Below, in pieces: positions 1 to 64,000 of a stretch of 64,000 nt of DNA. Below the pieces are notes generated by a model. It saw only the letters and a program-made list of their open reading frames with translations, did no database searches and was not told where the DNA came from. The first letter of the stretch is position 1, and each line of letters begins with the position of its first letter. The stretch covers positions 177,456-241,455 of the forward strand of contig DS990598.1 of assembly GCA_000155715.1 (NCBI GenBank), given 5' to 3'. This DNA is from a gamma proteobacterium HTCC5015. Its GTDB lineage: Bacteria > Pseudomonadota > Gammaproteobacteria > HTCC5015. The position numbers were made by a program, and so were the translations under genes.

Positions 1-1557
1 TTAGAGGCCTTTATTGCCCACCGCCGCGAAGTGGTCACGCGCCGCACACTCTACGAGCTGCGCAAAGCGCGCGAGCGCACGCATATTTTGGAGGGGCTGG
101 CGGTTGCACTGAGCAACATCGACCCGATCATCGCTATGATCAAAGCCTCGACCAACCCCGCCGAGGCGCGTCAACAGTTGATCGACACAGTGTGGGAGCC
201 CGGCGTGGTCAGTGGCATGTTGGAGCGCGCTGGCGCCGACGCCACTCGCCCCGATACGCTGGAGGACGGCTTGGGTCTGCTCGACGATGGCTACCATTTG
301 TCGCCAGCACAGGCACAGGCCATTCTCGACCTGAAACTGCATCGCCTCACGGGGCTTGAGCAGGACAAAATTGTCGAAGAGTACGGCGAGCTGCTGGAAA
401 AAATTGCCGAACTGCTGAATATTTTGCGCAACCCAGATCGCCTGACAGAGGTGGTGCGCGATGAACTGGTCGAGCTGCGCGATAGCTACGGCGACGAGCG
501 TCGCACGGAGATTTATCAGAATCAGTCCGACCTCACCGTTGAAGATTTAATCAACGAGCAAGATGTGGTCGTGACACTGTCTCACGCGGGTTACGCCAAA
601 GCGCAGCCGCTAGACGATTACAAAGCGCAAAAGCGCGGTGGTCGCGGTCGCTCGGCAACCAAGATGAAAGACGAGGACTTCATCGAGAAGCTGTTCGTCG
701 CCTGTACCCACGATACGCTGCTGTGTTTTTCGAGTTACGGCAAGGTGTATTGGAAAAAGGTTTACGAGCTACCCATCGGCAGCCGCAATGCTCGAGGCAA
801 ACCCATTGTCAATTTGCTGCCGCTAGAAGAGGGCGAGCGCATCAGCGCGGTCTTGCCGGTGCGCGAATTTACGGATGACGAGTTCGTCTTCATGGCCACG
901 GCCAACGGCACGGTTAAGCGCACGGCGCTCTCGAATTTCTCACGCCCGCGCTCCAACGGCATTATTGCCTTGGATATCCGCGATGGCGACCGCTTGGTGG
1001 GCGTTGCGCGCACCGACGGTCAGCGCGACATCATGCTATTTGCCGACAGCGGCAAGGCCATTCGATTTAACGAGCAAGATGTGCGTCCTATGGGGCGCAC
1101 GGCCGCGGGTGTGCGCGGCATTCGACTGTCGGATGAACAAACCATGGTCGGGCTGATTATCGTTGAAGACGGCGATATTTTGACGGCGACCGTCAACGGC
1201 TACGGCAAGCGCACGGCGATTGAAGACTACCCCACCCAGGGTCGCGGTGGCAGCGGTGTGCTGTCGATCAAAACCAGCGACCGCAACGGTGGCGTCGTCG
1301 GCGCCGTTCAAGTGGCCACGGAAGACGAGATCATGTTGATTTCTAACGGCGGTGTGCTGGTGCGCACTGCGGTGGAAGATATTTCTGTCATGAGCCGCAA
1401 CACCCAAGGTGTGCGCCTGATCCGACTCGACGACAAGGAGCAGTTGGTGGAGTTAGAGCGCATTCCCTTCTTAGGCGATGAAGACGAAGAGGCGGGTGGC
1501 GACGACGGCGATGATAACGCTGGCGAGAACAGCAGTGCGAGCGGCGAAGAGGAGTAG
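1..1557 (+). CDS. gyrA: DNA gyrase subunit A, C-terminal part
   Basis: This is the 3' part of gyrA; the reading frame is open from base 1, so the gene begins upstream of the window. The visible 518 residues hold the end of the breakage-reunion region, including the coiled-coil segment near [11 protein letters not shown], and the six-bladed beta-pinwheel C-terminal domain that wraps DNA. A GyrA-box-like KRGGRGR motif lies near residue 210 of the visible part. This motif separates gyrase from topoisomerase IV subunit A (ParC). The catalytic tyrosine is outside the window. The tail is strongly acidic (runs of Asp, Glu and Gly), as in other gammaproteobacterial GyrA. GyrA pairs with GyrB to introduce negative supercoils. 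serC follows after 47 bp on the same strand. Confidence 0.97.
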
Positions 1558-1604
1558 CCGCTCCACCAACCCCTTTCATTTTTAAACTTAAGTTTGGAGT
1601 AAAC

Positions 1605-2690
1605 ATGTCGAGAGTATTTAATTTCAGCGCGGGCCCCGCCATGCTGCCCGAGGCAGTACTGAAGCAAGCCGCCGACGAAATGTTGGATTGGCACGGCAGC
1701 GGTTCATCCATCATGGAAATGAGCCACCGTGGCAAAGAGTTTGTTTCCGTTGCCGCCGAAGCCGAGCAAGATCTGCGCGATTTAATGAACATCCCCGACA
1801 ACTACAAAGTGTTGTTTTTGCAGGGTGGTGCCACAGCGCAATTCACCGCAGTACCTATGAATTTACTGCGCGGTAAAACCACGGCGGATTACATCAACAC
1901 CGGTGCTTGGTCGAAGAAGGCGATTGCCGAAGCCAAACGCTTTTGCGATGTGAACGTGGCGGCTTCGAGTGAAGCGCAAAACTTTTCTACCGTGCCCGAT
2001 GTCAGCGAGTGGAACCTCAACCCCGATGCGGCTTACGTGCACTACACGCCGAATGAAACCATCGGCGGCGTGGAGTTTGACTTCATTCCCGACACGGGCG
2101 ATGTGCCACTAGTGGCGGATATGTCGTCGACGATTCTTTCGCGTCCCATCGACGTCAGCCGATTTGGTGTGATTTATGCCGGCGCCCAGAAAAACATCGG
2201 CCCCGCCGGTGTTGCGGTGGTCATCGTTCGCGACGACCTGATCGGCGAACTTGATCCGCGCTCGCCCGGCGCTTACGACTACGCCAAGCAGGCGGATGCC
2301 GACTCTATGCTGAATACGCCACCTACCTATAGCTGGTATTTAGCGGGCCTCGTCTTTAAGTGGCTGAAAGCTCAGGGCGGCCTCGAAAAAATGGGCGAGA
2401 TCAACCGCGCCAAAGCGGCTAAGTTGTACAGCGTGATTGACGAGTTGGACTTTTACGCCAACCCCGTCGAGCCGCGCTACCGCTCGTGGATGAATGTGCC
2501 CTTTACGCTGGCCAATGACGAACTGGACAAGCTGTTCCTCGAAGAGTCGGCCAAGCTGGGTTTAACCACGCTAAAAGGCCACCGCTCCGTGGGTGGTATG
2601 CGCGCCAGTATTTACAATGCCATGCCCGCTGAAGGCGTTGACGCGCTAATTCAATTTATGCGCGACTTCGCTCAAAAGCACGGCGAATAA
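1605..2690 (+). CDS. serC: Phosphoserine aminotransferase
   Basis: SerC, 361 residues, the normal family length. It converts 3-phosphohydroxypyruvate and glutamate to phosphoserine, and also acts in pyridoxal phosphate synthesis. The N-terminus [11 protein letters not shown] is the SerC signature. The PLP-binding lysine is in AQKNIGPAG (K196). The ATG is preceded by the Shine-Dalgarno-like GGAG about 8 bases upstream. The gene stands between gyrA and serA, as is common in Pseudomonas relatives. A strong terminator-like hairpin follows, so serC may be read separately from the genes downstream. Confidence 0.97.
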
Positions 2691-2702
2691 CGCGACATCA
2701 CG

Positions 2703-2757
2703 CCCACTCCTCGCTGCAACGAATCATCGGTTTGCGCGGAGTGGGCTACCTTTTTTT
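2703..2757 (+). terminator. Rho-independent terminator after serC
   Basis: An 8-bp perfect stem (CCCACTCC at 2703-2710, GGAGTGGG at 2738-2745) is followed within 6 bases by seven T residues (2751-2757). It lies between serC and serA and would end gyrA/serC transcripts. Confidence 0.8.
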
Positions 2758-2783
2758 AATCCTATATAGCGAGTCATATCACG

Positions 2784-3950
2784 ATGTTTAAAGTACTCAC
2801 ACTGAATAATATTTCAGACAAAGGCTTGAGCCGTTTGCCTGCGGATCAATACGCCGTAGCCGACGACACACAAGATCCCGATGCCATTATTCTGCGCTCT
2901 TACAAAATGCACGACATGGACATCCCCGCTAGCGTGAAAGCCATTGGCCGCGCCGGTGCGGGCGTGAACAATATTCCCGTCGACAAAATGAGCGAGCAGG
3001 GCATTCCCGTATTTAACGCCCCCGGCGCCAATGCCAACGCGGTGAAAGAGCTGGTCATCGTTGGCATGTTGCTGGCGGCGCGCAACATCTGCGACGCCTG
3101 GGACTACACGCGCAACTTAAATGAGCCCGAAGACGACAAGCTCAACAAAGAAGTAGAAGCGGGCAAAAAGAAATTTGCGGGCTACGAACTGCCGGGCCGC
3201 ACGCTGGCCGTCATCGGCTTGGGCGCGATCGGCGTTCGAGTGGCCAACGCCGCTGAAGCACTGGGCATGAATGTCATCGGCTACGATCCCGTGATTACGG
3301 TCGAAAATGCCTGGCGCTTGTCGGCGGGTGTGAAAAAGGCCGCCACGGTCGAAGAAGCGCTTAACGCCGCTGATTTTGTGACCTTCCACGTGCCCTTGAT
3401 CGAACCCACGCGCAATATGCTCAACGCCGAGCGCTTGGCGGACATGAAAGACGGTGTGGTTGTTATGAACTTGGCGCGTGGCGGTATCGTCGATGACGCC
3501 GCCGTGTTGGACGGCCTCGCGTCTGGCAAGGTCAGCCGCTATGTGAGCGACTTCCCCAGCAATCAATTGCAGGGTAAAGAGGGCGTGATCGCGCTGCCTC
3601 ACTTGGGCGCTTCCACCGGCGAAGCGGAAGAAAACTGCGCCATCATGGTGGCCGAGCAAGTAAAAGATTATTTGGAAAACGGCAACATCGTAAACTCGGT
3701 GAACTTTCCACAAGTGCAACTGCCTCGCGCGGGCGAGCAGCGCTTGGCCGTGTCGAATTTGAACCGCCCCGATATGGTGGGTCAGATTTCTCATGTACTG
3801 GGCGATGCCGGCTTAAACATCTTCCACATGGTTAACGAGTCCCGCGGCGATGTGGCTTACACCTTGGTAGACATCGACAGCCAAGCCGACGATAGTGTGA
3901 TTGAAAAGTTGAGCGCGATTGATGGCGTGCTCAATGTACGCGCTCTATAA
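2784..3950 (+). CDS. serA: D-3-phosphoglycerate dehydrogenase (ACT-domain type)
   Basis: This 388-residue 2-hydroxyacid dehydrogenase is likely SerA, the first step of serine synthesis (3-phosphoglycerate to 3-phosphohydroxypyruvate, NAD-dependent). The Rossmann motif is GLGAIGVRVANAA (about residue 145). The catalytic arginine lies in NLARGGIVDD, and the catalytic histidine in LPHLGASTGEAEE. The last 70 residues form an ACT domain (HVLGDAGLNI), normally the serine feedback site. It is shorter than the E. coli enzyme (410 residues) and of the compact type seen in anaerobes and some proteobacteria. Placing serA between serC and pheA puts both serine genes together; in Pseudomonas serA is elsewhere. 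The product assignment is firm at the family level and slightly less so for the exact substrate. Confidence 0.9.
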   Translation: MFKVLTLNNISDKGLSRLPADQYAVADDTQDPDAIILRSYKMHDMDIPASVKAIGRAGAGVNNIPVDKMSEQGIPVFNAPGANANAVKELVIVGMLLAARNICDAWDYTRNLNEPEDDKLNKEVEAGKKKFAGYELPGRTLAVIGLGAIGVRVANAAEALGMNVIGYDPVITVENAWRLSAGVKKAATVEEALNAADFVTFHVPLIEPTRNMLNAERLADMKDGVVVMNLARGGIVDDAAVLDGLASGKVSRYVSDFPSNQLQGKEGVIALPHLGASTGEAEENCAIMVAEQVKDYLENGNIVNSVNFPQVQLPRAGEQRLAVSNLNRPDMVGQISHVLGDAGLNIFHMVNESRGDVAYTLVDIDSQADDSVIEKLSAIDGVLNVRAL

Positions 3951-3991
3951 AACGGTTTTGATTGGCCGTAAAGAACAGTGAGGAACGCCTA

Positions 3992-5077
3992 GTGTCCGAC
4001 TCTAAAGCTCTGCAAACGGTTCGAGATGAAATCGATGCGCTGGATCGAGAGATTCAGCGCTTGGTGAATCGTCGCGCCGAGTGCGCCATGCAAGTGGCCG
4101 AGATTAAACGCGAAGTGGAAGCGTCGGATCAGTTCTATCGCCCCGAGCGCGAGGCACAGGTCTTGCGCTCGGTGGTAGAGCGCAACGAAGGGCCACTGGC
4201 GGGCGAAACCGTCGCCCGTTTGTTCCGCGAGATCATGTCGGCTTGCCTCGCCTTGGAGGAACCTATGACGGTGGCCTATCTCGGCCCCGAGGGCACCTTC
4301 ACTCAGGCGGCGGCACTCAAACATTTTGGTCACGGTGTCACGACGGCGCCGCTGTCGGCCATCGACGATATTTTTCGCGATGTCGAATCGGGTGCGGTGC
4401 ACTACGGCGTCGTTCCCGTGGAGAACTCCACCGAGGGCGTGGTGACTCACACCCTCGACACTTTCATCAACTCGCCGCTAAAAATCAGTGGCGAGGTGGC
4501 TTTGCGCATCCACCACAACTTGCTCAATCAAAGTGGCGATCTAGGCGCTGTTCAAAAAATTTGTGCCCACCAGCAAGCGCTGGCTCAGTGCCGCGAGTGG
4601 CTCGATGAGCACATGCCGAACGTCGTCTGTGAGCCGCTTTCGAGCAATGCCGAAGCGGCAAAGCTGGCCGCGGCCGATAGCAGCGTTGCCGCTATCGCCA
4701 GCGATGTGGCCGCCGAGCTCTACGAGCTGCGGGCGGCCGCCTCCAACATCGAAGACGAGCCCGACAACACCACGCGCTTTCTGGTGATCGGTCGCCAAGA
4801 CATTCCCGCCTCGGGCAATGATAAAACATCGATTATGGTGTCGATGCGCAACGAGCCCGGCGCGCTGGCAAAATTGTTGCAACCGCTGGCGGAGCAGGGC
4901 GTGGATATGACGCGCATCGAATCGCGACCTTCGCGTCGGGGCAATTGGGAGTACGTCTTTTTCCTAGACTTGCTCGGCCACCAAGAAGACCGCGCCGTGC
5001 AGAATGCTCTGGCCGTTATCAAAAAAGAAGCGGCCGTCCTCAAAATTCTCGGCTCCTATCCGCGAGCTGTTTTGTAA
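3992..5077 (+). CDS. pheA: Bifunctional chorismate mutase/prephenate dehydratase
   Basis: PheA, about 361 residues, commits chorismate to phenylalanine. The AroQ chorismate mutase helix bundle covers residues 1-90 (IDALDREIQRLVNRRAECA). The prephenate dehydratase domain follows from AYLGPEGTFTQAA. A C-terminal ACT domain carries the phenylalanine-binding ESRPS motif. A longer frame opens at a TTG at 3962. I prefer GTG 3992, because GAGGAA lies six bases before it and the mutase domain then begins at the usual distance. It precedes hisC and tyrA in the same direction and likely shares their transcript. Feedback inhibition by phenylalanine through the ACT domain is family knowledge. Confidence 0.96.
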   Translation: MSDSKALQTVRDEIDALDREIQRLVNRRAECAMQVAEIKREVEASDQFYRPEREAQVLRSVVERNEGPLAGETVARLFREIMSACLALEEPMTVAYLGPEGTFTQAAALKHFGHGVTTAPLSAIDDIFRDVESGAVHYGVVPVENSTEGVVTHTLDTFINSPLKISGEVALRIHHNLLNQSGDLGAVQKICAHQQALAQCREWLDEHMPNVVCEPLSSNAEAAKLAAADSSVAAIASDVAAELYELRAAASNIEDEPDNTTRFLVIGRQDIPASGNDKTSIMVSMRNEPGALAKLLQPLAEQGVDMTRIESRPSRRGNWEYVFFLDLLGHQEDRAVQNALAVIKKEAAVLKILGSYPRAVL

Positions 5078-5106
5078 CTTATCAAAGAAGCATCAAGGAT
5101 AGTGTC

Positions 5107-6237
5107 GTGTCTGATACTGATTTTTTAAGCCTCGCCAACCCCGGTGTACAAAAGCTCACGCCCTACGCGCCGGGTAAACCGCTCGAAGAGCTGGAGCGCG
5201 AATACGGCATTACCGAGGCGGTAAAGTTAGCCTCTAACGAAAACCCACTGGGGCCGAGCCCAGCGGCGGTGGCGGCAGTAAAAAAGGCCGCAGCTGAACT
5301 GCATCGCTACCCCGATGGCAACAGCTTTGAATTAAAAGCGGCGCTGGCGAAAAAACACGTATTGGATAGCAGCCAGATCACACTGGGCAACGGCTCCAAC
5401 GATGTGCTGGAGCTGATTGCTCGCACTTTTGTGATGCCCGGGGACGAAGTGTTGTTTTCCGCTCACGCCTTTGCGGTCTACCCCATTGTGACTCAGGCCG
5501 TTAACGGTGTAATGAACATTGCACCTGCGACGAGTGCCGATAGCGAGCAACCCTACGGCCACGACCTCGACGCCATGGCCGCGCGCATCAATGAGAAAAC
5601 GCGGGTTATATTCGTGGCCAACCCCAACAACCCCACGGGCACGTGGGTGCAGCGCGATGCACTGCGACAGTTTGTCGAGCAAGTGCCGAGTCGCGTGATT
5701 GTCGTGGTCGACGAAGCCTATTTTGAATTTGTCGAAGAGGCCGACTACCCCGACGCCACGGAGTGGTTGTCTGAGTTTCCCAACTTGATTGTGACGCGCA
5801 CGTTTTCAAAGCTGTACGGCATTCCCGGTGTGCGCATTGGCTACGGCTTGTCTCATCCAGATATCGCCGATTTGCTCAATCGCGTGCGCCAGCCCTTTAA
5901 TGTCAACAGCTTGGCCCAAGCGGCCGCTGTCGCCGCTTTAAATGATGACGATTACTTGCAGAAGAGCTTGGACAACAATCGCCAAGGTCTACAGCAAATC
6001 GTACAGGCCTGTAAGGCCAACGGTTGGGGCTACATCCCCTCAGTGGGCAATTTTATTTGCGTTAAAGTCGGTGAGCATGCCGATGCCGTTTATGAAGGCT
6101 TGTTGAAAGAGGGCGTGATTGTGCGACCCATTGCAGGCTATCAGCTACCCGAGTATGTGCGCGTCACCATTGGCACGCCCGAGGAGAACGCGCGCTTTAT
6201 TCAAGCGCTTGAAACGGTTTTAAAGTCGCTTGATTAA
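5107..6237 (+). CDS. hisC: Histidinol-phosphate/aromatic aminotransferase
   Basis: PLP fold-type I aminotransferase of the HisC family, 376 residues from the GTG at 5107. That start has AAGGA nine bases upstream and follows the pheA stop by 29 bp. The pyridoxal lysine is K235 in RTFSKLYGIPG; NPNNPTGT binds the cofactor. In Pseudomonas the copy at this position (hisC2), between pheA and tyrA, is thought to serve aromatic amino-acid transamination as well as histidine synthesis. The location here suggests the same dual use, but the sequence alone cannot separate the two substrates. Confidence 0.94.
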   Translation: MSDTDFLSLANPGVQKLTPYAPGKPLEELEREYGITEAVKLASNENPLGPSPAAVAAVKKAAAELHRYPDGNSFELKAALAKKHVLDSSQITLGNGSNDVLELIARTFVMPGDEVLFSAHAFAVYPIVTQAVNGVMNIAPATSADSEQPYGHDLDAMAARINEKTRVIFVANPNNPTGTWVQRDALRQFVEQVPSRVIVVVDEAYFEFVEEADYPDATEWLSEFPNLIVTRTFSKLYGIPGVRIGYGLSHPDIADLLNRVRQPFNVNSLAQAAAVAALNDDDYLQKSLDNNRQGLQQIVQACKANGWGYIPSVGNFICVKVGEHADAVYEGLLKEGVIVRPIAGYQLPEYVRVTIGTPEENARFIQALETVLKSLD

Positions 6238-6261
6238 AACGATTGGATTAAAGGTATTAGC

Positions 6262-7128
6262 GTGAGCGAGTTATTGATTCCACGTTTGGCAATCATCGGT
6301 GTCGGCTCCATTGGCACGTCACTGGCGTTGGCGTTAAAAAAAGCCCAAGTGGTGGGAGAGGTAGTCGGCTGCGGTCGCAGCCAAGACAACCTCGAAGTCG
6401 CTCAACAACGCGGCGCGATTGATCGCTACACCCTCGATGCAAGTGAGGCGGTGCAGGGCGCCGACGTCGTGTTTTTGGCCGTCCCCATGGGATCGATGGG
6501 GGCCATCTTAAAACAGATCGCCCCCGCCTTGAGTGAGACAAGCATTGTCACCGATGGCGGCAGCAGCAAAACATCCATCATCCAAGAAGCCGAACAAGCA
6601 CTCAGGCACTTCAATCGATTTGTGCCCGGCCACCCCATTGCGGGCACAGAGCGCAGCGGTGCCGAGGCGGGCATCAGCGACTTGTATCAAGATCGTCGCG
6701 TTTTACTCACGCCCACGCCCAGTACCGATAGCAGTGCTACCGAATGGGTGACGAAAATGTGGCAGGCCGCGGGCGCCACGGTGGAGACCATGAGCGCAGA
6801 GCATCACGATCAGGTACTAGCGGCGACGTCGCACTTACCGCACATGCTGGCCTTTGGCTTGGTCGACAGCCTCGCCCGCATGGACGATGTGGACGAGATT
6901 TTTCGCTACGCCGCCGGCGGCTTTCGCGACTTTACACGCATCGCCTCCAGCGACCCCGTCATGTGGCGCGACATCTGCCTGAACAATCGAGACGCTCTGC
7001 TCGACGCCATGCAGCGCTACGTGAAAGATGTGCGCGACATCTACAAAGCGGTCGACGAAGCCGACGGCGACACCCTGCTGGAAATCTTCCAACGCGCCAA
7101 AACCACCCGCGACAAATTCTGCAACTAA
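6262..7128 (+). CDS. tyrA: Prephenate/arogenate dehydrogenase
   Basis: TyrA, 288 residues, the NAD(P)-dependent step to tyrosine. It opens with the dinucleotide-binding IGVGSIGTSLA, has AVPMGSM at the end of the Rossmann unit, and the family motif HPIAGTERSGAEAG near residue 123. The start is GTG. In Pseudomonas the next gene, aroA, is fused to tyrA and is followed by cmk and rpsA. Here the protein is a free-standing dehydrogenase and none of those genes follows. Instead the operon ends at a reversed integron cassette array. Confidence 0.95.
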   Translation: MSELLIPRLAIIGVGSIGTSLALALKKAQVVGEVVGCGRSQDNLEVAQQRGAIDRYTLDASEAVQGADVVFLAVPMGSMGAILKQIAPALSETSIVTDGGSSKTSIIQEAEQALRHFNRFVPGHPIAGTERSGAEAGISDLYQDRRVLLTPTPSTDSSATEWVTKMWQAAGATVETMSAEHHDQVLAATSHLPHMLAFGLVDSLARMDDVDEIFRYAAGGFRDFTRIASSDPVMWRDICLNNRDALLDAMQRYVKDVRDIYKAVDEADGDTLLEIFQRAKTTRDKFCN

Positions 7129-7147
7129 AACGGGGCCTGACTCCCAC

Positions 7148-7174
7148 CTGTAGGAGCTTTAAAGCAAGCGAATG
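7148..7174 (+). repeat. REP-like palindrome, family A (degenerate copy)
   Basis: The sequence begins CTGTAGGAGC and ends AAGCGAATG, the same ends as six better-preserved copies in this window (20380, 20696, 20988 reversed, 36051 reversed, 37241, 47558). The centre is altered to TTTAAAGC. It resembles the classic Pseudomonas REP in its ends. It lies between tyrA and the cassette array. Confidence 0.6.
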
Positions 7175-7211
7175 TTAGGTGAAGTGACTACTAATTGTGG
7201 GAAACTCGGAC

Positions 7212-7304
7212 AGCTAACGCCTCACATAACCGGAAGCAAAAAGCAGAGCGACGAGGAACGAGGAGCGGCGCTTTTTGCTATCCGAGTGCATGTGATTGTT
7301 ATAC
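7212..7304 (-). other. attC recombination site 1 (integron cassette end)
   Basis: Read on the minus strand, this 93-bp site starts with GTATAAC (R'' box) two bases after the stop codon of the cyclase gene and ends with GTTAGCT (R' box). Between them the two arms pair imperfectly: AATCACAT with ATGTGAGGC, CGGATAGC with GCTTCCGG, and AGCAAAAAGC with GCTTTTTGCT. Gene stop adjoining R'', a palindromic arm structure, and a terminal GCGTTAG are the marks of integron attC sites. The third base of the RRR in GTTRRRY is C, a single deviation. Confidence 0.85.
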
Positions 7305-7305
7305 G

Positions 7306-8655
7306 TTACTTGATCATTACGCCTATCCAATCACGGAAAAGCAAATGTTCGTTGGCATCGTAAATTTCGCACTTCATAGTATGTAACCCTCTGTATAAAG
7401 TATTTTCTTCTAACTCAGTTCTAGCAAAAGGAACTGGTGCTTTGTTATAAGCACTTATCTTGGTTTTTTTGAGATACCTTACTTTGCCCTTCTGCTCAAT
7501 ATCACGTTCATCTTCAGGGGTATCAATGCCGTGATTTGTTTTTATAAATACAACCTTTAATGGATAATTAATACGGTATCTCGTGTTTGATGTCACCACA
7601 AAAACAAGTGACACATGCTTTTCAAGAAAACTAGACGCAGATATATATTCTGATTTCACATCATCTTCTACAGTGAAGCATTTGTAGCTTATTGCCGCGT
7701 GATCAATAACATTAGATCCATCTATCTGCTGTCGAAAGCTTCTAGGTAGAGCGCTAAACTCTAGGCTTTTTCTATACGCAAGCTGCCTCATTTGATAGTT
7801 TATTGGGCTGCCATCTGAGTTTGTTATATTGGGGGTTACCACAGGTAGATTTTCAGAGCTTCCATCCTTTGTTGTTTTCTTTATTTCAGAATACTTTTCT
7901 GGCCAGTTTACGTACTGAAGAAGCCCTTGGCCGAGCATCGCTTGGTTTTTTCCAGCTAAGCTTTGCAACTTTGAGGCCATATCAACAGGAAGGCCAGTCG
8001 CCGATACTTCTCCAACATTTTTATAACCAAACCCGCCCCAAAGCACCTCATCATCATTCCCAAAATCACACCCAATGCGAAAACCGAAATCTTTTGCATC
8101 AATTCCATTTCTTTCCATCCATGGTTTTATGCTTTCCTCCAATATGGCTCTCAACACAACAATGCAGTTTATCGCATCAGCAATTGCATTTTCCTTATCT
8201 GTATCCTTCCCTCCGAAAAACGCCATTACCGCATCGCCCATAATCCTATGGACATAACCATCAAATGATCTAATCGTTTCAATACACGCTTTAATTACAG
8301 CGTTTTTAAATTGATAGACAGTCTCAAGTGGGTATAGCAGGGAAAGCCGAGTTGATCCTTTTATGTCTACAAATATTGTACATATATAATGTTTTTGCGT
8401 GCCTGTAGAAGTTCCTTCAAGCTCTATGAAATCTGGATGCGTACCAATTGGCGTATCATTCACACCTTCTTTCCCAAAAACAGGTCGTATTTGTTGTTGT
8501 ATTAAATATTCTTCTTGTGGCCCAGATGGCAAAGCATCAAATGATTCAGCCATCCTGACTGACTTACTTGTCCTAGCTTCAGCAGATGCCATGGCGATTG
8601 AGCGGCCATTTACTGATTCATACAACTCTTCGAATAGATTCCTAAAATTATCCAT
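7306..8655 (-). CDS. Pycsar-type class III nucleotide cyclase (PycC-like)
   Basis: The protein has 449 residues. A class III nucleotidyl cyclase domain spans about 88-250. Metal-binding aspartates are D97 (FVDIKGST) and D141 (HRIMGDAVM). The C-terminal part (about 360-449, ending in a LYRGLHTMKCEI...WIGVMI pattern) looks like the AGS-C sensor domain found on defence cyclases. Its partner immediately upstream, 6 bp away, is a DUF5706/PycTM-like membrane protein. Together they match Pycsar, in which the cyclase makes cCMP or cUMP on phage infection. The position of the adenine-selecting lysine (K-T-I-G-D) holds R137. The usual Asn/Arg catalytic pair aligns with D225 and K229. This argues against an ordinary adenylate cyclase, although the substrate is not provable from sequence. 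The gene is AT-rich relative to the core genes and ends at attC site 1. Confidence 0.85.
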   Translation of the reverse strand: MDNFRNLFEELYESVNGRSIAMASAEARTSKSVRMAESFDALPSGPQEEYLIQQQIRPVFGKEGVNDTPIGTHPDFIELEGTSTGTQKHYICTIFVDIKGSTRLSLLYPLETVYQFKNAVIKACIETIRSFDGYVHRIMGDAVMAFFGGKDTDKENAIADAINCIVVLRAILEESIKPWMERNGIDAKDFGFRIGCDFGNDDEVLWGGFGYKNVGEVSATGLPVDMASKLQSLAGKNQAMLGQGLLQYVNWPEKYSEIKKTTKDGSSENLPVVTPNITNSDGSPINYQMRQLAYRKSLEFSALPRSFRQQIDGSNVIDHAAISYKCFTVEDDVKSEYISASSFLEKHVSLVFVVTSNTRYRINYPLKVVFIKTNHGIDTPEDERDIEQKGKVRYLKKTKISAYNKAPVPFARTELEENTLYRGLHTMKCEIYDANEHLLFRDWIGVMIK

Positions 8656-8661
8656 TTCCCA

Positions 8662-9201
8662 TTAACCTTCAACGATCAAAAGTGCCAAAGACACCGCAAG
8701 GAGAGGTATTGTTACGAAAATCATTGTATTAACTGCGATCTTCAATACTTTAAATTTATGATTAACAACTCCTGCCATATTATAAGTTTGTGTAGAAAGA
8801 TCTCTTAATATCTCTCCCTGTTCGATAGAGAGAACTTTCTGATAGTATTCTTCGGGATTTTTGTTTTCAGTAACTACGGCACCAAAAAATATAAGTGAAT
8901 CAGCCCCATTGTCATTCTTTGTATTGGGAAAAGCCGCTCTTAATAACTGTATGGCGGCGTACAATGCTGATGCGACGGTGAGCGAAATAGCTATAATCGT
9001 GGTATATCGAATGCAGCCAATTTCTCCCTGAACAGGATCTAATAAAAGAACCCTTATTGTCAGTCCCAGTACTATTGCCCCAAGGAACGACATCATTAAG
9101 CCGACTTTGAAATTTGTAGTTGCTACGTAGTGGTCATAGCGTTTTAGTACATCAAGCAAAAAGTCTGCTTTTTCCTTCAACTGGGTGTTTTCCTCAGGCA
9201 C
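8662..9201 (-). CDS. Pycsar membrane effector (PycTM/DUF5706-like)
   Basis: This 179-residue membrane protein has hydrophobic segments at about 34-54, 66-87 and 153-176. The amphipathic start (LKRYDHYVATTNFKVG) and the middle (LIFFGAVV...PEEYYQKV...LRDLSTQTYNMAGVVNHKFKVL) follow the pattern of DUF5706 proteins. These include PycTM, the Pycsar effector thought to disrupt the inner membrane when it binds a cyclic pyrimidine nucleotide. The start is a GTG with AGGAG six bases upstream. It is the first gene of a two-gene cassette, and the cyclase follows after 6 bp. The family call rests on remembered patterns rather than a search. Confidence 0.82.
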   Translation of the reverse strand: MPEENTQLKEKADFLLDVLKRYDHYVATTNFKVGLMMSFLGAIVLGLTIRVLLLDPVQGEIGCIRYTTIIAISLTVASALYAAIQLLRAAFPNTKNDNGADSLIFFGAVVTENKNPEEYYQKVLSIEQGEILRDLSTQTYNMAGVVNHKFKVLKIAVNTMIFVTIPLLAVSLALLIVEG

Positions 9202-9223
9202 ACGTAGCTCCTAATATTTTTTC

Positions 9224-9335
9224 GTATAACGCCCGCAACAGCGGGATTTTTGTAGGTGATTGTTTTGGGTTAGCGTAGCGTTTAGACCCAAAACAAGCAC
9301 CGAAGAAAATTTCCGGCTGCTTGCACTTGTTAGGT
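9224..9335 (-). other. attC recombination site 2
   Basis: A 112-bp site, read on the minus strand. R'' is ACCTAAC, a perfect RYYYAAC that contains the stop codon of the upstream cassette gene. R' is GTTATAC. The outer arms pair as AAGTGCAAGCAGC with GCTGTTGCGGGC. The inner part folds as TTGTTTTGGGT with ACCCAAAACAA. This is the best attC of the three and marks the junction between the unknown-protein cassette and the Pycsar cassette. Confidence 0.9.
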
Positions 9336-10298
9336 ATTTGGTTCTTCACCGAAATCTTTTCCAGCTATAAAGAGCTTCGATGACTCTTTGTCGACAAAAA
9401 TAAAATCTGCGTCATTAGTTAATCCACCTAAGTTTCTGTCCCTACCTCCCTTTATCTGTCCATGAGGAGTATTGAAGGTGATAGCTTCCCCGATAGAATA
9501 TGTATATCTATCGAGCTTTGAATCATACAGGCCATCAGCACCTTTGGGGTATTGGCTAAATTTAACGGTGTTGTAGTTTGGCTGAAGCAGACTTACAAAT
9601 GCCTTCTCTGCGTCTGCAACAATTTTCTTATGGTCATACCCAAAGTCGAGGTCAATATCACTGTCAGGACCAAAAGTAGTGACGAACAATGGCTCTAAAC
9701 GAAATAAAAACAGAAAGATTTCGTCGGTAACTCTAGCCCCAGGGTATCTCTGAGGTTCATTTGCAAGTATATCTAATCTCGCATGATGTCCATTTCTAAT
9801 TAGGCGCTCATACGTATCGCCTTTTTTAGCTATTCCGACATAAAGAAGGTCGTAACAGAAGAGATCTTTATAATTATCTAAGCCAGATAGGCCTGCAATT
9901 TCCCTTGAGCGATGCCATAAAATATTTTCAGGAGTAAACCTCTCGATAAGATAATTATCTCCATCCTTCTCGTAAAATATTTCAATAGCTACTTCGCCAG
10001 CTCCAACGCCAAATTTATCACCTTCATAGTTCTCGACAGCTTCAAGGCGTGACACATCGATTGCTCCAGACCCTTCCACATTATCACCAATGCAAAGGTC
10101 GAAGCTAATAACCATCGTTTCTTCGCAAGCAGATAAATTGACGAATTTTGATTTAACCTTTCCTCCAATCATATAAAAATCACTAGCACGCATAAATTCG
10201 GATGCTGGCTGATCCTTAAACCAATAAGCTTCTTGATTTGAAATAGGAGGAAAAACAAGCTCTAAAAACGTGCTTTTACCTCGGTTTGTTCCTGACAT
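9330..10298 (-). CDS. Cassette-encoded protein of unknown function
   Basis: The protein has 322 residues. I do not recognise the family. It has no signal peptide or membrane segment. Residues about 150-180 read DLLYVGIAKKGDTYERL...HHARLDILANE; the YVGI...RL...H spacing faintly recalls a GIY-YIG nuclease core, but the glycines and downstream catalytic Glu/Asn are not clear enough to call it. The acidic segment about 210-225 (FGPDSDIDLDFGYD) could bind metal. The start ATG has only a weak purine-rich leader, usual in cassettes. The stop codon lies inside attC site 2, so this is a complete cassette gene. Its neighbour cassette encodes a defence system, which makes a defence or mobile-element role plausible but unproven. 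Confidence 0.75.
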   Translation of the reverse strand: MSGTNRGKSTFLELVFPPISNQEAYWFKDQPASEFMRASDFYMIGGKVKSKFVNLSACEETMVISFDLCIGDNVEGSGAIDVSRLEAVENYEGDKFGVGAGEVAIEIFYEKDGDNYLIERFTPENILWHRSREIAGLSGLDNYKDLFCYDLLYVGIAKKGDTYERLIRNGHHARLDILANEPQRYPGARVTDEIFLFLFRLEPLFVTTFGPDSDIDLDFGYDHKKIVADAEKAFVSLLQPNYNTVKFSQYPKGADGLYDSKLDRYTYSIGEAITFNTPHGQIKGGRDRNLGGLTNDADFIFVDKESSKLFIAGKDFGEEPNT

Positions 10299-10336
10299 AA
10301 ATTATCTCTTATAGCATCTCGATATGACTGACTGAT

Positions 10337-10505
10337 GCCTAACAGTTAAATCCGCGGCCTTGGGCCGCATATGTCGGCGCCGCATATTTTTTGAGTACGC
10401 CTTATGGGTTTTTCGTAAAACTCAATAAAAATCCGCGTTTTATAATTCTTTTGGGCTTTTTCTGACCCGAAATATGGGGCGAGAGGCCGCATATTTCTGT
10501 TGGTT
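10337..10505 (-). other. Probable attC site 3 (long)
   Basis: On the minus strand the site ends with GTTAGGC (perfect GTTRRRY) 38 bases before the start of the unknown cassette gene. It begins with AACCAAC about 169 bp earlier. The outer arms AACAG-AAAT-GCGGCC and GGCCGC-ATTT-CTGTT are complementary across gaps. The interior is AT-rich and pairs poorly. It would be the attC of a preceding cassette whose gene is now lost. Alternatively it could be a decayed attI, because the arms are less regular than in sites 1 and 2. Confidence 0.55.
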
Positions 10506-10737
10506 CTATAAAAATTATATTTTTGTTTTTATTGAGTTTTTTAGGAAGGGTTCGCTGATTTGGCGCTTCCCTGCCTGATGTTGCTTAATCTAGCACAGGC
10601 GGTGCGTTTTATGAATGCGGTGGAGGCTGCTCCTCAATGTGTTCTAGAGGAGCATTGGGGTTTATGCATTGTGTGCGGTGATGGATGTGTCTCCAATGAG
10701 CTTGGTGACATGGGGCGCAGCGGGTTATGGGTTTTAA
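10506..10737. other. Intergenic stretch without a recognisable gene
   Basis: Between the probable third attC and the displaced tesA tail, a T-rich segment (10506-10545) is followed by about 190 bp of mixed composition. I see no ribosome-binding site with a credible reading frame, no integrase gene and no repeat shared with the rest of the window. It may be the remains of a lost cassette or of the element that duplicated tesA. Confidence 0.4.
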
Positions 10738-10879
10738 TTAATCCAACATGGGCGCTAGCATTTGCCAGATGTTGTCTAGCACCAGCGTTTGAGCTTTGGC
10801 GGTGGGGTGGATGCCGTCTTTTTGCATCATGCCGTCGCGTTGGTAGATGTCTTCCAGCATAAAGGGCACGAGTGCGACA
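10738..10879 (-). pseudogene. Displaced 3' end of a tesA-like gene
   Basis: The minus strand encodes the last part of a TesA-type esterase, including the catalytic DGIHPTA block, and ends in its own stop codon at 10738. There is no upstream part. The first 108 bp (10772-10879) match the intact tesA 3' region (12235-12342) at all but two bases. The final codons differ, reading DNIWQMLAPMLD here versus DNVWKQLEHMLN in tesA. The identity stops abruptly at 10879. This is a gene fragment, not an expressed gene. Confidence 0.85.
10772..10879. repeat. 108-bp direct repeat, left copy (right copy 12235-12342)
   Basis: Near-identical direct repeat at 10772-10879 and 12235-12342, with 106 of 108 bases the same and an offset of 1463 bp. 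It bounds the unit that carries the secreted protein gene at 10938-12095. The right copy is inside intact tesA. Confidence 0.9.
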
Positions 10880-10937
10880 ACCTGCTTCTGGGGGATTCTT
10901 GTTAATAGTGTACCTTGGTGTTTAGCGGGTTGGCGTT

Positions 10938-12095
10938 TTATAGCGGCTCAATGCTTACGTCGTAGCCATCGAAAGTGACTGTGAATTCTATGCCATATTT
11001 GGAGTTTTTTAATTGAACCTCGGCTTGATGCTCGCCTGTTTTTTTATAGCTGCTGATTTCGTATTCGTTGGTTTGGTTGGAGCTTTTCAGCTGTTTTTCG
11101 ATGGCGTCTCTTGTCTGATCTCCATTACGGGCTATTACTTGCTGGGTAAGGCTCGAACGGAGTTTTACTTTTTCATTGGATTGGAGGATACGGTTCATAT
11201 AACCGCCTATATATTGAAGTTGATCCTGTTGTCGTTGGGCTTCAAGTACACGATCGGGTTTGTCTGGGTTGGCATCGCTGATGTGCTTCAGTTTTTTTTC
11301 CATCTTCACCTGTAGTTCTTTGCGTTTCCGAGGGGACAGGGATGGATCACTCCACTGCTGAAACCAAAGCTGCGTCTGCATAGTGGGTAGACCGTAATTC
11401 AGTTCGTCTTGTGCCAGTTCTCGCCAATTTTCTGTACCGAGGCCTGTTTGTTGCGTGAGTTGAGTGAAAAGTTTTTGCGCTTCTTTAAATTGGTGCTGGC
11501 GTTTTAGGGACTGTGCCTTTTCATAGAGGGCTTTGGCTTGAGTACTGCTGTAGCGATCTACCTCTTCGGGTGTTCCAGTTTTAGTTTCTAGTTCTTTGGC
11601 GGTTCGTTGCAGTGTGCTTATGGTTTCGTCTAGTGACCGCTGTACTTTGGCTTCTCGTCCGGCGGTTTGTTGCATGCGTTCCAATAGCTTTTGCGCGCTA
11701 TTCTGACCTATGGTTTCAAATTGGCGGCGGATACCCTGATAGCTAAGTTGGCTGAGATCGGCGGATGTTTGGGTGATGTAGGTAGACTGGTGTCCAGGTA
11801 GGTCCAGGCTGAGCTGGATTTGTACGGTTTGTGCCCGCTCTACAAGGATTAGGTCAATTTTCAATGTGCCTATTTGCTGGTTGCCTTCTGTGTCGCTCTC
11901 CAGCAATTTGAGATCGCCGTGACTCGTTAGTTCATCCAGCGCCGCACTGGATGCGGCGGCTTTCATTTCGTGTCGTTCCAAGGGAAACCAGTTGTTATTG
12001 GTCAGGGTGACTCGGTACTCCACTGGTGTGACTGCTAGAGCGACATTGTTACAGATAAAACCCAATGTTATGGCGATAATGCGATAGCGGTGCAT
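10938..12095 (-). CDS. Secreted protein of unknown function
   Basis: The protein has about 385 residues from the ATG at 12095, chosen because the next residues (MHRYRIIAITLGFICNNVALA) form a signal peptide. Upstream in-frame codons give a poorer N-terminus. I do not recognise the family. The middle (about 140-230) is charged and helix-rich, with a probable coiled coil (SLDETISTLQRTAKELETK) and a single TPR-like stretch (ALYEKAQSLKRQHQFKEAQKLFTQL). The remainder is Gln/Lys/Glu-rich. It is probably periplasmic. It lies between the displaced tesA tail and intact tesA, on the unit bounded by the 108-bp direct repeat, so it may have arrived with that event. Confidence 0.7.
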   Translation of the reverse strand: MHRYRIIAITLGFICNNVALAVTPVEYRVTLTNNNWFPLERHEMKAAASSAALDELTSHGDLKLLESDTEGNQQIGTLKIDLILVERAQTVQIQLSLDLPGHQSTYITQTSADLSQLSYQGIRRQFETIGQNSAQKLLERMQQTAGREAKVQRSLDETISTLQRTAKELETKTGTPEEVDRYSSTQAKALYEKAQSLKRQHQFKEAQKLFTQLTQQTGLGTENWRELAQDELNYGLPTMQTQLWFQQWSDPSLSPRKRKELQVKMEKKLKHISDANPDKPDRVLEAQRQQDQLQYIGGYMNRILQSNEKVKLRSSLTQQVIARNGDQTRDAIEKQLKSSNQTNEYEISSYKKTGEHQAEVQLKNSKYGIEFTVTFDGYDVSIEPL

Positions 12096-12200
12096 GGGGG
12101 AACCAGTGTGTGCAAAAATGTCAGTGTACGGTTTGCATTTTGTTACCACAATCTATTTATCTAATAGTTACTGGGGCAAGCTTGTCAGTAAGCGGCTGCC

Positions 12201-12830
12201 TTAATTCAACATGTGCTCAAGTTGTTTCCACACATTGTCTAGCACCAGCGGCTGAGCTTTGGCGGTGGGGTGGATGCCGTCTTTTTGCATCATGCCGTCG
12301 CGTTGGTAGATGTCTTCCAGCATAAAGGGCACGAGTGCGACATCGTGTTGTTGGGCGAGTCTGGGGTAGATGTCGGCAAAGGCTTGCGTGTAGCGCGGGC
12401 CAAAATTGGGTGGCAGTTGGATGCCAACTAATAGCACCTCTGCGCCGTGTTCCTCGCTTTTTTCGATCATCATCGCGAGGTTGTTTTTGGTGATAGGGGG
12501 CGGAAAGCCGCGCAGGCCGTCGTTACCGCCCAGCTCTACAATCACGATATCGGGTCGATGTTTTTTAAGCAGTGGCGGCAAACGCCGCAGCCCGCTGTCG
12601 GTGGTGTCGCCGCTGATGCTGGCATTGGCTACTTCCCAGCCGGAGTGGTCGGCTTTTAATTGTTCTTCTAGTAGGCTGACCCAGGAGTCTTCACTGGCGA
12701 TGCCGTAGGCGGCGCTTAGGCTGTCGCCAACAATCAATAAATTGCGTTCAGCCGCCCAGGCGTTTGGGGCACTTATCAGCCCTAGAGCAGTCAACGCATA
12801 AACGATCAGAATTCGGTAGACTCGATTCAT
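12201..12830 (-). CDS. tesA: Arylesterase/lysophospholipase/thioesterase I
   Basis: TesA, 209 residues, a periplasmic SGNH hydrolase. A signal peptide ends near ANAWA. Block I is GDSLSAAYG (nucleophile Ser), block III is GGNDGLRG, and block V is DGIHPTA (Asp-His). The protein is complete. It is divergent from the ABC transporter at 12862, as in Pseudomonas and E. coli, where tesA sits head to head with ybbA-ybbP. Bases 12235-12342 of its 3' region are repeated at 10772-10879, so the present C-terminal codons may be those of an incoming copy rather than the ancestral ones. Confidence 0.96.
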   Translation of the reverse strand: MNRVYRILIVYALTALGLISAPNAWAAERNLLIVGDSLSAAYGIASEDSWVSLLEEQLKADHSGWEVANASISGDTTDSGLRRLPPLLKKHRPDIVIVELGGNDGLRGFPPPITKNNLAMMIEKSEEHGAEVLLVGIQLPPNFGPRYTQAFADIYPRLAQQHDVALVPFMLEDIYQRDGMMQKDGIHPTAKAQPLVLDNVWKQLEHMLN

Positions 12831-12861
12831 AATGACCTCAAACCAGTAGGATAGTCAGTGT

Positions 12862-13617
12862 ATGTCCGTTGCTCCCTCAACCCGCCATTCATCATACGAC
12901 ACCCCCGCCCAAGCACAAGTTCACGCCTTGCGAGTGGAGTCGCTCGCCTACCGAGTCACGGTGGGTGAAGAGTCCCTCGACATTTTAAGTGACGTGAGCA
13001 TGGCGATTGCGGCGGGGGAGTCCGTCGCCATCGTCGGGCGCTCTGGCTCGGGCAAAACCACATTGCTGGGTCTGTTGGCGGGATTGGATTCCCCCACGGA
13101 GGGCGCGGTGTGGCTGGCGGGCGAAGAAATGACGGCCATGAGCGAAGACCAGCGCGCGGCATTGCGCGCTCAGCGCGTGGGCTTTGTGTTTCAGTCCTTT
13201 CAGTTGCTGCCCGCTTTGTCGGCGCTAGAAAATGTGATGCTGCCGCTGGAATTGGCGGGCAAGGACGACCCTCGTGAGCGGGCGAGCGACCTATTGCAAC
13301 GCGTGGGTTTGGGCGAGCGTTTGAATCACGCGCCGCGCCAACTCTCGGGCGGTGAGCAGCAGCGGGTGGCCATTGCCCGCGCCTTTGCCGCCGCGCCCAA
13401 AATTTTGTTTGCCGATGAGCCCACGGGCAACCTCGATGCCCACACGGGCGAAACGGTGTCGGATTTGCTCATGGCGTTAAATCGCGAGCAGGGCACGACG
13501 CTGGTGATGGTCACGCACGACAAGACACTGGCCGCTCGTTGCCAGCGCCAGTTTCACATCGAGGCGGGGCGCGTCAGCGAAGTGCGCTTAAATGCTAAGG
13601 CGGAGCTCGGCTTGTGA
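12862..13617 (+). CDS. ybbA: ABC transporter ATP-binding protein, YbbA type
   Basis: An ATPase of 251 residues with Walker A GRSGSGKTT (about residue 57), Q-loop VFQSFQ, signature LSGGEQQRVAIARA, Walker B ILFADEPTGNLD and the H-loop histidine MVTHD. It belongs to the LolD/MacB/FtsE type. The adjacent 843-residue FtsX-like permease overlaps it by one base, which identifies the YbbA-YbbP pair. In E. coli the pair is linked to the divergent tesA, but its substrate is not established. Confidence 0.93.
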   Translation: MSVAPSTRHSSYDTPAQAQVHALRVESLAYRVTVGEESLDILSDVSMAIAAGESVAIVGRSGSGKTTLLGLLAGLDSPTEGAVWLAGEEMTAMSEDQRAALRAQRVGFVFQSFQLLPALSALENVMLPLELAGKDDPRERASDLLQRVGLGERLNHAPRQLSGGEQQRVAIARAFAAAPKILFADEPTGNLDAHTGETVSDLLMALNREQGTTLVMVTHDKTLAARCQRQFHIEAGRVSEVRLNAKAELGL

Positions 13618-16148
13618 TGAAGTCTGCTATGAGGTTTGTGGCGAACTTGCGAGATTTTCGCGATCGCTCCGTGCGCGTGGTTCTGATGGCGTTGATCATC
13701 GCCGTTGCCACGGTCGGAGCCATCAACTTATTTGCCGGCCACTTGCAGCAAGTGTTGGTGACTTCGTCGAGTGCTTTTCTCGCCGCCGACCGACAGCTCG
13801 ATAGCGAAAATGGTCAGCCAATTGATGCCGCTTGGTACCGCGAGGCGCAAAGCCGTGGTTTGGAAACCGCCGAGATGGTGCGCTTTTCGACCATGCTCTA
13901 CACCGCTGACACGAGCCAGTCACAGGGCCAAGCCGATGGCGGCGCGGGTTTTCAATTGGTCTCGGTGAAGGCGGTCAGCGATGGTTACCCACTGCGTGGC
14001 CAAGTGGAGTTTCAAGCGGGCCCCAACGCCGCAGTGGAGGCCTTGCAACACGGCCCCGCCCAAGGAGAGATTTGGGTTAATCGGCGCGTGTTGGCATTGA
14101 TGCAGTTAGACATCGGTGACGCCGTAGAGGTGGGTGCCCTGCAACTTTCCGTCGCGGGCATTCTCGTGCGCGAGCCCGATGCCAGCTTTGGCTTTTCCTC
14201 CCTCGCGCCGCGGGTCATGATGCACGCCGACGATGTCGCTGCCACACAGGTGGTGCAGCCGGGCAGCCGCGTCGAGTACGTTGGGCTGTTTGCCGGCGAG
14301 GATAGCGCCCTAGAGTCGTACTACGAGTGGCTGCAACCTCAAATGGGCGCGAGCCACGAGTGGGACAGCATTCGCGAGGGGCAGACGCTGTCGGATTCAC
14401 TGGCGCGGGCCGAGCGCTTCTTACTGCTGGGCGGAAGCCTCGCGGTGTTGTTGGCTGCCGTGGCAGTAGCGGTTGCCAGCCGCCAATACGCCTTGCAGCA
14501 GCGCGATACCGTGGCGCTGTTAAAAACACTCGGGCTACAGAGCGGCCAGATTCGCCGCCACTACCAGCGGCGTTTAGCCGCCTGGGGCGTTGCGGGTGTG
14601 CTCGGTGGCTTGGCCTTGGCGCTGCCCATTTACTGGGGGCTGTCGCGCTTGGCGAACCGTTTGCTCGATCGCCCTGTCGATATTGCCTTTGATCCATTGG
14701 CCATTTGGCCGGCGATTGTGACGGCCTTGGTGGCGCTGTTTGCCTTTGCCTATCCGCCGCTGGCTCGCCTGCAATCGGTGCCCGCTATGCGTGTGTTGCG
14801 CAGTGCGGTGTCGGAGCAGCACCGAGGCATCGTCAAAGACATTGCACTGGGCCTGAGTGCCGTTTTTATTTTGCTGTGCGTGTACACGCAAAATGTGTGG
14901 CTGGTGGCCGCGGTATTCGCCGGTTTGGCGGTTTTAATGTTGGTGCTGGGGTTGTTCGGCTGGGGGCTGGTAACGGCGTTGCGCCGTGTGACGGGGGGCG
15001 CCAGTGCGTGGCGCTTGGCTTTGGTCTCCCTGTTTCGCCATCGTCGCGCCAGCCTCGCTCAGCTGACGGTATTTGCTATGGTGCTGACGTTGGCCTCGAC
15101 GCTATACCTGCTGCGCAGCTCGCTGTTGACGGATTGGCAGATGCAGCTGCCCGAGGATGCCCCCAACCACTTTTTAATCAATATCGCGCCCGAGCAGCTC
15201 GATAGCGTACAGGCGTTTGTAGAGCAGCACTCGACGCAGGCGGTCGAGTTTTATCCGATGGTGCGCGGTCGATTGACGCAGTTAAACGGTGAGCCCGTGA
15301 AAGAGGCGGTGAGCAAAGAGCGCGAAGTGCGCGCCCTCAATCGCGAACTCAACTTAACGTGGATGGCGGAGATGCCCGCCGACAATGAGTTGCAGGAGGG
15401 GCAGTGGTGGCCCGAGCTCGGCGATAGGGCGGCGCGGGCTGTGTCCGTGGAGTCGGAGCTGGCCGAGCGCTTGGGGTTGGCACTCGGCGATCAGTTGGTT
15501 TTCACCGTGGGTGCCGAAGAAGTCCCCGCGACGGTTACGAGCATTCGCAGCGTGCAGTGGGACAGCATGAAGCCCAATTTTTATATGGCTTTCGCCCCCG
15601 GCGGCGCGCTGGATAGCTTGCCCGCCACATGGATTACCAGTTTTCATCTGCCCGATGAAAAGCAGGCGGTGATCAACGAGTTCACCCGCACTTTCCCCAC
15701 GGTATCGGTTTTAGAAATGGAGCACTTAATCGTGCGCATTCGCGATATCGTCACGCAGGTCGGGCAGGCGATTGAAGCTATTTTGGGCCTGGTGCTGGCG
15801 GCGGCGCTGGCGGTGATGGCCGCAGTAGTCACCGCGACGCTGGAGGCGCGGCAGAGAGAGGGCGCTTTGCTGAGAACCCTCGGCGCACAACAATCGCTAA
15901 TGGTGCGCAGTACTTTATTGGAGTTTGCACTGCTCGGATGGATAGCGGGCTTGCTGGCCGTGATTGCGGCAGAGGGCGCGCTCTACGCTTTGCAATATCG
16001 ATTGTTCGAAGGCGATTTCCGCTGGCACTGGCCACTCAGCCTCAGTCTGCCCTTTATCAGCGCCGCATTGCTGGCTCTGCTCGGGCGCTGGCAACTCGGC
16101 CCCGTCCTCAAAGTCAGTCCCATGCGCCTCCTCAGGCGTTTGGATTAG
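13617..16148 (+). CDS. ybbP: FtsX-like ABC permease, YbbP type
   Basis: A large inner-membrane permease of 843 residues from the ATG at 13617, which overlaps the ybbA stop (TGATG). A GTG one codon earlier is also possible. An N-terminal TM helix (about 22-42) is followed by a periplasmic domain. Then come two FtsX units with three or four TM helices each, around 265-410 and 715-840. The layout matches YbbP. It functions with YbbA. Confidence 0.92.
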   Translation: MKSAMRFVANLRDFRDRSVRVVLMALIIAVATVGAINLFAGHLQQVLVTSSSAFLAADRQLDSENGQPIDAAWYREAQSRGLETAEMVRFSTMLYTADTSQSQGQADGGAGFQLVSVKAVSDGYPLRGQVEFQAGPNAAVEALQHGPAQGEIWVNRRVLALMQLDIGDAVEVGALQLSVAGILVREPDASFGFSSLAPRVMMHADDVAATQVVQPGSRVEYVGLFAGEDSALESYYEWLQPQMGASHEWDSIREGQTLSDSLARAERFLLLGGSLAVLLAAVAVAVASRQYALQQRDTVALLKTLGLQSGQIRRHYQRRLAAWGVAGVLGGLALALPIYWGLSRLANRLLDRPVDIAFDPLAIWPAIVTALVALFAFAYPPLARLQSVPAMRVLRSAVSEQHRGIVKDIALGLSAVFILLCVYTQNVWLVAAVFAGLAVLMLVLGLFGWGLVTALRRVTGGASAWRLALVSLFRHRRASLAQLTVFAMVLTLASTLYLLRSSLLTDWQMQLPEDAPNHFLINIAPEQLDSVQAFVEQHSTQAVEFYPMVRGRLTQLNGEPVKEAVSKEREVRALNRELNLTWMAEMPADNELQEGQWWPELGDRAARAVSVESELAERLGLALGDQLVFTVGAEEVPATVTSIRSVQWDSMKPNFYMAFAPGGALDSLPATWITSFHLPDEKQAVINEFTRTFPTVSVLEMEHLIVRIRDIVTQVGQAIEAILGLVLAAALAVMAAVVTATLEARQREGALLRTLGAQQSLMVRSTLLEFALLGWIAGLLAVIAAEGALYALQYRLFEGDFRWHWPLSLSLPFISAALLALLGRWQLGPVLKVSPMRLLRRLD

Positions 16149-16236
16149 GGTGCTTAGACTAGTGCGGTGCATTTATAGGGTAGTTGTGCTAGCTTAATTT
16201 TCAGAATATTTCAGCAAAAAAATAAGGATGCATGAT

Positions 16237-17823
16237 ATGGCAAGGAAGATACTGTTAGCACTTTTGATCGCCATTGCCTTTTTTTTACTTCTTAGCTACA
16301 GGCCTTTTAATGCCCAGTTAGTCGCTTGGATTAGTAGCTTCAATAACTCATATTCAATAGCGGATTCGGGTGGTAATAACCAGCCACTGATGGATTCCGT
16401 TAAGAATGATGAAAACAGCGTAGAGCTTTTGCCCAATAGCATCACTCTTAAATTTCGCCGTATTTTGAAAAATGGTGAATACGATCAGCTTAACCGTTTG
16501 TTGGATGGAAGGCTTGAGGCTGTATTTAAAGACTTATCCAAAGAAGAACAGCTATACAGGGCTTACGAGGCCTTCGAAATCGATCAAGAGCCGTATGGTA
16601 GCTTGTTGAATGATTGGGTGGAAAAATACCCGACTAATTATCAGCCGTACTTGGCAAGAGGTTTTTACTATAGCCATATGGGTTGGCAAGCTCGAGGTGG
16701 TAAGTGGGCGAGTGAGACCGAGGAAGAACAGTTTCAGAAAATGCGAATGTTTTTTGATCGTTCAAGGTCTGATTTACAGCATGCTTTAGCTTTGAATGAG
16801 AAGGCTTTGCCCGCTTATGGTAAGCAGATTGCTCTTGAAATGGCGGACACGAGTTCGCTAGATGAAATGCGGAAGATATTAAGGCAAGGAGTTGCTGTAC
16901 TTCCAGCTTCTTACATGATCCGTGAGAAGTATATTTTAGCTTTAAGGCCACGTTGGGGTGGCTCTTACAAGATGATGTCTAGCTATGCGAGGCAGGCTGA
17001 AAAGCACATAGAAGAAAACCCTAAGCTTAGTTTGCTGTTTGGCATTTTGTTAACTGATATAGGTAGATCTTATGCTCAAAGGGATGCGGAGAAGGCCGCG
17101 ATAGAGTCTCTTGATAAAGCACTAGAATTTGGTGATAGGGGGTACGCCTATTACTTGAAAGGTTCGTCTTATATTGCACTTGAGCAGTATGAGGATGCTA
17201 TTGATAGCCTCAATACTGCTATTTCACTAGATCCTGAAGAGGCCTCTTTTTATAAGGAAAGGTCTCGTGCCTATCAGTTTAATAAACAACTAGATTTGGC
17301 TTATCTAGATTTACAGCGCTCATTGATGCTGGATCCAACAAATACATATGCTATTCGACGCACAAGGTATTTGTCAGACGATTTTTCAATTCGGGCTAAA
17401 GAAAGAAAAGATAAAAGTTTATTTTCTGAGGCTATGTCAGATGTCGATGTAGCTCTTAGATTAAATAATTCGAATGACTATGCTTACTACCTTCGAGCAA
17501 GAATTAATATGCACTTAAATAATTTGGAGTCATCTGAAAGTGATTTGAAGAAGGCGATTTATTTGAAAAAAGATAAAATCGGCTATTACAGAAGTTTAGA
17601 TTACGTGCTCGCGCAGAGTGGTCGGTTTGAAGAAGTCGTTGAATATTGGGGGCAATTCCTAAGTGCAGTACCCAACAATGCCGAAGCTTATTATGAGAGA
17701 GGCGGAGCCAAGTACCACATGGGGGATTATGAAGGGGCTCTTGATGATGCTATTAAAGCGAGAGACTTAGGTCACCCAAGCGCAGAAAAAGCCTACCAAA
17801 TGGTTAAGCCGCTGGTAAATTGA
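16237..17823 (+). CDS. Membrane-anchored TPR protein
   Basis: The protein has 528 residues from the ATG at 16237, which has AAGGA eight bases upstream; an ATG at 16228 overlaps that site and is less likely. One N-terminal TM helix (MARKILLALLIAIAFFLLL) anchors a periplasmic or cytoplasmic array of tetratricopeptide repeats, clearest at about 300-370 (YYLKGSSYIALEQYEDAIDSLNTAISLDP) and 430-525. The function is unknown; TPR arrays bind partner proteins. Base composition and codon use (many A/T third positions) differ sharply from ybbP and lrp on either side, which suggests recent acquisition. Confidence 0.8.
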   Translation: MARKILLALLIAIAFFLLLSYRPFNAQLVAWISSFNNSYSIADSGGNNQPLMDSVKNDENSVELLPNSITLKFRRILKNGEYDQLNRLLDGRLEAVFKDLSKEEQLYRAYEAFEIDQEPYGSLLNDWVEKYPTNYQPYLARGFYYSHMGWQARGGKWASETEEEQFQKMRMFFDRSRSDLQHALALNEKALPAYGKQIALEMADTSSLDEMRKILRQGVAVLPASYMIREKYILALRPRWGGSYKMMSSYARQAEKHIEENPKLSLLFGILLTDIGRSYAQRDAEKAAIESLDKALEFGDRGYAYYLKGSSYIALEQYEDAIDSLNTAISLDPEEASFYKERSRAYQFNKQLDLAYLDLQRSLMLDPTNTYAIRRTRYLSDDFSIRAKERKDKSLFSEAMSDVDVALRLNNSNDYAYYLRARINMHLNNLESSESDLKKAIYLKKDKIGYYRSLDYVLAQSGRFEEVVEYWGQFLSAVPNNAEAYYERGGAKYHMGDYEGALDDAIKARDLGHPSAEKAYQMVKPLVN

Positions 17824-17906
17824 TGTTTCGGTTATTGTTGTGTGGTTGTGTTGCCTAAGTACTCCATTGCCACTGTGCTTTAGCGCATCATGCGAATAGA
17901 TCTATG

Positions 17907-18395
17907 CTACAAATAATCCAGTGGCAGTGCCGAGGTGTCGATGACGCGGCGCATGACGAAGCTTGAGTGCACGCCGCTGACACCTTCGATGCGGGTGATT
18001 TTGTTGAGTAAAAATTGCTGGTAGGCGTCGATGTCGGGGACGACGACTTGCAGCAGGTAGTCCGCTTCCTGCCCTGTGACCAGATAGCATTTTTGCACTT
18101 CGGAGTACTGCCCCACTTGCTCTTCAAAATTGGCGAAGCGCTCGGGAGTGTGGCGATCCATACTGATTTGAATCATCACGGTGAGGTCTAGCCCGAGTTT
18201 GCGGGCGTCGAGTACGGTTTCGCGCTTGACGATGATACCCGCCTGTTCGAGTTTGTGAACGCGGCGAGAGCAGGGCGAGGGCGATAGGCCAACGCTGTCG
18301 GCGAGCTCTTGATTGCTGAGGCCGCCGTTCTTTTGCAGGGCGGCGAGAATGCGTTGGTCGGTGCTGTCGATGGCAGTCGGCTTCGGTGAGCTCAT
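17907..18395 (-). CDS. Lrp/AsnC-family transcriptional regulator
   Basis: The protein has 162 residues. An N-terminal winged helix-turn-helix (ILAALQKNGGLSNQELADSVGLSPSPCSRRVHKLEQAG) covers about residues 14-52. A C-terminal RAM/ligand-binding domain follows (YLVTGQEADYLLQVVVPDIDAYQQFL). Such proteins respond to amino acids and often control nearby or amino-acid genes. It is transcribed divergently from leuA across 311 bp, so regulation of leuA is possible. There is nothing to distinguish Lrp, BkdR or another paralogue. Confidence 0.9.
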   Translation of the reverse strand: MSSPKPTAIDSTDQRILAALQKNGGLSNQELADSVGLSPSPCSRRVHKLEQAGIIVKRETVLDARKLGLDLTVMIQISMDRHTPERFANFEEQVGQYSEVQKCYLVTGQEADYLLQVVVPDIDAYQQFLLNKITRIEGVSGVHSSFVMRRVIDTSALPLDYL

Positions 18396-18636
18396 GGCGA
18401 ATGTTCCACAAAAATCTTTATGTAAGCTATAAAGTAGCGGCTAAGTATAAAAAAGTGAAATAAAATCGCCAAAAAATCTTAAATAAAAAGAAAATAGCAA
18501 ACACATTGCGGGCTTTTGTGCCTAGAATACATCCATGGTTAAAACATCGTGAAACCCGCTAGTCGCCACAAGCGCAGGGTCAATGGCCACAAGCCGTGCG
18601 ATGGAAGTGCCACAAGCACTCAGTTTCAAGTGGGGT

Positions 18637-18659
18637 TGTCGGCCTGAAGGCCGACCCAC
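18637..18659. repeat. Palindromic repeat family D, leuA upstream copy
   Basis: GTCGGCCTGAAGGCCGAC core followed by CCAC. The same palindrome occurs at 20783-20800. The related GTCGGGCTTCAGCCCGAC occurs at 37334 and 47945. Here it lies in the 311-bp leuA leader, about 50 bases before the start codon. It has no T-run and is more likely a dispersed repeat than a regulator. The rest of 18396-18706 is AT-rich next to the lrp-type gene and holds no other feature I can support. Confidence 0.6.
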
Positions 18660-18706
18660 GACCCGATCCAAAGATAGACCAAAAGACCAACAGACAGGAG
18701 CCGAAC

Positions 18707-20362
18707 ATGGCCTTTGATCACACAAAATACAGCCCCGCGATGCACTTTGATAAGCCCGACCGCCAGTGGCCGAGCCGCCGTCTGGAGAAGGCGCCGCTGT
18801 GGTGTGCGGTAGACCTTCGCGATGGCAATCAGGCTTTGATCAACCCCATGTCGGTAGAGCAAAAGCGCCGCTTTTTCCAATTGTTGGTGGAGATTGGTTA
18901 CAAAGAAATTGAAATCGGTTTCCCCTCGGCGAGCCAGATCGATTTTGATTTTTGCCGCGCGTTGATCGAGGAAGACTTGGTGCCCGACGATGTCCGCATC
19001 CAAGTATTGGTGCAGGCGCGCGAGGATTTAATCAGCCGCACCTTCGAGGCATTGCAGGGCGCGAAGCGAGCGATTGTGCACATTTACAACGCGACCTCGC
19101 CCACTTTTCGCCAGAAGGTGTTTCGCGTGGACCGCGACGGTTGTCGCGATATTGCCGCGCGCGCTGCCCAGTGGGTCAAGGACTACGCCGCCAAGCAGCC
19201 GAGCACCGATTGGACGTTCCAATACTCGCCAGAGACCTTCAGCGCCACGGAAGTGGACTTTGCCATTGATGTGGTCAATGCCGTCAACGCGGTGTGGCAG
19301 CCCGAGTCGGGCCAGCGCGTGATCATCAACTTGCCCGCTACGGTAGAGGTGACGACGCCTAATGTGTTTGCCGATCAGGTCGAGGCTTTTTGTGAGGGCA
19401 TCGACAACCGCGAGCATGTGATTGTGTCTTTGCACACGCACAACGATCGCGGTTGTGGTGTGGCCGCAGCAGAGTTGGGTCAAATGGCGGGTGCCGATCG
19501 CGTCGAGGGCACTTTGTTGGGCAATGGCGAGCGCACGGGCAATATGGATTTGGTCACGGCGGGTATGAATTTGTACAGCCACGGCATTGACCCCGGCATC
19601 GACTTTTCGCGTATGCCTGAGATTGTCGAATTGGTGGAAGACATTACCGATATTAAAACGCACCCCCGACACGCCTATGCGGGTGACTTGGTGTTCAGCG
19701 CCTTTTCGGGCAGTCACCAAGATGCGATTAAAAAATGCTTTGCCATTCAAAAAGAGGGCGAGCAGTGGGATGTGGCCTACTTACCGATCGACCCCGCCGA
19801 TGTGGGGCGCCGCTACGAAGAGGTGGTGCGCATTAACTCCCAATCTGGCAAGGGGGGTGTCGCCCACGTCTTGGAGCGCGACTACGGCGTGGAGTTGCCG
19901 CGTTGGTTACAACAAGAGTTGGCGGTGGTCGTTCAACAGCAGGCTGAGTCCGCTGGCGGCGAAGTCACGGGCGAGCAAATCCACCAGTGCTTTGAAGCCT
20001 CGTATTTAAATCCGCCCCAGGGCTGGTCGCTGGACGGCTACGATGTGAATCGCCAGGGCGATACCGTGTCGTTAAGTGCCGATGTCGATGGGCAGAACGT
20101 TCAGGGTCAAGGCGAGGGCGCTGTGGGTGCACTGGTCGCTGCCTTGGAAGGGCATACGGGGCGCTCGTTTAGTGTAGAGGCCTTTGACGAATCGACCTTG
20201 GGTCAGAGCACCGAGGCCAACGCTATGGCTTGCGTCAGAGTGAGTTCTGGTGAGCAGCAACAAATTGCGGTGGCGATGGCCAAGGACACCACCTCCGCCG
20301 CGCTGCAGGCGGTGTTGAGTGCCGTGGGGCGCTTAACGGGCGCCGAGTCCGCTGCGGCTTAA
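18707..20362 (+). CDS. leuA: 2-isopropylmalate synthase
   Basis: LeuA, 551 residues from the ATG at 18707, with AGGAG seven bases upstream. It condenses 2-ketoisovalerate with acetyl-CoA, the first committed step to leucine. The catalytic TIM barrel has LRDGNQAL (metal and substrate binding) near residue 39 and the HTHNDRGCGVAAAELG metal/catalytic motif near residue 243. The C-terminal regulatory LeuA dimer domain runs from about 425. The N-terminus (KYSPAMHFDKPDRQWPSRR) marks the longer LeuA type found in Pseudomonas and fungi. It is divergent from the Lrp-type regulator. Confidence 0.96.
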   Translation: MAFDHTKYSPAMHFDKPDRQWPSRRLEKAPLWCAVDLRDGNQALINPMSVEQKRRFFQLLVEIGYKEIEIGFPSASQIDFDFCRALIEEDLVPDDVRIQVLVQAREDLISRTFEALQGAKRAIVHIYNATSPTFRQKVFRVDRDGCRDIAARAAQWVKDYAAKQPSTDWTFQYSPETFSATEVDFAIDVVNAVNAVWQPESGQRVIINLPATVEVTTPNVFADQVEAFCEGIDNREHVIVSLHTHNDRGCGVAAAELGQMAGADRVEGTLLGNGERTGNMDLVTAGMNLYSHGIDPGIDFSRMPEIVELVEDITDIKTHPRHAYAGDLVFSAFSGSHQDAIKKCFAIQKEGEQWDVAYLPIDPADVGRRYEEVVRINSQSGKGGVAHVLERDYGVELPRWLQQELAVVVQQQAESAGGEVTGEQIHQCFEASYLNPPQGWSLDGYDVNRQGDTVSLSADVDGQNVQGQGEGAVGALVAALEGHTGRSFSVEAFDESTLGQSTEANAMACVRVSSGEQQQIAVAMAKDTTSAALQAVLSAVGRLTGAESAAA

Positions 20363-20379
20363 AGTGGGGTCACTACGGT

Positions 20380-20406
20380 TGTAGGAGCGTGCCTTGCACG
20401 CGAATG
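20380..20406 (+). repeat. REP-like palindrome, family A
   Basis: TGTAGGAGCGTGCC then TTGCACGCGAATG: an imperfect palindrome with the family A ends. A near-identical copy is at 20696-20723, and an inverted copy at 20988-21013. Similar ones lie at 36051, 37241 and 47558. Confidence 0.8.
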
Positions 20407-20420
20407 GTGTGTGTATTTAA

Positions 20421-20623
20421 TGTCGGGACTGCCCCCGACGGGGCAGCCACTTTCTTTTCTACAGCGAAAAGAAAGTAGCCAAAGAAAACGCCGTCCAATG
20501 CCACACCCTTCGGGTTCCCTGCGATGCTCGGCAAAAACGGCGCCTGTGGAACTCGCTCGTTCCTCGCTTAAGCAGTCCTCGGCTTTATCCGTTTTTGCCT
20601 GTGCTTCTCGGTGTGGCATATGG
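20421..20623. repeat. Dispersed repeat family B, copy 1
   Basis: A 203-bp unit from TGTCGGGACTGCCCC to GTGTGGCATATGG. Its second copy is at 47614-47871. Fixed blocks include CTTTCTTTTC..GAAAAGAAAGTAGCCAA (a hairpin), ATGCCACACCCTTCGGGTT and GATGCTCGGCAAAAACGG. They alternate with segments that differ in sequence but keep dyad symmetry. A family A REP stands just upstream of both copies. Short reading frames inside are repeat translations, not credible genes. Confidence 0.75.
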
Positions 20624-20695
20624 AGATCACAGGCCGCTACTCTGAACTTGACTCGCTTACAGGGATGTAGGTGAAGGGCGTGAGTAGAGAAGCTG

Positions 20696-21013
20696 CTGTA
20701 GGAGCGTGCCTTGCACGCGAATGGTTTGCTGTAAGTTCTAAGCTTTTCTGGTTAAAAGTCTACCTATGCGGCGTCATTAAGAGTCGGCCTGAAGGCCGAC
20801 CCACGGCAATATAGCCGAGCCGGTAAACGCGGTGTAGTGAGTGCTTTTTATCTTGTGTGGATTTGCCGCGGCGCATAATAACCCCTGTCTTAGAGCTTGA
20901 TCCGAAACCTTCGTAGCGAAGGCAAGGAAGCGGCTGCCCCCGACGAGGCAGTTCCGACATTGAAAACACTCCGACGAAGTCGGGCACCATTCGCCTGCAG
21001 GGCAGGCTCCTAC
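20696..21013. repeat. Repeat cluster downstream of leuA
   Basis: Contains REP family A copies at 20696-20723 (plus) and 20988-21013 (minus), and the family D palindrome at 20783-20800. Fragments such as GCCCCCGACGAGGCAG at about 20935-20950 echo the start of family B. The whole stretch from 20363 to 21055 (about 690 bp) holds repeats only and no supportable gene. Confidence 0.65.
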
Positions 21014-21020
21014 GCAACGT

Positions 21021-21048
21021 AGCTCTCCCCCGTGTTGGGGGAAGAGCT
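21021..21048 (-). terminator. Hairpin downstream of pepA
   Basis: AGCTCTCCCCC pairs with GGGGGAAGAGCT (one bulge), a strong GC hairpin eight bases after the pepA stop on the minus strand. No T-run follows, so it is a possible terminator or 3' stabilising structure rather than a textbook rho-independent terminator. Confidence 0.45.
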
Positions 21049-21055
21049 AAGCACC

Positions 21056-22555
21056 TTACGATTTTTTAGCGTGGTGCTTGAGCACGTATTCCGTGAGCAG
21101 TGTGACCGGGCGGCCTGTGGCGCCTTTTTGCGCGCCGCTGTTCCAGGCGGTGCCGGCGATATCTAAGTGGGCCCATGTGTAGTTTTCGGTGAAGCGCGAC
21201 AGGAAGCAGCCGGCGGTAATACTGCCCGCCTCGCGACCGCCGATATTTTGCATGTCGGCAAAGTTGGAGTTGAGCTGGCTTTGGTAGTCGTCCCACAGGG
21301 GGAGGCGCCACACGCGGTCGCCACTGTCTTGGCCGATGTTCTCGAGTTGTCCCGCCAGTTTGTCGTTGTTGCTCATTAAGCCCGAAGGCACTTTGCCCAG
21401 AGCGATGATGCAGGCCCCGGTTAGGGTGGCGATATCGATAACGACAGCGGGGTTATAGCGCTCGGCGTAGGTCAGGGTATCGCACAGCACGAGTCGACCC
21501 TCGGCGTCGGTATTGAGGATTTCCACGGTTTGCCCCGAGAGGGTCGTGACGATGTCGCCAGGCTTGCTGGCGCCGCCGTCGGGCATGTTCTCCGCCGCGG
21601 CGACGAGGCACACCACATTGACGGGCGCATTCATGGCGGCTAGGGCTTTCATGGCGCCAAACACCGAGGCCGATCCGCACATGTCGAATTTCATTTCGTC
21701 CATGGCTGCGCCGGGCTTCAGCGAAATACCGCCGGTATCAAAGGTGATGCCCTTGCCGACGAGTACGGCGGGTTTTTGCCCTTTTTTGCCGTTCATGTAT
21801 TCCATGACAATCAGTTTGCCGGACTCGGTACTGCCTTTTGAAACCGACACAAAAGCGCCTGCGCCCATTTCTTCCAGCTCTTTTTCGTCGATCACCGAGA
21901 CTTTAATCTTGCGGTGTTTGCGACCCAGTGCCTTGGCTTGGTCGGCGAGGTAGCTGGGTGTGGCGGTGTTGCCAGGTTGGTTACCCAAGTCGCGCGCCAT
22001 CGAGGTGCCCTCGGCCAGCGCTGCACCACGTTTGATGGCCTCTTCAATCGACTTCTGACCGCGGCGGTGAGTGCTGCCGAGGTGCCATTTTTCTAAGGGC
22101 TTTTTAGGGGCGGTGTCTTTGCTTTTGTGTTCGTCAAAGCGATAGAGCGCGTGCCCCACGGCGGCGACGGCGTACTGTGCTTTCCACGACTCGCTTTTGT
22201 CTTTGAGGTCGGCCTCGTGCAAAAAGCTCAGCGCCTCGGTGGCGTTGCCCTTTTGCAAGGCTTTTGCCGCTGCGGCGTGGGATTGTTGAAAGCGGGCAAC
22301 GCTGAGGGATTTTTTATCGCCCAAACCCACCAACAAAACGCGCTTGCTGGTCAGTCCATCGAGCTCATAGAGAAACAGTGTGTCGCCGACTGTGGCCGCA
22401 AAATCGCCTTGGCGCAGCACTTTTTTAATGGCGCCTCCACAAGCGTTGTTCAGCGCATCGGCGGCGGGTGTGAGGGCTTTGCTGGCGTAAACGCCAACGA
22501 CGAGGCACTGGCTGCGAGCGCTCTCGGGCTGGGTGACTTTTAAGCTGTACTGCAT
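21056..22555 (-). CDS. pepA: Cytosol (leucyl) aminopeptidase A
   Basis: PepA, 499 residues from the ATG at 22555, with GGAGAC five bases upstream. It is an M17 family hexameric metallopeptidase that removes N-terminal leucine and other residues. Metal and active-site motifs: GKGITFDTGGISLKP (Lys, Asp) and the family signature NTDAEGRLVL. In E. coli and Pseudomonas PepA can also act as a DNA-binding repressor and recombination cofactor. It is divergent from lptF, the usual gammaproteobacterial arrangement. Confidence 0.96.
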   Translation of the reverse strand: MQYSLKVTQPESARSQCLVVGVYASKALTPAADALNNACGGAIKKVLRQGDFAATVGDTLFLYELDGLTSKRVLLVGLGDKKSLSVARFQQSHAAAAKALQKGNATEALSFLHEADLKDKSESWKAQYAVAAVGHALYRFDEHKSKDTAPKKPLEKWHLGSTHRRGQKSIEEAIKRGAALAEGTSMARDLGNQPGNTATPSYLADQAKALGRKHRKIKVSVIDEKELEEMGAGAFVSVSKGSTESGKLIVMEYMNGKKGQKPAVLVGKGITFDTGGISLKPGAAMDEMKFDMCGSASVFGAMKALAAMNAPVNVVCLVAAAENMPDGGASKPGDIVTTLSGQTVEILNTDAEGRLVLCDTLTYAERYNPAVVIDIATLTGACIIALGKVPSGLMSNNDKLAGQLENIGQDSGDRVWRLPLWDDYQSQLNSNFADMQNIGGREAGSITAGCFLSRFTENYTWAHLDIAGTAWNSGAQKGATGRPVTLLTEYVLKHHAKKS

Positions 22556-22580
22556 GTTGTCTCCGTATCGCTTGATTGAC

Positions 22581-22589
22581 TGATATAAT
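22581..22589 (+). promoter_or_regulatory. Possible extended -10 promoter for lptFG
   Basis: TGATATAAT matches the extended -10 consensus TGnTATAAT exactly, 49 bases before the lptF start codon in the pepA/lptF divergent gap. No good -35 is present at the normal distance, as expected for an extended -10 promoter. Confidence 0.4.
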
Positions 22590-22638
22590 CGGCAGCTTAT
22601 CAAACTTTAAAACGCTTGTAGCCGCTTAAACGACCACT

Positions 22639-23700
22639 ATGCACATCACCGACCGCTATCTGATCCGTGAAGTCGCCAAATCGAGTGCGGCGGTGTTGCT
22701 GGTGCTGCTGGTTTTGATGGTGGGCAATACGCTAGTTCAGCTACTGTCGGATGCGGCGGACGGCAATATGGCACCGCAGTACATTTGGCCGCTGCTGGTG
22801 ATCACTCTCGCCAATTACCTCGTGCTCTTTATGGGGTTGAGTCTTTATCTCGGTGGCATGTTGGCCTTTGGTCGTCTTTATAAAGACGCAGAGATGGCGG
22901 CGATGGTGGCCTGTGGCATGGGGCCGTGGGACTTTTTTAGACCGCTCTTTAAGGTGGCGATCCCCATCAGCTTGGCGGGCTTGGTGTTGTCGGTATTTAT
23001 TTTGCCTTGGATGGCGGGCTTGCAGGCGAAGTTCACCTCCGATGCGGAAAAGCCCAGTGTCGAAACCCATTTGCGCGAGGGCGAGTTTAACGAGTTGGGC
23101 AATGGCATCTTTTTTGTCGAAGAGCAGTCTGGTGGGGCTCTGTCTCAAGTGTTTGTCTATAGCCGAGACCCGTCGGGCGAGTCGATTCAGGTTGCCGAGA
23201 GCGGTCGAGTCGAGGACGCGCCCTCGGGCTATGAGCTCACGTTGCAGCAGGGGCGTTTGTATCAAATCAATACCGAGCAGCGCATTCGCGACATTCGCTA
23301 CCAAGAATATGAAGTGATGGTGGAGTCGCCCAATGCCGTCGTTGATGAGCAGGTGTTGGCGGCGACCCAGACCAGCGATCTCATGCGCTCGGACAACCCC
23401 TTAGAAGTGGCCGAGTGGCAGTGGCGTTTGTCCGTGCCGATTGGCTGCTTGTTGCTGGCGGTTTTGGCTTTTCCGTTGAGTTACACCTCACCGCGCAAGG
23501 GGGCTTTTTCCAAACTGGGTTACGCCATTTTGGTCTACATCCTCTACAGTAACTTTTTAAGTTTAGGGCGCAGCTTGGTGCAAAATCAGGAAGTGCCCCT
23601 GTGGCTTGGCATGTGGTGGGCCCACCTGCCTGTATTGGCTCTGATTATCGGTCTGCTGCTGCGTCGCTACGGTTGGCCGCGTCGGGTGGAGGTCGCCTAG
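22639..23700 (+). CDS. lptF: LPS export permease LptF
   Basis: LptF, 353 residues, is one of two permeases of the LptB2FGC lipopolysaccharide extractor in the inner membrane. The N-terminal DRYLIREVAKSS and TM1 are followed by two more N-terminal TM helices, a periplasmic beta-jellyroll (about 130-260) and three C-terminal TM helices. It is the first gene of an operon in which neighbours overlap by one base. It is divergent from pepA. Confidence 0.96.
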   Translation: MHITDRYLIREVAKSSAAVLLVLLVLMVGNTLVQLLSDAADGNMAPQYIWPLLVITLANYLVLFMGLSLYLGGMLAFGRLYKDAEMAAMVACGMGPWDFFRPLFKVAIPISLAGLVLSVFILPWMAGLQAKFTSDAEKPSVETHLREGEFNELGNGIFFVEEQSGGALSQVFVYSRDPSGESIQVAESGRVEDAPSGYELTLQQGRLYQINTEQRIRDIRYQEYEVMVESPNAVVDEQVLAATQTSDLMRSDNPLEVAEWQWRLSVPIGCLLLAVLAFPLSYTSPRKGAFSKLGYAILVYILYSNFLSLGRSLVQNQEVPLWLGMWWAHLPVLALIIGLLLRRYGWPRRVEVA

Positions 23701-24764
23701 TGAGTTTGTTCGACCGCTACATGGCTCGCGCCATTCTCGCCGCCACCGCCCTGGTGCTGTTGGTAATTTTGTTTCTCGACGCCTTTTTTGGTTTTCTCGG
23801 CGAGGGCAAATATGTGGCGCGCTACGCGGATTACAGCTACTGGCATGCGATTGGTTATGTGATGCTGCGCGTGCCGGGTAAAGCTATGGAGTTTATGCCC
23901 GCCATTACCTTGATTGGGGCGTTGTTGGGCTTGGGTACACTCGCCAGCAACAGCGAGTTAACCGCCATGCGCGCCGCGGGTTTATCCAAGGGGCGCATTG
24001 TCTGGGGCGGCATGAAAACGGGCTTGATCATTGCACTGGCCGTCGCCCTGTTGGGGGAATATGTGGCCCCGCAAAGTGACTTAAAAGCGGCCGCCTTTCG
24101 AGCCCAGGCTCAAGGGCGGGCGATTACCTCAGAGCTGCGCGATTTTTGGCTGAAGAACGGTGACGAGTTTGTGTACATTAAGCGCGCCGAGCCCGATAAA
24201 CGCCTGCGCGGCGTGCGCATCTTTCAGGTGCAGGAGGGCGAGTTAAAGCGGCTTTTAAAAGCGGCCTCCGCTCAGCACACCGCGTCGGGGTGGCGTCTCA
24301 ATCAAGTGCGCGAGTATCGCTTTGAGGACGATGCCGTGTCCCGCAAGGTCATTGGGCAAATGACCAAATCACAATTGGTCGATGTCGATCTATTTGAGGT
24401 GGCGCAACTCAGCCCCGAGAATATGCGCCTGTTAGAACTCGACAACTATATTGCCTATCTCGATGACAATCGATTGGAAGCGACGCTCTATCGCAAGGCC
24501 TTTTGGAAAAAGGTCACGGCGCCCTTATCGATTTTGGTCATGTTGCTGTTGGCCATGCCCTTTATTTTTGCCAACCGTCGCTCGGGCAATGCGGGAGCGC
24601 GCTTGGTTATCGGGATTCTATTTGGCATGTCCTATTACATCATAAGCTCCTTGATTGAGAACTTGGGGCAGGTCTACGGCGTGCCCGTATTGCTCGGCGC
24701 CTTTACGCCGATTGTTGCCTTTACCGCGCTCGGCTTTTGGTTGCTAAAACGGAGTGAGGCTTAG
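23700..24764 (+). CDS. lptG: LPS export permease LptG
   Basis: LptG, 354 residues from the GTG at 23700, which overlaps the lptF stop as TAGTG. The N-terminal SLFDRYMARAIL, the first TM helices, and the AMRAAGLSKGRI coupling motif near residue 85 are typical of the family. A periplasmic jellyroll lies in the middle and TM helices lie at the end. It pairs with LptF and the ATPase LptB to pass LPS to LptC. Confidence 0.95.
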   Translation: MSLFDRYMARAILAATALVLLVILFLDAFFGFLGEGKYVARYADYSYWHAIGYVMLRVPGKAMEFMPAITLIGALLGLGTLASNSELTAMRAAGLSKGRIVWGGMKTGLIIALAVALLGEYVAPQSDLKAAAFRAQAQGRAITSELRDFWLKNGDEFVYIKRAEPDKRLRGVRIFQVQEGELKRLLKAASAQHTASGWRLNQVREYRFEDDAVSRKVIGQMTKSQLVDVDLFEVAQLSPENMRLLELDNYIAYLDDNRLEATLYRKAFWKKVTAPLSILVMLLLAMPFIFANRRSGNAGARLVIGILFGMSYYIISSLIENLGQVYGVPVLLGAFTPIVAFTALGFWLLKRSEA

Positions 24765-25540
24765 TGAGCCAAACGCTACAGCAGTGGCTTTCAGAAAAGC
24801 CGTTTACACTGTGTTTGTCTTCGGGTTTTTTTAGCTTTTACGCCCACTTAGGCCTTTGGGCAGCCTTAGAGGAAAGCGGCTTGAAACCCGCAAAGCTCAG
24901 TGGCAGCAGCGCGGGGGCTTTGGTGGCCGCCGCTTGGGCGTCGGGCATGTCTTGCGATGAAATGCGCGCGCTCTTTTTCTCGCTCAAGCGGGAGGATTTT
25001 TGGGATCCAGCGCTGGGTTTGGGATTGTTAAAAGGCGATCGGTTTCGCGCGTTGTTGCGCGAGCACTTTCCCGTGGCGCGTATGGAGCAGACGGCTTATC
25101 CGTTGGCGGTCTCTGTCTACGACTGGCGTCGGCGGCAAACACTGAGTTTTTCTAAAGGGTTGCTGGCCGAGTTGGTCAGTGCCTCTTGCGCGGTGCCCGG
25201 GCTCTTTCAGCCGGTGTCTTATCGCGGCTATTCCTTGTTGGATGGCGGTATAAAAGATCGCCCCGGTTTGTTGGGTGTCGCCCCCGATGAGCGCGTTTTT
25301 TACCATCATATTGCCTCGCGATCACCGTGGCGACGAAAGGGTGATCCCGCGTTGAAAGTGCCCGAGCGACACAATATGGCATCGCTACAGATCGACGGTT
25401 TGGTGCGCAGTGGGCCGCGGCGTATGGCACTGGGCCCCATCGCCTATCAGCAGGCGCTTGAGGCGAGCCGACGCGTGCTCTCGCAAGCACCCGACAATCG
25501 GGTTACGCTGCAATGGAAACAACAGGTGGAGACGCTATGA
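24764..25540 (+). CDS. Patatin-like phospholipase
   Basis: The protein has 258 residues; the GTG start overlaps the lptG stop as TAGTG. The nucleophile elbow GSSAGA (about 47-52) and the catalytic aspartate motif DGG (about residue 157) are both present. The oxyanion-hole segment usually reads GGGxRG; here it is the variant SSGFFSFYAHLG. It is predicted to be a soluble lipid acyl hydrolase. Translational coupling to lptFG suggests a role in envelope lipid turnover, which is an inference. Confidence 0.88.
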   Translation: MSQTLQQWLSEKPFTLCLSSGFFSFYAHLGLWAALEESGLKPAKLSGSSAGALVAAAWASGMSCDEMRALFFSLKREDFWDPALGLGLLKGDRFRALLREHFPVARMEQTAYPLAVSVYDWRRRQTLSFSKGLLAELVSASCAVPGLFQPVSYRGYSLLDGGIKDRPGLLGVAPDERVFYHHIASRSPWRRKGDPALKVPERHNMASLQIDGLVRSGPRRMALGPIAYQQALEASRRVLSQAPDNRVTLQWKQQVETL

Positions 25541-26160
25541 CCGACAAAAACTCAAATGATCGCAGTGGTCTCTTTGGTCAGGTGGCGGGGGTCACAGCGG
25601 GCTTGTCCAAGTCGGCGGTGAAGTCGTTGGGCAAGCGTGTAGGGGGACTCTCTCTGCGCATTGGCAAGACGATTATTCTCACCCGAGATCAGCTGCGGGA
25701 ATTTTCTCCCGAACAGCGCAGCTGGATGCGGCGCTCGGGCGAGGCGATCCGCGATGCGCGGCAAGTGGCGGGCTGGACGCTAGATGATCTCAGCGACGCT
25801 CTGGACTTAGAAGATAAGACCTTGCTCAAAGCCATTGAGCAGGGCACGGCAACCGTGTCTTTTGAGTTAATTCTTCGCTTAACGTCACTGCTTGCCCGCC
25901 ACGATCCCGTGCCGTTTTTGGTCAGTATGATTCGCGGTTTCAATCCACAGTTATGGGCGGTGCTAGAGGACTGGGGCTTGGGGCACATTCCTACCATGCT
26001 AGAGCGCGATCGCCAGTGGATGAATATTTACCGCCGCCACGAAGAAGCGCGTATGCTGTCTGAAAACGAATTTGAGAAAGTACTCGACTTTAGCCGCAGC
26101 GCGTTTGAAATGGCACTGGAGTTCGCCAAAATCGAAAAGGACGATTGGGACGAGGATTAA
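25537..26160 (+). CDS. XRE-type helix-turn-helix protein
   Basis: The protein has 207 residues from the ATG at 25537, which overlaps the patatin stop (ATGA). A Cro/C1-type HTH lies at about 63-118 (SGEAIRDARQVAGWTLDDLSDAL...LLKAIEQGTATVSFELILRLTSLL). The N-terminal 60 residues are basic and Gly/Ser-rich, and the C-terminal 80 are acidic and helical. It is the last gene of the lptF-lptG-patatin operon, so it may regulate envelope functions. The target is unknown. Confidence 0.8.
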   Translation: MTDKNSNDRSGLFGQVAGVTAGLSKSAVKSLGKRVGGLSLRIGKTIILTRDQLREFSPEQRSWMRRSGEAIRDARQVAGWTLDDLSDALDLEDKTLLKAIEQGTATVSFELILRLTSLLARHDPVPFLVSMIRGFNPQLWAVLEDWGLGHIPTMLERDRQWMNIYRRHEEARMLSENEFEKVLDFSRSAFEMALEFAKIEKDDWDED

Positions 26161-26175
26161 AGCGATTAGAGCTTT

Positions 26176-26229
26176 TCAGTTTGTTCAGCTCATGTCGGGA
26201 GGAATGGTGGCTTTGGTACGGAGATCCTG
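26176..26229 (+). pseudogene. Remnant of a GIY-YIG gene 3' end
   Basis: This stretch aligns with the end of the intact GIY-YIG gene downstream (about 26650-26703). Shared blocks are TCAGT..GTTCA, GGGAGGA, GTGGCTT and GGTACGGAGATCCTGA. As in the intact gene, it runs straight into a palindromic repeat. Only the last 18 or so codons remain, so this is a truncated second copy. Confidence 0.65.
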
Positions 26230-26355
26230 AGGCTTCCGTTCCTGCTCGCGCCCCTTACCGACATCCCTGTCGGCAAATCCAGTTCAGGATGACGAGGGGT
26301 ACTCAGGATGACGAAATTTAAAAAGCCGTCATTCCGAACTTGATTCGGAATCTCC
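26220..26355. repeat. Palindromic repeat family C, upstream pair
   Basis: Two copies flank the GIY-YIG gene on its 5' side. One is 26220-26294, a long form in which the two arms GGAGATCCTGA and TCAGGATGACG enclose a variable insert with its own hairpin CCGACATCCCTGTCGG. The other is 26327-26355, the short palindrome GTCATTCCGAACTTGATTCGG plus AATCTCC. Between them lies TACTCAGGATGACGAAATTT, which also occurs after the gene. Confidence 0.85.
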
Positions 26356-26411
26356 AAGCCGGATGCACGATACCAACGGCACGATTGATTCATATTGGAA
26401 AAGGAGATTCC

Positions 26412-26720
26412 ATGAAAACCCCCGCTATTTATATATTAACGAACGCACATCACAGTGTTTTGTATGTCGGTGTTACTTCCCATTTAATTCGACGTATTTA
26501 CGAGCATAGGAACCACTTTGTGAAGGGATTTACTCAGAAATACAATGTCGACCGATGGGTGTATTTTGAGCGGTTTGAGGATATGTACAGCGCGATTTCT
26601 CGTGAGAAACAGTTAAAGGCGTGGCGTCGCCAGTGGAAAGAGGAGCTGGTCAGTCGGTTCAACCCTTGTTGGGAGGATTTGTGGCTTCGGTACGGAGATC
26701 CTGAATCAAGTTCAGGATGA
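26412..26720 (+). CDS. GIY-YIG family endonuclease, repeat-embedded
   Basis: A single-domain GIY-YIG nuclease of 102 residues, starting at the ATG 26412 with AAGGAG five bases upstream. Motifs: YILTNAHHSVLYVGVT (the GIY...YIG pair, here YIL...YVG) at about 7-22, R29 and H32 in LIRRIYEHR, and the distal Glu in SREKQLKAWRR. The last residues (GDPESSSG) and the stop codon are encoded by the flanking palindromic repeat itself. It belongs to the small UPF0213/YhbQ-like group, whose role is poorly known. Repeats of one family lie on both sides and are scattered elsewhere in the window. Confidence 0.88.
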   Translation: MKTPAIYILTNAHHSVLYVGVTSHLIRRIYEHRNHFVKGFTQKYNVDRWVYFERFEDMYSAISREKQLKAWRRQWKEELVSRFNPCWEDLWLRYGDPESSSG

Positions 26721-26866
26721 CGAGGGGGTACTCAGGATGGCGAGGGGATACTCAGGATGAAAAAATTTAAAAAGCCGTCATTCTGAACCTGATTTGGAAT
26801 TTCCCTGACAACCTCATAGTCCCGTCATTCCGAACTTGATTCGGAATCTCCAAACCGGATGCACGC
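26694..26866. repeat. Palindromic repeat family C, downstream set
   Basis: Copies at 26694-26722 (overlapping the end of the nuclease gene), 26776-26804 (diverged) and 26823-26851. The stretch 26823-26866, which continues into CCGGATGCACG, repeats 26327-26370 with one or two differences, so a direct repeat of about 44 bp bounds the nuclease gene. No gene is present between 26721 and 26933 apart from these repeats. Confidence 0.85.
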
Positions 26867-26933
26867 TATTGAGAGGGGCAAGGCAAAGAAAACAAAAGCC
26901 ATCCCTCGCTCTCAGCTATTATAAGCTGAACGA

Positions 26934-27437
26934 CTACTCTTGGCTGTCGGTCTCGGTGGTGTTTTCTGGCTCCCAAGTCGGTGTGGTTCCCGCTTTTAAT
27001 ACGCGCTCTTTATCCAGCACGGTGACGGTTCTGGATAGGCGTTCGTGCCAGCCAAGGCGATCGCGGTCGATAAATTTGCTGATATTGCCCAAGCCGAGCA
27101 GTGAGGCAACCGCCCGCAGCCATCCCTGTGGTTGCGAAATCATGCTGCCATCGTAGGCTCGCACTTCAATTCGCCACGCTTGCATGCCAATGGTTTTGCC
27201 ATTGATCGCCCAAGAGCCCACGTAGTACCAATAGGCGGCGATTAGCATCGTGATGATTTTTAAGGTATCGGGTAGGTGCTTGCCTTGATCGTCTAAGACA
27301 AAGCTTTCCAAGGCCGCAAAGCCGGCCACGAGCAACCACTCAATCGCAAAAATCATGAGAAAGTCGTAGAACATAGATGCGAGGCGCCGACGCAAACTGG
27401 CGGCGGGCAGGTGTTGCAAAATCTCGGGTGATTGCAT
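26934..27437 (-). CDS. RDD family membrane protein
   Basis: The protein has about 167 residues from the ATG at 27437; an in-frame TTG at 27470 would add 11 residues. It contains an RDD domain: the R-x3-D-D-like start RRRLASMFYDFLMIFAIEW (about 16-34) and two hydrophobic segments. The second segment is followed by NGKTIGMQAWRIEV, the usual RDD turn. The function is unclear; some RDD proteins are linked to ion or solute movement. It lies 3' of the fimX-like gene on the same strand. Confidence 0.85.
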   Translation of the reverse strand: MQSPEILQHLPAASLRRRLASMFYDFLMIFAIEWLLVAGFAALESFVLDDQGKHLPDTLKIITMLIAAYWYYVGSWAINGKTIGMQAWRIEVRAYDGSMISQPQGWLRAVASLLGLGNISKFIDRDRLGWHERLSRTVTVLDKERVLKAGTTPTWEPENTTETDSQE

Positions 27438-27491
27438 GCGAAACCGTTCGAAAAGCGAAGCCCCCGCCAATGGCGGCGAGGGCGAGGTTAG

Positions 27492-29585
27492 TTACATACT
27501 CGAAGCAAAATCAAACGTCATGCCGTCGAGTGGAGGCGATATAAAGTGACCTTGAATAAAGTCGGAGCCGATCGTCCAAATGACGGAGAGCGTGGTGGGA
27601 TCTTCCACATGCTGAATAATCGTCTGTCGGCCCTTTTCGTGGGCGGCGTTGGATAGCTCGGTGAGCTTGTTCTGATTGTCCTGATTATTGAACAGATCTT
27701 TAGTGAGCTCCGCGTGGAACTTAATAAATTGTGCGGGAATATCGTTGAGCACTTTTTGGGGATTGCTCGACAGGCCGAAATCGTCGATGGCAAAGCCACA
27801 GCCGATGGCCTCCATACCCGCGGCAAAAGCGCGCGCCTGAGTCAGGTTTTCTTGTACGGACTCTTCTTTGACTTCGAAAATTAAGCAGTTCTTCGGTAGC
27901 CCGGAAGCGCGCACGCGATCTTTAATCCAGGGGAATAACTCTTTGTCTTTCAAGGAGGTGTCGCTCAGTTTAATCAGAAGAATGGTTTTGTGCCCTTTCT
28001 TAAACTGCTCGACCAAGTCTTTAAAGGCGTTAGTGATAACCCAGCGATCGATATCTTTGGCTTGGCCAGTGCTTTCGGCAGCACTTAAAAACTCGCCGGG
28101 CGATACATCGGTGCCGTGCTCATCTCGCATGCGAAGCAGTACTTCGTAGCGCTCGAGTTCGCCGCCGTCGAGTTTGACCATGGGCTGGTAGGCCAAGTAA
28201 AAACGATTTTCTTTGATGGCGTGATCGATCTTTTCTCGCCACGCTTTTTCCATTTGCTTTTCGGTCATTTCGCCTTCTTTGGGGCGATAGACTTCGTAGC
28301 GATTGCCGCCCGCTTCTGCGGCCGTTTTAACGGCTTTGCTGCCGCGGTTAATTACTTCGGTGCTGCGCAGTGACGGGTCGTCAATCAGGCTAACACCGAT
28401 ACTGAGCGATAATTCGTTCCACTCCTTGTCCCCCGCCTCTAGCGTGAGATTTTTCACTGCTTTTAGCAGGGCTTCGGCGCGCTGCTTAATATCGCTGGCT
28501 CGGTCTTTGAGTGAAATTAAGTGCGAGAAAATTTGGCCGTCGTAGCGGCAGGCAACGGCACTGTCGCCAAGGGTCTCTTTGATGCCGCTGGCCACGCCTT
28601 GAATGATTTTGTCGCTGCCGACAACCCCGAGCTCTTCGGTGTATTTGTCGAAGTTGTCGATCGATATATGAAAATACGCATACTCTTGGCCAGAGTCGCC
28701 AATACTTGCTAAGACATTCTCTAGCTCTTCGACAAATACATTGCGATTCAGCAATCCTGTATTGGGGTCGATGCGCGCCATTTTTGAGAGCTGAGCTTCG
28801 AGCTCTTTGGCATTGGCATTGCTTTCTTGCTTGCGAATGATGATTTGTGTGCAGGGCTCGTCGTCAATGCTGGCGCTACTGAATTCAAAATCCGAATCCA
28901 TTACCGAGCCGTCGGCCAGTACGATATCCGTATTGTAGTGTACAGCGTGATCTTCGGTATCGAGTGTGCGCAGAAAGTTTTTGAGATCGTTCTGCTTTTC
29001 ATCGACGACCATGTCCATGATGGGCAGGCCTTCGAGGTCGTCAAAGCTCTCGTAGCCAAACTGTTCTAGGTAGGAGCGGTTGGCGTAGACGTGCATACCC
29101 TCGTGTACATAGGCAATGGCATCGCGAGAGCTATCCAGCAAGCTGGCGTTGCGCTCTTCACTCTCTTTGTAAAGGCGCTCTAGGCTGTTGAGCCGCTTGT
29201 TCATAGAGGCGATGTGGTGCTCGCGGCGAACGACTTGCTTTAAGTGTTCGTAGTTATCACCGACGACCACGTCATCGGCACCATGTGCCATCATTTCTTC
29301 GATGGGCAGTGTCTCGTCGCTTTTGCGAAGCAGCACGATGGGCACTTCGTTATCGAGTGTCGCTGTGTAGGAGTTTAGGTCTTTTAGGCCCACTTCCGAG
29401 TGGCCGTGGCGCAGCAAAATAACTTCGGGGTTGTGCTTTTCAATCAAGTCGGTGATGTCGTCGCCATCTTGAAAGTAGCTACTGCGCACGGCTAAGCCCA
29501 TGCTGCGCAGTTTGCTGTTATAGGTTTCGCCTCGGGTGCTGTCCGTTTCAACAATCAACAATCGGATGGTTGGCGTGGTACTCAA
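27492..29585 (-). CDS. FimX-like degenerate GGDEF/EAL c-di-GMP receptor
   Basis: The protein has 697 residues, with the same domain order and nearly the same length as Pseudomonas FimX (691). A receiver domain (1-125) lacks the phosphoacceptor Asp; the site reads VILLRHGHS. A PAS domain covers about 140-255. In the GGDEF domain (about 265-430) the active motif reads RYDGQIF. In the EAL domain (about 440-690) the motif is EVLLRM. No enzymatic activity is expected. The EAL domain keeps a YQPMVKLDGGE start and could bind c-di-GMP. FimX controls type IV pilus assembly and twitching. The only reasonable start is a TTG at 29585 with GGGGA upstream. The ortholog call is likely but not certain. Confidence 0.8.
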   Translation of the reverse strand: MSTTPTIRLLIVETDSTRGETYNSKLRSMGLAVRSSYFQDGDDITDLIEKHNPEVILLRHGHSEVGLKDLNSYTATLDNEVPIVLLRKSDETLPIEEMMAHGADDVVVGDNYEHLKQVVRREHHIASMNKRLNSLERLYKESEERNASLLDSSRDAIAYVHEGMHVYANRSYLEQFGYESFDDLEGLPIMDMVVDEKQNDLKNFLRTLDTEDHAVHYNTDIVLADGSVMDSDFEFSSASIDDEPCTQIIIRKQESNANAKELEAQLSKMARIDPNTGLLNRNVFVEELENVLASIGDSGQEYAYFHISIDNFDKYTEELGVVGSDKIIQGVASGIKETLGDSAVACRYDGQIFSHLISLKDRASDIKQRAEALLKAVKNLTLEAGDKEWNELSLSIGVSLIDDPSLRSTEVINRGSKAVKTAAEAGGNRYEVYRPKEGEMTEKQMEKAWREKIDHAIKENRFYLAYQPMVKLDGGELERYEVLLRMRDEHGTDVSPGEFLSAAESTGQAKDIDRWVITNAFKDLVEQFKKGHKTILLIKLSDTSLKDKELFPWIKDRVRASGLPKNCLIFEVKEESVQENLTQARAFAAGMEAIGCGFAIDDFGLSSNPQKVLNDIPAQFIKFHAELTKDLFNNQDNQNKLTELSNAAHEKGRQTIIQHVEDPTTLSVIWTIGSDFIQGHFISPPLDGMTFDFASSM

Positions 29586-29678
29586 AGTTGTCCCCAGTGA
29601 TTCGCGTTTTTAATAAGAGCGAACATTGTATGCAGGGAATGGCCGCTTGAACAGTCACTAATCGTGCTGAAACGCGGC

Positions 29679-30710
29679 TTATAGAGGGGTTTTAGAGCTT
29701 TCGCCCTCAATTTCACGCACTAAAGTGGGCACTAAATAGCCCGAAAGGCGCTCGCGCAGCTGTGCGACGAGGTGCTTGGCGCGAGCTTCATCCACTTCAA
29801 AGTGTGCTGCACCGTGAACGCGATCAAGGCTGTGCAGGTAATAGGGCAGAGCTCCTTGCTCAAACAGTCGCTCGCTGAGCTGGGCTAGTGCCTCGACGGA
29901 ATCGTTGATTCCAGCCAGTAAAACGGCTTGGTTGAGGCAGTCGACGCCCGCGCGGCGCAGGTCTTGCAGGGCTTTTGCCGTGGTGTGGTCGAGCTCTTGA
30001 GCGTGGTTGGCGTGTACCACCATGATACAGCGCAGGCGCGATTGGGCGAGCCGTTGGCAAAGCGTTTCAGTGACGCGGCTAGGTAGAACGATCGGCAAGC
30101 GACTGTGGATGCGCAGCCGCTGGACGTGGGAAATGGTTTCGATGCGGTCGATGAGCTTGTGAAGGCGCTTATCGCTGAGAGTCAGTGGGTCGCCACCGCT
30201 CAGTATGACTTCGTGGATGCTGGAATCGGCGGCGATGTAGTCCAGCGATTCCTGCCACTGTGATTGCGTGGCGCTGGCTTGCTCGTAGGGGTATTCGCGG
30301 CGAAAGCAATATCGACAGTGAATGGCGCAAGCCCCCGTGGCCACCAACAGTACGCGACCGTGGTATTTGTGCAGCAGTCCTGTGGTTTTCTGGGCGTTAA
30401 GGTCGCCTACGGGGTCGGCGCTAAAGCCAGCGACTTCGGCGTGCTCGACGGCTTGCGGTAGGGCTTGGAGCAGTAGGGGGTCGTCTGCACAACCGAATTG
30501 CATGCGGTGGATGTAACTGCGCGGCACTTTCAGGGAGAAGGGCGGCTGTGCTCGCTCTGCTTGTTCCTTCCAGCGAGGGTGCTGATCTAGCCCCACGAGC
30601 CTTAGCAGCTCTGCGGGCGAGGTGACGGCCTCGGCTTGCTCGCGCTTCCATTGGGGCGTCGCCTGACTCAAGGGGAGCGGCTTTTCCGCAGCGGGTTGTG
30701 CAGGTATCAT
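29679..30710 (-). CDS. epmB: EF-P (R)-beta-lysylation lysine 2,3-aminomutase
   Basis: EpmB, 343 residues, is a radical-SAM/PLP enzyme that converts (S)-alpha-lysine to (R)-beta-lysine for EF-P modification. The radical-SAM cluster motif is CAIHCRYC (C-x3-C-x2-C), followed by FRREYPY. It is divergent from efp with only 54 bp between start codons, the standard arrangement for the epmB/efp pair. Confidence 0.96.
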
Positions 30711-30764
30711 AGCGACCTTCCAAAAGCGGCGTTTCTGCGCCGGTACAAAGACAAGAGGATTACC

Positions 30765-31337
30765 ATGGCGTCATTCAGCACCAATGAATTCAAAAACGGC
30801 TTAAAAATCATGATTGATGGCGACCCCTACAACATCGTCGAGAACGAGCTCGTCAAGCCAGGTAAAGGTCAAGCTTTTAACCGCGTTAAGGTACGCAATC
30901 TTAAAACGGGAAAGGTCGTCGACAAAACCTATAAATCGGGTGAAAAGGTTGAAGCCGCCGACGTAATGGATACGGAAATGGATTATCTCTACACCGACGG
31001 CGAGTTTTGGAATTTTATGGATCCCAACACGTTTGAGCAGGTGGGGGCGTCTGAGTCTGCCGTGGCCGATTCGAAGCAGTGGCTCAAAGAGCAGGACAGT
31101 TGCATTGTCACACTGTGGAATGGCGAGCCGATTTCAGTGTTGCCGCCCAACCATGTCGTACTGGAAGTGACTCAAACAGATCCCGGCATTCGCGGCGATA
31201 CCGCCCAGGGTGCGACGAAGCCCGCTACGGTGGAAACGGGCGCAACTGTGCAAGTACCTCTATTTGTCGATAACGGCGATTTGCTCAAAATTGACACGCG
31301 CACGGGCAAATATATCTCGCGAGCGAAAGAGGACTAG
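30765..31337 (+). CDS. efp: Elongation factor P
   Basis: EF-P, 190 residues from the ATG at 30765, with AAGAGGA upstream. It rescues ribosomes stalled on polyproline. The three-domain fold is intact, and the modification loop reads KPGKGQAF with Lys34 at the tip. This is the lysine that EpmA beta-lysylates. Both modification genes flank it, so the whole EpmA/EpmB pathway is in this locus, not the EarP rhamnosyl pathway found in Pseudomonas. Confidence 0.98.
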
Positions 31338-31349
31338 GGCCTGTAAATA

Positions 31350-32345
31350 GTGTTCACATCGGATAGTTGGCAGCCTAGTGCTTCGATCGAAGCGCTGCGC
31401 CACAGGGCGCGGATACTGCAAGGTATTCGCGCCTTTTTTGATGAGCGCGGTGTGCTCGAGGTGAACACGCCGTCACTCTCTCGAGCGGCGACAACCGATG
31501 TGCACCTCGATAGCTATCGCGTCGAAACCGACTCTGGCCCCCGCTATCTACACACCTCGCCCGAATTGCCAATGAAGCGTTTACTGGCTGCGGGTGTGGG
31601 CGATTGCTATCAACTGTGCGCTGTATTTCGCCCGAGTGAGCAGGGTCGCTATCACAACCCAGAGTTCACCTTGTTAGAGTGGTACCGTACGGCGTATTCC
31701 ATTGACGATTTAATTGTTGAAACGGCAGCACTGATTCGCGCCCTGTTACCGCTCGCCCCCGCAGATAATTCGGCGTTGCCGGCGGACTTGCCCTTGGTGA
31801 GTGTTCGCTACAGCGATGCCTTTAAGGCGCGCTTGGGCCTGTGCCCGCTGGCCGCTACGGAACACGAGCTACAAACCCTGTTGCACGACAATGGATTGTG
31901 GTCAAAAGAGCAGGGCATTCTGCCCAAAGATAGCGCACTCGATTTGCTATTTAGTCAGGCGGTCAGTCGCCACTTTCCCGAGCGGCAGTTGACCGCAGTC
32001 ACTCACTACCCGGCCAGCCAAGCGGCTTTAGCCCAACTGACACCCGATGACCCTGCGACCGCCCAACGCAGCGAGCTGTACTGGGGCCAAGTGGAGTTGG
32101 CCAACGGTTTTAAAGAACTCACAGACGCCGACGAACAACGCGCCCGTTTTGAAGCGGATAACCGCGAACGAAAAGCCAAGGGACTGATCGAGCAGCCAAT
32201 GGACGAGTGCTTCTTACAAGCTCTAAAACAGGGAGGCATGCCCGATTGTTCTGGTATTGCCCTTGGTGTGGATCGTTTAATGATGAAGCTGCTCGACGCT
32301 GACCAAATACAGGCAGTTATGGCTTTTGATGCGTCGCGGGCATAG
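31350..32345 (+). CDS. epmA: EF-P lysine ligase (PoxA/GenX)
   Basis: EpmA, 331 residues, starts at a GTG 12 bp after the efp stop. It is a lysyl-tRNA synthetase catalytic-domain paralogue without the anticodon-binding domain. It attaches (R)-beta-lysine to Lys34 of EF-P. Class II motif 2 (FRPSEQGRYHNPEFTLLEWY) and motif 3 (GIALGVDRLMM) are present. The gene is co-directional with efp. Confidence 0.97.
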   Translation: MFTSDSWQPSASIEALRHRARILQGIRAFFDERGVLEVNTPSLSRAATTDVHLDSYRVETDSGPRYLHTSPELPMKRLLAAGVGDCYQLCAVFRPSEQGRYHNPEFTLLEWYRTAYSIDDLIVETAALIRALLPLAPADNSALPADLPLVSVRYSDAFKARLGLCPLAATEHELQTLLHDNGLWSKEQGILPKDSALDLLFSQAVSRHFPERQLTAVTHYPASQAALAQLTPDDPATAQRSELYWGQVELANGFKELTDADEQRARFEADNRERKAKGLIEQPMDECFLQALKQGGMPDCSGIALGVDRLMMKLLDADQIQAVMAFDASRA

Positions 32346-32358
32346 TGATTCACATGCT

Positions 32359-33216
32359 ATGAAACTGATTTTAAGTCGCAAAGGCTTTGATAGCAGTGCG
32401 GGCGGATGTCCCAGCCCCGTGTTTGAGGACGGCTCGTTTATTACGCTGCCGATACCCGACGAGGAGTCGCCAATTCAATACGGGGATATTCGCCATGCCA
32501 GCACAGACGTGGGGCGCTTGGTGTCGGACCTTACGGGCAACGCCTCTATGGCAATCGCGGGGGCGCATCTCGACCCCGATTTAATGCCAGAGCATCTATC
32601 TCGCTCCTCGGGCTGGCGGCCCAATTTAGGCCAGCACGGCACGGCGCAGTCGCACTTGATTAAGCAATCTGTACAGGTCGGTGATTTGTTCCTGTTTTTT
32701 GGTTTGTTCCAACGCGCCGAGTGGCGCGGCAACGGCTATCAGTTTTTAAAGCAGCACGCGCCGTTTCATGCACTGTGGGGTTGGCTGCAAATTGGCTGTA
32801 TTCTACCTTTGGAACAGGCCGACTTGGTTCCACAATGGGCTCGCTACCACCCTCATTGCTTCGGCCAGCGCCATGGCAACAACAGCTTGTATGTGGCCTC
32901 GGAAAAATTGTTTTTGAATGGGCGGGCAACCGACTTCAACGGGGCGGGGGTGTTTAATCGGCTCACGGCGCACCACCGCTTGACGCGCCCCGAGTCGGCG
33001 CGGCGAACCGAGTGGCAGCTGCCCGAGTTTTTTTATCCCGACGACAATACCCAAGCCATGAGCTACCACGCCAATCTATCGCGCTGGCAGCGCTCAGAAG
33101 AAGAGGGCTTGTGCGCTTTACAAGCTGCCGCTCGCGGCCAAGAGTTTGTTTTTCAACACGGTCATAAAAAGGCGTGTAGCCGCTGGATTAACAATCTACT
33201 AGCGAAAGGGGGCTAG
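32359..33216 (+). CDS. Nmad3-like protein (putative nucleotide modification)
   Basis: The protein has 285 residues, from the ATG at 32359. The N-terminal MKLILSRKGFDSSAGG followed by PSPVF..G..ITLPIPD is, as I recall, the signature of Nmad3 (nucleotide-modification-associated domain 3) proteins, whose biochemical role is not established. Other conserved-looking elements are SHLIKQSVQVGDLFLFFGLF and GNNSLYVASEKL. It lies 13 bp after epmA in the same direction and is likely co-transcribed with efp-epmA. The stop codon TAG falls inside the terminal CTAG of the MITE that follows. Confidence 0.72.
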   Translation: MKLILSRKGFDSSAGGCPSPVFEDGSFITLPIPDEESPIQYGDIRHASTDVGRLVSDLTGNASMAIAGAHLDPDLMPEHLSRSSGWRPNLGQHGTAQSHLIKQSVQVGDLFLFFGLFQRAEWRGNGYQFLKQHAPFHALWGWLQIGCILPLEQADLVPQWARYHPHCFGQRHGNNSLYVASEKLFLNGRATDFNGAGVFNRLTAHHRLTRPESARRTEWQLPEFFYPDDNTQAMSYHANLSRWQRSEEEGLCALQAAARGQEFVFQHGHKKACSRWINNLLAKGG

Positions 33217-33483
33217 GGCCTGTTAACACAAATTTTATGATCTCTGCTGGAAGCCATTTTCCTGCCCAGCAAGGCAGAAGGCGTGCCGTGTAGTCCGTCT
33301 ACACAAACAACGGATAACGCAGCTGGGCGGAAAAGAGCTCCAGCCCTTCGGGTTGTGGCTAAAAAAGCGCCACTCATCGTTGCTCGTCGCTCATTTGGAT
33401 TCACCAAACCACGCTCCTTGCGCCTTGATTGGCGCTTTTTTAGTCACAACAGTGACCATCAAATTTGTGTTAACAGGCCCTAG
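33213..33483. mobile_element. MITE-like element with 23-bp terminal inverted repeats
   Basis: The element is 271 bp including both CTAG ends. The termini are perfect inverted repeats: 33213-33235 begins CTAGGGCCTGTTAACACAAA, and 33461-33483 is its reverse complement. It encodes no protein. Internally, AAAAAAGCGCC (about 33361) and GGCGCTTTTTT (about 33431) form another inverted repeat. CTAG is present at both ends and may be a 4-bp target duplication. Removing one CTAG plus the interior leaves two convergent genes whose TAG stop codons share a single CTAG. The transposase that moves it is not in the window. Confidence 0.85.
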
Positions 33484-34256
33484 TGCGTTTCGGTTTCGAG
33501 CTGGCGCCAACGCGTGGGGTAGTAGTCCATAGCGCCGGCCTCTTGGAAAATACGTCGCAACGCACCGCTTTTTAGCAGTTTTGGGAATTGGGTGTCCCAA
33601 ATGTGAATCAGTTGGCGGGATCGCTCCGTGGGAGCAAAGCCTAGATACAAGCCGAGCTGGGTTAACTCACGCAGCTCCAGTGGTTTTTGATCCGCTGAGC
33701 GCTGCTCCAATAGCCACTGTAAATCCTCTTTGGCTTCCGCAACAAAGTCGGTGCGATCTAATTCCACTAGCTTAACGGCCTGTGACAATTTATTAACGGT
33801 CACGCTCTCAAAGTCCGCATGGAGATATTGAGGCAGGGAATAGCCGCGCAAATACGCAATACGCTTGCCATTTAAAGAGGCCTCTCCCTGCCAGTTTTGA
33901 AAGCTCGTCGGCTTGGCTAAAACGGAGAGTACTTCGTAATCGTGGGCCCACTTTGGGTAAATCGCGAACGCTTGCTCATTTTTGTAAGCGGCTGCCCAAG
34001 CGTCTGCATGGCCTTGTTTTACCGCTTTGATGGCGCGATTGTAGGGCAGGATTTCAGTCGTTACGGTAACGCCGCCGCGAGCAAAAACGGCCTTTAACAC
34101 CTGCCATAACCGCCCTTGACCATCGTGTTCGGCGTAGCCCTCCCAGAATTGGCTCACGATGTGAATCTGTGTCAATGGCTTGTCTGAGTGTGCAGGCACA
34201 CCCCATAAACTGGAGAGCAAAAGCAGGGATAGCGTCAGTAATCGTCGGGTGTACAT
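33480..34256 (-). CDS. Periplasmic substrate-binding-like protein (SBP_bac_3 type)
   Basis: The protein has 258 residues from the ATG at 34256; the next 20 residues (RRLLTLSLLLLSSLWGVPAHS) are a signal peptide. A longer frame would overlap the neighbouring gene. The fold pattern (FARGGVTVTTEILPYNRAIKAVKQGHADAW, then a C-terminal lobe) is that of family 3 solute-binding proteins. No transporter genes are adjacent, so it may act as a free-standing sensor or binding protein. Its stop codon lies in the end of the MITE. Confidence 0.8.
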   Translation of the reverse strand: MYTRRLLTLSLLLLSSLWGVPAHSDKPLTQIHIVSQFWEGYAEHDGQGRLWQVLKAVFARGGVTVTTEILPYNRAIKAVKQGHADAWAAAYKNEQAFAIYPKWAHDYEVLSVLAKPTSFQNWQGEASLNGKRIAYLRGYSLPQYLHADFESVTVNKLSQAVKLVELDRTDFVAEAKEDLQWLLEQRSADQKPLELRELTQLGLYLGFAPTERSRQLIHIWDTQFPKLLKSGALRRIFQEAGAMDYYPTRWRQLETETH

Positions 34257-34341
34257 CGCTTTAGAGTAGATCAAGCGAGTTAATTTACCAACAATGAGCG
34301 GCGGATCTATCGTGCGTCGAGGCAAAGCCGTTTCGCATTTT

Positions 34342-35268
34342 TTATGCAACCCATACATAGTGGTCGCGGTTGAGATGGGCCTCCCCCCGCCAGCGATAGG
34401 CGCACATTTTTCGGTCACCTTTGGCGGCCGCCACGCTGTAATCTACGCAGGCGATGCTGTTTGATAGTGGCTCGGGCGTCCCGTTGAGCCAGTAGTGACC
34501 GACAAACAGGGGCTTGTCATTGGCATAGCGCGGCAGCGTGTCGAGCGGGGCAGGGCTGTCGGGGATGCTGTCAATTTGAGAGTGGGCGACGCGCGCCAAG
34601 CCACGATATGTGTTGGCGCTGTTGTCCCACCAACGCGTTCGAATACGGCGTCGCGGATGGCCGTCGGCATCGTAAAATACAGCGCCCTCGGGCAGTTCGA
34701 GTTCAAAGCCTTTGAGCACGATTTCTAAAGCCTCAAATTCCTCTGTGCCCTTTTTTCCTAAGGTGTACCAGGCGCTATCTAGCAAACGGTTTTGATCGTC
34801 TAGGTGCGGTCGCAGGAGATCGATGCTGCTGGGGTGCCAACAGGCGTGAATCACGCGAAGACCGTCTAAATCCAACCACAAGGGCAGGGTCTTAAACCAA
34901 TCTAAAGCGGCTCGATACGGCTTGGAGCCTTCGCCCAACTGCTCTAAAAAGGCTTGGTGCTGGTGATGGTTTTTGTCGTTGTGAGGGCGCAAAAATGCAC
35001 CGGGCTTGTCGGGGTCGGGCAGCGTCCACGTCACCGCATTGAACTCGTGGTTGCCCATGACCGCCTGCGCAGACCCCGCCTCGACCATTGAGCGAACGAT
35101 GTCGATACTGTGCTGCTGCTCGGGCCCACGGTCGATGATATCGCCCACAAAAATGGCTTGGCACTCGGCGTGTTGCCAAACACCGTCGCGCTCTTGATAA
35201 CCCAACTTTTTGAGCAGGCTTTTCAATTCCTTAGCGTACCCGTGGATATCGCCAATAATGTCGTACAT
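34342..35268 (-). CDS. Calcineurin-like metallophosphoesterase
   Basis: The protein has 308 residues. Metal-binding motifs GDIHG (about 6-10), GDIIDRG (about 42-48) and GNHEFNA (about 72) are followed by HACWH and GHYWLNG, completing the PPP-type active site. Such proteins hydrolyse phosphoesters, including diadenosine tetraphosphate or phosphoproteins. It is longer than ApaH and lacks a clear substrate signature. Confidence 0.9.
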   Translation of the reverse strand: MYDIIGDIHGYAKELKSLLKKLGYQERDGVWQHAECQAIFVGDIIDRGPEQQHSIDIVRSMVEAGSAQAVMGNHEFNAVTWTLPDPDKPGAFLRPHNDKNHHQHQAFLEQLGEGSKPYRAALDWFKTLPLWLDLDGLRVIHACWHPSSIDLLRPHLDDQNRLLDSAWYTLGKKGTEEFEALEIVLKGFELELPEGAVFYDADGHPRRRIRTRWWDNSANTYRGLARVAHSQIDSIPDSPAPLDTLPRYANDKPLFVGHYWLNGTPEPLSNSIACVDYSVAAAKGDRKMCAYRWRGEAHLNRDHYVWVA

Positions 35269-35333
35269 AAACGCTCTTGAATATTATGAAATCAATCGAG
35301 TTAGGGGAGAGGCGGTTCAAGGTGACTAACAAG

Positions 35334-35918
35334 TTACTGCTCGTCATCAACGGGATGCCCCTGTGTGTCCAATAGTATGGATTGCCCCACGGCGTAAAAA
35401 AAGCGGTAGTGCTGAATTTCACCCCAGAATTCCAATTTTCCACTCATGGCTTGATAGTGCTGCTGGGCAGTTTCCCTAGCTTCGGCGACTTGCTCGTGCA
35501 GAGGCAACCGCCAGAAAGAGGGGGCAAAATAGAGATAACACCTGTGCAGTAGCGCTGCCAAGGCAAACAGGGGCATGCCGGGGCGGTCGGCGCGCTTGAA
35601 CCCGGTGTGTATAGATATATAGGGTTTAAACGCTCGATTGTGGGCCAGGCGGTCCTCGTTGATGGCGTCTATCTGTTGCCGCGCTTGAATGCTGTCCACT
35701 CCAAGTACATCACTCAGCTTTAGCACAAACTCTTCATCGCTGAATGTCATATCAAAGGCTCCGTTTTCCAGGCCGAGAAATGGGCTATTCAATACATTGC
35801 GCAGGCGTTCTCGGTGTTTTTGTTGGGGCTTGATATAGCCCATTAACATAAGCGCCTCGGCGTAGCTCAGGTGCGCGATGCGTCGATTCAATTCATCGCG
35901 AAGTGATGTGTCTTTCAT
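35334..35918 (-). CDS. Conserved-looking hypothetical protein
   Basis: The protein has 194 residues from the ATG at 35918, with GGAGGG upstream. I do not recognise the family. It is soluble and helical, with LSYAEALMLMGYIKPQQKHRERL at the start and YRFFYAVGQSILLD near the end. It follows no clear operon. The neighbour downstream on the same strand is the metallophosphoesterase, 65 bp away. Confidence 0.65.
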   Translation of the reverse strand: MKDTSLRDELNRRIAHLSYAEALMLMGYIKPQQKHRERLRNVLNSPFLGLENGAFDMTFSDEEFVLKLSDVLGVDSIQARQQIDAINEDRLAHNRAFKPYISIHTGFKRADRPGMPLFALAALLHRCYLYFAPSFWRLPLHEQVAEARETAQQHYQAMSGKLEFWGEIQHYRFFYAVGQSILLDTQGHPVDDEQ

Positions 35919-36050
35919 ACTTTCCCTCCCTTCTTGGGCTTTTCTTTTATTATCCATACGGTTGCGACATTTCATGTCGCGATTTATTGAGCGGCTGATG
36001 TCAGTGGCGGGCGCCCTAAAGCAGGCGGGTACTCATGTAACAAAGGAAAA

Positions 36051-36077
36051 CATTCGCTTGCAGGGCAAGCTCCTACA
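36051..36077 (-). repeat. REP-like palindrome, family A
   Basis: Inverted copy (CATTCGCTTGCAGGGC followed by AAGCTCCTAC) between the hypothetical gene and the tRNA, matching the family A ends. Confidence 0.75.
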
Positions 36078-36102
36078 TGTGTGATCACTTGGCTGGGTAA
36101 AA

Positions 36103-36179
36103 TGGCGCCCTTGGCAGGAGTCGAACCTGCGACCTGCCCCTTAGGAGGGGGCTGCTCTATCCAGCTGAGCTACAAGGGC
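36103..36179 (-). tRNA. tRNA-Arg (anticodon CCU)
   Basis: A 77-nt cloverleaf, minus strand. Acceptor GCCCTTG/CAAGGGC, D-arm GCTC..GAGC, anticodon stem GCCCC/GGGGC with loop CTCCTAA (anticodon CCT), T-arm GCAGG-TTCGACT-CCTGC, discriminator G and encoded CCA. It reads AGG codons. Confidence 0.96.
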
Positions 36180-36201
36180 GTGTTGTGGCGTTTTTGTTGC
36201 T

Positions 36202-36229
36202 TTGGCGCGCCGCTGAATTTCGATACAAT
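36202..36229 (+). promoter_or_regulatory. Possible sigma70 promoter upstream of the DUF4197 gene
   Basis: TTGGCG (36202-36207) and TACAAT (36224-36229) with a 16-bp spacer, 98 bp before the start codon of the lipoprotein gene and divergent from the tRNA. The -10 matches 5 of 6 consensus bases and the -35 matches 4 of 6. Confidence 0.4.
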
Positions 36230-36326
36230 CCCTGTCAACCGTTGACTATTGGCGCGTGGGCGGCAATTCTACCGCGAGTCGACGGCGCCTTCCATGCGCG
36301 CCCACCGAATATTTTGAGGAATCACT

Positions 36327-37088
36327 ATGCGTTTTGGCTTGCGTCCCTATTTTGTGCTGTTTGTGCTGGCGAGCACAGTGTTTATCAGCGGCTGCCCCAT
36401 GTTGCAGGGCATTGCCCCCGTGGTGGAGTCGGGCCCCCAAGCGCCGACCACAATGGAATCGCAAACCGCCACGCGTCAGGCCCTGTTGCAGGGGGTGAAT
36501 GCCGCCGTGGCCGTGCTGGGCAAAGAGGGTGGCTTTAGCTCGACGGCCTATCGCTTGCCGCTGCCTGAAAACTTGCGTCAAACCGCTGAGCGCGCCCGCG
36601 CTATGGGTTTGGGCCGCTATGTCGATGATTTTGAAATGAGCTTGAACCGCGCTGCGGAAAAGGCGGTGCCCGAGGCGGTGGATGTATTTAAAACCAGCGT
36701 CGCACAAATGAGTTTTCAAGATGTGGTGGCGATTTTGCAGGGCGGCGAGCACGCGGCCACGGACTATTTTAAACGCACCTCTGAGGCCCAGTTGGAAGCC
36801 CGCTTTAAACCGATTGTGACCCGCGCCACATCGCAGGTGGGCGTGACTGAGCAGTACAAGAAGCTCTCTGAAAAAGTCGCTTACTACGGTCGCTTGGTCG
36901 GTTACGAGCCGCCCGTGCCCACGGATTTAGACGGCTATATTACCAATGAGGCGACGGGCGCACTGTTTGACAAGATGGCCAAGGAAGAGGCGCTGATTCG
37001 CCAAGACCCAGTGGCGCGGGGAACGCAGTTATTGAAGAAGGTGTTTGGTTTTTACACCGACTCTGGCAGCAGCGCCCCACAGCCGTAG
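36327..37088 (+). CDS. DUF4197 lipoprotein
   Basis: The protein has 253 residues. An N-terminal signal ending in the lipobox-like FISGC (Cys23) suggests a lipoprotein. The body is a DUF4197 domain: ATRQALLQGVNAAVAVLGKEGGF, YRLPLPENLR and MNRAAE-like segments, and the terminal ITNEATGALFDKMAKEE...RDPVARGTQLLKKVFG block are typical. The function is unknown in the family. It stands alone downstream of the tRNA. Confidence 0.88.
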   Translation: MRFGLRPYFVLFVLASTVFISGCPMLQGIAPVVESGPQAPTTMESQTATRQALLQGVNAAVAVLGKEGGFSSTAYRLPLPENLRQTAERARAMGLGRYVDDFEMSLNRAAEKAVPEAVDVFKTSVAQMSFQDVVAILQGGEHAATDYFKRTSEAQLEARFKPIVTRATSQVGVTEQYKKLSEKVAYYGRLVGYEPPVPTDLDGYITNEATGALFDKMAKEEALIRQDPVARGTQLLKKVFGFYTDSGSSAPQP

Positions 37089-37117
37089 AATGGGTTTGTT
37101 CGAGGGTGCTGTTGGAG

Positions 37118-37351
37118 GGAGATCCTGAAGCTTCCGCTCTTGCTCGCGCTCCTTACCTACATCCCTGTAGGCAAATCAAGTTCAGGATGACGTGTAGTTG
37201 GTCCGGGATGGCGTGCAGTGGGTTCGGGGTGACGTGGTTGCTGTAGGAGCCTGCCTTGCAGGCGATGAGCTGCTCGGGGTCATTAGTTCCCCCTCTCCCC
37301 GGCCCTCTCCCGCGGAGGGGAGAGGGAGTGTGGGTCGGGCTTCAGCCCGAC
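37118..37351. repeat. Repeat block upstream of mrcB
   Basis: The 397-bp gap 37089-37485 contains a long family C palindrome (37118-37192, with the inner hairpin CCTACATCCCTGTAGG), a REP family A copy (37241-37267) and a family D palindrome (37334-37351). A C-rich stretch (CCCCTCTCCCC..CCCTCTCCC) lies near 37289. A 90-codon reading frame across it is made of repeats and is not a credible gene. Confidence 0.7.
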
Positions 37352-37485
37352 AACGAGGCAGCCCTTCAGGGATAGGGGCGCGGCAACAAACAATTCCGGC
37401 TTTCTCGCAGGGCGAGGGGCCCTCTTTTAATGAGCACGGCTGGGGGTGTGAACACCCATCGTGCGGTTAGTATTCACATCAATCT

Positions 37486-39894
37486 ATGGCTTCTCGCAAA
37501 AAAGCGTCTAAAAAGGTTTCTAAGAAAAAGTCGGTGGCGAAAAAGGCTTCGAAGAAAACGACACGCAAGGCGGTGGCTAAGAAGCCGGTGAAGTCGCGCA
37601 AGTCGTCGAAGTCATCGGCCCCAACTTCCGCTCCTCACAAGCCTTCTTTACTGCGCCGATGGTGGCCGCTCATCAGTTTAATCACGTTGATTGCCTTGGT
37701 GGCTGGGCTGTTTATGAGCGCCTGGCTGGACTACCGCATTCGCCAGCAATTTGAAGGTAAAAAATGGACGCTACCCGCCCGTGTCTACGCGAGGCCACTG
37801 GAGCTCTACCCCGGTAAAACGCTGTCAGAGCGCGCTTTGCAAGAAGAGCTGGAGGTGGCCAATTACCGCCGCGTTCAGCGGGCCGATCGCCCGGGCTCTT
37901 ACACGCAGCGCGGTGGTTTTTTCCGCATTCACACGCGTTCTTTTAATTATTGGGATGGCGCCATTGATAGCCGCACCGTTGAGGTGGTGATCGACGATGG
38001 CATTATTCAGCGCTTGCAGGGGAGCGATGGCGAGAATGCGCTGGTGCGCCTCGATCCCGCTCAGATTGCGGCGATCTATCCACAGCATCAGGAAGATCGC
38101 AATTTGGTGCGTCTAGAAGACGTGCCACAAACGCTGATTCACGCCCTGTTGCTCATTGAAGATCAGGACTTCTTTGAACATCACGGCGTGCGACCGCTGG
38201 CGATTGCTCGGGCAATGGTGGCCAACATCAAGGCCGGGCGGGCGGTGCAGGGCGGCAGTACGCTCACGCAGCAGTTGGTGAAAAACTACTTTTTAAGCCG
38301 CGAGCGCACGCTGACGCGCAAGGCGACCGAGGCGTGGATGTCGCTATTGCTGGAGTTGCACTACGACAAGCCCGAAATTTTGGAGGCCTATCTCAATGAG
38401 GTGTTTTTGGGGCAGGATGGCGAGCGCGCCATTCACGGCTTTGGTCTGGCGGCGACGTATTATTTTGATCGCCCCCTGAAAGATCTCGGTATAGAGCAGC
38501 AGGCACTGTTGGTGGCGATGGTCAAAGGGGCGTCGTTCTACGATCCACGGCGCCATCCCCAGCGGGCGACGACGCGTCGCAATTTGGTGCTTGACCAGTT
38601 GGCCGCTCACGAGGTGATCGATGTCGATGAGGCGGCTCGCCTCAAGCGTCGCCCGCTCGGTGTGGTGGACAAGCCACGCAGCTACCGCAATCGCTATTTG
38701 GTGTTCGTCGATTTGGTGCGTCGACAGTTGCAGCGCGACTATCCCGAGGAGGCCCTACAGACCGAGGGCTTGCATGTGTTTACGACGCTAGCGCCCAGTG
38801 TTCAGGCGCGCTTAGAGATGGCCACGGTGAATCATCTGGGTCGACTCGAATCGGGTCCCGGCCTACCCGGCGGCAGCTTGCAGTCGGCGGGGTTAATCAC
38901 CGATACCCGCAGTGGCGAAGTGTTGGCGGTGACGGGTGGGCGCGATGCCGACGACGCCGGTTTTAATCGTGCCCTCGATGCCCAGCGCCAGATCGGCTCG
39001 CTGGCCAAGCCCGCAGTGTATTTATCGGCCTTGCTCAAGGGCGACACGTATCACGCGGCGACGCTTATCGATGACACGCAATTCGATCATCTCGATGCGC
39101 AAAACAAAGTGTGGTCGCCGCAAAACTACGATCGACAAGACCACGGTCAGGTGATGCTGAGTGAGGCGCTGATTCGCTCCTACAATGTGGCCACGGCGCG
39201 CTTAGGTCTAGAGATGGGTCTGGACAGTGTGGCCGACACGATGAACGATTTGGGGCTGGCGGTAGAACGGCCTTATTTTCCCTCGATGTTGCTCGGCGCG
39301 ATTGAGCGATCGCCCTACCAAGTGGCCCAGTATTTTCAGACCTTTGCGGGCGAGGGTTTTTACATGCCACTGCGGTCGGTGCGAGAGGTAGTGACGCCCA
39401 GCGGCGAGCGTTTGCAGCGCTACCCCCTAGAGTTGGAACAGCGCTTGCCAAACCGCGAAATGTATTTGATCAATCGCCTGTTGCAACAGGTGGTGGCGCG
39501 CGGTACCGCCCAGCGCATTGGCAGCGCACTGCCCGAGTTAAAAGCGGCGGGCAAAACGGGGACGACAAACGACGGCCGCGATGCGTGGTTTGCCGGCTTT
39601 AGCGGAGAACACCTCGGCGTGGTTTGGGTCGGGCGCGATGACAATACGCCGACGCCGCTAACGGGCTCCAGCGGTGCGCTGCCCATTTGGTTGGGTGTGT
39701 TCCAGCATTTGGATTCCATGCCCTATGAACCTCGGGCGCCGCGAGATGTCTTTGAACACTGGATTGCCCCCGACGGCCGTTTGAGTGCCGATCGCTGTGA
39801 AAATGCCGTACAATTGCCCTTTATCAAAGGCACCGAGCCTGATAAGTTGGCGGAATGCCGAGAGGGCTTTTTTAAGCGCCTGTTTAATTGGTAA
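37486..39894 (+). CDS. mrcB: Penicillin-binding protein 1B
   Basis: PBP1B, 802 residues, a bifunctional peptidoglycan glycosyltransferase/transpeptidase. A very basic Lys-rich cytoplasmic tail (1-52) precedes TM1 (about 65-85). The UB2H domain follows (RALQEELEVANYRRV), which in E. coli docks LpoB. The GT51 domain has EDQDFFEHHG and GGSTLTQQLVKN. The transpeptidase has SLAKP (S-x-x-K), RSYN and KTGTTND. A gene for an LpoB-type activator lies 12 kb downstream in this window. Confidence 0.96.
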   Translation: MASRKKASKKVSKKKSVAKKASKKTTRKAVAKKPVKSRKSSKSSAPTSAPHKPSLLRRWWPLISLITLIALVAGLFMSAWLDYRIRQQFEGKKWTLPARVYARPLELYPGKTLSERALQEELEVANYRRVQRADRPGSYTQRGGFFRIHTRSFNYWDGAIDSRTVEVVIDDGIIQRLQGSDGENALVRLDPAQIAAIYPQHQEDRNLVRLEDVPQTLIHALLLIEDQDFFEHHGVRPLAIARAMVANIKAGRAVQGGSTLTQQLVKNYFLSRERTLTRKATEAWMSLLLELHYDKPEILEAYLNEVFLGQDGERAIHGFGLAATYYFDRPLKDLGIEQQALLVAMVKGASFYDPRRHPQRATTRRNLVLDQLAAHEVIDVDEAARLKRRPLGVVDKPRSYRNRYLVFVDLVRRQLQRDYPEEALQTEGLHVFTTLAPSVQARLEMATVNHLGRLESGPGLPGGSLQSAGLITDTRSGEVLAVTGGRDADDAGFNRALDAQRQIGSLAKPAVYLSALLKGDTYHAATLIDDTQFDHLDAQNKVWSPQNYDRQDHGQVMLSEALIRSYNVATARLGLEMGLDSVADTMNDLGLAVERPYFPSMLLGAIERSPYQVAQYFQTFAGEGFYMPLRSVREVVTPSGERLQRYPLELEQRLPNREMYLINRLLQQVVARGTAQRIGSALPELKAAGKTGTTNDGRDAWFAGFSGEHLGVVWVGRDDNTPTPLTGSSGALPIWLGVFQHLDSMPYEPRAPRDVFEHWIAPDGRLSADRCENAVQLPFIKGTEPDKLAECREGFFKRLFNW

Positions 39895-39927
39895 TCCCTC
39901 TATCAATACAAAGGAGAAGGGAGCGAA

Positions 39928-40437
39928 ATGAAAAACACAAAAACGCTACTGCGCGTCGTGGTTTTGGGTTCAGCAGCTTTGATGTTGCAGGCCTGTGGTT
40001 CTAGCCCCAGCAAAAGCTCGGGTTCGGAAGAGTTTCAATTTACCGATAGCGGTACTTACAGCCAAGACAGCGGTGTGGCAGCGGATGACCGCATCAGCCA
40101 CTCGATTGGTAACCCCGCTATTGTGGCCATTTGGCAGCGCGCCGAAGAAGCGCGTTTGACCGGCGACACCGAGGGCGCTATCGCTCAGCTCGAACGCGCG
40201 ATTCGCATCGACCCCACGGATCCTGTGATCTGGAGCCGTATGGCAGAGCTTCGTCTCGATCAAGGTAACCATATTGCGGCAGAAAATGTGGCCATGAAGT
40301 CGAACCAGTTAAACAATGGTGAAGACACGGTATTGGCTTATCGCAACTGGTTGATTATCGGTAAGGCGCGCAAAGCGGAAGGCAACCTCAAGGGTGCCGA
40401 AGAAGCGCAGCGTCAGGCTCAAGCCTTTAAACCTTAG
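39928..40437 (+). CDS. TPR lipoprotein
   Basis: The protein has 169 residues. A lipoprotein signal (LMLQAC, Cys23) is followed by a Ser-rich linker and two or three TPR-like helices (AIVAIWQRAEEARLTGDTEGAIAQLERAIRIDPTDP). It is directly after mrcB (33 bp), as in Pseudomonas, so a link to cell-wall synthesis is likely but unproven. A strong terminator follows. Confidence 0.88.
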   Translation: MKNTKTLLRVVVLGSAALMLQACGSSPSKSSGSEEFQFTDSGTYSQDSGVAADDRISHSIGNPAIVAIWQRAEEARLTGDTEGAIAQLERAIRIDPTDPVIWSRMAELRLDQGNHIAAENVAMKSNQLNNGEDTVLAYRNWLIIGKARKAEGNLKGAEEAQRQAQAFKP

Positions 40438-40482
40438 TATTTGCTGGCAGCACAGATTGCTCTGTGCTAGATGGTTTGAAAC

Positions 40483-40519
40483 AGGCGGTCGCGCCTAGAG
40501 CGTGGCCGCCTGTTTTTTG
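40483..40519 (+). terminator. Rho-independent terminator after the TPR lipoprotein
   Basis: CAGGCGG (40483-40489) pairs with CCGCCTG (40507-40513), followed at once by six T residues. It ends the mrcB-lipoprotein unit. Confidence 0.85.
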
Positions 40520-40609
40520 AGCGGCTCAGTCGCTTTGTGGTGTTGGATACATCCTTGTTGCTACTCCCCCGTTATTTGATTTTGATAGGGGTTTGTCATG
40601 GCTGTTTTT

Positions 40610-40687
40610 CGTCATTGCGAGCCCAAGGCGAAGCAATCTGTTTATCGAGTTTATCCCAAAGATTGCTTCACTGCGTTCGCAATGACG
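40610..40687. repeat. CGTCATTGCGAG-type inverted repeat
   Basis: Outer arms CGTCATTGCGA and TCGCAATGACG, inner arms GAAGCAATCT and AGATTGCTTC. The unit is 78 bp. It is a widespread intergenic palindrome in many bacteria. A half-copy (GATTGTTTCACTGCGTTCGC) is at about 56506-56525. Confidence 0.75.
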
Positions 40688-40740
40688 AGTGATGTGTCGG
40701 CAATGACGGGGCGTTACTTTAACCGTGTTTAATTTATTTC

Positions 40741-42636
40741 ATGAGTGCATCTGATCTATTGGGCGCCGAGGGCCCACTCGCCAAGGTCATTGAAGGCTAC
40801 GCGCCGCGCGACGCTCAGCAGCAAATGGCCGAGGCCGTCGAGAAGGCAATTGAGGATATCGACGTGCTGGTCGTCGAGGCGGGCACGGGGGTGGGTAAGA
40901 CCTACGCCTACCTTATTCCCGCGATTCTCAGTGGCCAAAAAGTGATTATCTCCACGGGCACGCGGACACTGCAGGATCAGCTCTACCACCGCGATTTGCC
41001 CATGCTGTTAAAAACCTTGGGCGTTCCCTTAAAGCGCGCTTTGCTCAAGGGGCGTTCCAATTATCTGTGTTTGCATCGTATGGGTATTGCGGATGTACAC
41101 CATCGAGATCGCGAGCAGAGTGAACAGCTCGCCGAGATTAAACGCTGGTCGCGGGAGACAATTCACGGCGACATGGCCGAAGTGACGCTGCTGCCGGAAA
41201 ATGCGCCGATTCTGCCCAAGGTGACGTCCACCGCGGATAATTGTCTGGGCGTCGATTGCGAGTTCTACAACGATTGCCATGTGGTGAAGGCGCGACGCGA
41301 GGCTCAAGAAGCCGATCTTGTGGTGGTGAATCACCATTTATTCATGGCCGATATGGCACTTAAGCAAGATGGTTTTGGCGAGGTGCTACCCACGGCCAAT
41401 GCCTTTATTTTTGATGAAGCCCACCAGTTGCCCGAGGTCGCCAGCTTGTTTTTTGGCCAGGCCGTAGGCAGTCGCCAATTGTTGGAATTTGTGAAAGATA
41501 TTCGCGCGGTGTATCACACCGAAATTTCCGAGGCGGACAGCCTGATCGATCTCTCGAGTCGATTGGAAATGTCAGTGCGCGATTTTCGTCTGAGCTTGGG
41601 CGCTAAAGAGCAGCGCCAAGCCTGGCAGCCGTTGCTGAGTCAGGCCGATGTGCGCCACCGCTTTGCCGATTTAGCCGCCGCCATGAGTACGCTGCGAGCC
41701 GAGCTAGTGGAATGGGAAGAGCAGGGCCCCGGCGTGGAAAATTTGCTCAAGCGCTGTACGGAATTTGAACAGCGGCTCACTTTGTTCGATCACCTCGACG
41801 AAGACTATATCTACTGGCTGGAAACCACCCGTTTGGGTTTTGTGTTGAATATGACACCGCTGAGCGTGGCCAAAACGTTTCGCGCTCACATGTCGCGCTA
41901 CGAGGCCAGTTGGGTGTTTACCTCGGCGACGCTAGCGGTGGGGGAGCAGTTCCATCACTTTACCCAGTCTTTGGGCTTGTGGGAGCCGCGCACACTGCGT
42001 TTGGAGAGCCCCTTTGACTACGCCAACAACAGTATTATTTGCCTGCCAGAGAACCTGCCAGAGCCCAGCGCGTTTCACTTTACCGATGCGGTAGTCGACG
42101 CCGCCAAACCGATTTTGCAGGCCTCCCGCGGTCGCGCTTTTATGCTGTTTACCAGTTATCGAGCGCTAAACCACGCCGCCGAGCGTTTAAAAAGCGAGGT
42201 GGCCTTTCCCTTGTTTGTTCAAGGTGAGGCACCGCGTACTCAGTTATTAGACGATTTTCGCGAGTCGGGCGACGGTGTGCTACTCGGCACCAGTAGTTTT
42301 TGGGAGGGTGTCGATATTAAAGGCGAGGCACTGTCGTGTGTGATTATTGATAAGCTGCCCTTTGCCGCACCCAATGATCCGGTGCTACAGGCGCGCATGG
42401 ATGCCATGAAAGAGCAGGGACAAAACCCTTTTATGGATTACCAGCTACCCAATGCTGTGATCGCATTGAAGCAGGGCGTAGGCCGCTTGATACGCGATGT
42501 TCACGACCGTGGTGTGGTCGTGATTTGCGATGTACGTTTAAAAACTAAGTTTTACGGCAAGCGCTTCACCAACAGCCTACCGCCGATGAAGCGGACCCGA
42601 AAGCTCAGCGACATTCAACAGTTCTTTGCCAAGTAA
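40741..42636 (+). CDS. yoaA: XPD/DinG-family DNA helicase (YoaA)
   Basis: A 631-residue superfamily 2 helicase. Walker A is EAGTGVGKTYAYL (about residue 46). The iron-sulfur cysteines are C118 and the trio in DNCLGVDCEFYNDC. The Walker B box is DEAH (FIFDEAHQLPE). The C-terminal motifs include GTSSFWEGVDIKG and QGVGRLIRD. YoaA acts in replication-fork repair and tolerance of chain terminators together with the HolC subunit. DinG itself is normally about 700 residues or longer, so YoaA is the better name. Confidence 0.92.
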   Translation: MSASDLLGAEGPLAKVIEGYAPRDAQQQMAEAVEKAIEDIDVLVVEAGTGVGKTYAYLIPAILSGQKVIISTGTRTLQDQLYHRDLPMLLKTLGVPLKRALLKGRSNYLCLHRMGIADVHHRDREQSEQLAEIKRWSRETIHGDMAEVTLLPENAPILPKVTSTADNCLGVDCEFYNDCHVVKARREAQEADLVVVNHHLFMADMALKQDGFGEVLPTANAFIFDEAHQLPEVASLFFGQAVGSRQLLEFVKDIRAVYHTEISEADSLIDLSSRLEMSVRDFRLSLGAKEQRQAWQPLLSQADVRHRFADLAAAMSTLRAELVEWEEQGPGVENLLKRCTEFEQRLTLFDHLDEDYIYWLETTRLGFVLNMTPLSVAKTFRAHMSRYEASWVFTSATLAVGEQFHHFTQSLGLWEPRTLRLESPFDYANNSIICLPENLPEPSAFHFTDAVVDAAKPILQASRGRAFMLFTSYRALNHAAERLKSEVAFPLFVQGEAPRTQLLDDFRESGDGVLLGTSSFWEGVDIKGEALSCVIIDKLPFAAPNDPVLQARMDAMKEQGQNPFMDYQLPNAVIALKQGVGRLIRDVHDRGVVVICDVRLKTKFYGKRFTNSLPPMKRTRKLSDIQQFFAK

Positions 42637-42700
42637 TTGTAGGATACCTGCACAGAGTCGGCGGGCCGTTTTCAGGGAGTCGGGTCGGTGGGGTGTTTGA

Positions 42701-42920
42701 GTCGAGCCGGGGGCGACCCTCCCACAGAGCGGTTTTTGAGTTGTCGATGTGTGTGCTGTTGTAGGAGGCCCGCCCCCGGGCCGATGGCGGCCCTCCCACA
42801 AATGGTTTTTTTGAGTGTTTGGTGGATTTTTCTGTAGAAGGCCGCCTTTATGCTTTTTAGGGTGCTCGGGCCGATGGAGTGTCCGGGCCGAGTCGTGGGT
42901 GGTCATCCCACAGAGCGGTT
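42701..42920. repeat. RAYT-associated REP cluster (family E), upstream
   Basis: Three tandem half-units alternate between CTGTAGGAGGCC/CTGTAGAAGGCC starts and GGGCGACCCTCCCACAGAGC-type ends, some in dyad arrangement. The same pair occurs once after the transposase gene (43441-43536) and once reversed at 48033-48136. The rest of 42637-42987 shows no gene. Confidence 0.8.
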
Positions 42921-42987
42921 TTTGGGTTGTTGATATTTTAGTAATCTAACAATCCATGATGGATGGTTTTAAAGGACTGCAGAGAAA

Positions 42988-43428
42988 ATGGATATGGCTA
43001 AAGGATATAGCGCTCTTAGAAAAGGTAGGGTGTCTGTTGCAGGCACTCTTTACATGGTGACAACTGTCACCCGACAACGGATGAAGCACTTCGAAAATTT
43101 TTCTAATGCACGGCTTCTTATAGAAACCATCAGAAGGGAATCGGAACTCAATGGCATTGTCACATGGGCCTTTGTGGTTATGCCCGATCATCTGCACTGG
43201 CTACTGCAGCTAAATCATGAGCCACTTGAAACGGTAGTGGGTAGGGTAAAGGCGGTTACATCAAAAAGAATCGGCTTAGCCTTGTGGCAAAGCGGTTTTT
43301 ACGATCAAGCCCTTCGACAAAGCGAGTCGCCTAAAAATTTGGCGCGCTATATTGTTGCTAACCCCCTCAGAGCCCACCTGGTTCAATCCATTGGTGATTA
43401 TCCACATTGGGATGTGGCGTGGCTTTGA
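42988..43428 (+). CDS. REP-associated tyrosine transposase (RAYT)
   Basis: A Y1/HUH single-strand transposase of 146 residues. The metal-binding HxH is H68 and H70 in MPDHLHWLLQL. The candidate nucleophile tyrosine is Y121 in ARYIVANPLRAHLV. The TnpA_REP core is complete and of compact length, so the gene looks intact. REP repeats flank it closely on both sides (within about 70 bp upstream and 13 bp downstream), the organisation termed a REPtron. RAYTs nick REP sequences as single strands and are thought to disperse them. Confidence 0.93.
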   Translation: MDMAKGYSALRKGRVSVAGTLYMVTTVTRQRMKHFENFSNARLLIETIRRESELNGIVTWAFVVMPDHLHWLLQLNHEPLETVVGRVKAVTSKRIGLALWQSGFYDQALRQSESPKNLARYIVANPLRAHLVQSIGDYPHWDVAWL

Positions 43429-43440
43429 GTATTGATCCTG

Positions 43441-43536
43441 CTGCTGTAGGAGGCCGCCTTTATGCCCTTTAGGGTGCCCGAGCCGAGGGTGTGTTTTGTG
43501 TCGGGCCGAGGGCGACCCTCCCACAGAGCTGTTTTC
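43441..43536. repeat. RAYT-associated REP pair (family E), downstream
   Basis: A CTGTAGGAGGCCGCC unit with hairpin GCCCTTTAGGGTGC is followed by a GGGCCGAGGGCGACCCTCC unit ending ACAGAGC. The same order is found upstream of the transposase. Confidence 0.82.
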
Positions 43537-43593
43537 TAGTTGTGTTGGGGCGGTGTGGAGCGGCCCTTTGACAGAGGTTTTTAAGGCGCTGGC

Positions 43594-44310
43594 TTACGCG
43601 CTCTGCGCGTCGATGTGCTGTCCGTTGACATCGCTGTCGGCGCTGAGCAGCGATAGATAGGCGGGCATGATGGTGGACATCTCGGGGTAGTCTTTGATGT
43701 TGTCGCCGGGGTGGGTTTGCGTGCGCATAGGCGATTGCAGCGGCCCCGGGTGTAGGCCGTTGACTCGGGGCACGCCGTCGAGTTCGCGTGTGAAGCTGTC
43801 AATCAGGTGATGGACTGCCGCTTTGCTCTCTCCGTATGCGCCCCAGTAGGCGTCGTCGCACTGGTGCTCGGTAAAAATAATGCTGCCGTTGTCACTGTTT
43901 CTCAAAAGGGGCAGACAGGCCTGCGTGAGAAACAGAGGGGAGTGGACATTGATTTGCCACGTTTTCATCCAGTCGCCGGGTGTGTGTAGTTCTAGCGGTG
44001 TTAGCTCGCCTAAATCGGCGGCGTTGTGTACTAGACCATCGAGTCGGCCGAAGTTTTCTTCCAGCACCTTGGCGAGATCAAAAAAATCTTCGGGGCTAGC
44101 ACCGCCTAAGTCCAATGGATAGATCGCGGGCTCTGCCCCCCCCGCGGCGATGATGTCGTCGTAGACTTTTTCCAGTTTAGGGACTTTTCGACCGAGCAGG
44201 ACCACCGTGGCCCCAGCGGCGGCGCAGGCTTTGCTGACGGTTTCTCCAAGGCCGCTGCCGGCGCCTGTAACGAGAAGGATGCGATCGTTGAGTTGTACGC
44301 TGTCGGTCAT
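43594..44310 (-). CDS. yciK: YciK-family short-chain oxidoreductase
   Basis: A classical SDR of 238 residues. The NAD(P) motif is TGAGSGLGE (about 15-23), NAAD is near 94, and the active site is Y-x3-K in YGESKAAV. The catalytic Ser position lies near TEHQ, where YciK proteins also vary. In Pseudomonas yciK is next to mupP-ubiG. Here three hpn genes and a repeat block separate them. The substrate is unknown. Confidence 0.88.
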   Translation of the reverse strand: MTDSVQLNDRILLVTGAGSGLGETVSKACAAAGATVVLLGRKVPKLEKVYDDIIAAGGAEPAIYPLDLGGASPEDFFDLAKVLEENFGRLDGLVHNAADLGELTPLELHTPGDWMKTWQINVHSPLFLTQACLPLLRNSDNGSIIFTEHQCDDAYWGAYGESKAAVHHLIDSFTRELDGVPRVNGLHPGPLQSPMRTQTHPGDNIKDYPEMSTIMPAYLSLLSADSDVNGQHIDAQSA

Positions 44311-44339
44311 AGTGGCGTTCTGAAAAGGTGGAGTGGCAG

Positions 44340-45680
44340 CTAGCTAAGCTGGGCGTGAATCTGGTGTGCGCAATTATAGCCGCTGCGCACTGCGCCTTCG
44401 AGGGTGGCGGGAAAACCCGTGCGTGTGTAGTCGCCTGCGAGCCACAAGCCTGGCGTGGCCGTTTGGTTATCTGGGCACTGCTGCAACACGCCGACGGTGC
44501 AGCGATAGGTGGCTCGGGCTTCCTTGAGTACGAGCGTGTCTTTGGGGTCGGGGAGTTCAATGCCCTTTGTAGAGAGCGCCTGGCGCAGTTCGCCCAGCAC
44601 GGCATCGGCCAGCTGTTGGCGGCTCAGGTCGGCGTGTGGGCCGTTGGCGCTGATGACCACAGCAAACAGCCCAGGTTGATTGACAATGCGGCGGTCAAAC
44701 AGCCATTGAGAGTGGCCGCCGAGCAAGCCGAGCATGGGGTAGTCGGGCAGCGAGACGCTGTCGTCAAATTGGTAGTAAAGCGTGTAGATGGGTTCGTCTT
44801 CAAATGCTTTTAGCGTTTGCGATAGCGCTTTTGTGGTCTCGGTTTGGGCTAAGAGCTTGGCCGCTTGAGGGTAGTTGCCCGCAACGACAACGCAGTCGGC
44901 TTTGATCGATGCTCCGTCTGCGGTGGTTACGCCGATGACGCGATCGTTTTCTATCAGCAGCGATTGCGCTTTGCAGCCGAGCTGCATGGATGCCCCTTGT
45001 TGGGCTAAGTGTTCGGCGGCGGGCTCGGGCAATAGAGCGCCCAAGTCGGTAATGGGGATTAAAAAATCCGATGCCGCACGACCGGTTTTAAAGGCCTCGC
45101 GCAATACATTGACGAATACGCGCCCCGAGGCAATGTCGGGGTCGGTGTTCAGCGCTGCGATACACAGTGGAATTTGCAAACGCTCTTGAATGCTTTGGGG
45201 TACGCCGCAGCGGTTCATCAGTTCAATGACGCTGCAATCGTCGTCGCCTTTAAAGCGCACTTTCATCATGCGATCCATGCTGAATAAGCCGCGCAGCTTA
45301 TCGCCCCAGCGAATGCCTTTGCAGCGCAAAAACGCGACTAATAAATGCACTGGTGCTGGCAATACGGGCGCCTGTAAATGGAGCTGGCCGCGCTCGCTGC
45401 CAATCATTTCTACTTGTAAGTTGAGCGGTGTGCGCAAGAACACATCGCTCTCTTGAATCCCCACGGCCTGCATGAAATCCAGCATGCCGGTATAGGCACC
45501 GAGCATTAAGTGTTGGCCGTTGTCGACCTCGGTGTGACCCATAGAGGTTGTGCGCGCTCGCCCCCCCCATTGCTTGGCGGCTTCGATCACAGTGACGGAG
45601 TGGCCGAGGCGTTGAAGTTGACTGGCGGTGGCGAGGCCCGCCCAACCGCCACCAATAATGAGAACGCTGGATTTACTCAT
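44340..45680 (-). CDS. hpnE: Hydroxysqualene dehydroxylase
   Basis: HpnE, 446 residues, an FAD-dependent amine-oxidase-fold enzyme that removes the hydroxyl of hydroxysqualene to give squalene. The N-terminal dinucleotide motif is IIGGGWAGLATA, then EAAKQWGGRA and DNGQHLMLGAY. The C-terminal FAD motif is LWLAGDYTRTGFPATLEGAVRSG. It is the last gene of hpnC-hpnD-hpnE and overlaps the end of hpnD by 8 bp. Confidence 0.93.
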   Translation of the reverse strand: MSKSSVLIIGGGWAGLATASQLQRLGHSVTVIEAAKQWGGRARTTSMGHTEVDNGQHLMLGAYTGMLDFMQAVGIQESDVFLRTPLNLQVEMIGSERGQLHLQAPVLPAPVHLLVAFLRCKGIRWGDKLRGLFSMDRMMKVRFKGDDDCSVIELMNRCGVPQSIQERLQIPLCIAALNTDPDIASGRVFVNVLREAFKTGRAASDFLIPITDLGALLPEPAAEHLAQQGASMQLGCKAQSLLIENDRVIGVTTADGASIKADCVVVAGNYPQAAKLLAQTETTKALSQTLKAFEDEPIYTLYYQFDDSVSLPDYPMLGLLGGHSQWLFDRRIVNQPGLFAVVISANGPHADLSRQQLADAVLGELRQALSTKGIELPDPKDTLVLKEARATYRCTVGVLQQCPDNQTATPGLWLAGDYTRTGFPATLEGAVRSGYNCAHQIHAQLS

Positions 45681-46569
45681 GGGCTTTATGCTTTAAAAAT
45701 TGGCGATAGCGCTTTTTTTCGGCTCGTGCAGCGGTCCAGGCAATGCGAATTTTACGCCATTTAGACAGGCTGGGACGCTGTTCGAGAATGCGAAAGTCGC
45801 GCTGGCCGATGTGTTGCAGCAGGCGGTGGTAGACCGCCGCCATGATTAAACCGCTGCGCTGGGCGTAGCGATCGCCCTCGGGCAGCGTCGCAAAGGCTTT
45901 TTGATAATAGCGTTCGGCGCGCTCGGCTTGATAGGCAAACAGTTTTTGCGCCTCGGGTGTGGTGTGGTTGAGATGCAAGTGTGCTTTGGCCACGCCAAAG
46001 CGCTGGAGCTCGTCTTGAGGCAGATAAATGCGACCACGTTTGGCGTCCTCACCCACATCGCGAAGAATGTTGGTGAGCTGAAAGGCCATACCTAAATCGT
46101 GGGCATATTGCAGTGTGCCGCGATCGCGATAACCAAAAATTTCTACGGTAAGCAGGCCGACGACGGAAGCGGCGCGATAGCAATAAAGTGCGAGTTCGCT
46201 GAAGTTGGCGTATTCGTTTTGGTCGAGATCCATGGCCATGCCGTCGATCAGTTCGAGCAGGTGTTCCCGATGTAAGTTAAAACGCTGTAGATCGTCTTTT
46301 AAAGCGATGCAAACGGGGTGATCGGCGCGGCCGTTGTATAAATCATCAACGCGTTGGCGCCACTCGTCGAGCTCGCTGCGGGCCTGCTGTTCGTCGAGCG
46401 TTTCATCGACGACATCGTCGACTTCTCGGCAGAAGGCGTAGAGCGCAATCATGCCAAGGCGCTGCTCTTCCGGTAAAAAGCGAAAACTGTGGTAGAAGCT
46501 GGAGCCACTACTTTTGGTTTTATCTAAACAGTAGGCGCGCGCCTGCGCCAGAGAAATCGTTGCAGTCAT
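45673..46569 (-). CDS. hpnD: Presqualene diphosphate synthase
   Basis: HpnD, 298 residues from the ATG at 46569; an upstream in-frame codon would run into hpnC. It joins two farnesyl diphosphates to presqualene diphosphate. The trans-isoprenyl signatures are YAFCREVDDVVDE (first Asp-rich) and DLGMAFQLTNILRDVGEDAKRGR (second Asp-rich). It starts 11 bp after hpnC. Confidence 0.94.
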   Translation of the reverse strand: MTATISLAQARAYCLDKTKSSGSSFYHSFRFLPEEQRLGMIALYAFCREVDDVVDETLDEQQARSELDEWRQRVDDLYNGRADHPVCIALKDDLQRFNLHREHLLELIDGMAMDLDQNEYANFSELALYCYRAASVVGLLTVEIFGYRDRGTLQYAHDLGMAFQLTNILRDVGEDAKRGRIYLPQDELQRFGVAKAHLHLNHTTPEAQKLFAYQAERAERYYQKAFATLPEGDRYAQRSGLIMAAVYHRLLQHIGQRDFRILEQRPSLSKWRKIRIAWTAARAEKKRYRQFLKHKAHE

Positions 46570-46580
46570 GGCGATGCAGT

Positions 46581-47444
46581 CTAGCCGCGTTTGAAGAGGG
46601 CGACAAATAGGATTCGAATCCAGTCCGAGCGATTCAGACGAGGGCGGGAGTAGAGGTCGTCTTGTTGTGACAGTTTGTAGCAAATGCGCAGACCGCCGGC
46701 GATGATAAATCGAATTTCTATGCCAAAGCGCCCGTTCAAACGCGCGCCGAGGGTGGCGCCGTCTTGCAGCATTTTTTGGGCGCGGTGAATTTGAAATTGC
46801 AGCAGTGCCTGCATGGCGGCACCCTGATTCTCCATGCGGATATCCTCGGGACCGAGCTCGTAGGATTCGAGCTCATCGAGCGGAATGTAAATGCGATCGT
46901 TCTCTTGAATGTCTTGTTGAATGTCTTGATAAAAGTTAATCAACTGTAGTGCGCTACAGACCTTATCGGAATCTTGCAGGTTTTCCTCGCTGTCATTTTG
47001 AGTTAAATGCAGCATCAAGCGTCCAACGGGGTTGGCGGAGCGGCGCGCATAGTCGAGCACGTCGTCGATGTTTTGATAGCGCGTGGTGGTGACATCCTGT
47101 TTGAACGCATCGAGTAAATCCTCGAATAAATTCAGTGGCAGTTTGTGTTGTTTGATGGCGTCGGACAGTGCCGTGAAAATGGGGTCTTGGCTCGATTCGC
47201 CGCGTTCCATGCGCTTGAGCTGGGTTTGGAGTGTTTCGAGTTGTTTGATGCGCGTTTGCGCATCGGCATCGCCTTCGTCGGCAATATCGTCGGCGGTGCG
47301 AGCAAAGGCGTAGATAGCGGCAACCGGGCGCCGCAGCTTGCTCGGCAGCAGCTTGGAGGCAACGGGAAAGTTTTCATAATGGCTTTCGGCCAACTTCAAA
47401 CAATGTTGGTAGGCGGCTTCAATACTTTGGCTGCGTTGGCTCAT
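46581..47444 (-). CDS. hpnC: Hydroxysqualene synthase
   Basis: HpnC, 287 residues, turns presqualene diphosphate into hydroxysqualene. The first Asp-rich motif is YAFARTADDIADEG (about 45-58) and the second is LINFYQDIQQDIQEND. The gene is complete and begins an hpnC-D-E operon. No squalene-hopene cyclase or other hopanoid gene is in the window. Confidence 0.93.
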   Translation of the reverse strand: MSQRSQSIEAAYQHCLKLAESHYENFPVASKLLPSKLRRPVAAIYAFARTADDIADEGDADAQTRIKQLETLQTQLKRMERGESSQDPIFTALSDAIKQHKLPLNLFEDLLDAFKQDVTTTRYQNIDDVLDYARRSANPVGRLMLHLTQNDSEENLQDSDKVCSALQLINFYQDIQQDIQENDRIYIPLDELESYELGPEDIRMENQGAAMQALLQFQIHRAQKMLQDGATLGARLNGRFGIEIRFIIAGGLRICYKLSQQDDLYSRPRLNRSDWIRILFVALFKRG

Positions 47445-47526
47445 GGTTCACTTGTGTTTAGTATTTACGCCCATTCTAGCAGGACGGCTTGGGGTTGCCA
47501 CTGTGGCCTACGGGTGGGGTTAGGCT

Positions 47527-47586
47527 GTCATTCCGAACTTGATTCGCAATCTACAGAGTGTAGGAGCCTGCCCTGCAGGCGAATGT
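47527..47586. repeat. Family C palindrome and REP family A upstream of hpnC
   Basis: A family C palindrome at 47527-47554 (GTCATTCCGAACTTGATTCG plus CAATCTAC) is followed at once by REP family A at 47558-47586. Together with the following entries, these fill the 713-bp gap 47445-48157, which has no gene. Confidence 0.75.
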
Positions 47587-47613
47587 GTATGGCTTCGCCA
47601 AAGGATCATTATA

Positions 47614-47871
47614 TGTCGGGACTGACCCCGACGGTGCAGCCACTTTCTTTTCTTCAACGAAAAGAAAGTAGCCAAGCGCAGACAGCTGCTCCTGCGCAGT
47701 CTGCATTTCCGCCTTCCTTGGCGGTCAACACGCCGTCCGATGCCACACCCTTCGGGTTCCCTGCGATGCTCGGCAAAAACGGCGCCTGCGGAACTCACAA
47801 ACCCTGCGGGTTTGTTCAAACAGTCCTCGGCTTCATCCGTTATAGCCTGCGCTTCTCGGTGTGGCATATGG
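47614..47871. repeat. Dispersed repeat family B, copy 2
   Basis: A 258-bp second copy of the unit at 20421-20623. The ends and the central blocks are conserved. An extra segment of about 50 bp with dyad symmetry (about 47672-47730) is inserted. The later loop is replaced by a different hairpin (CAAACCCTGCGGGTTTG). Confidence 0.75.
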
Positions 47872-47897
47872 ATTTACGCGCACCACACTGAATAGGC

Positions 47898-48136
47898 CGT
47901 CATGCTGAACGTGATTCGGCATCTTCAAAACGGAGTGCCGTGGGTCGGGCTTCAGCCCGACTTTGGCCTGACAATTCGGAGCATGAGCAGTGATAGTGAG
48001 AAACACCATAAAACATGATGTGTTTTATTTCGCGTCGGCTCGGGCACCCTAAAGGGCATAAAGGCGGCCTCCTACAACTGAACACACACCGACCACTCGA
48101 AAATCGCTCTGTGGGAGGGTCGCCCACGGCCCGACC
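47898..48136. repeat. Repeats C, D and inverted REP pair E upstream of mupP
   Basis: Family C (47898-47926), family D (47945-47962), then a reversed family E pair (48033-48136) that mirrors the unit after the RAYT gene. The family E pair ends 22 bp from the mupP stop codon and might affect its mRNA end. Confidence 0.75.
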
Positions 48137-48157
48137 TAAACACCCCCTCGGCCCTAG

Positions 48158-48841
48158 CTAGCGGATGGCGTCGATGGCGGCGATGAGGTCGCCAGTGTTC
48201 TCGACCACGGCGTTGGCGCCCCAGTGGTGGGGGTCTTCACCCGGCGGGATGAAATCCCAAGCGGCGACAATACAGGGCATATGGGCGGCTTGTGAGGCCT
48301 CGACATCGCGGCGATCGTCGCCGACATAAACGCAGGCTTGGGGTTCTAGATCGAGCCGTCGAGCGGCTTCTATCAGGGGATCGGGAAAGGGTTTTTTGCG
48401 CGGCAGACTGTCGCCGCCCAGCCATACGGAGACGCGCTCTGTTAGGCCCAGTGCGCCGAGCAGTGGTTCCGCAAAGCGGCTGGGCTTGTTGGTGACGATA
48501 CCCCAGGGCAGTCCGCGTTGCTCCCAGACATCAATCGCTTCAGCGAGACCTCTGTAGAGCGTGGGGTTGTCGTAGAGTGCGTTTTGGTAGTGCTGCCACA
48601 ATGTTTCGCGCAGCGTCTCTTTTTGCTCATCTGAGAGCATTGCAAAACCCTCGCCATAGGCTTGCTCGACTAGGGCCATGCTGCCGTTGGGCACGGCGGG
48701 GCGCAGTTGGCTGGGGTGGGTGCGCGCAATGCCAAAGTCGTCCATGGTGCGCAGTGTCGCTTCGATCAGATCGGCAGCCGTGTCGGCCAGCGTGCCGTCG
48801 AGGTCAAACAAGAGCGCTTTAACGGGCTCAGAAACAGACAC
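48158..48841 (-). CDS. mupP: N-acetylmuramic acid 6-phosphate phosphatase (MupP)
   Basis: A HAD-superfamily phosphatase of 227 residues. Motif I is FDLDGTLADT, motif III is RKKPFPDP, and motif IV is YVGDDRRDVEA. In Pseudomonas the gene next to ubiG encodes MupP, which dephosphorylates MurNAc-6-P in the MupP/AmgK/MurU recycling route that gives fosfomycin tolerance. The family also contains phosphoglycolate phosphatase, so the name rests on the ubiG neighbourhood. The GTG start overlaps the ubiG stop as TAGTG. Confidence 0.82.
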   Translation of the reverse strand: MSVSEPVKALLFDLDGTLADTAADLIEATLRTMDDFGIARTHPSQLRPAVPNGSMALVEQAYGEGFAMLSDEQKETLRETLWQHYQNALYDNPTLYRGLAEAIDVWEQRGLPWGIVTNKPSRFAEPLLGALGLTERVSVWLGGDSLPRKKPFPDPLIEAARRLDLEPQACVYVGDDRRDVEASQAAHMPCIVAAWDFIPPGEDPHHWGANAVVENTGDLIAAIDAIR

Positions 48842-49545
48842 TAGCGATGTGCTCTGGAGGTGTGCATGAGGTAGTTGACGTCGACATTGTCGGCCAGCCA
48901 GTAGTGCTTGGTGACGGGATTGTAGTGCAGCCCTGTGGTGTGCTGGGTGTCGAGTTCGGCATTGCGCGCCCAGCGAGAGAGTTCGGAGGGGCGAATAAAC
49001 TTGGCGTACTCGTGGGTGCCGCGGGGCACGAGGTTGAGCACATACTCGGCGCCGACAATGGCGAATAGAAAGGATTTGGGGTTGCGGTTAAGCGTGCTCA
49101 TCACCACATCGCCACCGGGTTTGACGAGTTGCGCACAGGCGCGAATGACCGATTCGGGATCGGGGACATGCTCTAACATTTCCATGCAGGTGACGACATC
49201 GTACTGCTCGGCGCGCTCGGCGGCTAAGTCCTCGACGGCCTGCTCGATGTACTCGAGCTGTACGCCGCTGTCGTCGGCATGTTGTTGAGCGGCTTTGAGG
49301 GCTTCGCGGCTGAGGTCGAGGCCAGTGACTTCGGCACCGCGCTCGGCCATGCTCTGAGCGAGAATACCGCCGCCGCAGCCCACGTCTAGTACGCGCAGTC
49401 CTTTGAGATCACCACAGCGTGATTGGATGTAATCTAGGCGCAGAGGGTTGATGTCGTGCAGCGGCTTGAACTCGCCGTTCTTGTCCCACCAGCGCTCAGC
49501 GATGGCGCTAAATTTTTGGATTTCTACGGGGTCAACATTGCTCAT
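48841..49545 (-). CDS. ubiG: Ubiquinone biosynthesis O-methyltransferase
   Basis: UbiG, 234 residues, a SAM-dependent methyltransferase that performs both O-methylations in ubiquinone synthesis. The N-terminal [14 protein letters not shown] is the UbiG signature. SAM motif I is [13 protein letters not shown], and LEHVPDP is post-motif I. It overlaps mtaD upstream (ATGA) and mupP downstream. Confidence 0.96.
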
Positions 49546-50894
49546 GGTGTTTCGTGGTCGTCGTTGGAAAAGGATTGAATGCGGGCGCGCCAGTTGTCGG
49601 CCGTTTCTATCAAGTGTGTGGTGTTAAAGTGGCTGAGACGGCCGCTCTCTAACTGCGCTTGACCCTGTACCCACACATCGCTGACTTGGTCGCGGCTGGC
49701 GGCGTAAACCAGCTGCGAGACGGGGTCGTAAATGGGTTGTGTGGCAAGGTGGTTGAGGTCGATGGCAGTGATGTCGGCGTCTTTACCTGCGGTTAAGCTG
49801 CCCGTTTGCTGGTCGATACCGAGCGCTTTTGCACCGTTGATGGTGGCCATGGCAAGCGCGGTGTGGGCATCGACGGCGGTGGCGCTGGCATCGCTGTGGG
49901 CATCGGCGAGCTTAGCCAATAGGGCGGCGCTGCGCATTTCACCGATCATGTCTAAGTCGTTATTGCTGGCGGCGCCGTCGGTGCCGAGCGCGACGTTGAT
50001 ATCGGCGTTGAGCAGGGATTGCACAGGGCAGTGTCCGCTGGCCAGTTTCATATTAGATTCGGGGCAGTGCACAACGTGGCTGTTGGTCTGGGCCAGCTGT
50101 TGAATCTCGGTTTCTGTGAGGTCCGTCATATGAACTGCCATAAAGTTGGGCGACAGCAGACCCAGCTCGTCGAGCCGTTGCAGCGGGCGCTTGCCACTGC
50201 TCTCGACAGCGTTTTGCACTTCCGCGCTTGTCTCGTGGACATGCATTTGAATCGGGATGTGCAGCTCGTCGGCCAGTGTTCGCACTTTGCTCAGTGGCTC
50301 GTCGGAGACGGTGTAGGGCGCGTGGGGTGCGAAAAAGGTCGAGATCAAGTGGTCGTAGCGGTAGTGGTCGTGGATCTCTAGTCCCTTGCGCAAATACTCG
50401 TCGGCGTTTTCCGCCCACACGGTCGGAAAATCGATCAAGATCAGGCCCACGGCGGCGCGCATGCCGATGCGTCTGGCCTCGCGAGCCACCACATCGGGGA
50501 AAAAGTACATATCGCTGAAGCAGGTGGTGCCCGAGCGCAGCATCTCCGCCATAGCCAGCTTAACGCCATCGGCGACGAACTCATCGCTCACCCACTGCCC
50601 CTCGGCGGGCCAGATGTGCTCTTCTAACCAAGTCATCAGGGGGAGGTCGTCGGCCAAACCGCGAAATAAACTCATGGCGGCATGGCCGTGAGCATTGATG
50701 AAGCCCGGTGTGAGCAGGTGGTGGGGCAGTGTGCGGTGTTGCTCGGCGCGGTAGCGTTGATGGGCGCGCTCGGTGGGTAACACGGCGACAATTTGGCCTT
50801 TGTCGACGGCGACGCTGTGGTGGTCGAGCACGCGATCATCGGGCTCGACGGGAGCTACCCAGCGGGCGTCAATCAATAGATCAATGTTTTTCAT
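49542..50894 (-). CDS. mtaD: TRZ/ATZ amidohydrolase (5'-methylthioadenosine deaminase type)
   Basis: The protein has 450 residues. Metal ligands: HGH in [10 protein letters not shown] (about 66-72), the APHAPYT and MHVHETSAE histidines, and the aspartate in [12 protein letters not shown]. In Pseudomonas the enzyme upstream of ubiG deaminates 5'-methylthioadenosine. The same position supports this name, though the family also covers S-adenosylhomocysteine and triazine substrates. Confidence 0.85.
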
Positions 50895-51049
50895 GCCGGC
50901 AAGGATACTGCCAAATGAAGCAGCCTGCTAGCAGCCTGCTGAATGGGGACAGACATCACACAAATGTTAGGAATCCCTTTCAAGCGGAACCAAATCGTTT
51001 AGACTCTCTCCAAAGCGATAACAATTCTAGAGCAAAGGACGGGAACACA

Positions 51050-51604
51050 ATGCATATTCCAGCTTGGCTAAAAATCATGGCGCTCGGCATGGCAGCGCTG
51101 ACACTGGTTGCCTGTGGCGGCCGCACGACGATTGAAAGTGACCTCGGTATCGACGATGCCCCCGATTGGGTCAACGAGGGCACGCAGGCCGTGGATGACG
51201 ACGACGGCCGCTTGATTCAAGGCGTGGGCACGGCGCCGACGATGGGCGATTTTTCTCTGCAACGCTCTGCTGCGGACACTCGGGCTCGCGCCGAAATCGC
51301 TCGCGTTCTGGCCAGTTATATCGACGCTACCGTGGCGGACTACACGCGCTACAGCGACGGCCAGACCGACAGCGATATCGAGCAAAACCTGCGCAGTGAG
51401 ACAAAGCAGCTACTCAGCGGCGCGCGTATCGTTGGCCACTGGAAAAATCCTGAGAACGGCAATTTGTACAGCTTTGCCGAACTCGACATGGAAGCGGTTG
51501 AGGAAAACCTGAGCGTGTCTAAATCGCTGACGGGAGCCTTCAAACAATATTACGCCGAGCGCGGCGAGCAAACATTTCAGCAGTTAGTAGAGGAGACTCG
51601 ATAA
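51050..51604 (+). CDS. LPP20-type lipoprotein
   Basis: The protein has 184 residues from the ATG at 51050. The lipoprotein signal ends in LTLVAC (Cys22). The body begins DAPDWVNEGTQ and has an LPP20-like domain (LQRSAADTRARAEIARVLASYI), found in outer-membrane lipoproteins that accompany LpoB. First gene of a four-gene operon; the stop overlaps the next start (TAATG). Confidence 0.85.
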   Translation: MHIPAWLKIMALGMAALTLVACGGRTTIESDLGIDDAPDWVNEGTQAVDDDDGRLIQGVGTAPTMGDFSLQRSAADTRARAEIARVLASYIDATVADYTRYSDGQTDSDIEQNLRSETKQLLSGARIVGHWKNPENGNLYSFAELDMEAVEENLSVSKSLTGAFKQYYAERGEQTFQQLVEETR

Positions 51605-52209
51605 TGACAAAGCAATGGATTCAAACCGGTGTAGTGGCGTTGTTCGCTCTCAGCATGGCCGCCTGTGGCGGCACTAAGGTTCAGCGTATCGATACCAATG
51701 AAACTGTCGATTTAAGCGGCGCTTGGAACGACACCGACTCGCGCCTAGTTTCCGAGGAAATGATCAGTGACGCACTGGCGCGCCCCTGGGTGGCGGATCA
51801 TGTGCGCAAAACTGGCGATCGCCCCGCTGTGATTGTCGGCACGGTGCGCAATCTCAGCCACGAGCACATCAACGTGAACACCTTTGTCAACGACATGGAA
51901 CGCTCGTTGATTAATTCAGGTCGCGTGGATTTTGTGGCCTCGGCACAAGAGCGTCAGGAGATTCGCGACGAGCGCGTCGACCAAGACCTTAACGCCAGCG
52001 CTGCGACGCGCAATGAGGCGGGGCAGGAACTCGGCGCCGACTACATGCTCAAGGGCGAAATCAACACCATCGTCGACCGCGAGGGCAAACAACAGGTTCG
52101 TTACTACCAAGTGGATTTGACCATGATCAGTCTCGCCGACAACCGCAAGGTGTGGATTGGTCAGAAGAAAATTAAAAAGTATGTGAAGAACGCCAACTTG
52201 CGCTTTTAA
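51604..52209 (+). CDS. lpoB: Penicillin-binding protein activator LpoB
   Basis: The protein has 201 residues. A lipobox (MAAC, Cys21) and a Gly/Thr-short linker precede the LpoB domain, with RPAVIVGTVRNLSHEHINVNTF at its core and LGADYMLKGEINTI toward the end. In E. coli LpoB is an outer-membrane lipoprotein that reaches through the periplasm to activate PBP1B at the UB2H domain. mrcB with a UB2H domain is present at 37486. The linker here is short compared with the long disordered linker of E. coli. Confidence 0.88.
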   Translation: MTKQWIQTGVVALFALSMAACGGTKVQRIDTNETVDLSGAWNDTDSRLVSEEMISDALARPWVADHVRKTGDRPAVIVGTVRNLSHEHINVNTFVNDMERSLINSGRVDFVASAQERQEIRDERVDQDLNASAATRNEAGQELGADYMLKGEINTIVDREGKQQVRYYQVDLTMISLADNRKVWIGQKKIKKYVKNANLRF

Positions 52210-52247
52210 TCGGCCTCATCCGACGATAGTTAGTGCAAGTGGTAGCA

Positions 52248-53646
52248 ATGATCACAGCCTTGCTTCACGGGCGCCCAGCACTGCTGGGCGCTCTGGTTTT
52301 ATTGAGTCTGTCGACTTCGGGCTGCGCGGTGCATCAGTGGAAAATGAACGAGCTGTCGCGCCAAGTCGGCTACACCGATCCCGCGGTTTTGTTGCAGCAG
52401 TTGGAGCAAACTGAAACGCCTGATCGCGATCAAGTACAGCGCTGGCTCAATCGCGGCATGTTGCATCTGCTCAATGGCGATCTCGCCGCGGCCCGATCGG
52501 ATTGGGAGCAAGCCAAGCAGCGCATTGAGAGCTTGCAGGCGGCCAGCGTCACGGAAAATGTTGGCGCGGCGACAGTCAACGAAACCTTTCGCGCTTACGA
52601 TGGCACACCCAGTGAACGCATTTTGTTGCACACCCTGTTGGCACTGAGCTATTTGGCCGATGGCGACCTCGATGGCGCGCGGGTCGAAGTGCTGCAAAGC
52701 GATGTGATGGTGCGCGCGCTGCAAGAGGGTGAGGCGCTGAATGGACAACTGGCGATCGCGCGCTATGTGGGCGGCTTAGTCTACGAGTTGGGTGGCGAGT
52801 GGGACAACGCCTATATCGCCTACCAAAAGGCGTTCAATATTATGCAGGCGCGGAACCAGTCGCCACCGTCGGCGTTGAAGCTCTCTTTAATCCGCAGTGC
52901 CCAACGGGCGGGTCGGCGCGATGAGGTTGAGCGCTGGTATAAGGCGTTTGGCACGCCATCGCCGCTGGAGTCGGGTGAGGGCGAGTTGGTGATCATTGCC
53001 ATGCAGGGTTTGGTCAGTGCTAAAACTCAGGCCGCGGCCTCGGTCTATGCCCCGGGCTTACAGCAGTATAATTTCGCTGGCGCTGCCGACGTACCCCGAC
53101 CAGCGCCTTGGCTACGAGCGCCGCACTATTCAATTGCACGGCCCCGTTCAGCGCGATGCCCAGACGGCGTTGATCGAGAACATCGAAGTCTTGGCACGAG
53201 AGGACTTAGAGGCCGAGAAAGGCAAAATTACGGCAGCGACGATGGCTCGAATGGTCGCTAAATACCGCGCGACTGAGGAAGCCAAAAAGAATAGCCCGCT
53301 GGCGGGATTGATCGCCAATGTGGCGGGCATGGTGTCAGAAGTGGCCGATGTACGCAGTTGGAATACTCTGCCATCGAATATTCAAATAAGCCGTATCAGC
53401 TTGCCTGAAGGTGAATATCACTATTTGATGTCCCGTCAGATTCAGCGTATCGGCGATAGCAGTCGAGCGGGAGAAATTCGCATCAATGCGGGCGACATCA
53501 CGGTGCTCTGGCTACAGCAAAATAGCGCTGTTACCTACGCTTATCCGCCCGAGGCGCTGCCAGTCAAAAAGGAGAACCCCGATGAAATCACTTCAGATGT
53601 ACCTGCGCCAACAGTGGTCAGTGAGGAAGCAAGCCGCCATGAATAA
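52248..53646 (+). pseudogene. COG3014-type lipoprotein, frameshifted
   Basis: The first frame (52248 to about 53071; a GTG at 52233 is an alternative start) has a lipoprotein signal (LSTSGC) and TPR-like helices (LLHTLLALSYLADGDLDGARVEVLQSD). Homology is continued in the next frame from about 53075 (SLALPTYPDQRLGYERRTIQL) to the stop at 53646. One surplus base in the TTT at 53072-53074 explains the shift: removing it gives YNSLALPTYP. No slippery heptamer is visible, so a mutation or sequence error fits better than programmed frameshifting. A complete protein would have about 465 residues. It sits between lpoB and another lipoprotein gene. Confidence 0.75.
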
Positions 53647-54652
53647 AAGCTACTGCATTGCACTGGTCGCGTTGGCTTTGTCAGCCTGTGCGGGTGGCCA
53701 GCAGCGCCCCGATTGGGTCGATCAACCCAGCCGCGTTTACGATACAGCGGATTACATGAGCGCCGTCGGTAGCGCCGACAATCGCGAGAGCGCTAATGCC
53801 GCGGCACTGGCCAATTTGGCGCGGCAGTTTGAAGTGGCGGTGAGTGACAGTGTTGAAGATACGGCGAAGGCCATTGTTAAACAGAACGGGCAGGGCAGAA
53901 CGGTGGAGAACGAACGCACCGCTGCGCGTTCGGTCACGGCGTTTGCCCAACAAGAGCTAGAGGGGGCAGAAATTAAACAACACTTTGACCAAACCACGCC
54001 AACGGGCACAGAGCACTTTAGTGTGGCGGTTATTGAGCGGGCGGTGATGGAGCGCAGGCTACGCCAGAAAATTCGCCAGCTCGACGAGACCATTGGTGCG
54101 CAGATGGCGTTTGCCCGCGCCAACAGCGATCATCCCGCGCGCGTGTTTAGCGCCTGGGAGAGTGCGCGCCAAACCGCGATGGAACGCGCGGCTTTGAATC
54201 GCAACTTGGCCACCGTATCAGGGCGAGGAGATCGCGCTAAACACGCCGAGTCAGACATTTTACAGGCCATCCGCCAAGGTTTAAGCCGTTTATCGGTTTC
54301 GGCGGAGGTCGAAGGGGTCGAGAGTGTCGACAGAGCCGATTGGCAATCCATGTACAGCGGCGCGCTACAGGCGCTGGGGATTGCACCCAACCAGCAGGGG
54401 CAATATCAGTTGATACTGACGGTGAACGAAGCGCCCATTGAGCGCCAGCAGCGTTGGTTTTGGTGGCGCGGCGGCGTTGATATCACGTTGCAGTCGGACG
54501 ATGCAGTGTTGGCGAAAAGCAGTCACAGCTTCAAGGCTTCGGCGACGGAGCGGCATGTGGTTGAGCAGCGCGCGCGGGAAAAACTGTTAGATCAGTTGCC
54601 TCAAGCGATTTATGCCACGTTGACTTCAGTACACAGTGAATCGGCCAATTAG
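53639..54652 (+). CDS. LPP20-type lipoprotein (second)
   Basis: The protein has 337 residues from the ATG at 53639, which overlaps the previous frame by 8 bp. The lipobox LALSAC has Cys17. The N-terminal GGQQRPDWVDQPSRVYDTADYMSAVGSADNRESANAAALANLAR is an LPP20-like domain. The C-terminal half carries a CsgG/FlgT-like stretch (SQDNRVTLQ-type beta strands). Last gene of the lpoB operon. Confidence 0.82.
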   Translation: MNKSYCIALVALALSACAGGQQRPDWVDQPSRVYDTADYMSAVGSADNRESANAAALANLARQFEVAVSDSVEDTAKAIVKQNGQGRTVENERTAARSVTAFAQQELEGAEIKQHFDQTTPTGTEHFSVAVIERAVMERRLRQKIRQLDETIGAQMAFARANSDHPARVFSAWESARQTAMERAALNRNLATVSGRGDRAKHAESDILQAIRQGLSRLSVSAEVEGVESVDRADWQSMYSGALQALGIAPNQQGQYQLILTVNEAPIERQQRWFWWRGGVDITLQSDDAVLAKSSHSFKASATERHVVEQRAREKLLDQLPQAIYATLTSVHSESAN

Positions 54653-54708
54653 CCCTTATAGTCCGCTAGACACTGGTAAAAGCGCGAGACTCGGCGTACT
54701 AATAGAGT

Positions 54709-56001
54709 ATGAATAAAAAAGAGCGTGATAGAACGTCTCGGGCTGATTTCGATATGGGATCAAATGCTTCGCAAGAGTACATTGGCGAGCACCAGCAAGA
54801 TACTCAGCTGATGGACGATGAAATTCGTCGCCTAGAGTCTGAGGCGGGCACGGGAGTGCGACGCCTGCGCTTCTCTAAGGGCTTGGAGAAGCAGTTCCGC
54901 GACTTTCACAACCAGCAATTTTTACTCTACCACCGCCTGTGTCTGATGGTTGGTGCGGCGGCGGTGGGTGCTATGGGCTTGCTGGATTTAGTTCTGATCA
55001 AAGACGGCTGGAACATCATTGCTCCCGTGCGCTATGGCGTGGGGTTTGCCGTGGTCAGTATTGCCGGGATCGCGGTGTTCAGCCCTTTCTTTGTACATCG
55101 TCAGCAGCAGGTGTTACTACAGGTCAATCTGTGCGTTGTGCATATGACGAGTCTGTTCTTACTGATCGCTCCCGATGAGTTGTATTTGCATTACATGCCG
55201 GCCTATATGTTGGTGATGATGTTTTCGGCAGTGATCTGTCATATGTTTTTTTGGCGCGCTGTGGCGGTGGGCGTCGTGACGGCCGTGAGCTACAACGCGC
55301 TATTTTTCTTGCGGCCCCAATCGTTTGAAGTGATTGCTACATTCAACGCCCACTTCTTGTGCACCATTTTGATTACATGGGCTGCGAGCTATTACTTAGA
55401 GTACTCGGCGCGGCGGGATTTCTTACAGCGCGGTATTTTGCGCCTTGAGCGCAACCAGCTCAGCAATGTTAACGATCAACTGCAGCACATGGCTACCACG
55501 GACCCGCTCACGGGGCTCTATAATCGCCGAGAGATGGAGCGACGATTACAGGAAGAGTGGCGGCGCGGTGCACGCAGCGATCACTTTATCAGCGTGATGC
55601 TGATTGATGTCGACGATTTTAAAGCCTACAACGACCACTACGGCCACCAAGCGGGCGATAGTTGCCTGACGCAACTGGGGACGTTGTTTGGTGGGGCCTT
55701 TCAGCGCGCCTCGGATTGTGTGGCGCGTTACGGGGGCGAGGAGTTTATCGTCCTGCTTCCCGAGACCGACGCCGAGGCCGCTCAAAAGCTGGCGGAAAAA
55801 CTGTGTCACAAAGTGTTCGATCAACGTATTCCCCACACTCACGCGCGAGCGGCTGATCGGATTACGGTGAGCATTGGCGCCGCTACGGCTCAGTCGCATC
55901 ACGAGGGGCACTACGAACATTTGATCAAGGCTGCGGACGAGGCGCTTTACCAAGCCAAAGAGCAGGGACGCAACCAAGTCGTTATGAGCACCGCTTTATA
56001 A
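54709..56001 (+). CDS. Membrane-bound diguanylate cyclase
   Basis: The protein has 430 residues. Five or six TM helices (about 78-250) form an N-terminal membrane sensor of unidentified type. The GGDEF domain follows (about 262-425) with ATTDPLTGLYNRREMER, the active-site motif RYGGEEF and DEALYQAKEQGRNQV. The catalytic motif is intact, so c-di-GMP synthesis is expected. No RxxD inhibitory site is visible just before GGEEF. Confidence 0.92.
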   Translation: MNKKERDRTSRADFDMGSNASQEYIGEHQQDTQLMDDEIRRLESEAGTGVRRLRFSKGLEKQFRDFHNQQFLLYHRLCLMVGAAAVGAMGLLDLVLIKDGWNIIAPVRYGVGFAVVSIAGIAVFSPFFVHRQQQVLLQVNLCVVHMTSLFLLIAPDELYLHYMPAYMLVMMFSAVICHMFFWRAVAVGVVTAVSYNALFFLRPQSFEVIATFNAHFLCTILITWAASYYLEYSARRDFLQRGILRLERNQLSNVNDQLQHMATTDPLTGLYNRREMERRLQEEWRRGARSDHFISVMLIDVDDFKAYNDHYGHQAGDSCLTQLGTLFGGAFQRASDCVARYGGEEFIVLLPETDAEAAQKLAEKLCHKVFDQRIPHTHARAADRITVSIGAATAQSHHEGHYEHLIKAADEALYQAKEQGRNQVVMSTAL

Positions 56002-56035
56002 AAGTACCACCGCTGTTGTGCTGCCCTTCATCACC

Positions 56036-56530
56036 GTCATCCTGACTTGATTTTCCGACAGGAAAGTCGATAAGGGGCGTGAGCCGGAGCGGAAGCTTGA
56101 CTCAGGGCGTCACTCTACCCACCACCACCGTCATCCTGAACTTGATTTGCCTACAGGGATGTAGGTAAGGAGCGCGAGCAGGAGCGGGAGCTTCAGGATC
56201 TCCCAACCGACACTTCGTTCTGGAGATTCCAAATCAAGTTTGGAATGACGGTGGTGGGAGTCTGAAATGACGGTAGGGACTTCGTTTCTGATTTTGGTGT
56301 CAAAAACACAGAGTTCTCAGTGTACACAGAGTGCACCGAGCTTTTTAAAAGGCTACTTGATTGGAACGCGTTGGATGTGTTCAACATCAAAGGCTTTGTG
56401 TTCTCTGTGGCCTCTGTGGCCTCTGTGGCCTCTGTGGCCTCTGTGTTTTTACACCGACCTCTCTCCAGAGATTCCAGATCCAGTCTGGAATGACGGCGGT
56501 GAGTAGATTGTTTCACTGCGTTCGCAGTGA
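56036..56530. repeat. Family C repeat block and other palindromes
   Basis: The 603-bp gap 56002-56604 has no gene. It holds family C long forms at about 56036-56110 and 56129-56203 (inner hairpin CCTACAGGGATGTAGG), short forms at 56222-56250 and 56467-56494, and a half-copy of the CGTCATTGCGAG family near 56506-56525. The 9-bp tandem array at 56403-56445 lies within it. Confidence 0.75.
56403..56445. repeat. 9-bp tandem repeat (CTCTGTGGC)
   Basis: Four perfect units CTCTGTGGC at 56403-56438 followed by a partial unit CTCTGTG. Related CACAGAG motifs occur upstream at about 56308-56330, in inverted orientation. Confidence 0.85.
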
Positions 56531-56604
56531 CGGCACATGCGTGGGCTGCCGCGTTGGCGGCACTCTCTCAGCGACGAGTGGTTTTCATCACCACGGATTT
56601 GTCG

Positions 56605-57831
56605 CTAGTTTGATTCGTGCAACAGCTTCCACGCAGTGGCCAGTGGCAGGTCTTGTTGCAGTTGCCGTTTAAAGGGCAGGGCTTGTAGCTCCTCAATTTT
56701 TCCTGCGCTGCTCTCGGCAAAGTAGTCGGGCAGCAGGCCTTTGGATTGCCAGCTTTGTCCGCGAGGACTGTACATGGCGGCGATAATAAATTTGATGTAG
56801 TAGCCGTTATCTAATTTATAAGTGCCCTCGACGGTGGCTTTGCCGTGACTTCGAGTGCCGACTAGGCGCGCCTTTTGATGATCGCGCAGTGCGGCGGCAA
56901 AGACCTCGGCGGCGGAGGCCGTATACTCGTTGATTAATAAAATAGGCTGTAGCTTAGAGGCTTCTGGGTTGCTCGAACGATAGTGCTCGACGGTCGCTTC
57001 ATTTTGCAGCGTGTAGAGCAGTGGCGTGCCGCGATCCAAGAACAGCTCGGCGAGTGCCAGCCCTTCGTAAAAGTCGCCACCGGCATTGTTGCGAAGATCG
57101 ATGATCACGTGGTCAATGCCCTCTTTCTCAAGCTTTTCCAGCGTCTTTTTTAGCGCGCTGGCAACACCGCGAGAGACACTTTTAATACCGATGTAGGCGC
57201 TGTCTTGAAAGCGCTTCAGGTGTAAATTTTGAACATCGTAAACCGCACTTTTCAGCGTGACGTCGAACACTTCAATATCTCGAACGACGGTGAAGGTCAC
57301 ACTGTCTTTCGCGGCTTGTGCCAGTGTTTGGCTGAGTTGTTGCGCGTTTATGCCTTTTAACGCCTGCCCGTTAATGCGCATGATGCGGTCGTGTGTCTTC
57401 AGGGATTTTGCGGCGGGCGAGCCGGGAGCGGTTTGTGTGACGGTGAGGCTGCCATCGGTGGCACTGTAGCGTACATCGAGTCCGAGAGCGTGTTGTATGC
57501 CGTCGAGCTCGCTGTTGAAACGCTCGAAATCTGTGGCGGGCCAGAGCTTCGCCAACTCGGGGCTCTGAGGCGGGGAGACGTGTCGCAGCATGCCTTGAAT
57601 GGCTGCGTGATAGAGCGCCTCATCATTGAGTTGGTCGCTGTAGTAATAGCGTTTCAGGTAGTCTTTGACCTCGAGAAAGGTCTCTTCGGGGGCGTTGAAC
57701 GGGTGCTCTAAGGCGATGGGGAACAGCGGGCGACTCTCATTTTCGCGCGGGCTGCTCTGCTGATCTACGGCACCGCTGGTGCTGGTGATGGCGAGAAAAA
57801 ATCCTAACAAAAAGAGCCGTGGGGTTCGCAT
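56605..57831 (-). CDS. S41 (tail-specific) peptidase
   Basis: The protein has 408 residues from the ATG at 57831, with AGAGAC upstream. A signal peptide ends near SGAVD. A PDZ domain follows (VTQTAPGSPAAKSLKTHDRIMRINGQ), then the catalytic core with nucleophile Ser in EYTASAAEVFAAAL and general-base Lys in GTRSHGKATV. It is a periplasmic carboxy-terminal processing protease of the CtpA type. Confidence 0.9.
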   Translation of the reverse strand: MRTPRLFLLGFFLAITSTSGAVDQQSSPRENESRPLFPIALEHPFNAPEETFLEVKDYLKRYYYSDQLNDEALYHAAIQGMLRHVSPPQSPELAKLWPATDFERFNSELDGIQHALGLDVRYSATDGSLTVTQTAPGSPAAKSLKTHDRIMRINGQALKGINAQQLSQTLAQAAKDSVTFTVVRDIEVFDVTLKSAVYDVQNLHLKRFQDSAYIGIKSVSRGVASALKKTLEKLEKEGIDHVIIDLRNNAGGDFYEGLALAELFLDRGTPLLYTLQNEATVEHYRSSNPEASKLQPILLINEYTASAAEVFAAALRDHQKARLVGTRSHGKATVEGTYKLDNGYYIKFIIAAMYSPRGQSWQSKGLLPDYFAESSAGKIEELQALPFKRQLQQDLPLATAWKLLHESN

Positions 57832-57845
57832 GGTGTCTCTGGTGG

Positions 57846-58421
57846 TTATAGGGTTTTGGCTAAAAGACGGCACTCGCTGTGGCGATCGCAGTCGGTAGTG
57901 TGGTCGTTGACCATACCCATGGCCTGCATATAGGCGTAGCAAATGGTGGGCCCCACAAATCGAAAGCCTCTGGCTTTCAGAGCCTTGCTCATGGCGATAG
58001 ATTCGACGGTTTGCGTGGGTATTTGTTCAAAATTTTCCCAGTTATTTTGGCGGGGTTGGCCGTCGACAAATTGCCACAGCCACTCACGGGGCTGGATGCC
58101 GTCTTCGAGTAGTTCGAGCCATGCTTTGGCATTGCCAATGGCGGCGTCAATTTTTAAACGATTGCGAACGATGCCGACATTGTCGAGCAGCGCGGTTCGC
58201 TCGCTCTCGTTAAAACGGGCGATTTTGTGGGGGTTGAATTGGGCGAAGGCGTGTCGATAGGCCTCGCGCTTCTTGAGTATGGTGATCCATGACAGTCCCG
58301 CTTGCGCGCCTTCGAGTAGCAAAAACTCAAATAGCTTTGACTCATCGAAGCAGGGCGTTCCCCACTCCTCATCGTGATAGGGAATATCGAGTGGGTGTTT
58401 AACCCAAGCACAACGCGGCAT
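57846..58421 (-). CDS. tag: DNA-3-methyladenine glycosylase I
   Basis: Tag, 191 residues from the ATG at 58421, removes 3-methyladenine from DNA. The N-terminal RCAWV with HDEEWG and the C-terminal DHTTDC form the zinc-snap (Cys, His, His, Cys). The catalytic-region glutamate lies in FEFLLLEGAQAGLSW. Confidence 0.96.
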   Translation of the reverse strand: MPRCAWVKHPLDIPYHDEEWGTPCFDESKLFEFLLLEGAQAGLSWITILKKREAYRHAFAQFNPHKIARFNESERTALLDNVGIVRNRLKIDAAIGNAKAWLELLEDGIQPREWLWQFVDGQPRQNNWENFEQIPTQTVESIAMSKALKARGFRFVGPTICYAYMQAMGMVNDHTTDCDRHSECRLLAKTL

Positions 58422-58570
58422 GGTGTGGATTCCAGTCAAAGCTCCACCATAATGCAAGCGAGGGCATTGGCCAATAGGGGCGGTGACTGCTAGAGCATTT
58501 ACTCGAGGAGCACTGTGTGCGCAGCGTGGCATTTGGTATAAAGAACGCTTACTACGAAAAAGCGATAGAG

Positions 58571-59044
58571 ATGAGATTAGCGGTAGAGAGAGTCATGGAA
58601 CACCCGATTGAAGCGGTTTTTTCCTGCGTGGGAGACATCACGCGGATGCCGCTTTGGGTGAATAATTTTTCCGAGCCGCGCTGGCTGCCCTGTGGAAGAG
58701 AAGATGCCACACCGACGTTTATGGGCAAATACACGCTGAATGGGCGCAGTTACGACATTTCCTTGGCCATTGAGTTGTTGAGGCCGCCAAGCCTGCTGAT
58801 TCTACGCTCCTCTACACCTCCGCTGGCGTTTAAGTCGACAATGTCGCTTACGCCACAGGGCGAGCGTACGCGAGTGCGTTACCAGCTCGAAGCGGGAGGC
58901 GACAATGCCGTGATCGGCGTATTTGTGAAACTGTTTGGCAGCCTGGCCAAGGGCAAGTTGCGCAGGCAGCTAGAGAACGAGCTGGCGAGCCTAGAAACTT
59001 TGGTGGAGGGCTTGGGAGACTTGCGGGAAGTGAGCCTGTCCTAG
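58571..59044 (+). CDS. SRPBCC-family protein
   Basis: The protein has 157 residues from the ATG at 58571. It starts with MRLAVERVMEHPIEAVFSCVGDITRMPLWV, the typical first strand and helix of the START/Bet v1 lipid-binding fold. A hydrophobic pocket strand follows (YQLEAGGDNAVIGVFVKLFG). It is probably a small lipophilic-ligand or toxin-like carrier; no ligand is predictable. It is divergent from tag and convergent with mgtE. Confidence 0.78.
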   Translation: MRLAVERVMEHPIEAVFSCVGDITRMPLWVNNFSEPRWLPCGREDATPTFMGKYTLNGRSYDISLAIELLRPPSLLILRSSTPPLAFKSTMSLTPQGERTRVRYQLEAGGDNAVIGVFVKLFGSLAKGKLRRQLENELASLETLVEGLGDLREVSLS

Positions 59045-60399
59045 AGCAAAATTAAGGTGGCGATGCCCAAGAAGGCCATAAAGCCGATGATGTCGGTAAA
59101 CGTCGTGAGTACAACGCCACCGGCCAGCGCGGCATCGATGTTCATTTTTTTCAGAACCACGGGGATCAATACGCCTGCCATGGCGGCGGCGACTAAGTTA
59201 ATCATGATAGCCGTGCCGATGATGCCGCCAATTTTTACATCTTGAAACCAAGCCGTGGCAACGGCGGCGATGATGGTCGCCCAGAGCAGCCCATTGAGCA
59301 GACCGATGCCCAGTTCTTTAATGAGCAAAGAGCGCGTGTTGCCCGCGCCGAGCTGTCCCAACGCTTGAGCGCGGATCACGAGTGTAAGCGTTTGGCTGCC
59401 CGCAATCCCGCCCATGGAAGCGACGATGGGCATGAGCACCGCAAGAGCCACTACTTGTTGGATGGTGCCTTCAAATAGACCGATAACCCAAGAGGCGAGG
59501 AAAGCGGTGAGCAGGTTGATGCCCAGCCAGATGCCGCGCCGCCGAGTCGAGCGCACCACGGGCGCAAAGATGTCCTCTTCCTCGCTCAAACCCGCACGGT
59601 TCATCAAGGATTTATCCGCCTCTTCGCGGATGACGTCGACGATATCGTCGATGGTAATGCGGCCGAGTAGCTTCTGTTGATCGTCGGTGACGGGAATCGA
59701 CAGTAAGTCGCGGTCTTCAAACAAGCGGGTAAGCTCGTGCTCGTCCATATCGGCGGAGACGGGCGTGATCTCTCGATCCATGATCTCGGCGACGGTGGAG
59801 TTGGGGTCTGCGGTTACGAGAGAGCGCAGATAGAGTACCCCGAGTAACTTGTTGAAGTAGTCCACCACGTACAGGCGGTCGGTACCTCTAGGCAGTTCGC
59901 CCAGTTTGCGCAGATAGCGATTGACGACCTCCAGCGTGACGTTGGGGCGAATCGCGGTGGTGTCGGTGTTCATGAGCGCGCCCGCCGTGCCCTCCTCGTA
60001 GGAGAGAACCGCTTCGACGCGGTCGCGATCGAGCTTTTTCATGCTCGACAATGTTTCTTGGATCACTGCCTCGGGCAGCGATTGCAGCAAGTCGGCCATG
60101 TCGTCCGTATCGAGACCTTCGAGCGCTTCGACCAGCTCTTCGGTTTCCATCTCGCGGACTAGGGTGTGGCGCACTTCCTCGCCCACTTCGATGAGGACTT
60201 CACCGTCCACATCGTGATCGACCATGCCCCAAACGATGAGGCGCTGGGAGCGGGGCAGAGATTCGAGTAGGTCGGCGATTTCAGCGGGGTGCAGGCCGTT
60301 TAAAATGCGCTTGGCCTGAAGCATGGTGCCGCTTTGCATGGCATTGCGCAGTAAATCGAGACGATCTGAAGTCGGATCTGTGTGCGCCAGCTCTGCCAT
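59041..60399 (-). CDS. mgtE: Magnesium transporter MgtE
   Basis: MgtE, 452 residues. An N-terminal superhelical domain (LLRNAMQSG...LHPAEIADLLESLP) is followed by two CBS domains (about 140-260) and five TM helices (about 290-452). These include the pore segment of MgtE channels (ASMGGIAGSQTLTLVIRA). The channel is gated by cytosolic Mg. The 3' end meets the SRPBCC gene. Confidence 0.95.
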   Translation of the reverse strand: MAELAHTDPTSDRLDLLRNAMQSGTMLQAKRILNGLHPAEIADLLESLPRSQRLIVWGMVDHDVDGEVLIEVGEEVRHTLVREMETEELVEALEGLDTDDMADLLQSLPEAVIQETLSSMKKLDRDRVEAVLSYEEGTAGALMNTDTTAIRPNVTLEVVNRYLRKLGELPRGTDRLYVVDYFNKLLGVLYLRSLVTADPNSTVAEIMDREITPVSADMDEHELTRLFEDRDLLSIPVTDDQQKLLGRITIDDIVDVIREEADKSLMNRAGLSEEEDIFAPVVRSTRRRGIWLGINLLTAFLASWVIGLFEGTIQQVVALAVLMPIVASMGGIAGSQTLTLVIRAQALGQLGAGNTRSLLIKELGIGLLNGLLWATIIAAVATAWFQDVKIGGIIGTAIMINLVAAAMAGVLIPVVLKKMNIDAALAGGVVLTTFTDIIGFMAFLGIATLILL

Positions 60400-60505
60400 G
60401 GGGAAAACCCTTTAGGGAGGGGTTAAAGTAGAATCTGGTTATCTTATCAGCTTTTAAATCATAGCGTTAGCGCTGCTTTGTTAAGATCGAGTGAAGAGCG
60501 CTTGT

Positions 60506-60775
60506 TTACTCACCTTCCCCAAAATAGTCTTGGAATAGGGCCTCGATCTCGCGCTCGGCTTCGACCTCATCATCGCCTTCAATAAACAGCTTCAACGTAG
60601 TGCCTTGGCTGGCGGCGAGCATCATCACGCCCATAATACTTTTGGCGTTGATGCGGCGATGCTCTTTGGCAAGTTCAATTTTGGCGTTGAATCGCGAGGC
60701 GGTGGAAACGAGTTTGGCGGCGGCGCGGGCGTGAAGACCGAGCTTGTTAATAACGTCGATGTCTCGTTCAATCAC
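60506..60775 (-). CDS. HPr-family phosphocarrier (PTS-Ntr)
   Basis: The protein has 89 residues from the GTG at 60775, which overlaps the EIIA-Man stop. The phosphorylation site H15 is in NKLGLHARAAAK. Serine 46 is in INAKSIMGVMML, the site used by HPr kinase when present. With hprK in the same cluster, Ser46 phosphorylation is plausible. Confidence 0.93.
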   Translation of the reverse strand: MIERDIDVINKLGLHARAAAKLVSTASRFNAKIELAKEHRRINAKSIMGVMMLAASQGTTLKLFIEGDDEVEAEREIEALFQDYFGEGE

Positions 60776-61175
60776 GGGGTTTCCCCTCTGGCTGCTCTGC
60801 AAAGCACAGGCCTTTTTGGCCACCCTCTCGGGCAATGTTGGCGAGTTCGTCGAGAGCGTGTTGTTGATAGTTTATAGCGCGCAGTAGCATGCATAGATTG
60901 AGGCCCGTTAATACATGCTGGGGCTCTTCGATGGCACGGGCCACATTAAAGGGGGTGGCGCCGTAGAGGTCGTTGAGTAAAAGCACGCCTTGACCATGGT
61001 CGAGTTTTTTTCGCAGAGCTTTGGCGGCGGTTATGCGCTCTTCGGGATCGCTTTCCAAAGGCACTTCAAAGCATTCAATATCATCGACAGTGCGTTTGAG
61101 AATTGACTCGGCGGTTTCTAATAACATGCGCCCCACGCCGGGGTGGGTCACTAACATTAAGCTTGTATTCATCAC
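60768..61175 (-). CDS. PTS system mannose-type EIIA protein
   Basis: EIIA-Man-fold protein, 135 residues. The active-site histidine is H11 in LVTHPGVGRM. No EIIB or EIIC is nearby. Such free-standing EIIA-Man genes next to HPr and HprK are regulatory in beta- and gammaproteobacteria. Confidence 0.9.
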   Translation of the reverse strand: MMNTSLMLVTHPGVGRMLLETAESILKRTVDDIECFEVPLESDPEERITAAKALRKKLDHGQGVLLLNDLYGATPFNVARAIEEPQHVLTGLNLCMLLRAINYQQHALDELANIAREGGQKGLCFAEQPEGKPRD

Positions 61176-62035
61176 AGTTCGCGGTGGCGTAAGGCCACAT
61201 TGTTTCTCTGTTTTTTAAAATATTTGGTCAAGCGCTCGACCAAGTAGACCGAGCGGTGCTTGCCACCTGTGCAGCCAATAGAGACGGTCAGGTAGCGGCG
61301 GTTTTCATTTTCGTAGTCGGGTATCCAGCGCTCGAGAAAGTCGATAATGGACTGCTCCATGTCACACACACTGTCTTGCTGTTCTAAAAACGCTTGCACG
61401 GCCTGGTCGCGGCCTGTGAGAGGTCTAAGCGATGGCTCCCAGTGAGGGTTGGGCAGGCAGCGAACGTCGTAGACAAAGCTCGTGTCGCTGGGTAAGCCGT
61501 GTTTAAAGCCAAAGGACTGAAACAGCAGAGCGAGTTTGTGCTGAGAGTTGCCCGAGGTGTCGCTGTAGTGCTCTAAAAACAGCTGCTTGAGTTCACTGGC
61601 AGTTTTGTCGCTGGTGTCGACGGACATCGCCGCCACCGTTTCCACTGTGGAGAGAACGTCGCTCTCGTACTGTATGGCTTCAACGAGCGGGTGATTAAAG
61701 CGAGTGAGCGGGTGTTTGCGGCGCGTTTCACTAAATCGCTTGAGCAGCTCGGCTTGGCTGGCGTAGAGAAAGACGACTTCAATATCGATACTGCGGCTGC
61801 GCAGGCTGTTGATCAGCTCTGGAAAATATTGAATCTCTTCAAGATTGGCTCGGGCATCAATGCCGACAGCGGCCCGATCAAAAAAGTTTTGCGTATTGAG
61901 TTGTAACTCTCGAATAAATTGTTCGAGAAGGCTTAAAGGTAGGTTGTCGACGCAGTAGTAGCCCTCGTCCTCGAGGGTTTTTAAGGCGACGGATTTACCG
62001 CTGCCCGAGAGTCCGCTGATGATAACGAGCTTCAT
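61172..62035 (-). CDS. rapZ: RNase adapter RapZ
   Basis: RapZ, 287 residues. Walker A is GLSGSGKSVALK (about 8-16), and the GD-like motif VGIDARA lies near residue 57. The C-terminal domain carries GCTGGKHRSVYL. In E. coli RapZ guides RNase E to the sRNA GlmZ and so controls GlmS, cell-wall amino-sugar synthesis. It overlaps the neighbouring genes on both sides by 4 bp. Confidence 0.95.
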   Translation of the reverse strand: MKLVIISGLSGSGKSVALKTLEDEGYYCVDNLPLSLLEQFIRELQLNTQNFFDRAAVGIDARANLEEIQYFPELINSLRSRSIDIEVVFLYASQAELLKRFSETRRKHPLTRFNHPLVEAIQYESDVLSTVETVAAMSVDTSDKTASELKQLFLEHYSDTSGNSQHKLALLFQSFGFKHGLPSDTSFVYDVRCLPNPHWEPSLRPLTGRDQAVQAFLEQQDSVCDMEQSIIDFLERWIPDYENENRRYLTVSIGCTGGKHRSVYLVERLTKYFKKQRNNVALRHREL

Positions 62036-62994
62036 GAGTTTGGTGTTGTCTCTGCGCTGTCGTCTTTCATTTGCTTGCGTTGCCTAGCGATGAGATCTTC
62101 ATTGGCATCGTAACCGCGGGCCAATACTTTGTGGTTGCGCACTGCGGCCTCTACCATCACGGCTAAGTTACGGCCTGGTGCCATTTGCAGTGTAATGACG
62201 GGGATGTCGACACCGAGCACATTGCGCACGCTGTTCGTGTAACCGAGACGCTCTAGATCGGGATCGATGCTGTCTTGGCGGGTCAGGTTGATGATCAAGC
62301 GCAGGTATTTGCTGCCTTTGAGAGCGCCATCGCCGTACATCTCGCGAATATTGAGAATGCCTAGGCCGCGTACTTCGAGAAAATCTCGTAGCATCGGCGG
62401 GCAGTGGCCCGAGACGATATCCGGCGTAATGCGAGCAAACTCGGCGGCGTCGTCGGCAATCAAGCGGTGTCCGCGAGTAATGAGCTCGAGTGCCAGTTCG
62501 CTTTTACCCACAGCGCTTTCCCCGGTGAGCAGTACGCCGACGGAAATGACTTCCATAAACACGCCGTGAAGGGTGACTTTGTCGGCAAACAAATTGGCCA
62601 GTTGATAGCGCAGTGTGCTCACCAGCTGGTGGCTGTGCAGCGAGCTAATCCATAGCGGTACGCGATTGGCGGTCGCAATATTGAGAAAATCTTCGGGTAC
62701 TTGGTGGTCGCTGGCCACGACGACGGCCGTTGTCTGACTGGCGAAGAGGGTGTCGAGGGCGCTGTGGCGCTCGTGTGGTTCTAGGCCCGCTAAATAGCCG
62801 AGCTCAATCTCGCCCAACACCTGTACACGGTTGGGGTGAACCAAATTCATATGGCCCACTACTTTGGGGTGGTTGCCCCAGGCAATATTGGTGTTGATAG
62901 CTTGTTCGGCGGAGTTTTCTCCAGCGAGCCAACGAAGTTCTAGCTTTTCGTTGAGATAGCGGAAAAGGTCGGCGACCAAGGTGGTCTCACTCAT
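62032..62994 (-). CDS. hprK: HPr kinase/phosphorylase
   Basis: HprK, 320 residues. The P-loop is GESAVGKSELALELI, DDAAEF lies in the serine-kinase domain, and the signature LEVRGLGILNIREMYG follows. It phosphorylates HPr on Ser46 (ATP) and reverses it. It occurs mainly in Firmicutes and in some proteobacteria. Here it lies between ptsN and rapZ in an unbroken cluster. Confidence 0.95.
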   Translation of the reverse strand: MSETTLVADLFRYLNEKLELRWLAGENSAEQAINTNIAWGNHPKVVGHMNLVHPNRVQVLGEIELGYLAGLEPHERHSALDTLFASQTTAVVVASDHQVPEDFLNIATANRVPLWISSLHSHQLVSTLRYQLANLFADKVTLHGVFMEVISVGVLLTGESAVGKSELALELITRGHRLIADDAAEFARITPDIVSGHCPPMLRDFLEVRGLGILNIREMYGDGALKGSKYLRLIINLTRQDSIDPDLERLGYTNSVRNVLGVDIPVITLQMAPGRNLAVMVEAAVRNHKVLARGYDANEDLIARQRKQMKDDSAETTPNS

Positions 62995-63078
62995 GGCGTT
63001 TTTGCGTCCGTTAAACTGCTGCCAGAAAGTCGAGTGTGACCGATTGGACGGGGTGTGTAAAGCAATGTTGCGAGCGCT

Positions 63079-63549
63079 CTATGCCTCTTCGCGCTCCGGC
63101 TCCCAGGCGGTGAGTTTTTGGAAGGTTTCCTCGGCGTCACGGCTTTGGCGCAGCTCTTGGCAAAAATCTTGATCGCTGAACATTTCTGCGGCGCTGGCGA
63201 GGATTTTAAGGTGTTCTTCCGTGCACTCTTGGGGGACAAGCAATGCAAACAGCATATCGACATCTTCGCCGTCGGGTGAATCGTAGTCGACACCTGCATC
63301 GAGTGTCGCAAATGCAATAAGCGCTGATTCGACACCCTCCATACGGCTGTGGGGTATGGCGACGCCATTGCCAACGCCAGTACTACCGAGGCGCTCGCGC
63401 TCCAACATGCTGGCAAAGATTTGACTCTCATTCAGGCCGCTTTGCCCGCTGGCAAGCAACTCGCACATGATTTCGAGTGCGCGTTTCTTACTAGTAGCAG
63501 AGTGGTGATTGAGGATTCGCTGGGGGGTTAGTAGTTGGTCCAATTGCAT
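63079..63549 (-). CDS. ptsN: PTS-Ntr EIIA protein
   Basis: EIIA-Ntr, 156 residues. The phosphohistidine is H67 in GVGNGVAIPHSRM. It regulates potassium transport, phosphate signalling and other functions through its phosphorylation state. It lies 84 bp before hprK on the same strand. Confidence 0.95.
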   Translation of the reverse strand: MQLDQLLTPQRILNHHSATSKKRALEIMCELLASGQSGLNESQIFASMLERERLGSTGVGNGVAIPHSRMEGVESALIAFATLDAGVDYDSPDGEDVDMLFALLVPQECTEEHLKILASAAEMFSDQDFCQELRQSRDAEETFQKLTAWEPEREEA

Positions 63550-63714
63550 GCTTCAATACGAATTCTGCGGGCCCATACCCGAATGGGCGCGTAGTGTAGC
63601 GCACTTAATTCAATATCACGACAGTTAGTGCGGGTTTAACCTGACATCTGGCGACAAGGCGGGTTACAGGGAGCGGTTTTTTGCGTGCAGAGCGGCGCGG
63701 GGGGTCGCGCATAA

Positions 63715-63747
63715 AAAACGGCCAGCGCCGAGAGCGCTGGCCGTTTT
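63715..63747 (-). terminator. Rho-independent terminator after hpf
   Basis: A perfect 14-bp stem (AAAACGGCCAGCGC at 63715-63728, its complement at 63734-63747) with a 5-base loop. On the minus strand it ends in six T residues, so it is the terminator of the hpf transcript. It also has Ts in the other direction. The 217-bp gap between ptsN and hpf otherwise shows nothing. Confidence 0.88.
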
Positions 63748-63766
63748 GCCACATGGCGCACGAGTG

Positions 63767-64000
63767 CTAGAGCGCTGAAGCGGCTGCCGCCTCAGCGGCC
63801 TCGGCAATAGCGGCTTTTTCCCGCTTGTGGTGGTCGGTCAGTTTTTCCTTGTGCTTGAGGAGTTGACGATCCAGTTTGTCGACCAGCCCATCAATTGCAG
63901 CGTACATATCCTCGTGTTCGGCGTGGGCAAAAAGCTCGCCTTTTACATGGGGAACATGCATTTTCGCTTCGGCTTTGTGTTGGTGTTTCTCGGGGCCAAG
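63767..64000 (-). CDS. hpf: Ribosome hibernation promoting factor, C-terminal part
   Basis: The last 77 residues of HPF/RaiA; the 5' end lies beyond the window edge, and the frame is open to base 64000. The pattern KHQHKAEAKMHVPHVKGELFAHAEHEDMYAAIDGLVDKLDRQLLKHKEKL is the typical HPF strand-helix end. The Ala-rich tail (EAAEAAAASAL) continues after it. HPF binds 30S subunits to form hibernating 100S ribosomes. It is normally linked to rpoN and ptsN, as here. Confidence 0.94.
   Translation of the reverse strand, partial: LGPEKHQHKAEAKMHVPHVKGELFAHAEHEDMYAAIDGLVDKLDRQLLKHKEKLTDHHKREKAAIAEAAEAAAASAL

Follow-up and report, generated by a model that had tools for sequence, protein, structure and literature searches.

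MITEs that are related to the IS5 family, are mobile and insert at CTAG or YTAA are already known, the described case being MITEPsy1/ISPsy2 (IS5 family) of Pseudomonas syringae, for which transposition has been shown (PMC3189936). The element considered here, located in a stretch of 64,000 nucleotides from the gamma proteobacterium HTCC5015 (called the window below), is similar to MITEPsy1 in its relation to IS5 and in its CTAG/YTAA-type target. MITEPsy1 is, however, 100 nt long, has the ends GGAAGGTCTGAAAAAGCC, has no reported two-hairpin interior and is reported to duplicate 4 nt, while the element in the window duplicates TA (PMC3189936). The Correia/NEMIS and RUP elements are TA-type MITEs that are likewise small, non-coding, folded and intergenic, duplicate TA and are mobilised in trans, but they are 107–155 bp long and found in single hosts, and RUP is IS630-related (PMC2229807). 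No stop-codon preference has been reported for either of them in the literature surveyed. REP palindromes are moved by RAYT proteins. These and the GTAG-tagged palindromes are also dispersed and mainly extragenic, but they measure 20–40 bp and have no TA duplication (PMC3733652). A 2024 review of MITEs does not mention stop codons (PMC10969869).

In the window, CTAG occurs at positions 33213–33216 and again at 33480–33483, bracketing a non-coding core of 265 bp (GGGCCTGTTAACAC...GTGTTAACAGGCCC, 33216–33480, plus strand), which was delimited by alignment of its copies. The termini are perfect inverted repeats over 23 bp, as the sequence-only reading had stated, and extend to 37 bp at 89%. Based on folding and covariation, the left (33216–33249, plus strand) and right (33447–33480, minus strand) terminal inverted repeats form a stem P1. 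Between them lie hairpin 1 of about 98 nt (33246–33343), which is based on the DNA fold of the whole element (−80 kcal/mol, z −12.6) and on covariation in 24 diverged relatives, the linker CCC TTC GGG (33344–33352), which is CCCnnnGGG in most relatives, and hairpin 2 (33351–33452), with a GGCGC stem that in this host is followed by T6 on either strand and is thus terminator-like. The core is flanked by the two copies of the TA target duplication, at 33214–33215 (assigned from the copies in register and from natural empty sites in relatives) and 33481–33482. Outside these, C33213 and G33483 are host DNA and constitute the outer bases of a YTAR target, being C/T and G/A, respectively, in nearly all copies.

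About 40 near-full-length copies with 97–100% identity are present in the 2.63-Mb genome, which means that the element at the locus is no chance repeat, and the 34 copies with a length of exactly 265 bp differ pairwise by 2.1% on average, which points to a recent burst. The element is thus short, non-coding and multicopy, with inverted ends and a TA duplication; natural empty sites exist in sister species of a Thiodiazotropha genome (G351), and the ends (TAGGGCCTGTTNACACTAA) are common to autonomous IS of 801–806 bp in another genome (G118) that belong to the IS5 family. The earlier designation as a MITE can therefore be retained. The genome of HTCC5015 also contains two 168-bp forms without hairpin 2 (L043:1863–2034 and L044:1517–1688, with identical deletion junctions) and a 48-bp form without both hairpins (L045:7156–7207), all of which carry TA duplications. 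A second, diverged family (GGGCCTGTTCACACTCATT) has left remnants with a single end at L047:1527, L049:1660 and L042:1505, and further dispersed repeats occur in the window at 26296–26868, 47495–47943, 20380–21022, 37108–37273 and 56041–56257 (GTCATTCCGAACTTGATTCGGAATC; TGTAGGAGCGTGCCTTGCACGCG; others).

The copies are in register, with YTA/GGGCC on the left and GGCCC/TAR on the right (the slash being the element boundary). For the 39 clean TA...TA insertions of this genome, the target is YTAR in 37 cases (CTAG 17, CTAA/TTAG 18, TTAA 2), and the same holds for 27 of the 28 clean insertions in G351. CTAG makes up 17 of the 37 YTAR targets here versus 20% of the non-coding YTAR sites, which bears out the proposal that it is favoured. 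It had also been proposed that the whole CTAG is duplicated, but this has to be corrected, since only the central TA is. Copies of the forms TTAGGG...CCCTAG and CTAGGG...CCCTAA occur in this genome, and hence the inner G/C is part of the element, with the outer C/T and G/A supplied by the target. Joined flanks were used to look for empty sites in 22 genomes from the genus to which G351 (contigs matching Ca. Thiodiazotropha endolucinida) belongs. In the sister species, a single-copy, contiguous YTAR was found at the sites of L127, L121, L122, L132 and L117, in the form of an uninterrupted CTAG or, at L117, TTAA; stop codons lie at two of these sites, those of L122 and L117. The TTAA empty site establishes that the duplication is TA and, together with the TTAG...CTAG and CTAG...CTAA copies, rules out a 4-bp CTAG duplication. 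No empty site was found for the window locus, and its minus-strand gene has no homologue in the three relatives examined; the predicted empty site is GGGGGCTAGTGCG. At the L110 site, where G351 carries the element, L344 of a sister species (G374) has CTAGGGCCTGCTAACAG, which may be a solo end or the trace of an excision.

The upstream gene (32362–33216, plus strand) encodes an Nmad3 domain (PF18754, E 7e-81) and stops with the TAG at 33214–33216, while the convergent gene (33480–34316, minus strand), which has no Pfam or NCBIfam match, stops with the TAG at 33482–33480; both start codons are uncertain. The two genes end thus at TAGs within the flanking CTAGs, as had been noticed from the sequence, and each stop is composed of a TA of the target and a base of the element, namely 33214–33215 with G33216 on the left and 33481–33482 with C33480 on the right. 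Because the element ends in G...C, a YTAR target gives YTA+G on the left and C+TAR on the right, and a TAA or TAG stop preceded by C or T therefore becomes or stays TAG, on either strand. That the codon loss at such a stop is zero follows from the sequence alone, and the original observation that the insertion cost neither gene a codon is explained by this geometry, with TA alone duplicated. For two convergent genes with their stops in one YTAR, the insertion would be invisible to both proteins.

The IS in G118 share the ends of the MITE, perfectly at both ends in L294 and with one mismatch in L296 and L305, and their targets are likewise YTAR (TTAA, CTAA and CTAG). Their transposase has the domains PF13340 and PF01609 (DUF4096 + DDE_Tnp_1) and scores 227 bits against NF033580 'IS5 family', with a cut-off of 110, which places the partner transposase in the IS5 family. 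The terminal ca 19 bp and the YTAR target are the same as in the MITE, but these IS carry a transposase, and the interior of the MITE does not descend from theirs, the ends apart. In the genome of HTCC5015 itself (30 contigs, 98.9% complete) there is no match to an IS5-type (PF13340) transposase; active MITEs usually coexist with their partner, although the definition does not strictly require this. The PF01609 hits in this genome belong to another IS type, and the IS4-like transposase was rejected as the mover, as its loci do not have the ends of the MITE. This IS4-type element is present as two copies of ca 1.7 kb at C26:99078 and C27:21231 (L055 and L056), which are 99.9% identical and encode a 457-aa transposase; C30 carries a third copy, which is incomplete (L057). 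In the mechanism that we propose, an IS5-family (DUF4096 + DDE_Tnp_1) transposase would move the MITE in trans by recognising the ca 19-bp ends, and would insert it into the TA of YTAR, with CTAG as the best target and TA alone duplicated. Judging from the shared ends and target, a transposase of the G118 type would also have moved the copy in the window.

To count insertions at stop codons, genes were called by a home-made codon-usage script, and not by standard annotation, in the loci restored to their empty state as well as in a 464-kb background. The backgrounds were pooled, and the multi-species set consists only of 255–285 bp elements whose end motifs are exact. In HTCC5015, 4 insertions lie in genes, 16 at stop codons and 19 at other intergenic positions, versus 2973/153/844 YTAR sites; the corresponding numbers are 7/22/37 versus 1502/88/907 in the other species and 1/4/23 versus 239/21/266 in G351. 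Coding sequence is thus avoided in HTCC5015 (4 of 39 insertions versus 2973 of 3970 YTAR sites, p=4e-17). Within non-coding sequence, stops are hit by 16 of 35 insertions in this genome, compared to 153 of 997 YTAR sites (motif-stratified OR 4.0, p=3.5e-5), and by 22 of 59 in the other species, compared to 88 of 995 (OR 5.6, p=2.6e-9), while G351 has no stop excess (OR 1.2, not significant). For sites at most 50 nt from a stop, the OR is 2.0 in HTCC5015 (p=0.09), 5.2 in the multi-species set (p=4e-4) and 0.8 in G351; near gene 3' ends the excess at the exact stop is weak in HTCC5015, and only the multi-species set shows it clearly. A TA common to two convergent stops was found for 6 of 121 non-coding insertions versus 7 of 2279 background sites (Fisher p=2e-5), where the window copy had been chosen for this feature and the other five had not. 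Three of the six are in HTCC5015 (L001, L010 and L031), and the others are in Andreprevotia (L209), Gilvimarinus (L203) and Alcanivorax (L239). The suggestion that the element favours gene ends, or that selection removed other outcomes, agrees thus with the stop excess in two of the three data sets but not with G351. Taken together, we consider it highly probable that the element is a non-autonomous, IS5-dependent MITE that inserts at the TA of YTAR and spares stops, the stop excess being probably due to selection and CTAG preference.

A scan for paired ends over 85,000 species gave at least 120 stretches, distributed over the gamma-, beta-, alpha- and zetaproteobacteria. Andreprevotia lacus, Ca. 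Thiodiazotropha and Sessilibacter are among the hosts rich in the family. Of 85 elements (the one in the window and 84 from fetched loci), 80 are 267–270 bp from TA to TA, where about 255–285 bp was allowed; with the length unrestricted, 292- and 227-bp forms are commoner in G351. The identity to the window copy goes down to 58% among the elements gathered, and yet almost all representatives have one and the same Y-shaped fold, consisting of the terminal stem, hairpin 1, CCCnnnGGG and hairpin 2. In an alignment of 24 sequences, about 72–73 of the 95 predicted pairs show two-sided compensatory change, 89.7% of the cells are paired, where shuffling gives 68.8% and a shift by 1–3 columns about 40%, and there are 457 double changes versus 134, although part of this covariation is expected, as the alignment used for scoring is the one from which the structure had been predicted. 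In all 24 sequences, the tip of one hairpin is an inverted copy of the tip of the other, which means that both strands fold alike, and G-T and A-C mismatches are equal in number (64:63, summed over the three main stems). An asymmetry between these mismatches in the hairpin tips was disregarded, since an RNA energy model had been used to choose the pairs in that region. The inverted tips and the equal mismatches are easier to reconcile with a constraint that acts on the DNA or on both strands alike than with an RNA made from one strand; the fold may, for example, be recognised as folded or cruciform DNA by the transposase or a host factor. To our knowledge, this three-stem fold kept in diverged relatives over four proteobacterial classes is new, and no name for the family was found in Rfam, plasmid annotation or the literature, where most subscription journals fall outside the coverage. 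At L187:685–951, hairpin 2 is inverted compared to most relatives, as if flipped, and at L097:4312–4580 the hairpin order is inverted, as judged by eye. Unannotated plasmid elements with the same layout and variant ends (TAGGGTCTGTTGACG / TAGGGCCTGTTGACG) occur in P. aeruginosa plasmid NZ_CP017294 (L309), Azotobacter pAcX50f (L310) and Halomonas sp. PA16-9 (L311).

As to the cause of the stop excess, strong selection acts against insertions within genes, from which sites at stop codons would be exempt, and the excess probably results from this exemption in combination with the preference for CTAG; we infer that selection, and not a hidden targeting rule, gives rise to it. One could argue that it is just a by-product of the CTAG/YTAR preference, since stops hold TAA/TAG and are hence frequent non-coding targets. 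CTAG is indeed clearly preferred, with C at the −1 position in 65% versus 38% in the background, and the excess is absent from G351 once motif-stratified. Nevertheless, the pooled motif-stratified OR for stops versus other non-coding sites remains at 3.9 (p=2e-11), and that of the other species at 5.6, and the 3'-proximal sites (at most 50 nt from a stop) alone give a pooled OR of 2.6 (p=7e-4), which makes this option unlikely. We also doubt that the insertions were selected for a benefit, with the element providing an mRNA 3' end or terminating transcription in both directions. Hairpin 2 has in this host the GGCGC stem and T6 on both strands, and genes tend to enter from its side (24:10 over single-stop sites), but this orientation bias is weak, and a terminator scan found no more than shuffled sequences would give (1 versus 0.8 expected). 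The T-run is moreover lost in diverged relatives, and a terminator as conserved function was rejected on this ground.

Other options concern the nature of the element itself. IS630 prefers TA within CTAG, so that the TA duplication and the CTAG preference could suggest an IS630/Tc1-mariner MITE; however, the IS found with the ends of the MITE encode the IS5-family DUF4096/DDE_Tnp_1 transposase, and we regard this assignment as very improbable. The strong covariation, with 89.7% versus 68.8% of the cells paired and two-sided change in most of the 95 pairs, could alternatively be that of a structured RNA gene spread through transposition. This is quite unlikely, as the Rfam search of the element gave no match to a curated structured ncRNA, a search for a promoter-like site found none, the mismatches in the main stems have no strand preference, and the inverted tips make both strands fold alike. 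Long palindromes undergo template-switch correction, and the stems could conceivably be kept perfect by such correction of quasi-palindromes in replication, without selection. The inversion of hairpin 2 seen in L187, and seemingly also in L097, and the forms that have lost hairpins (168 and 48 bp) are consistent with this possibility, which we nonetheless do not favour, because on its own it leaves the constant stem positions and the recurrent size of ca 265 bp over four classes unexplained.

Returning to the IS5-dependent MITE, we tentatively raise the possibility of a pan-proteobacterial MITE superfamily, in which a strand-symmetric DNA Y-fold (three long stems, ca 265 bp) is under selection and the ends have evolved to make stops safe landing sites. 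The YTAR target and the terminal G, which rebuild the stop on either strand, provide a concrete rule for harmless insertion in compact genomes, and this rule can be checked in any genome. The covarying Y-fold in sequence-diverged elements of four classes raises in turn the question of why a 'passive' MITE would conserve structure.
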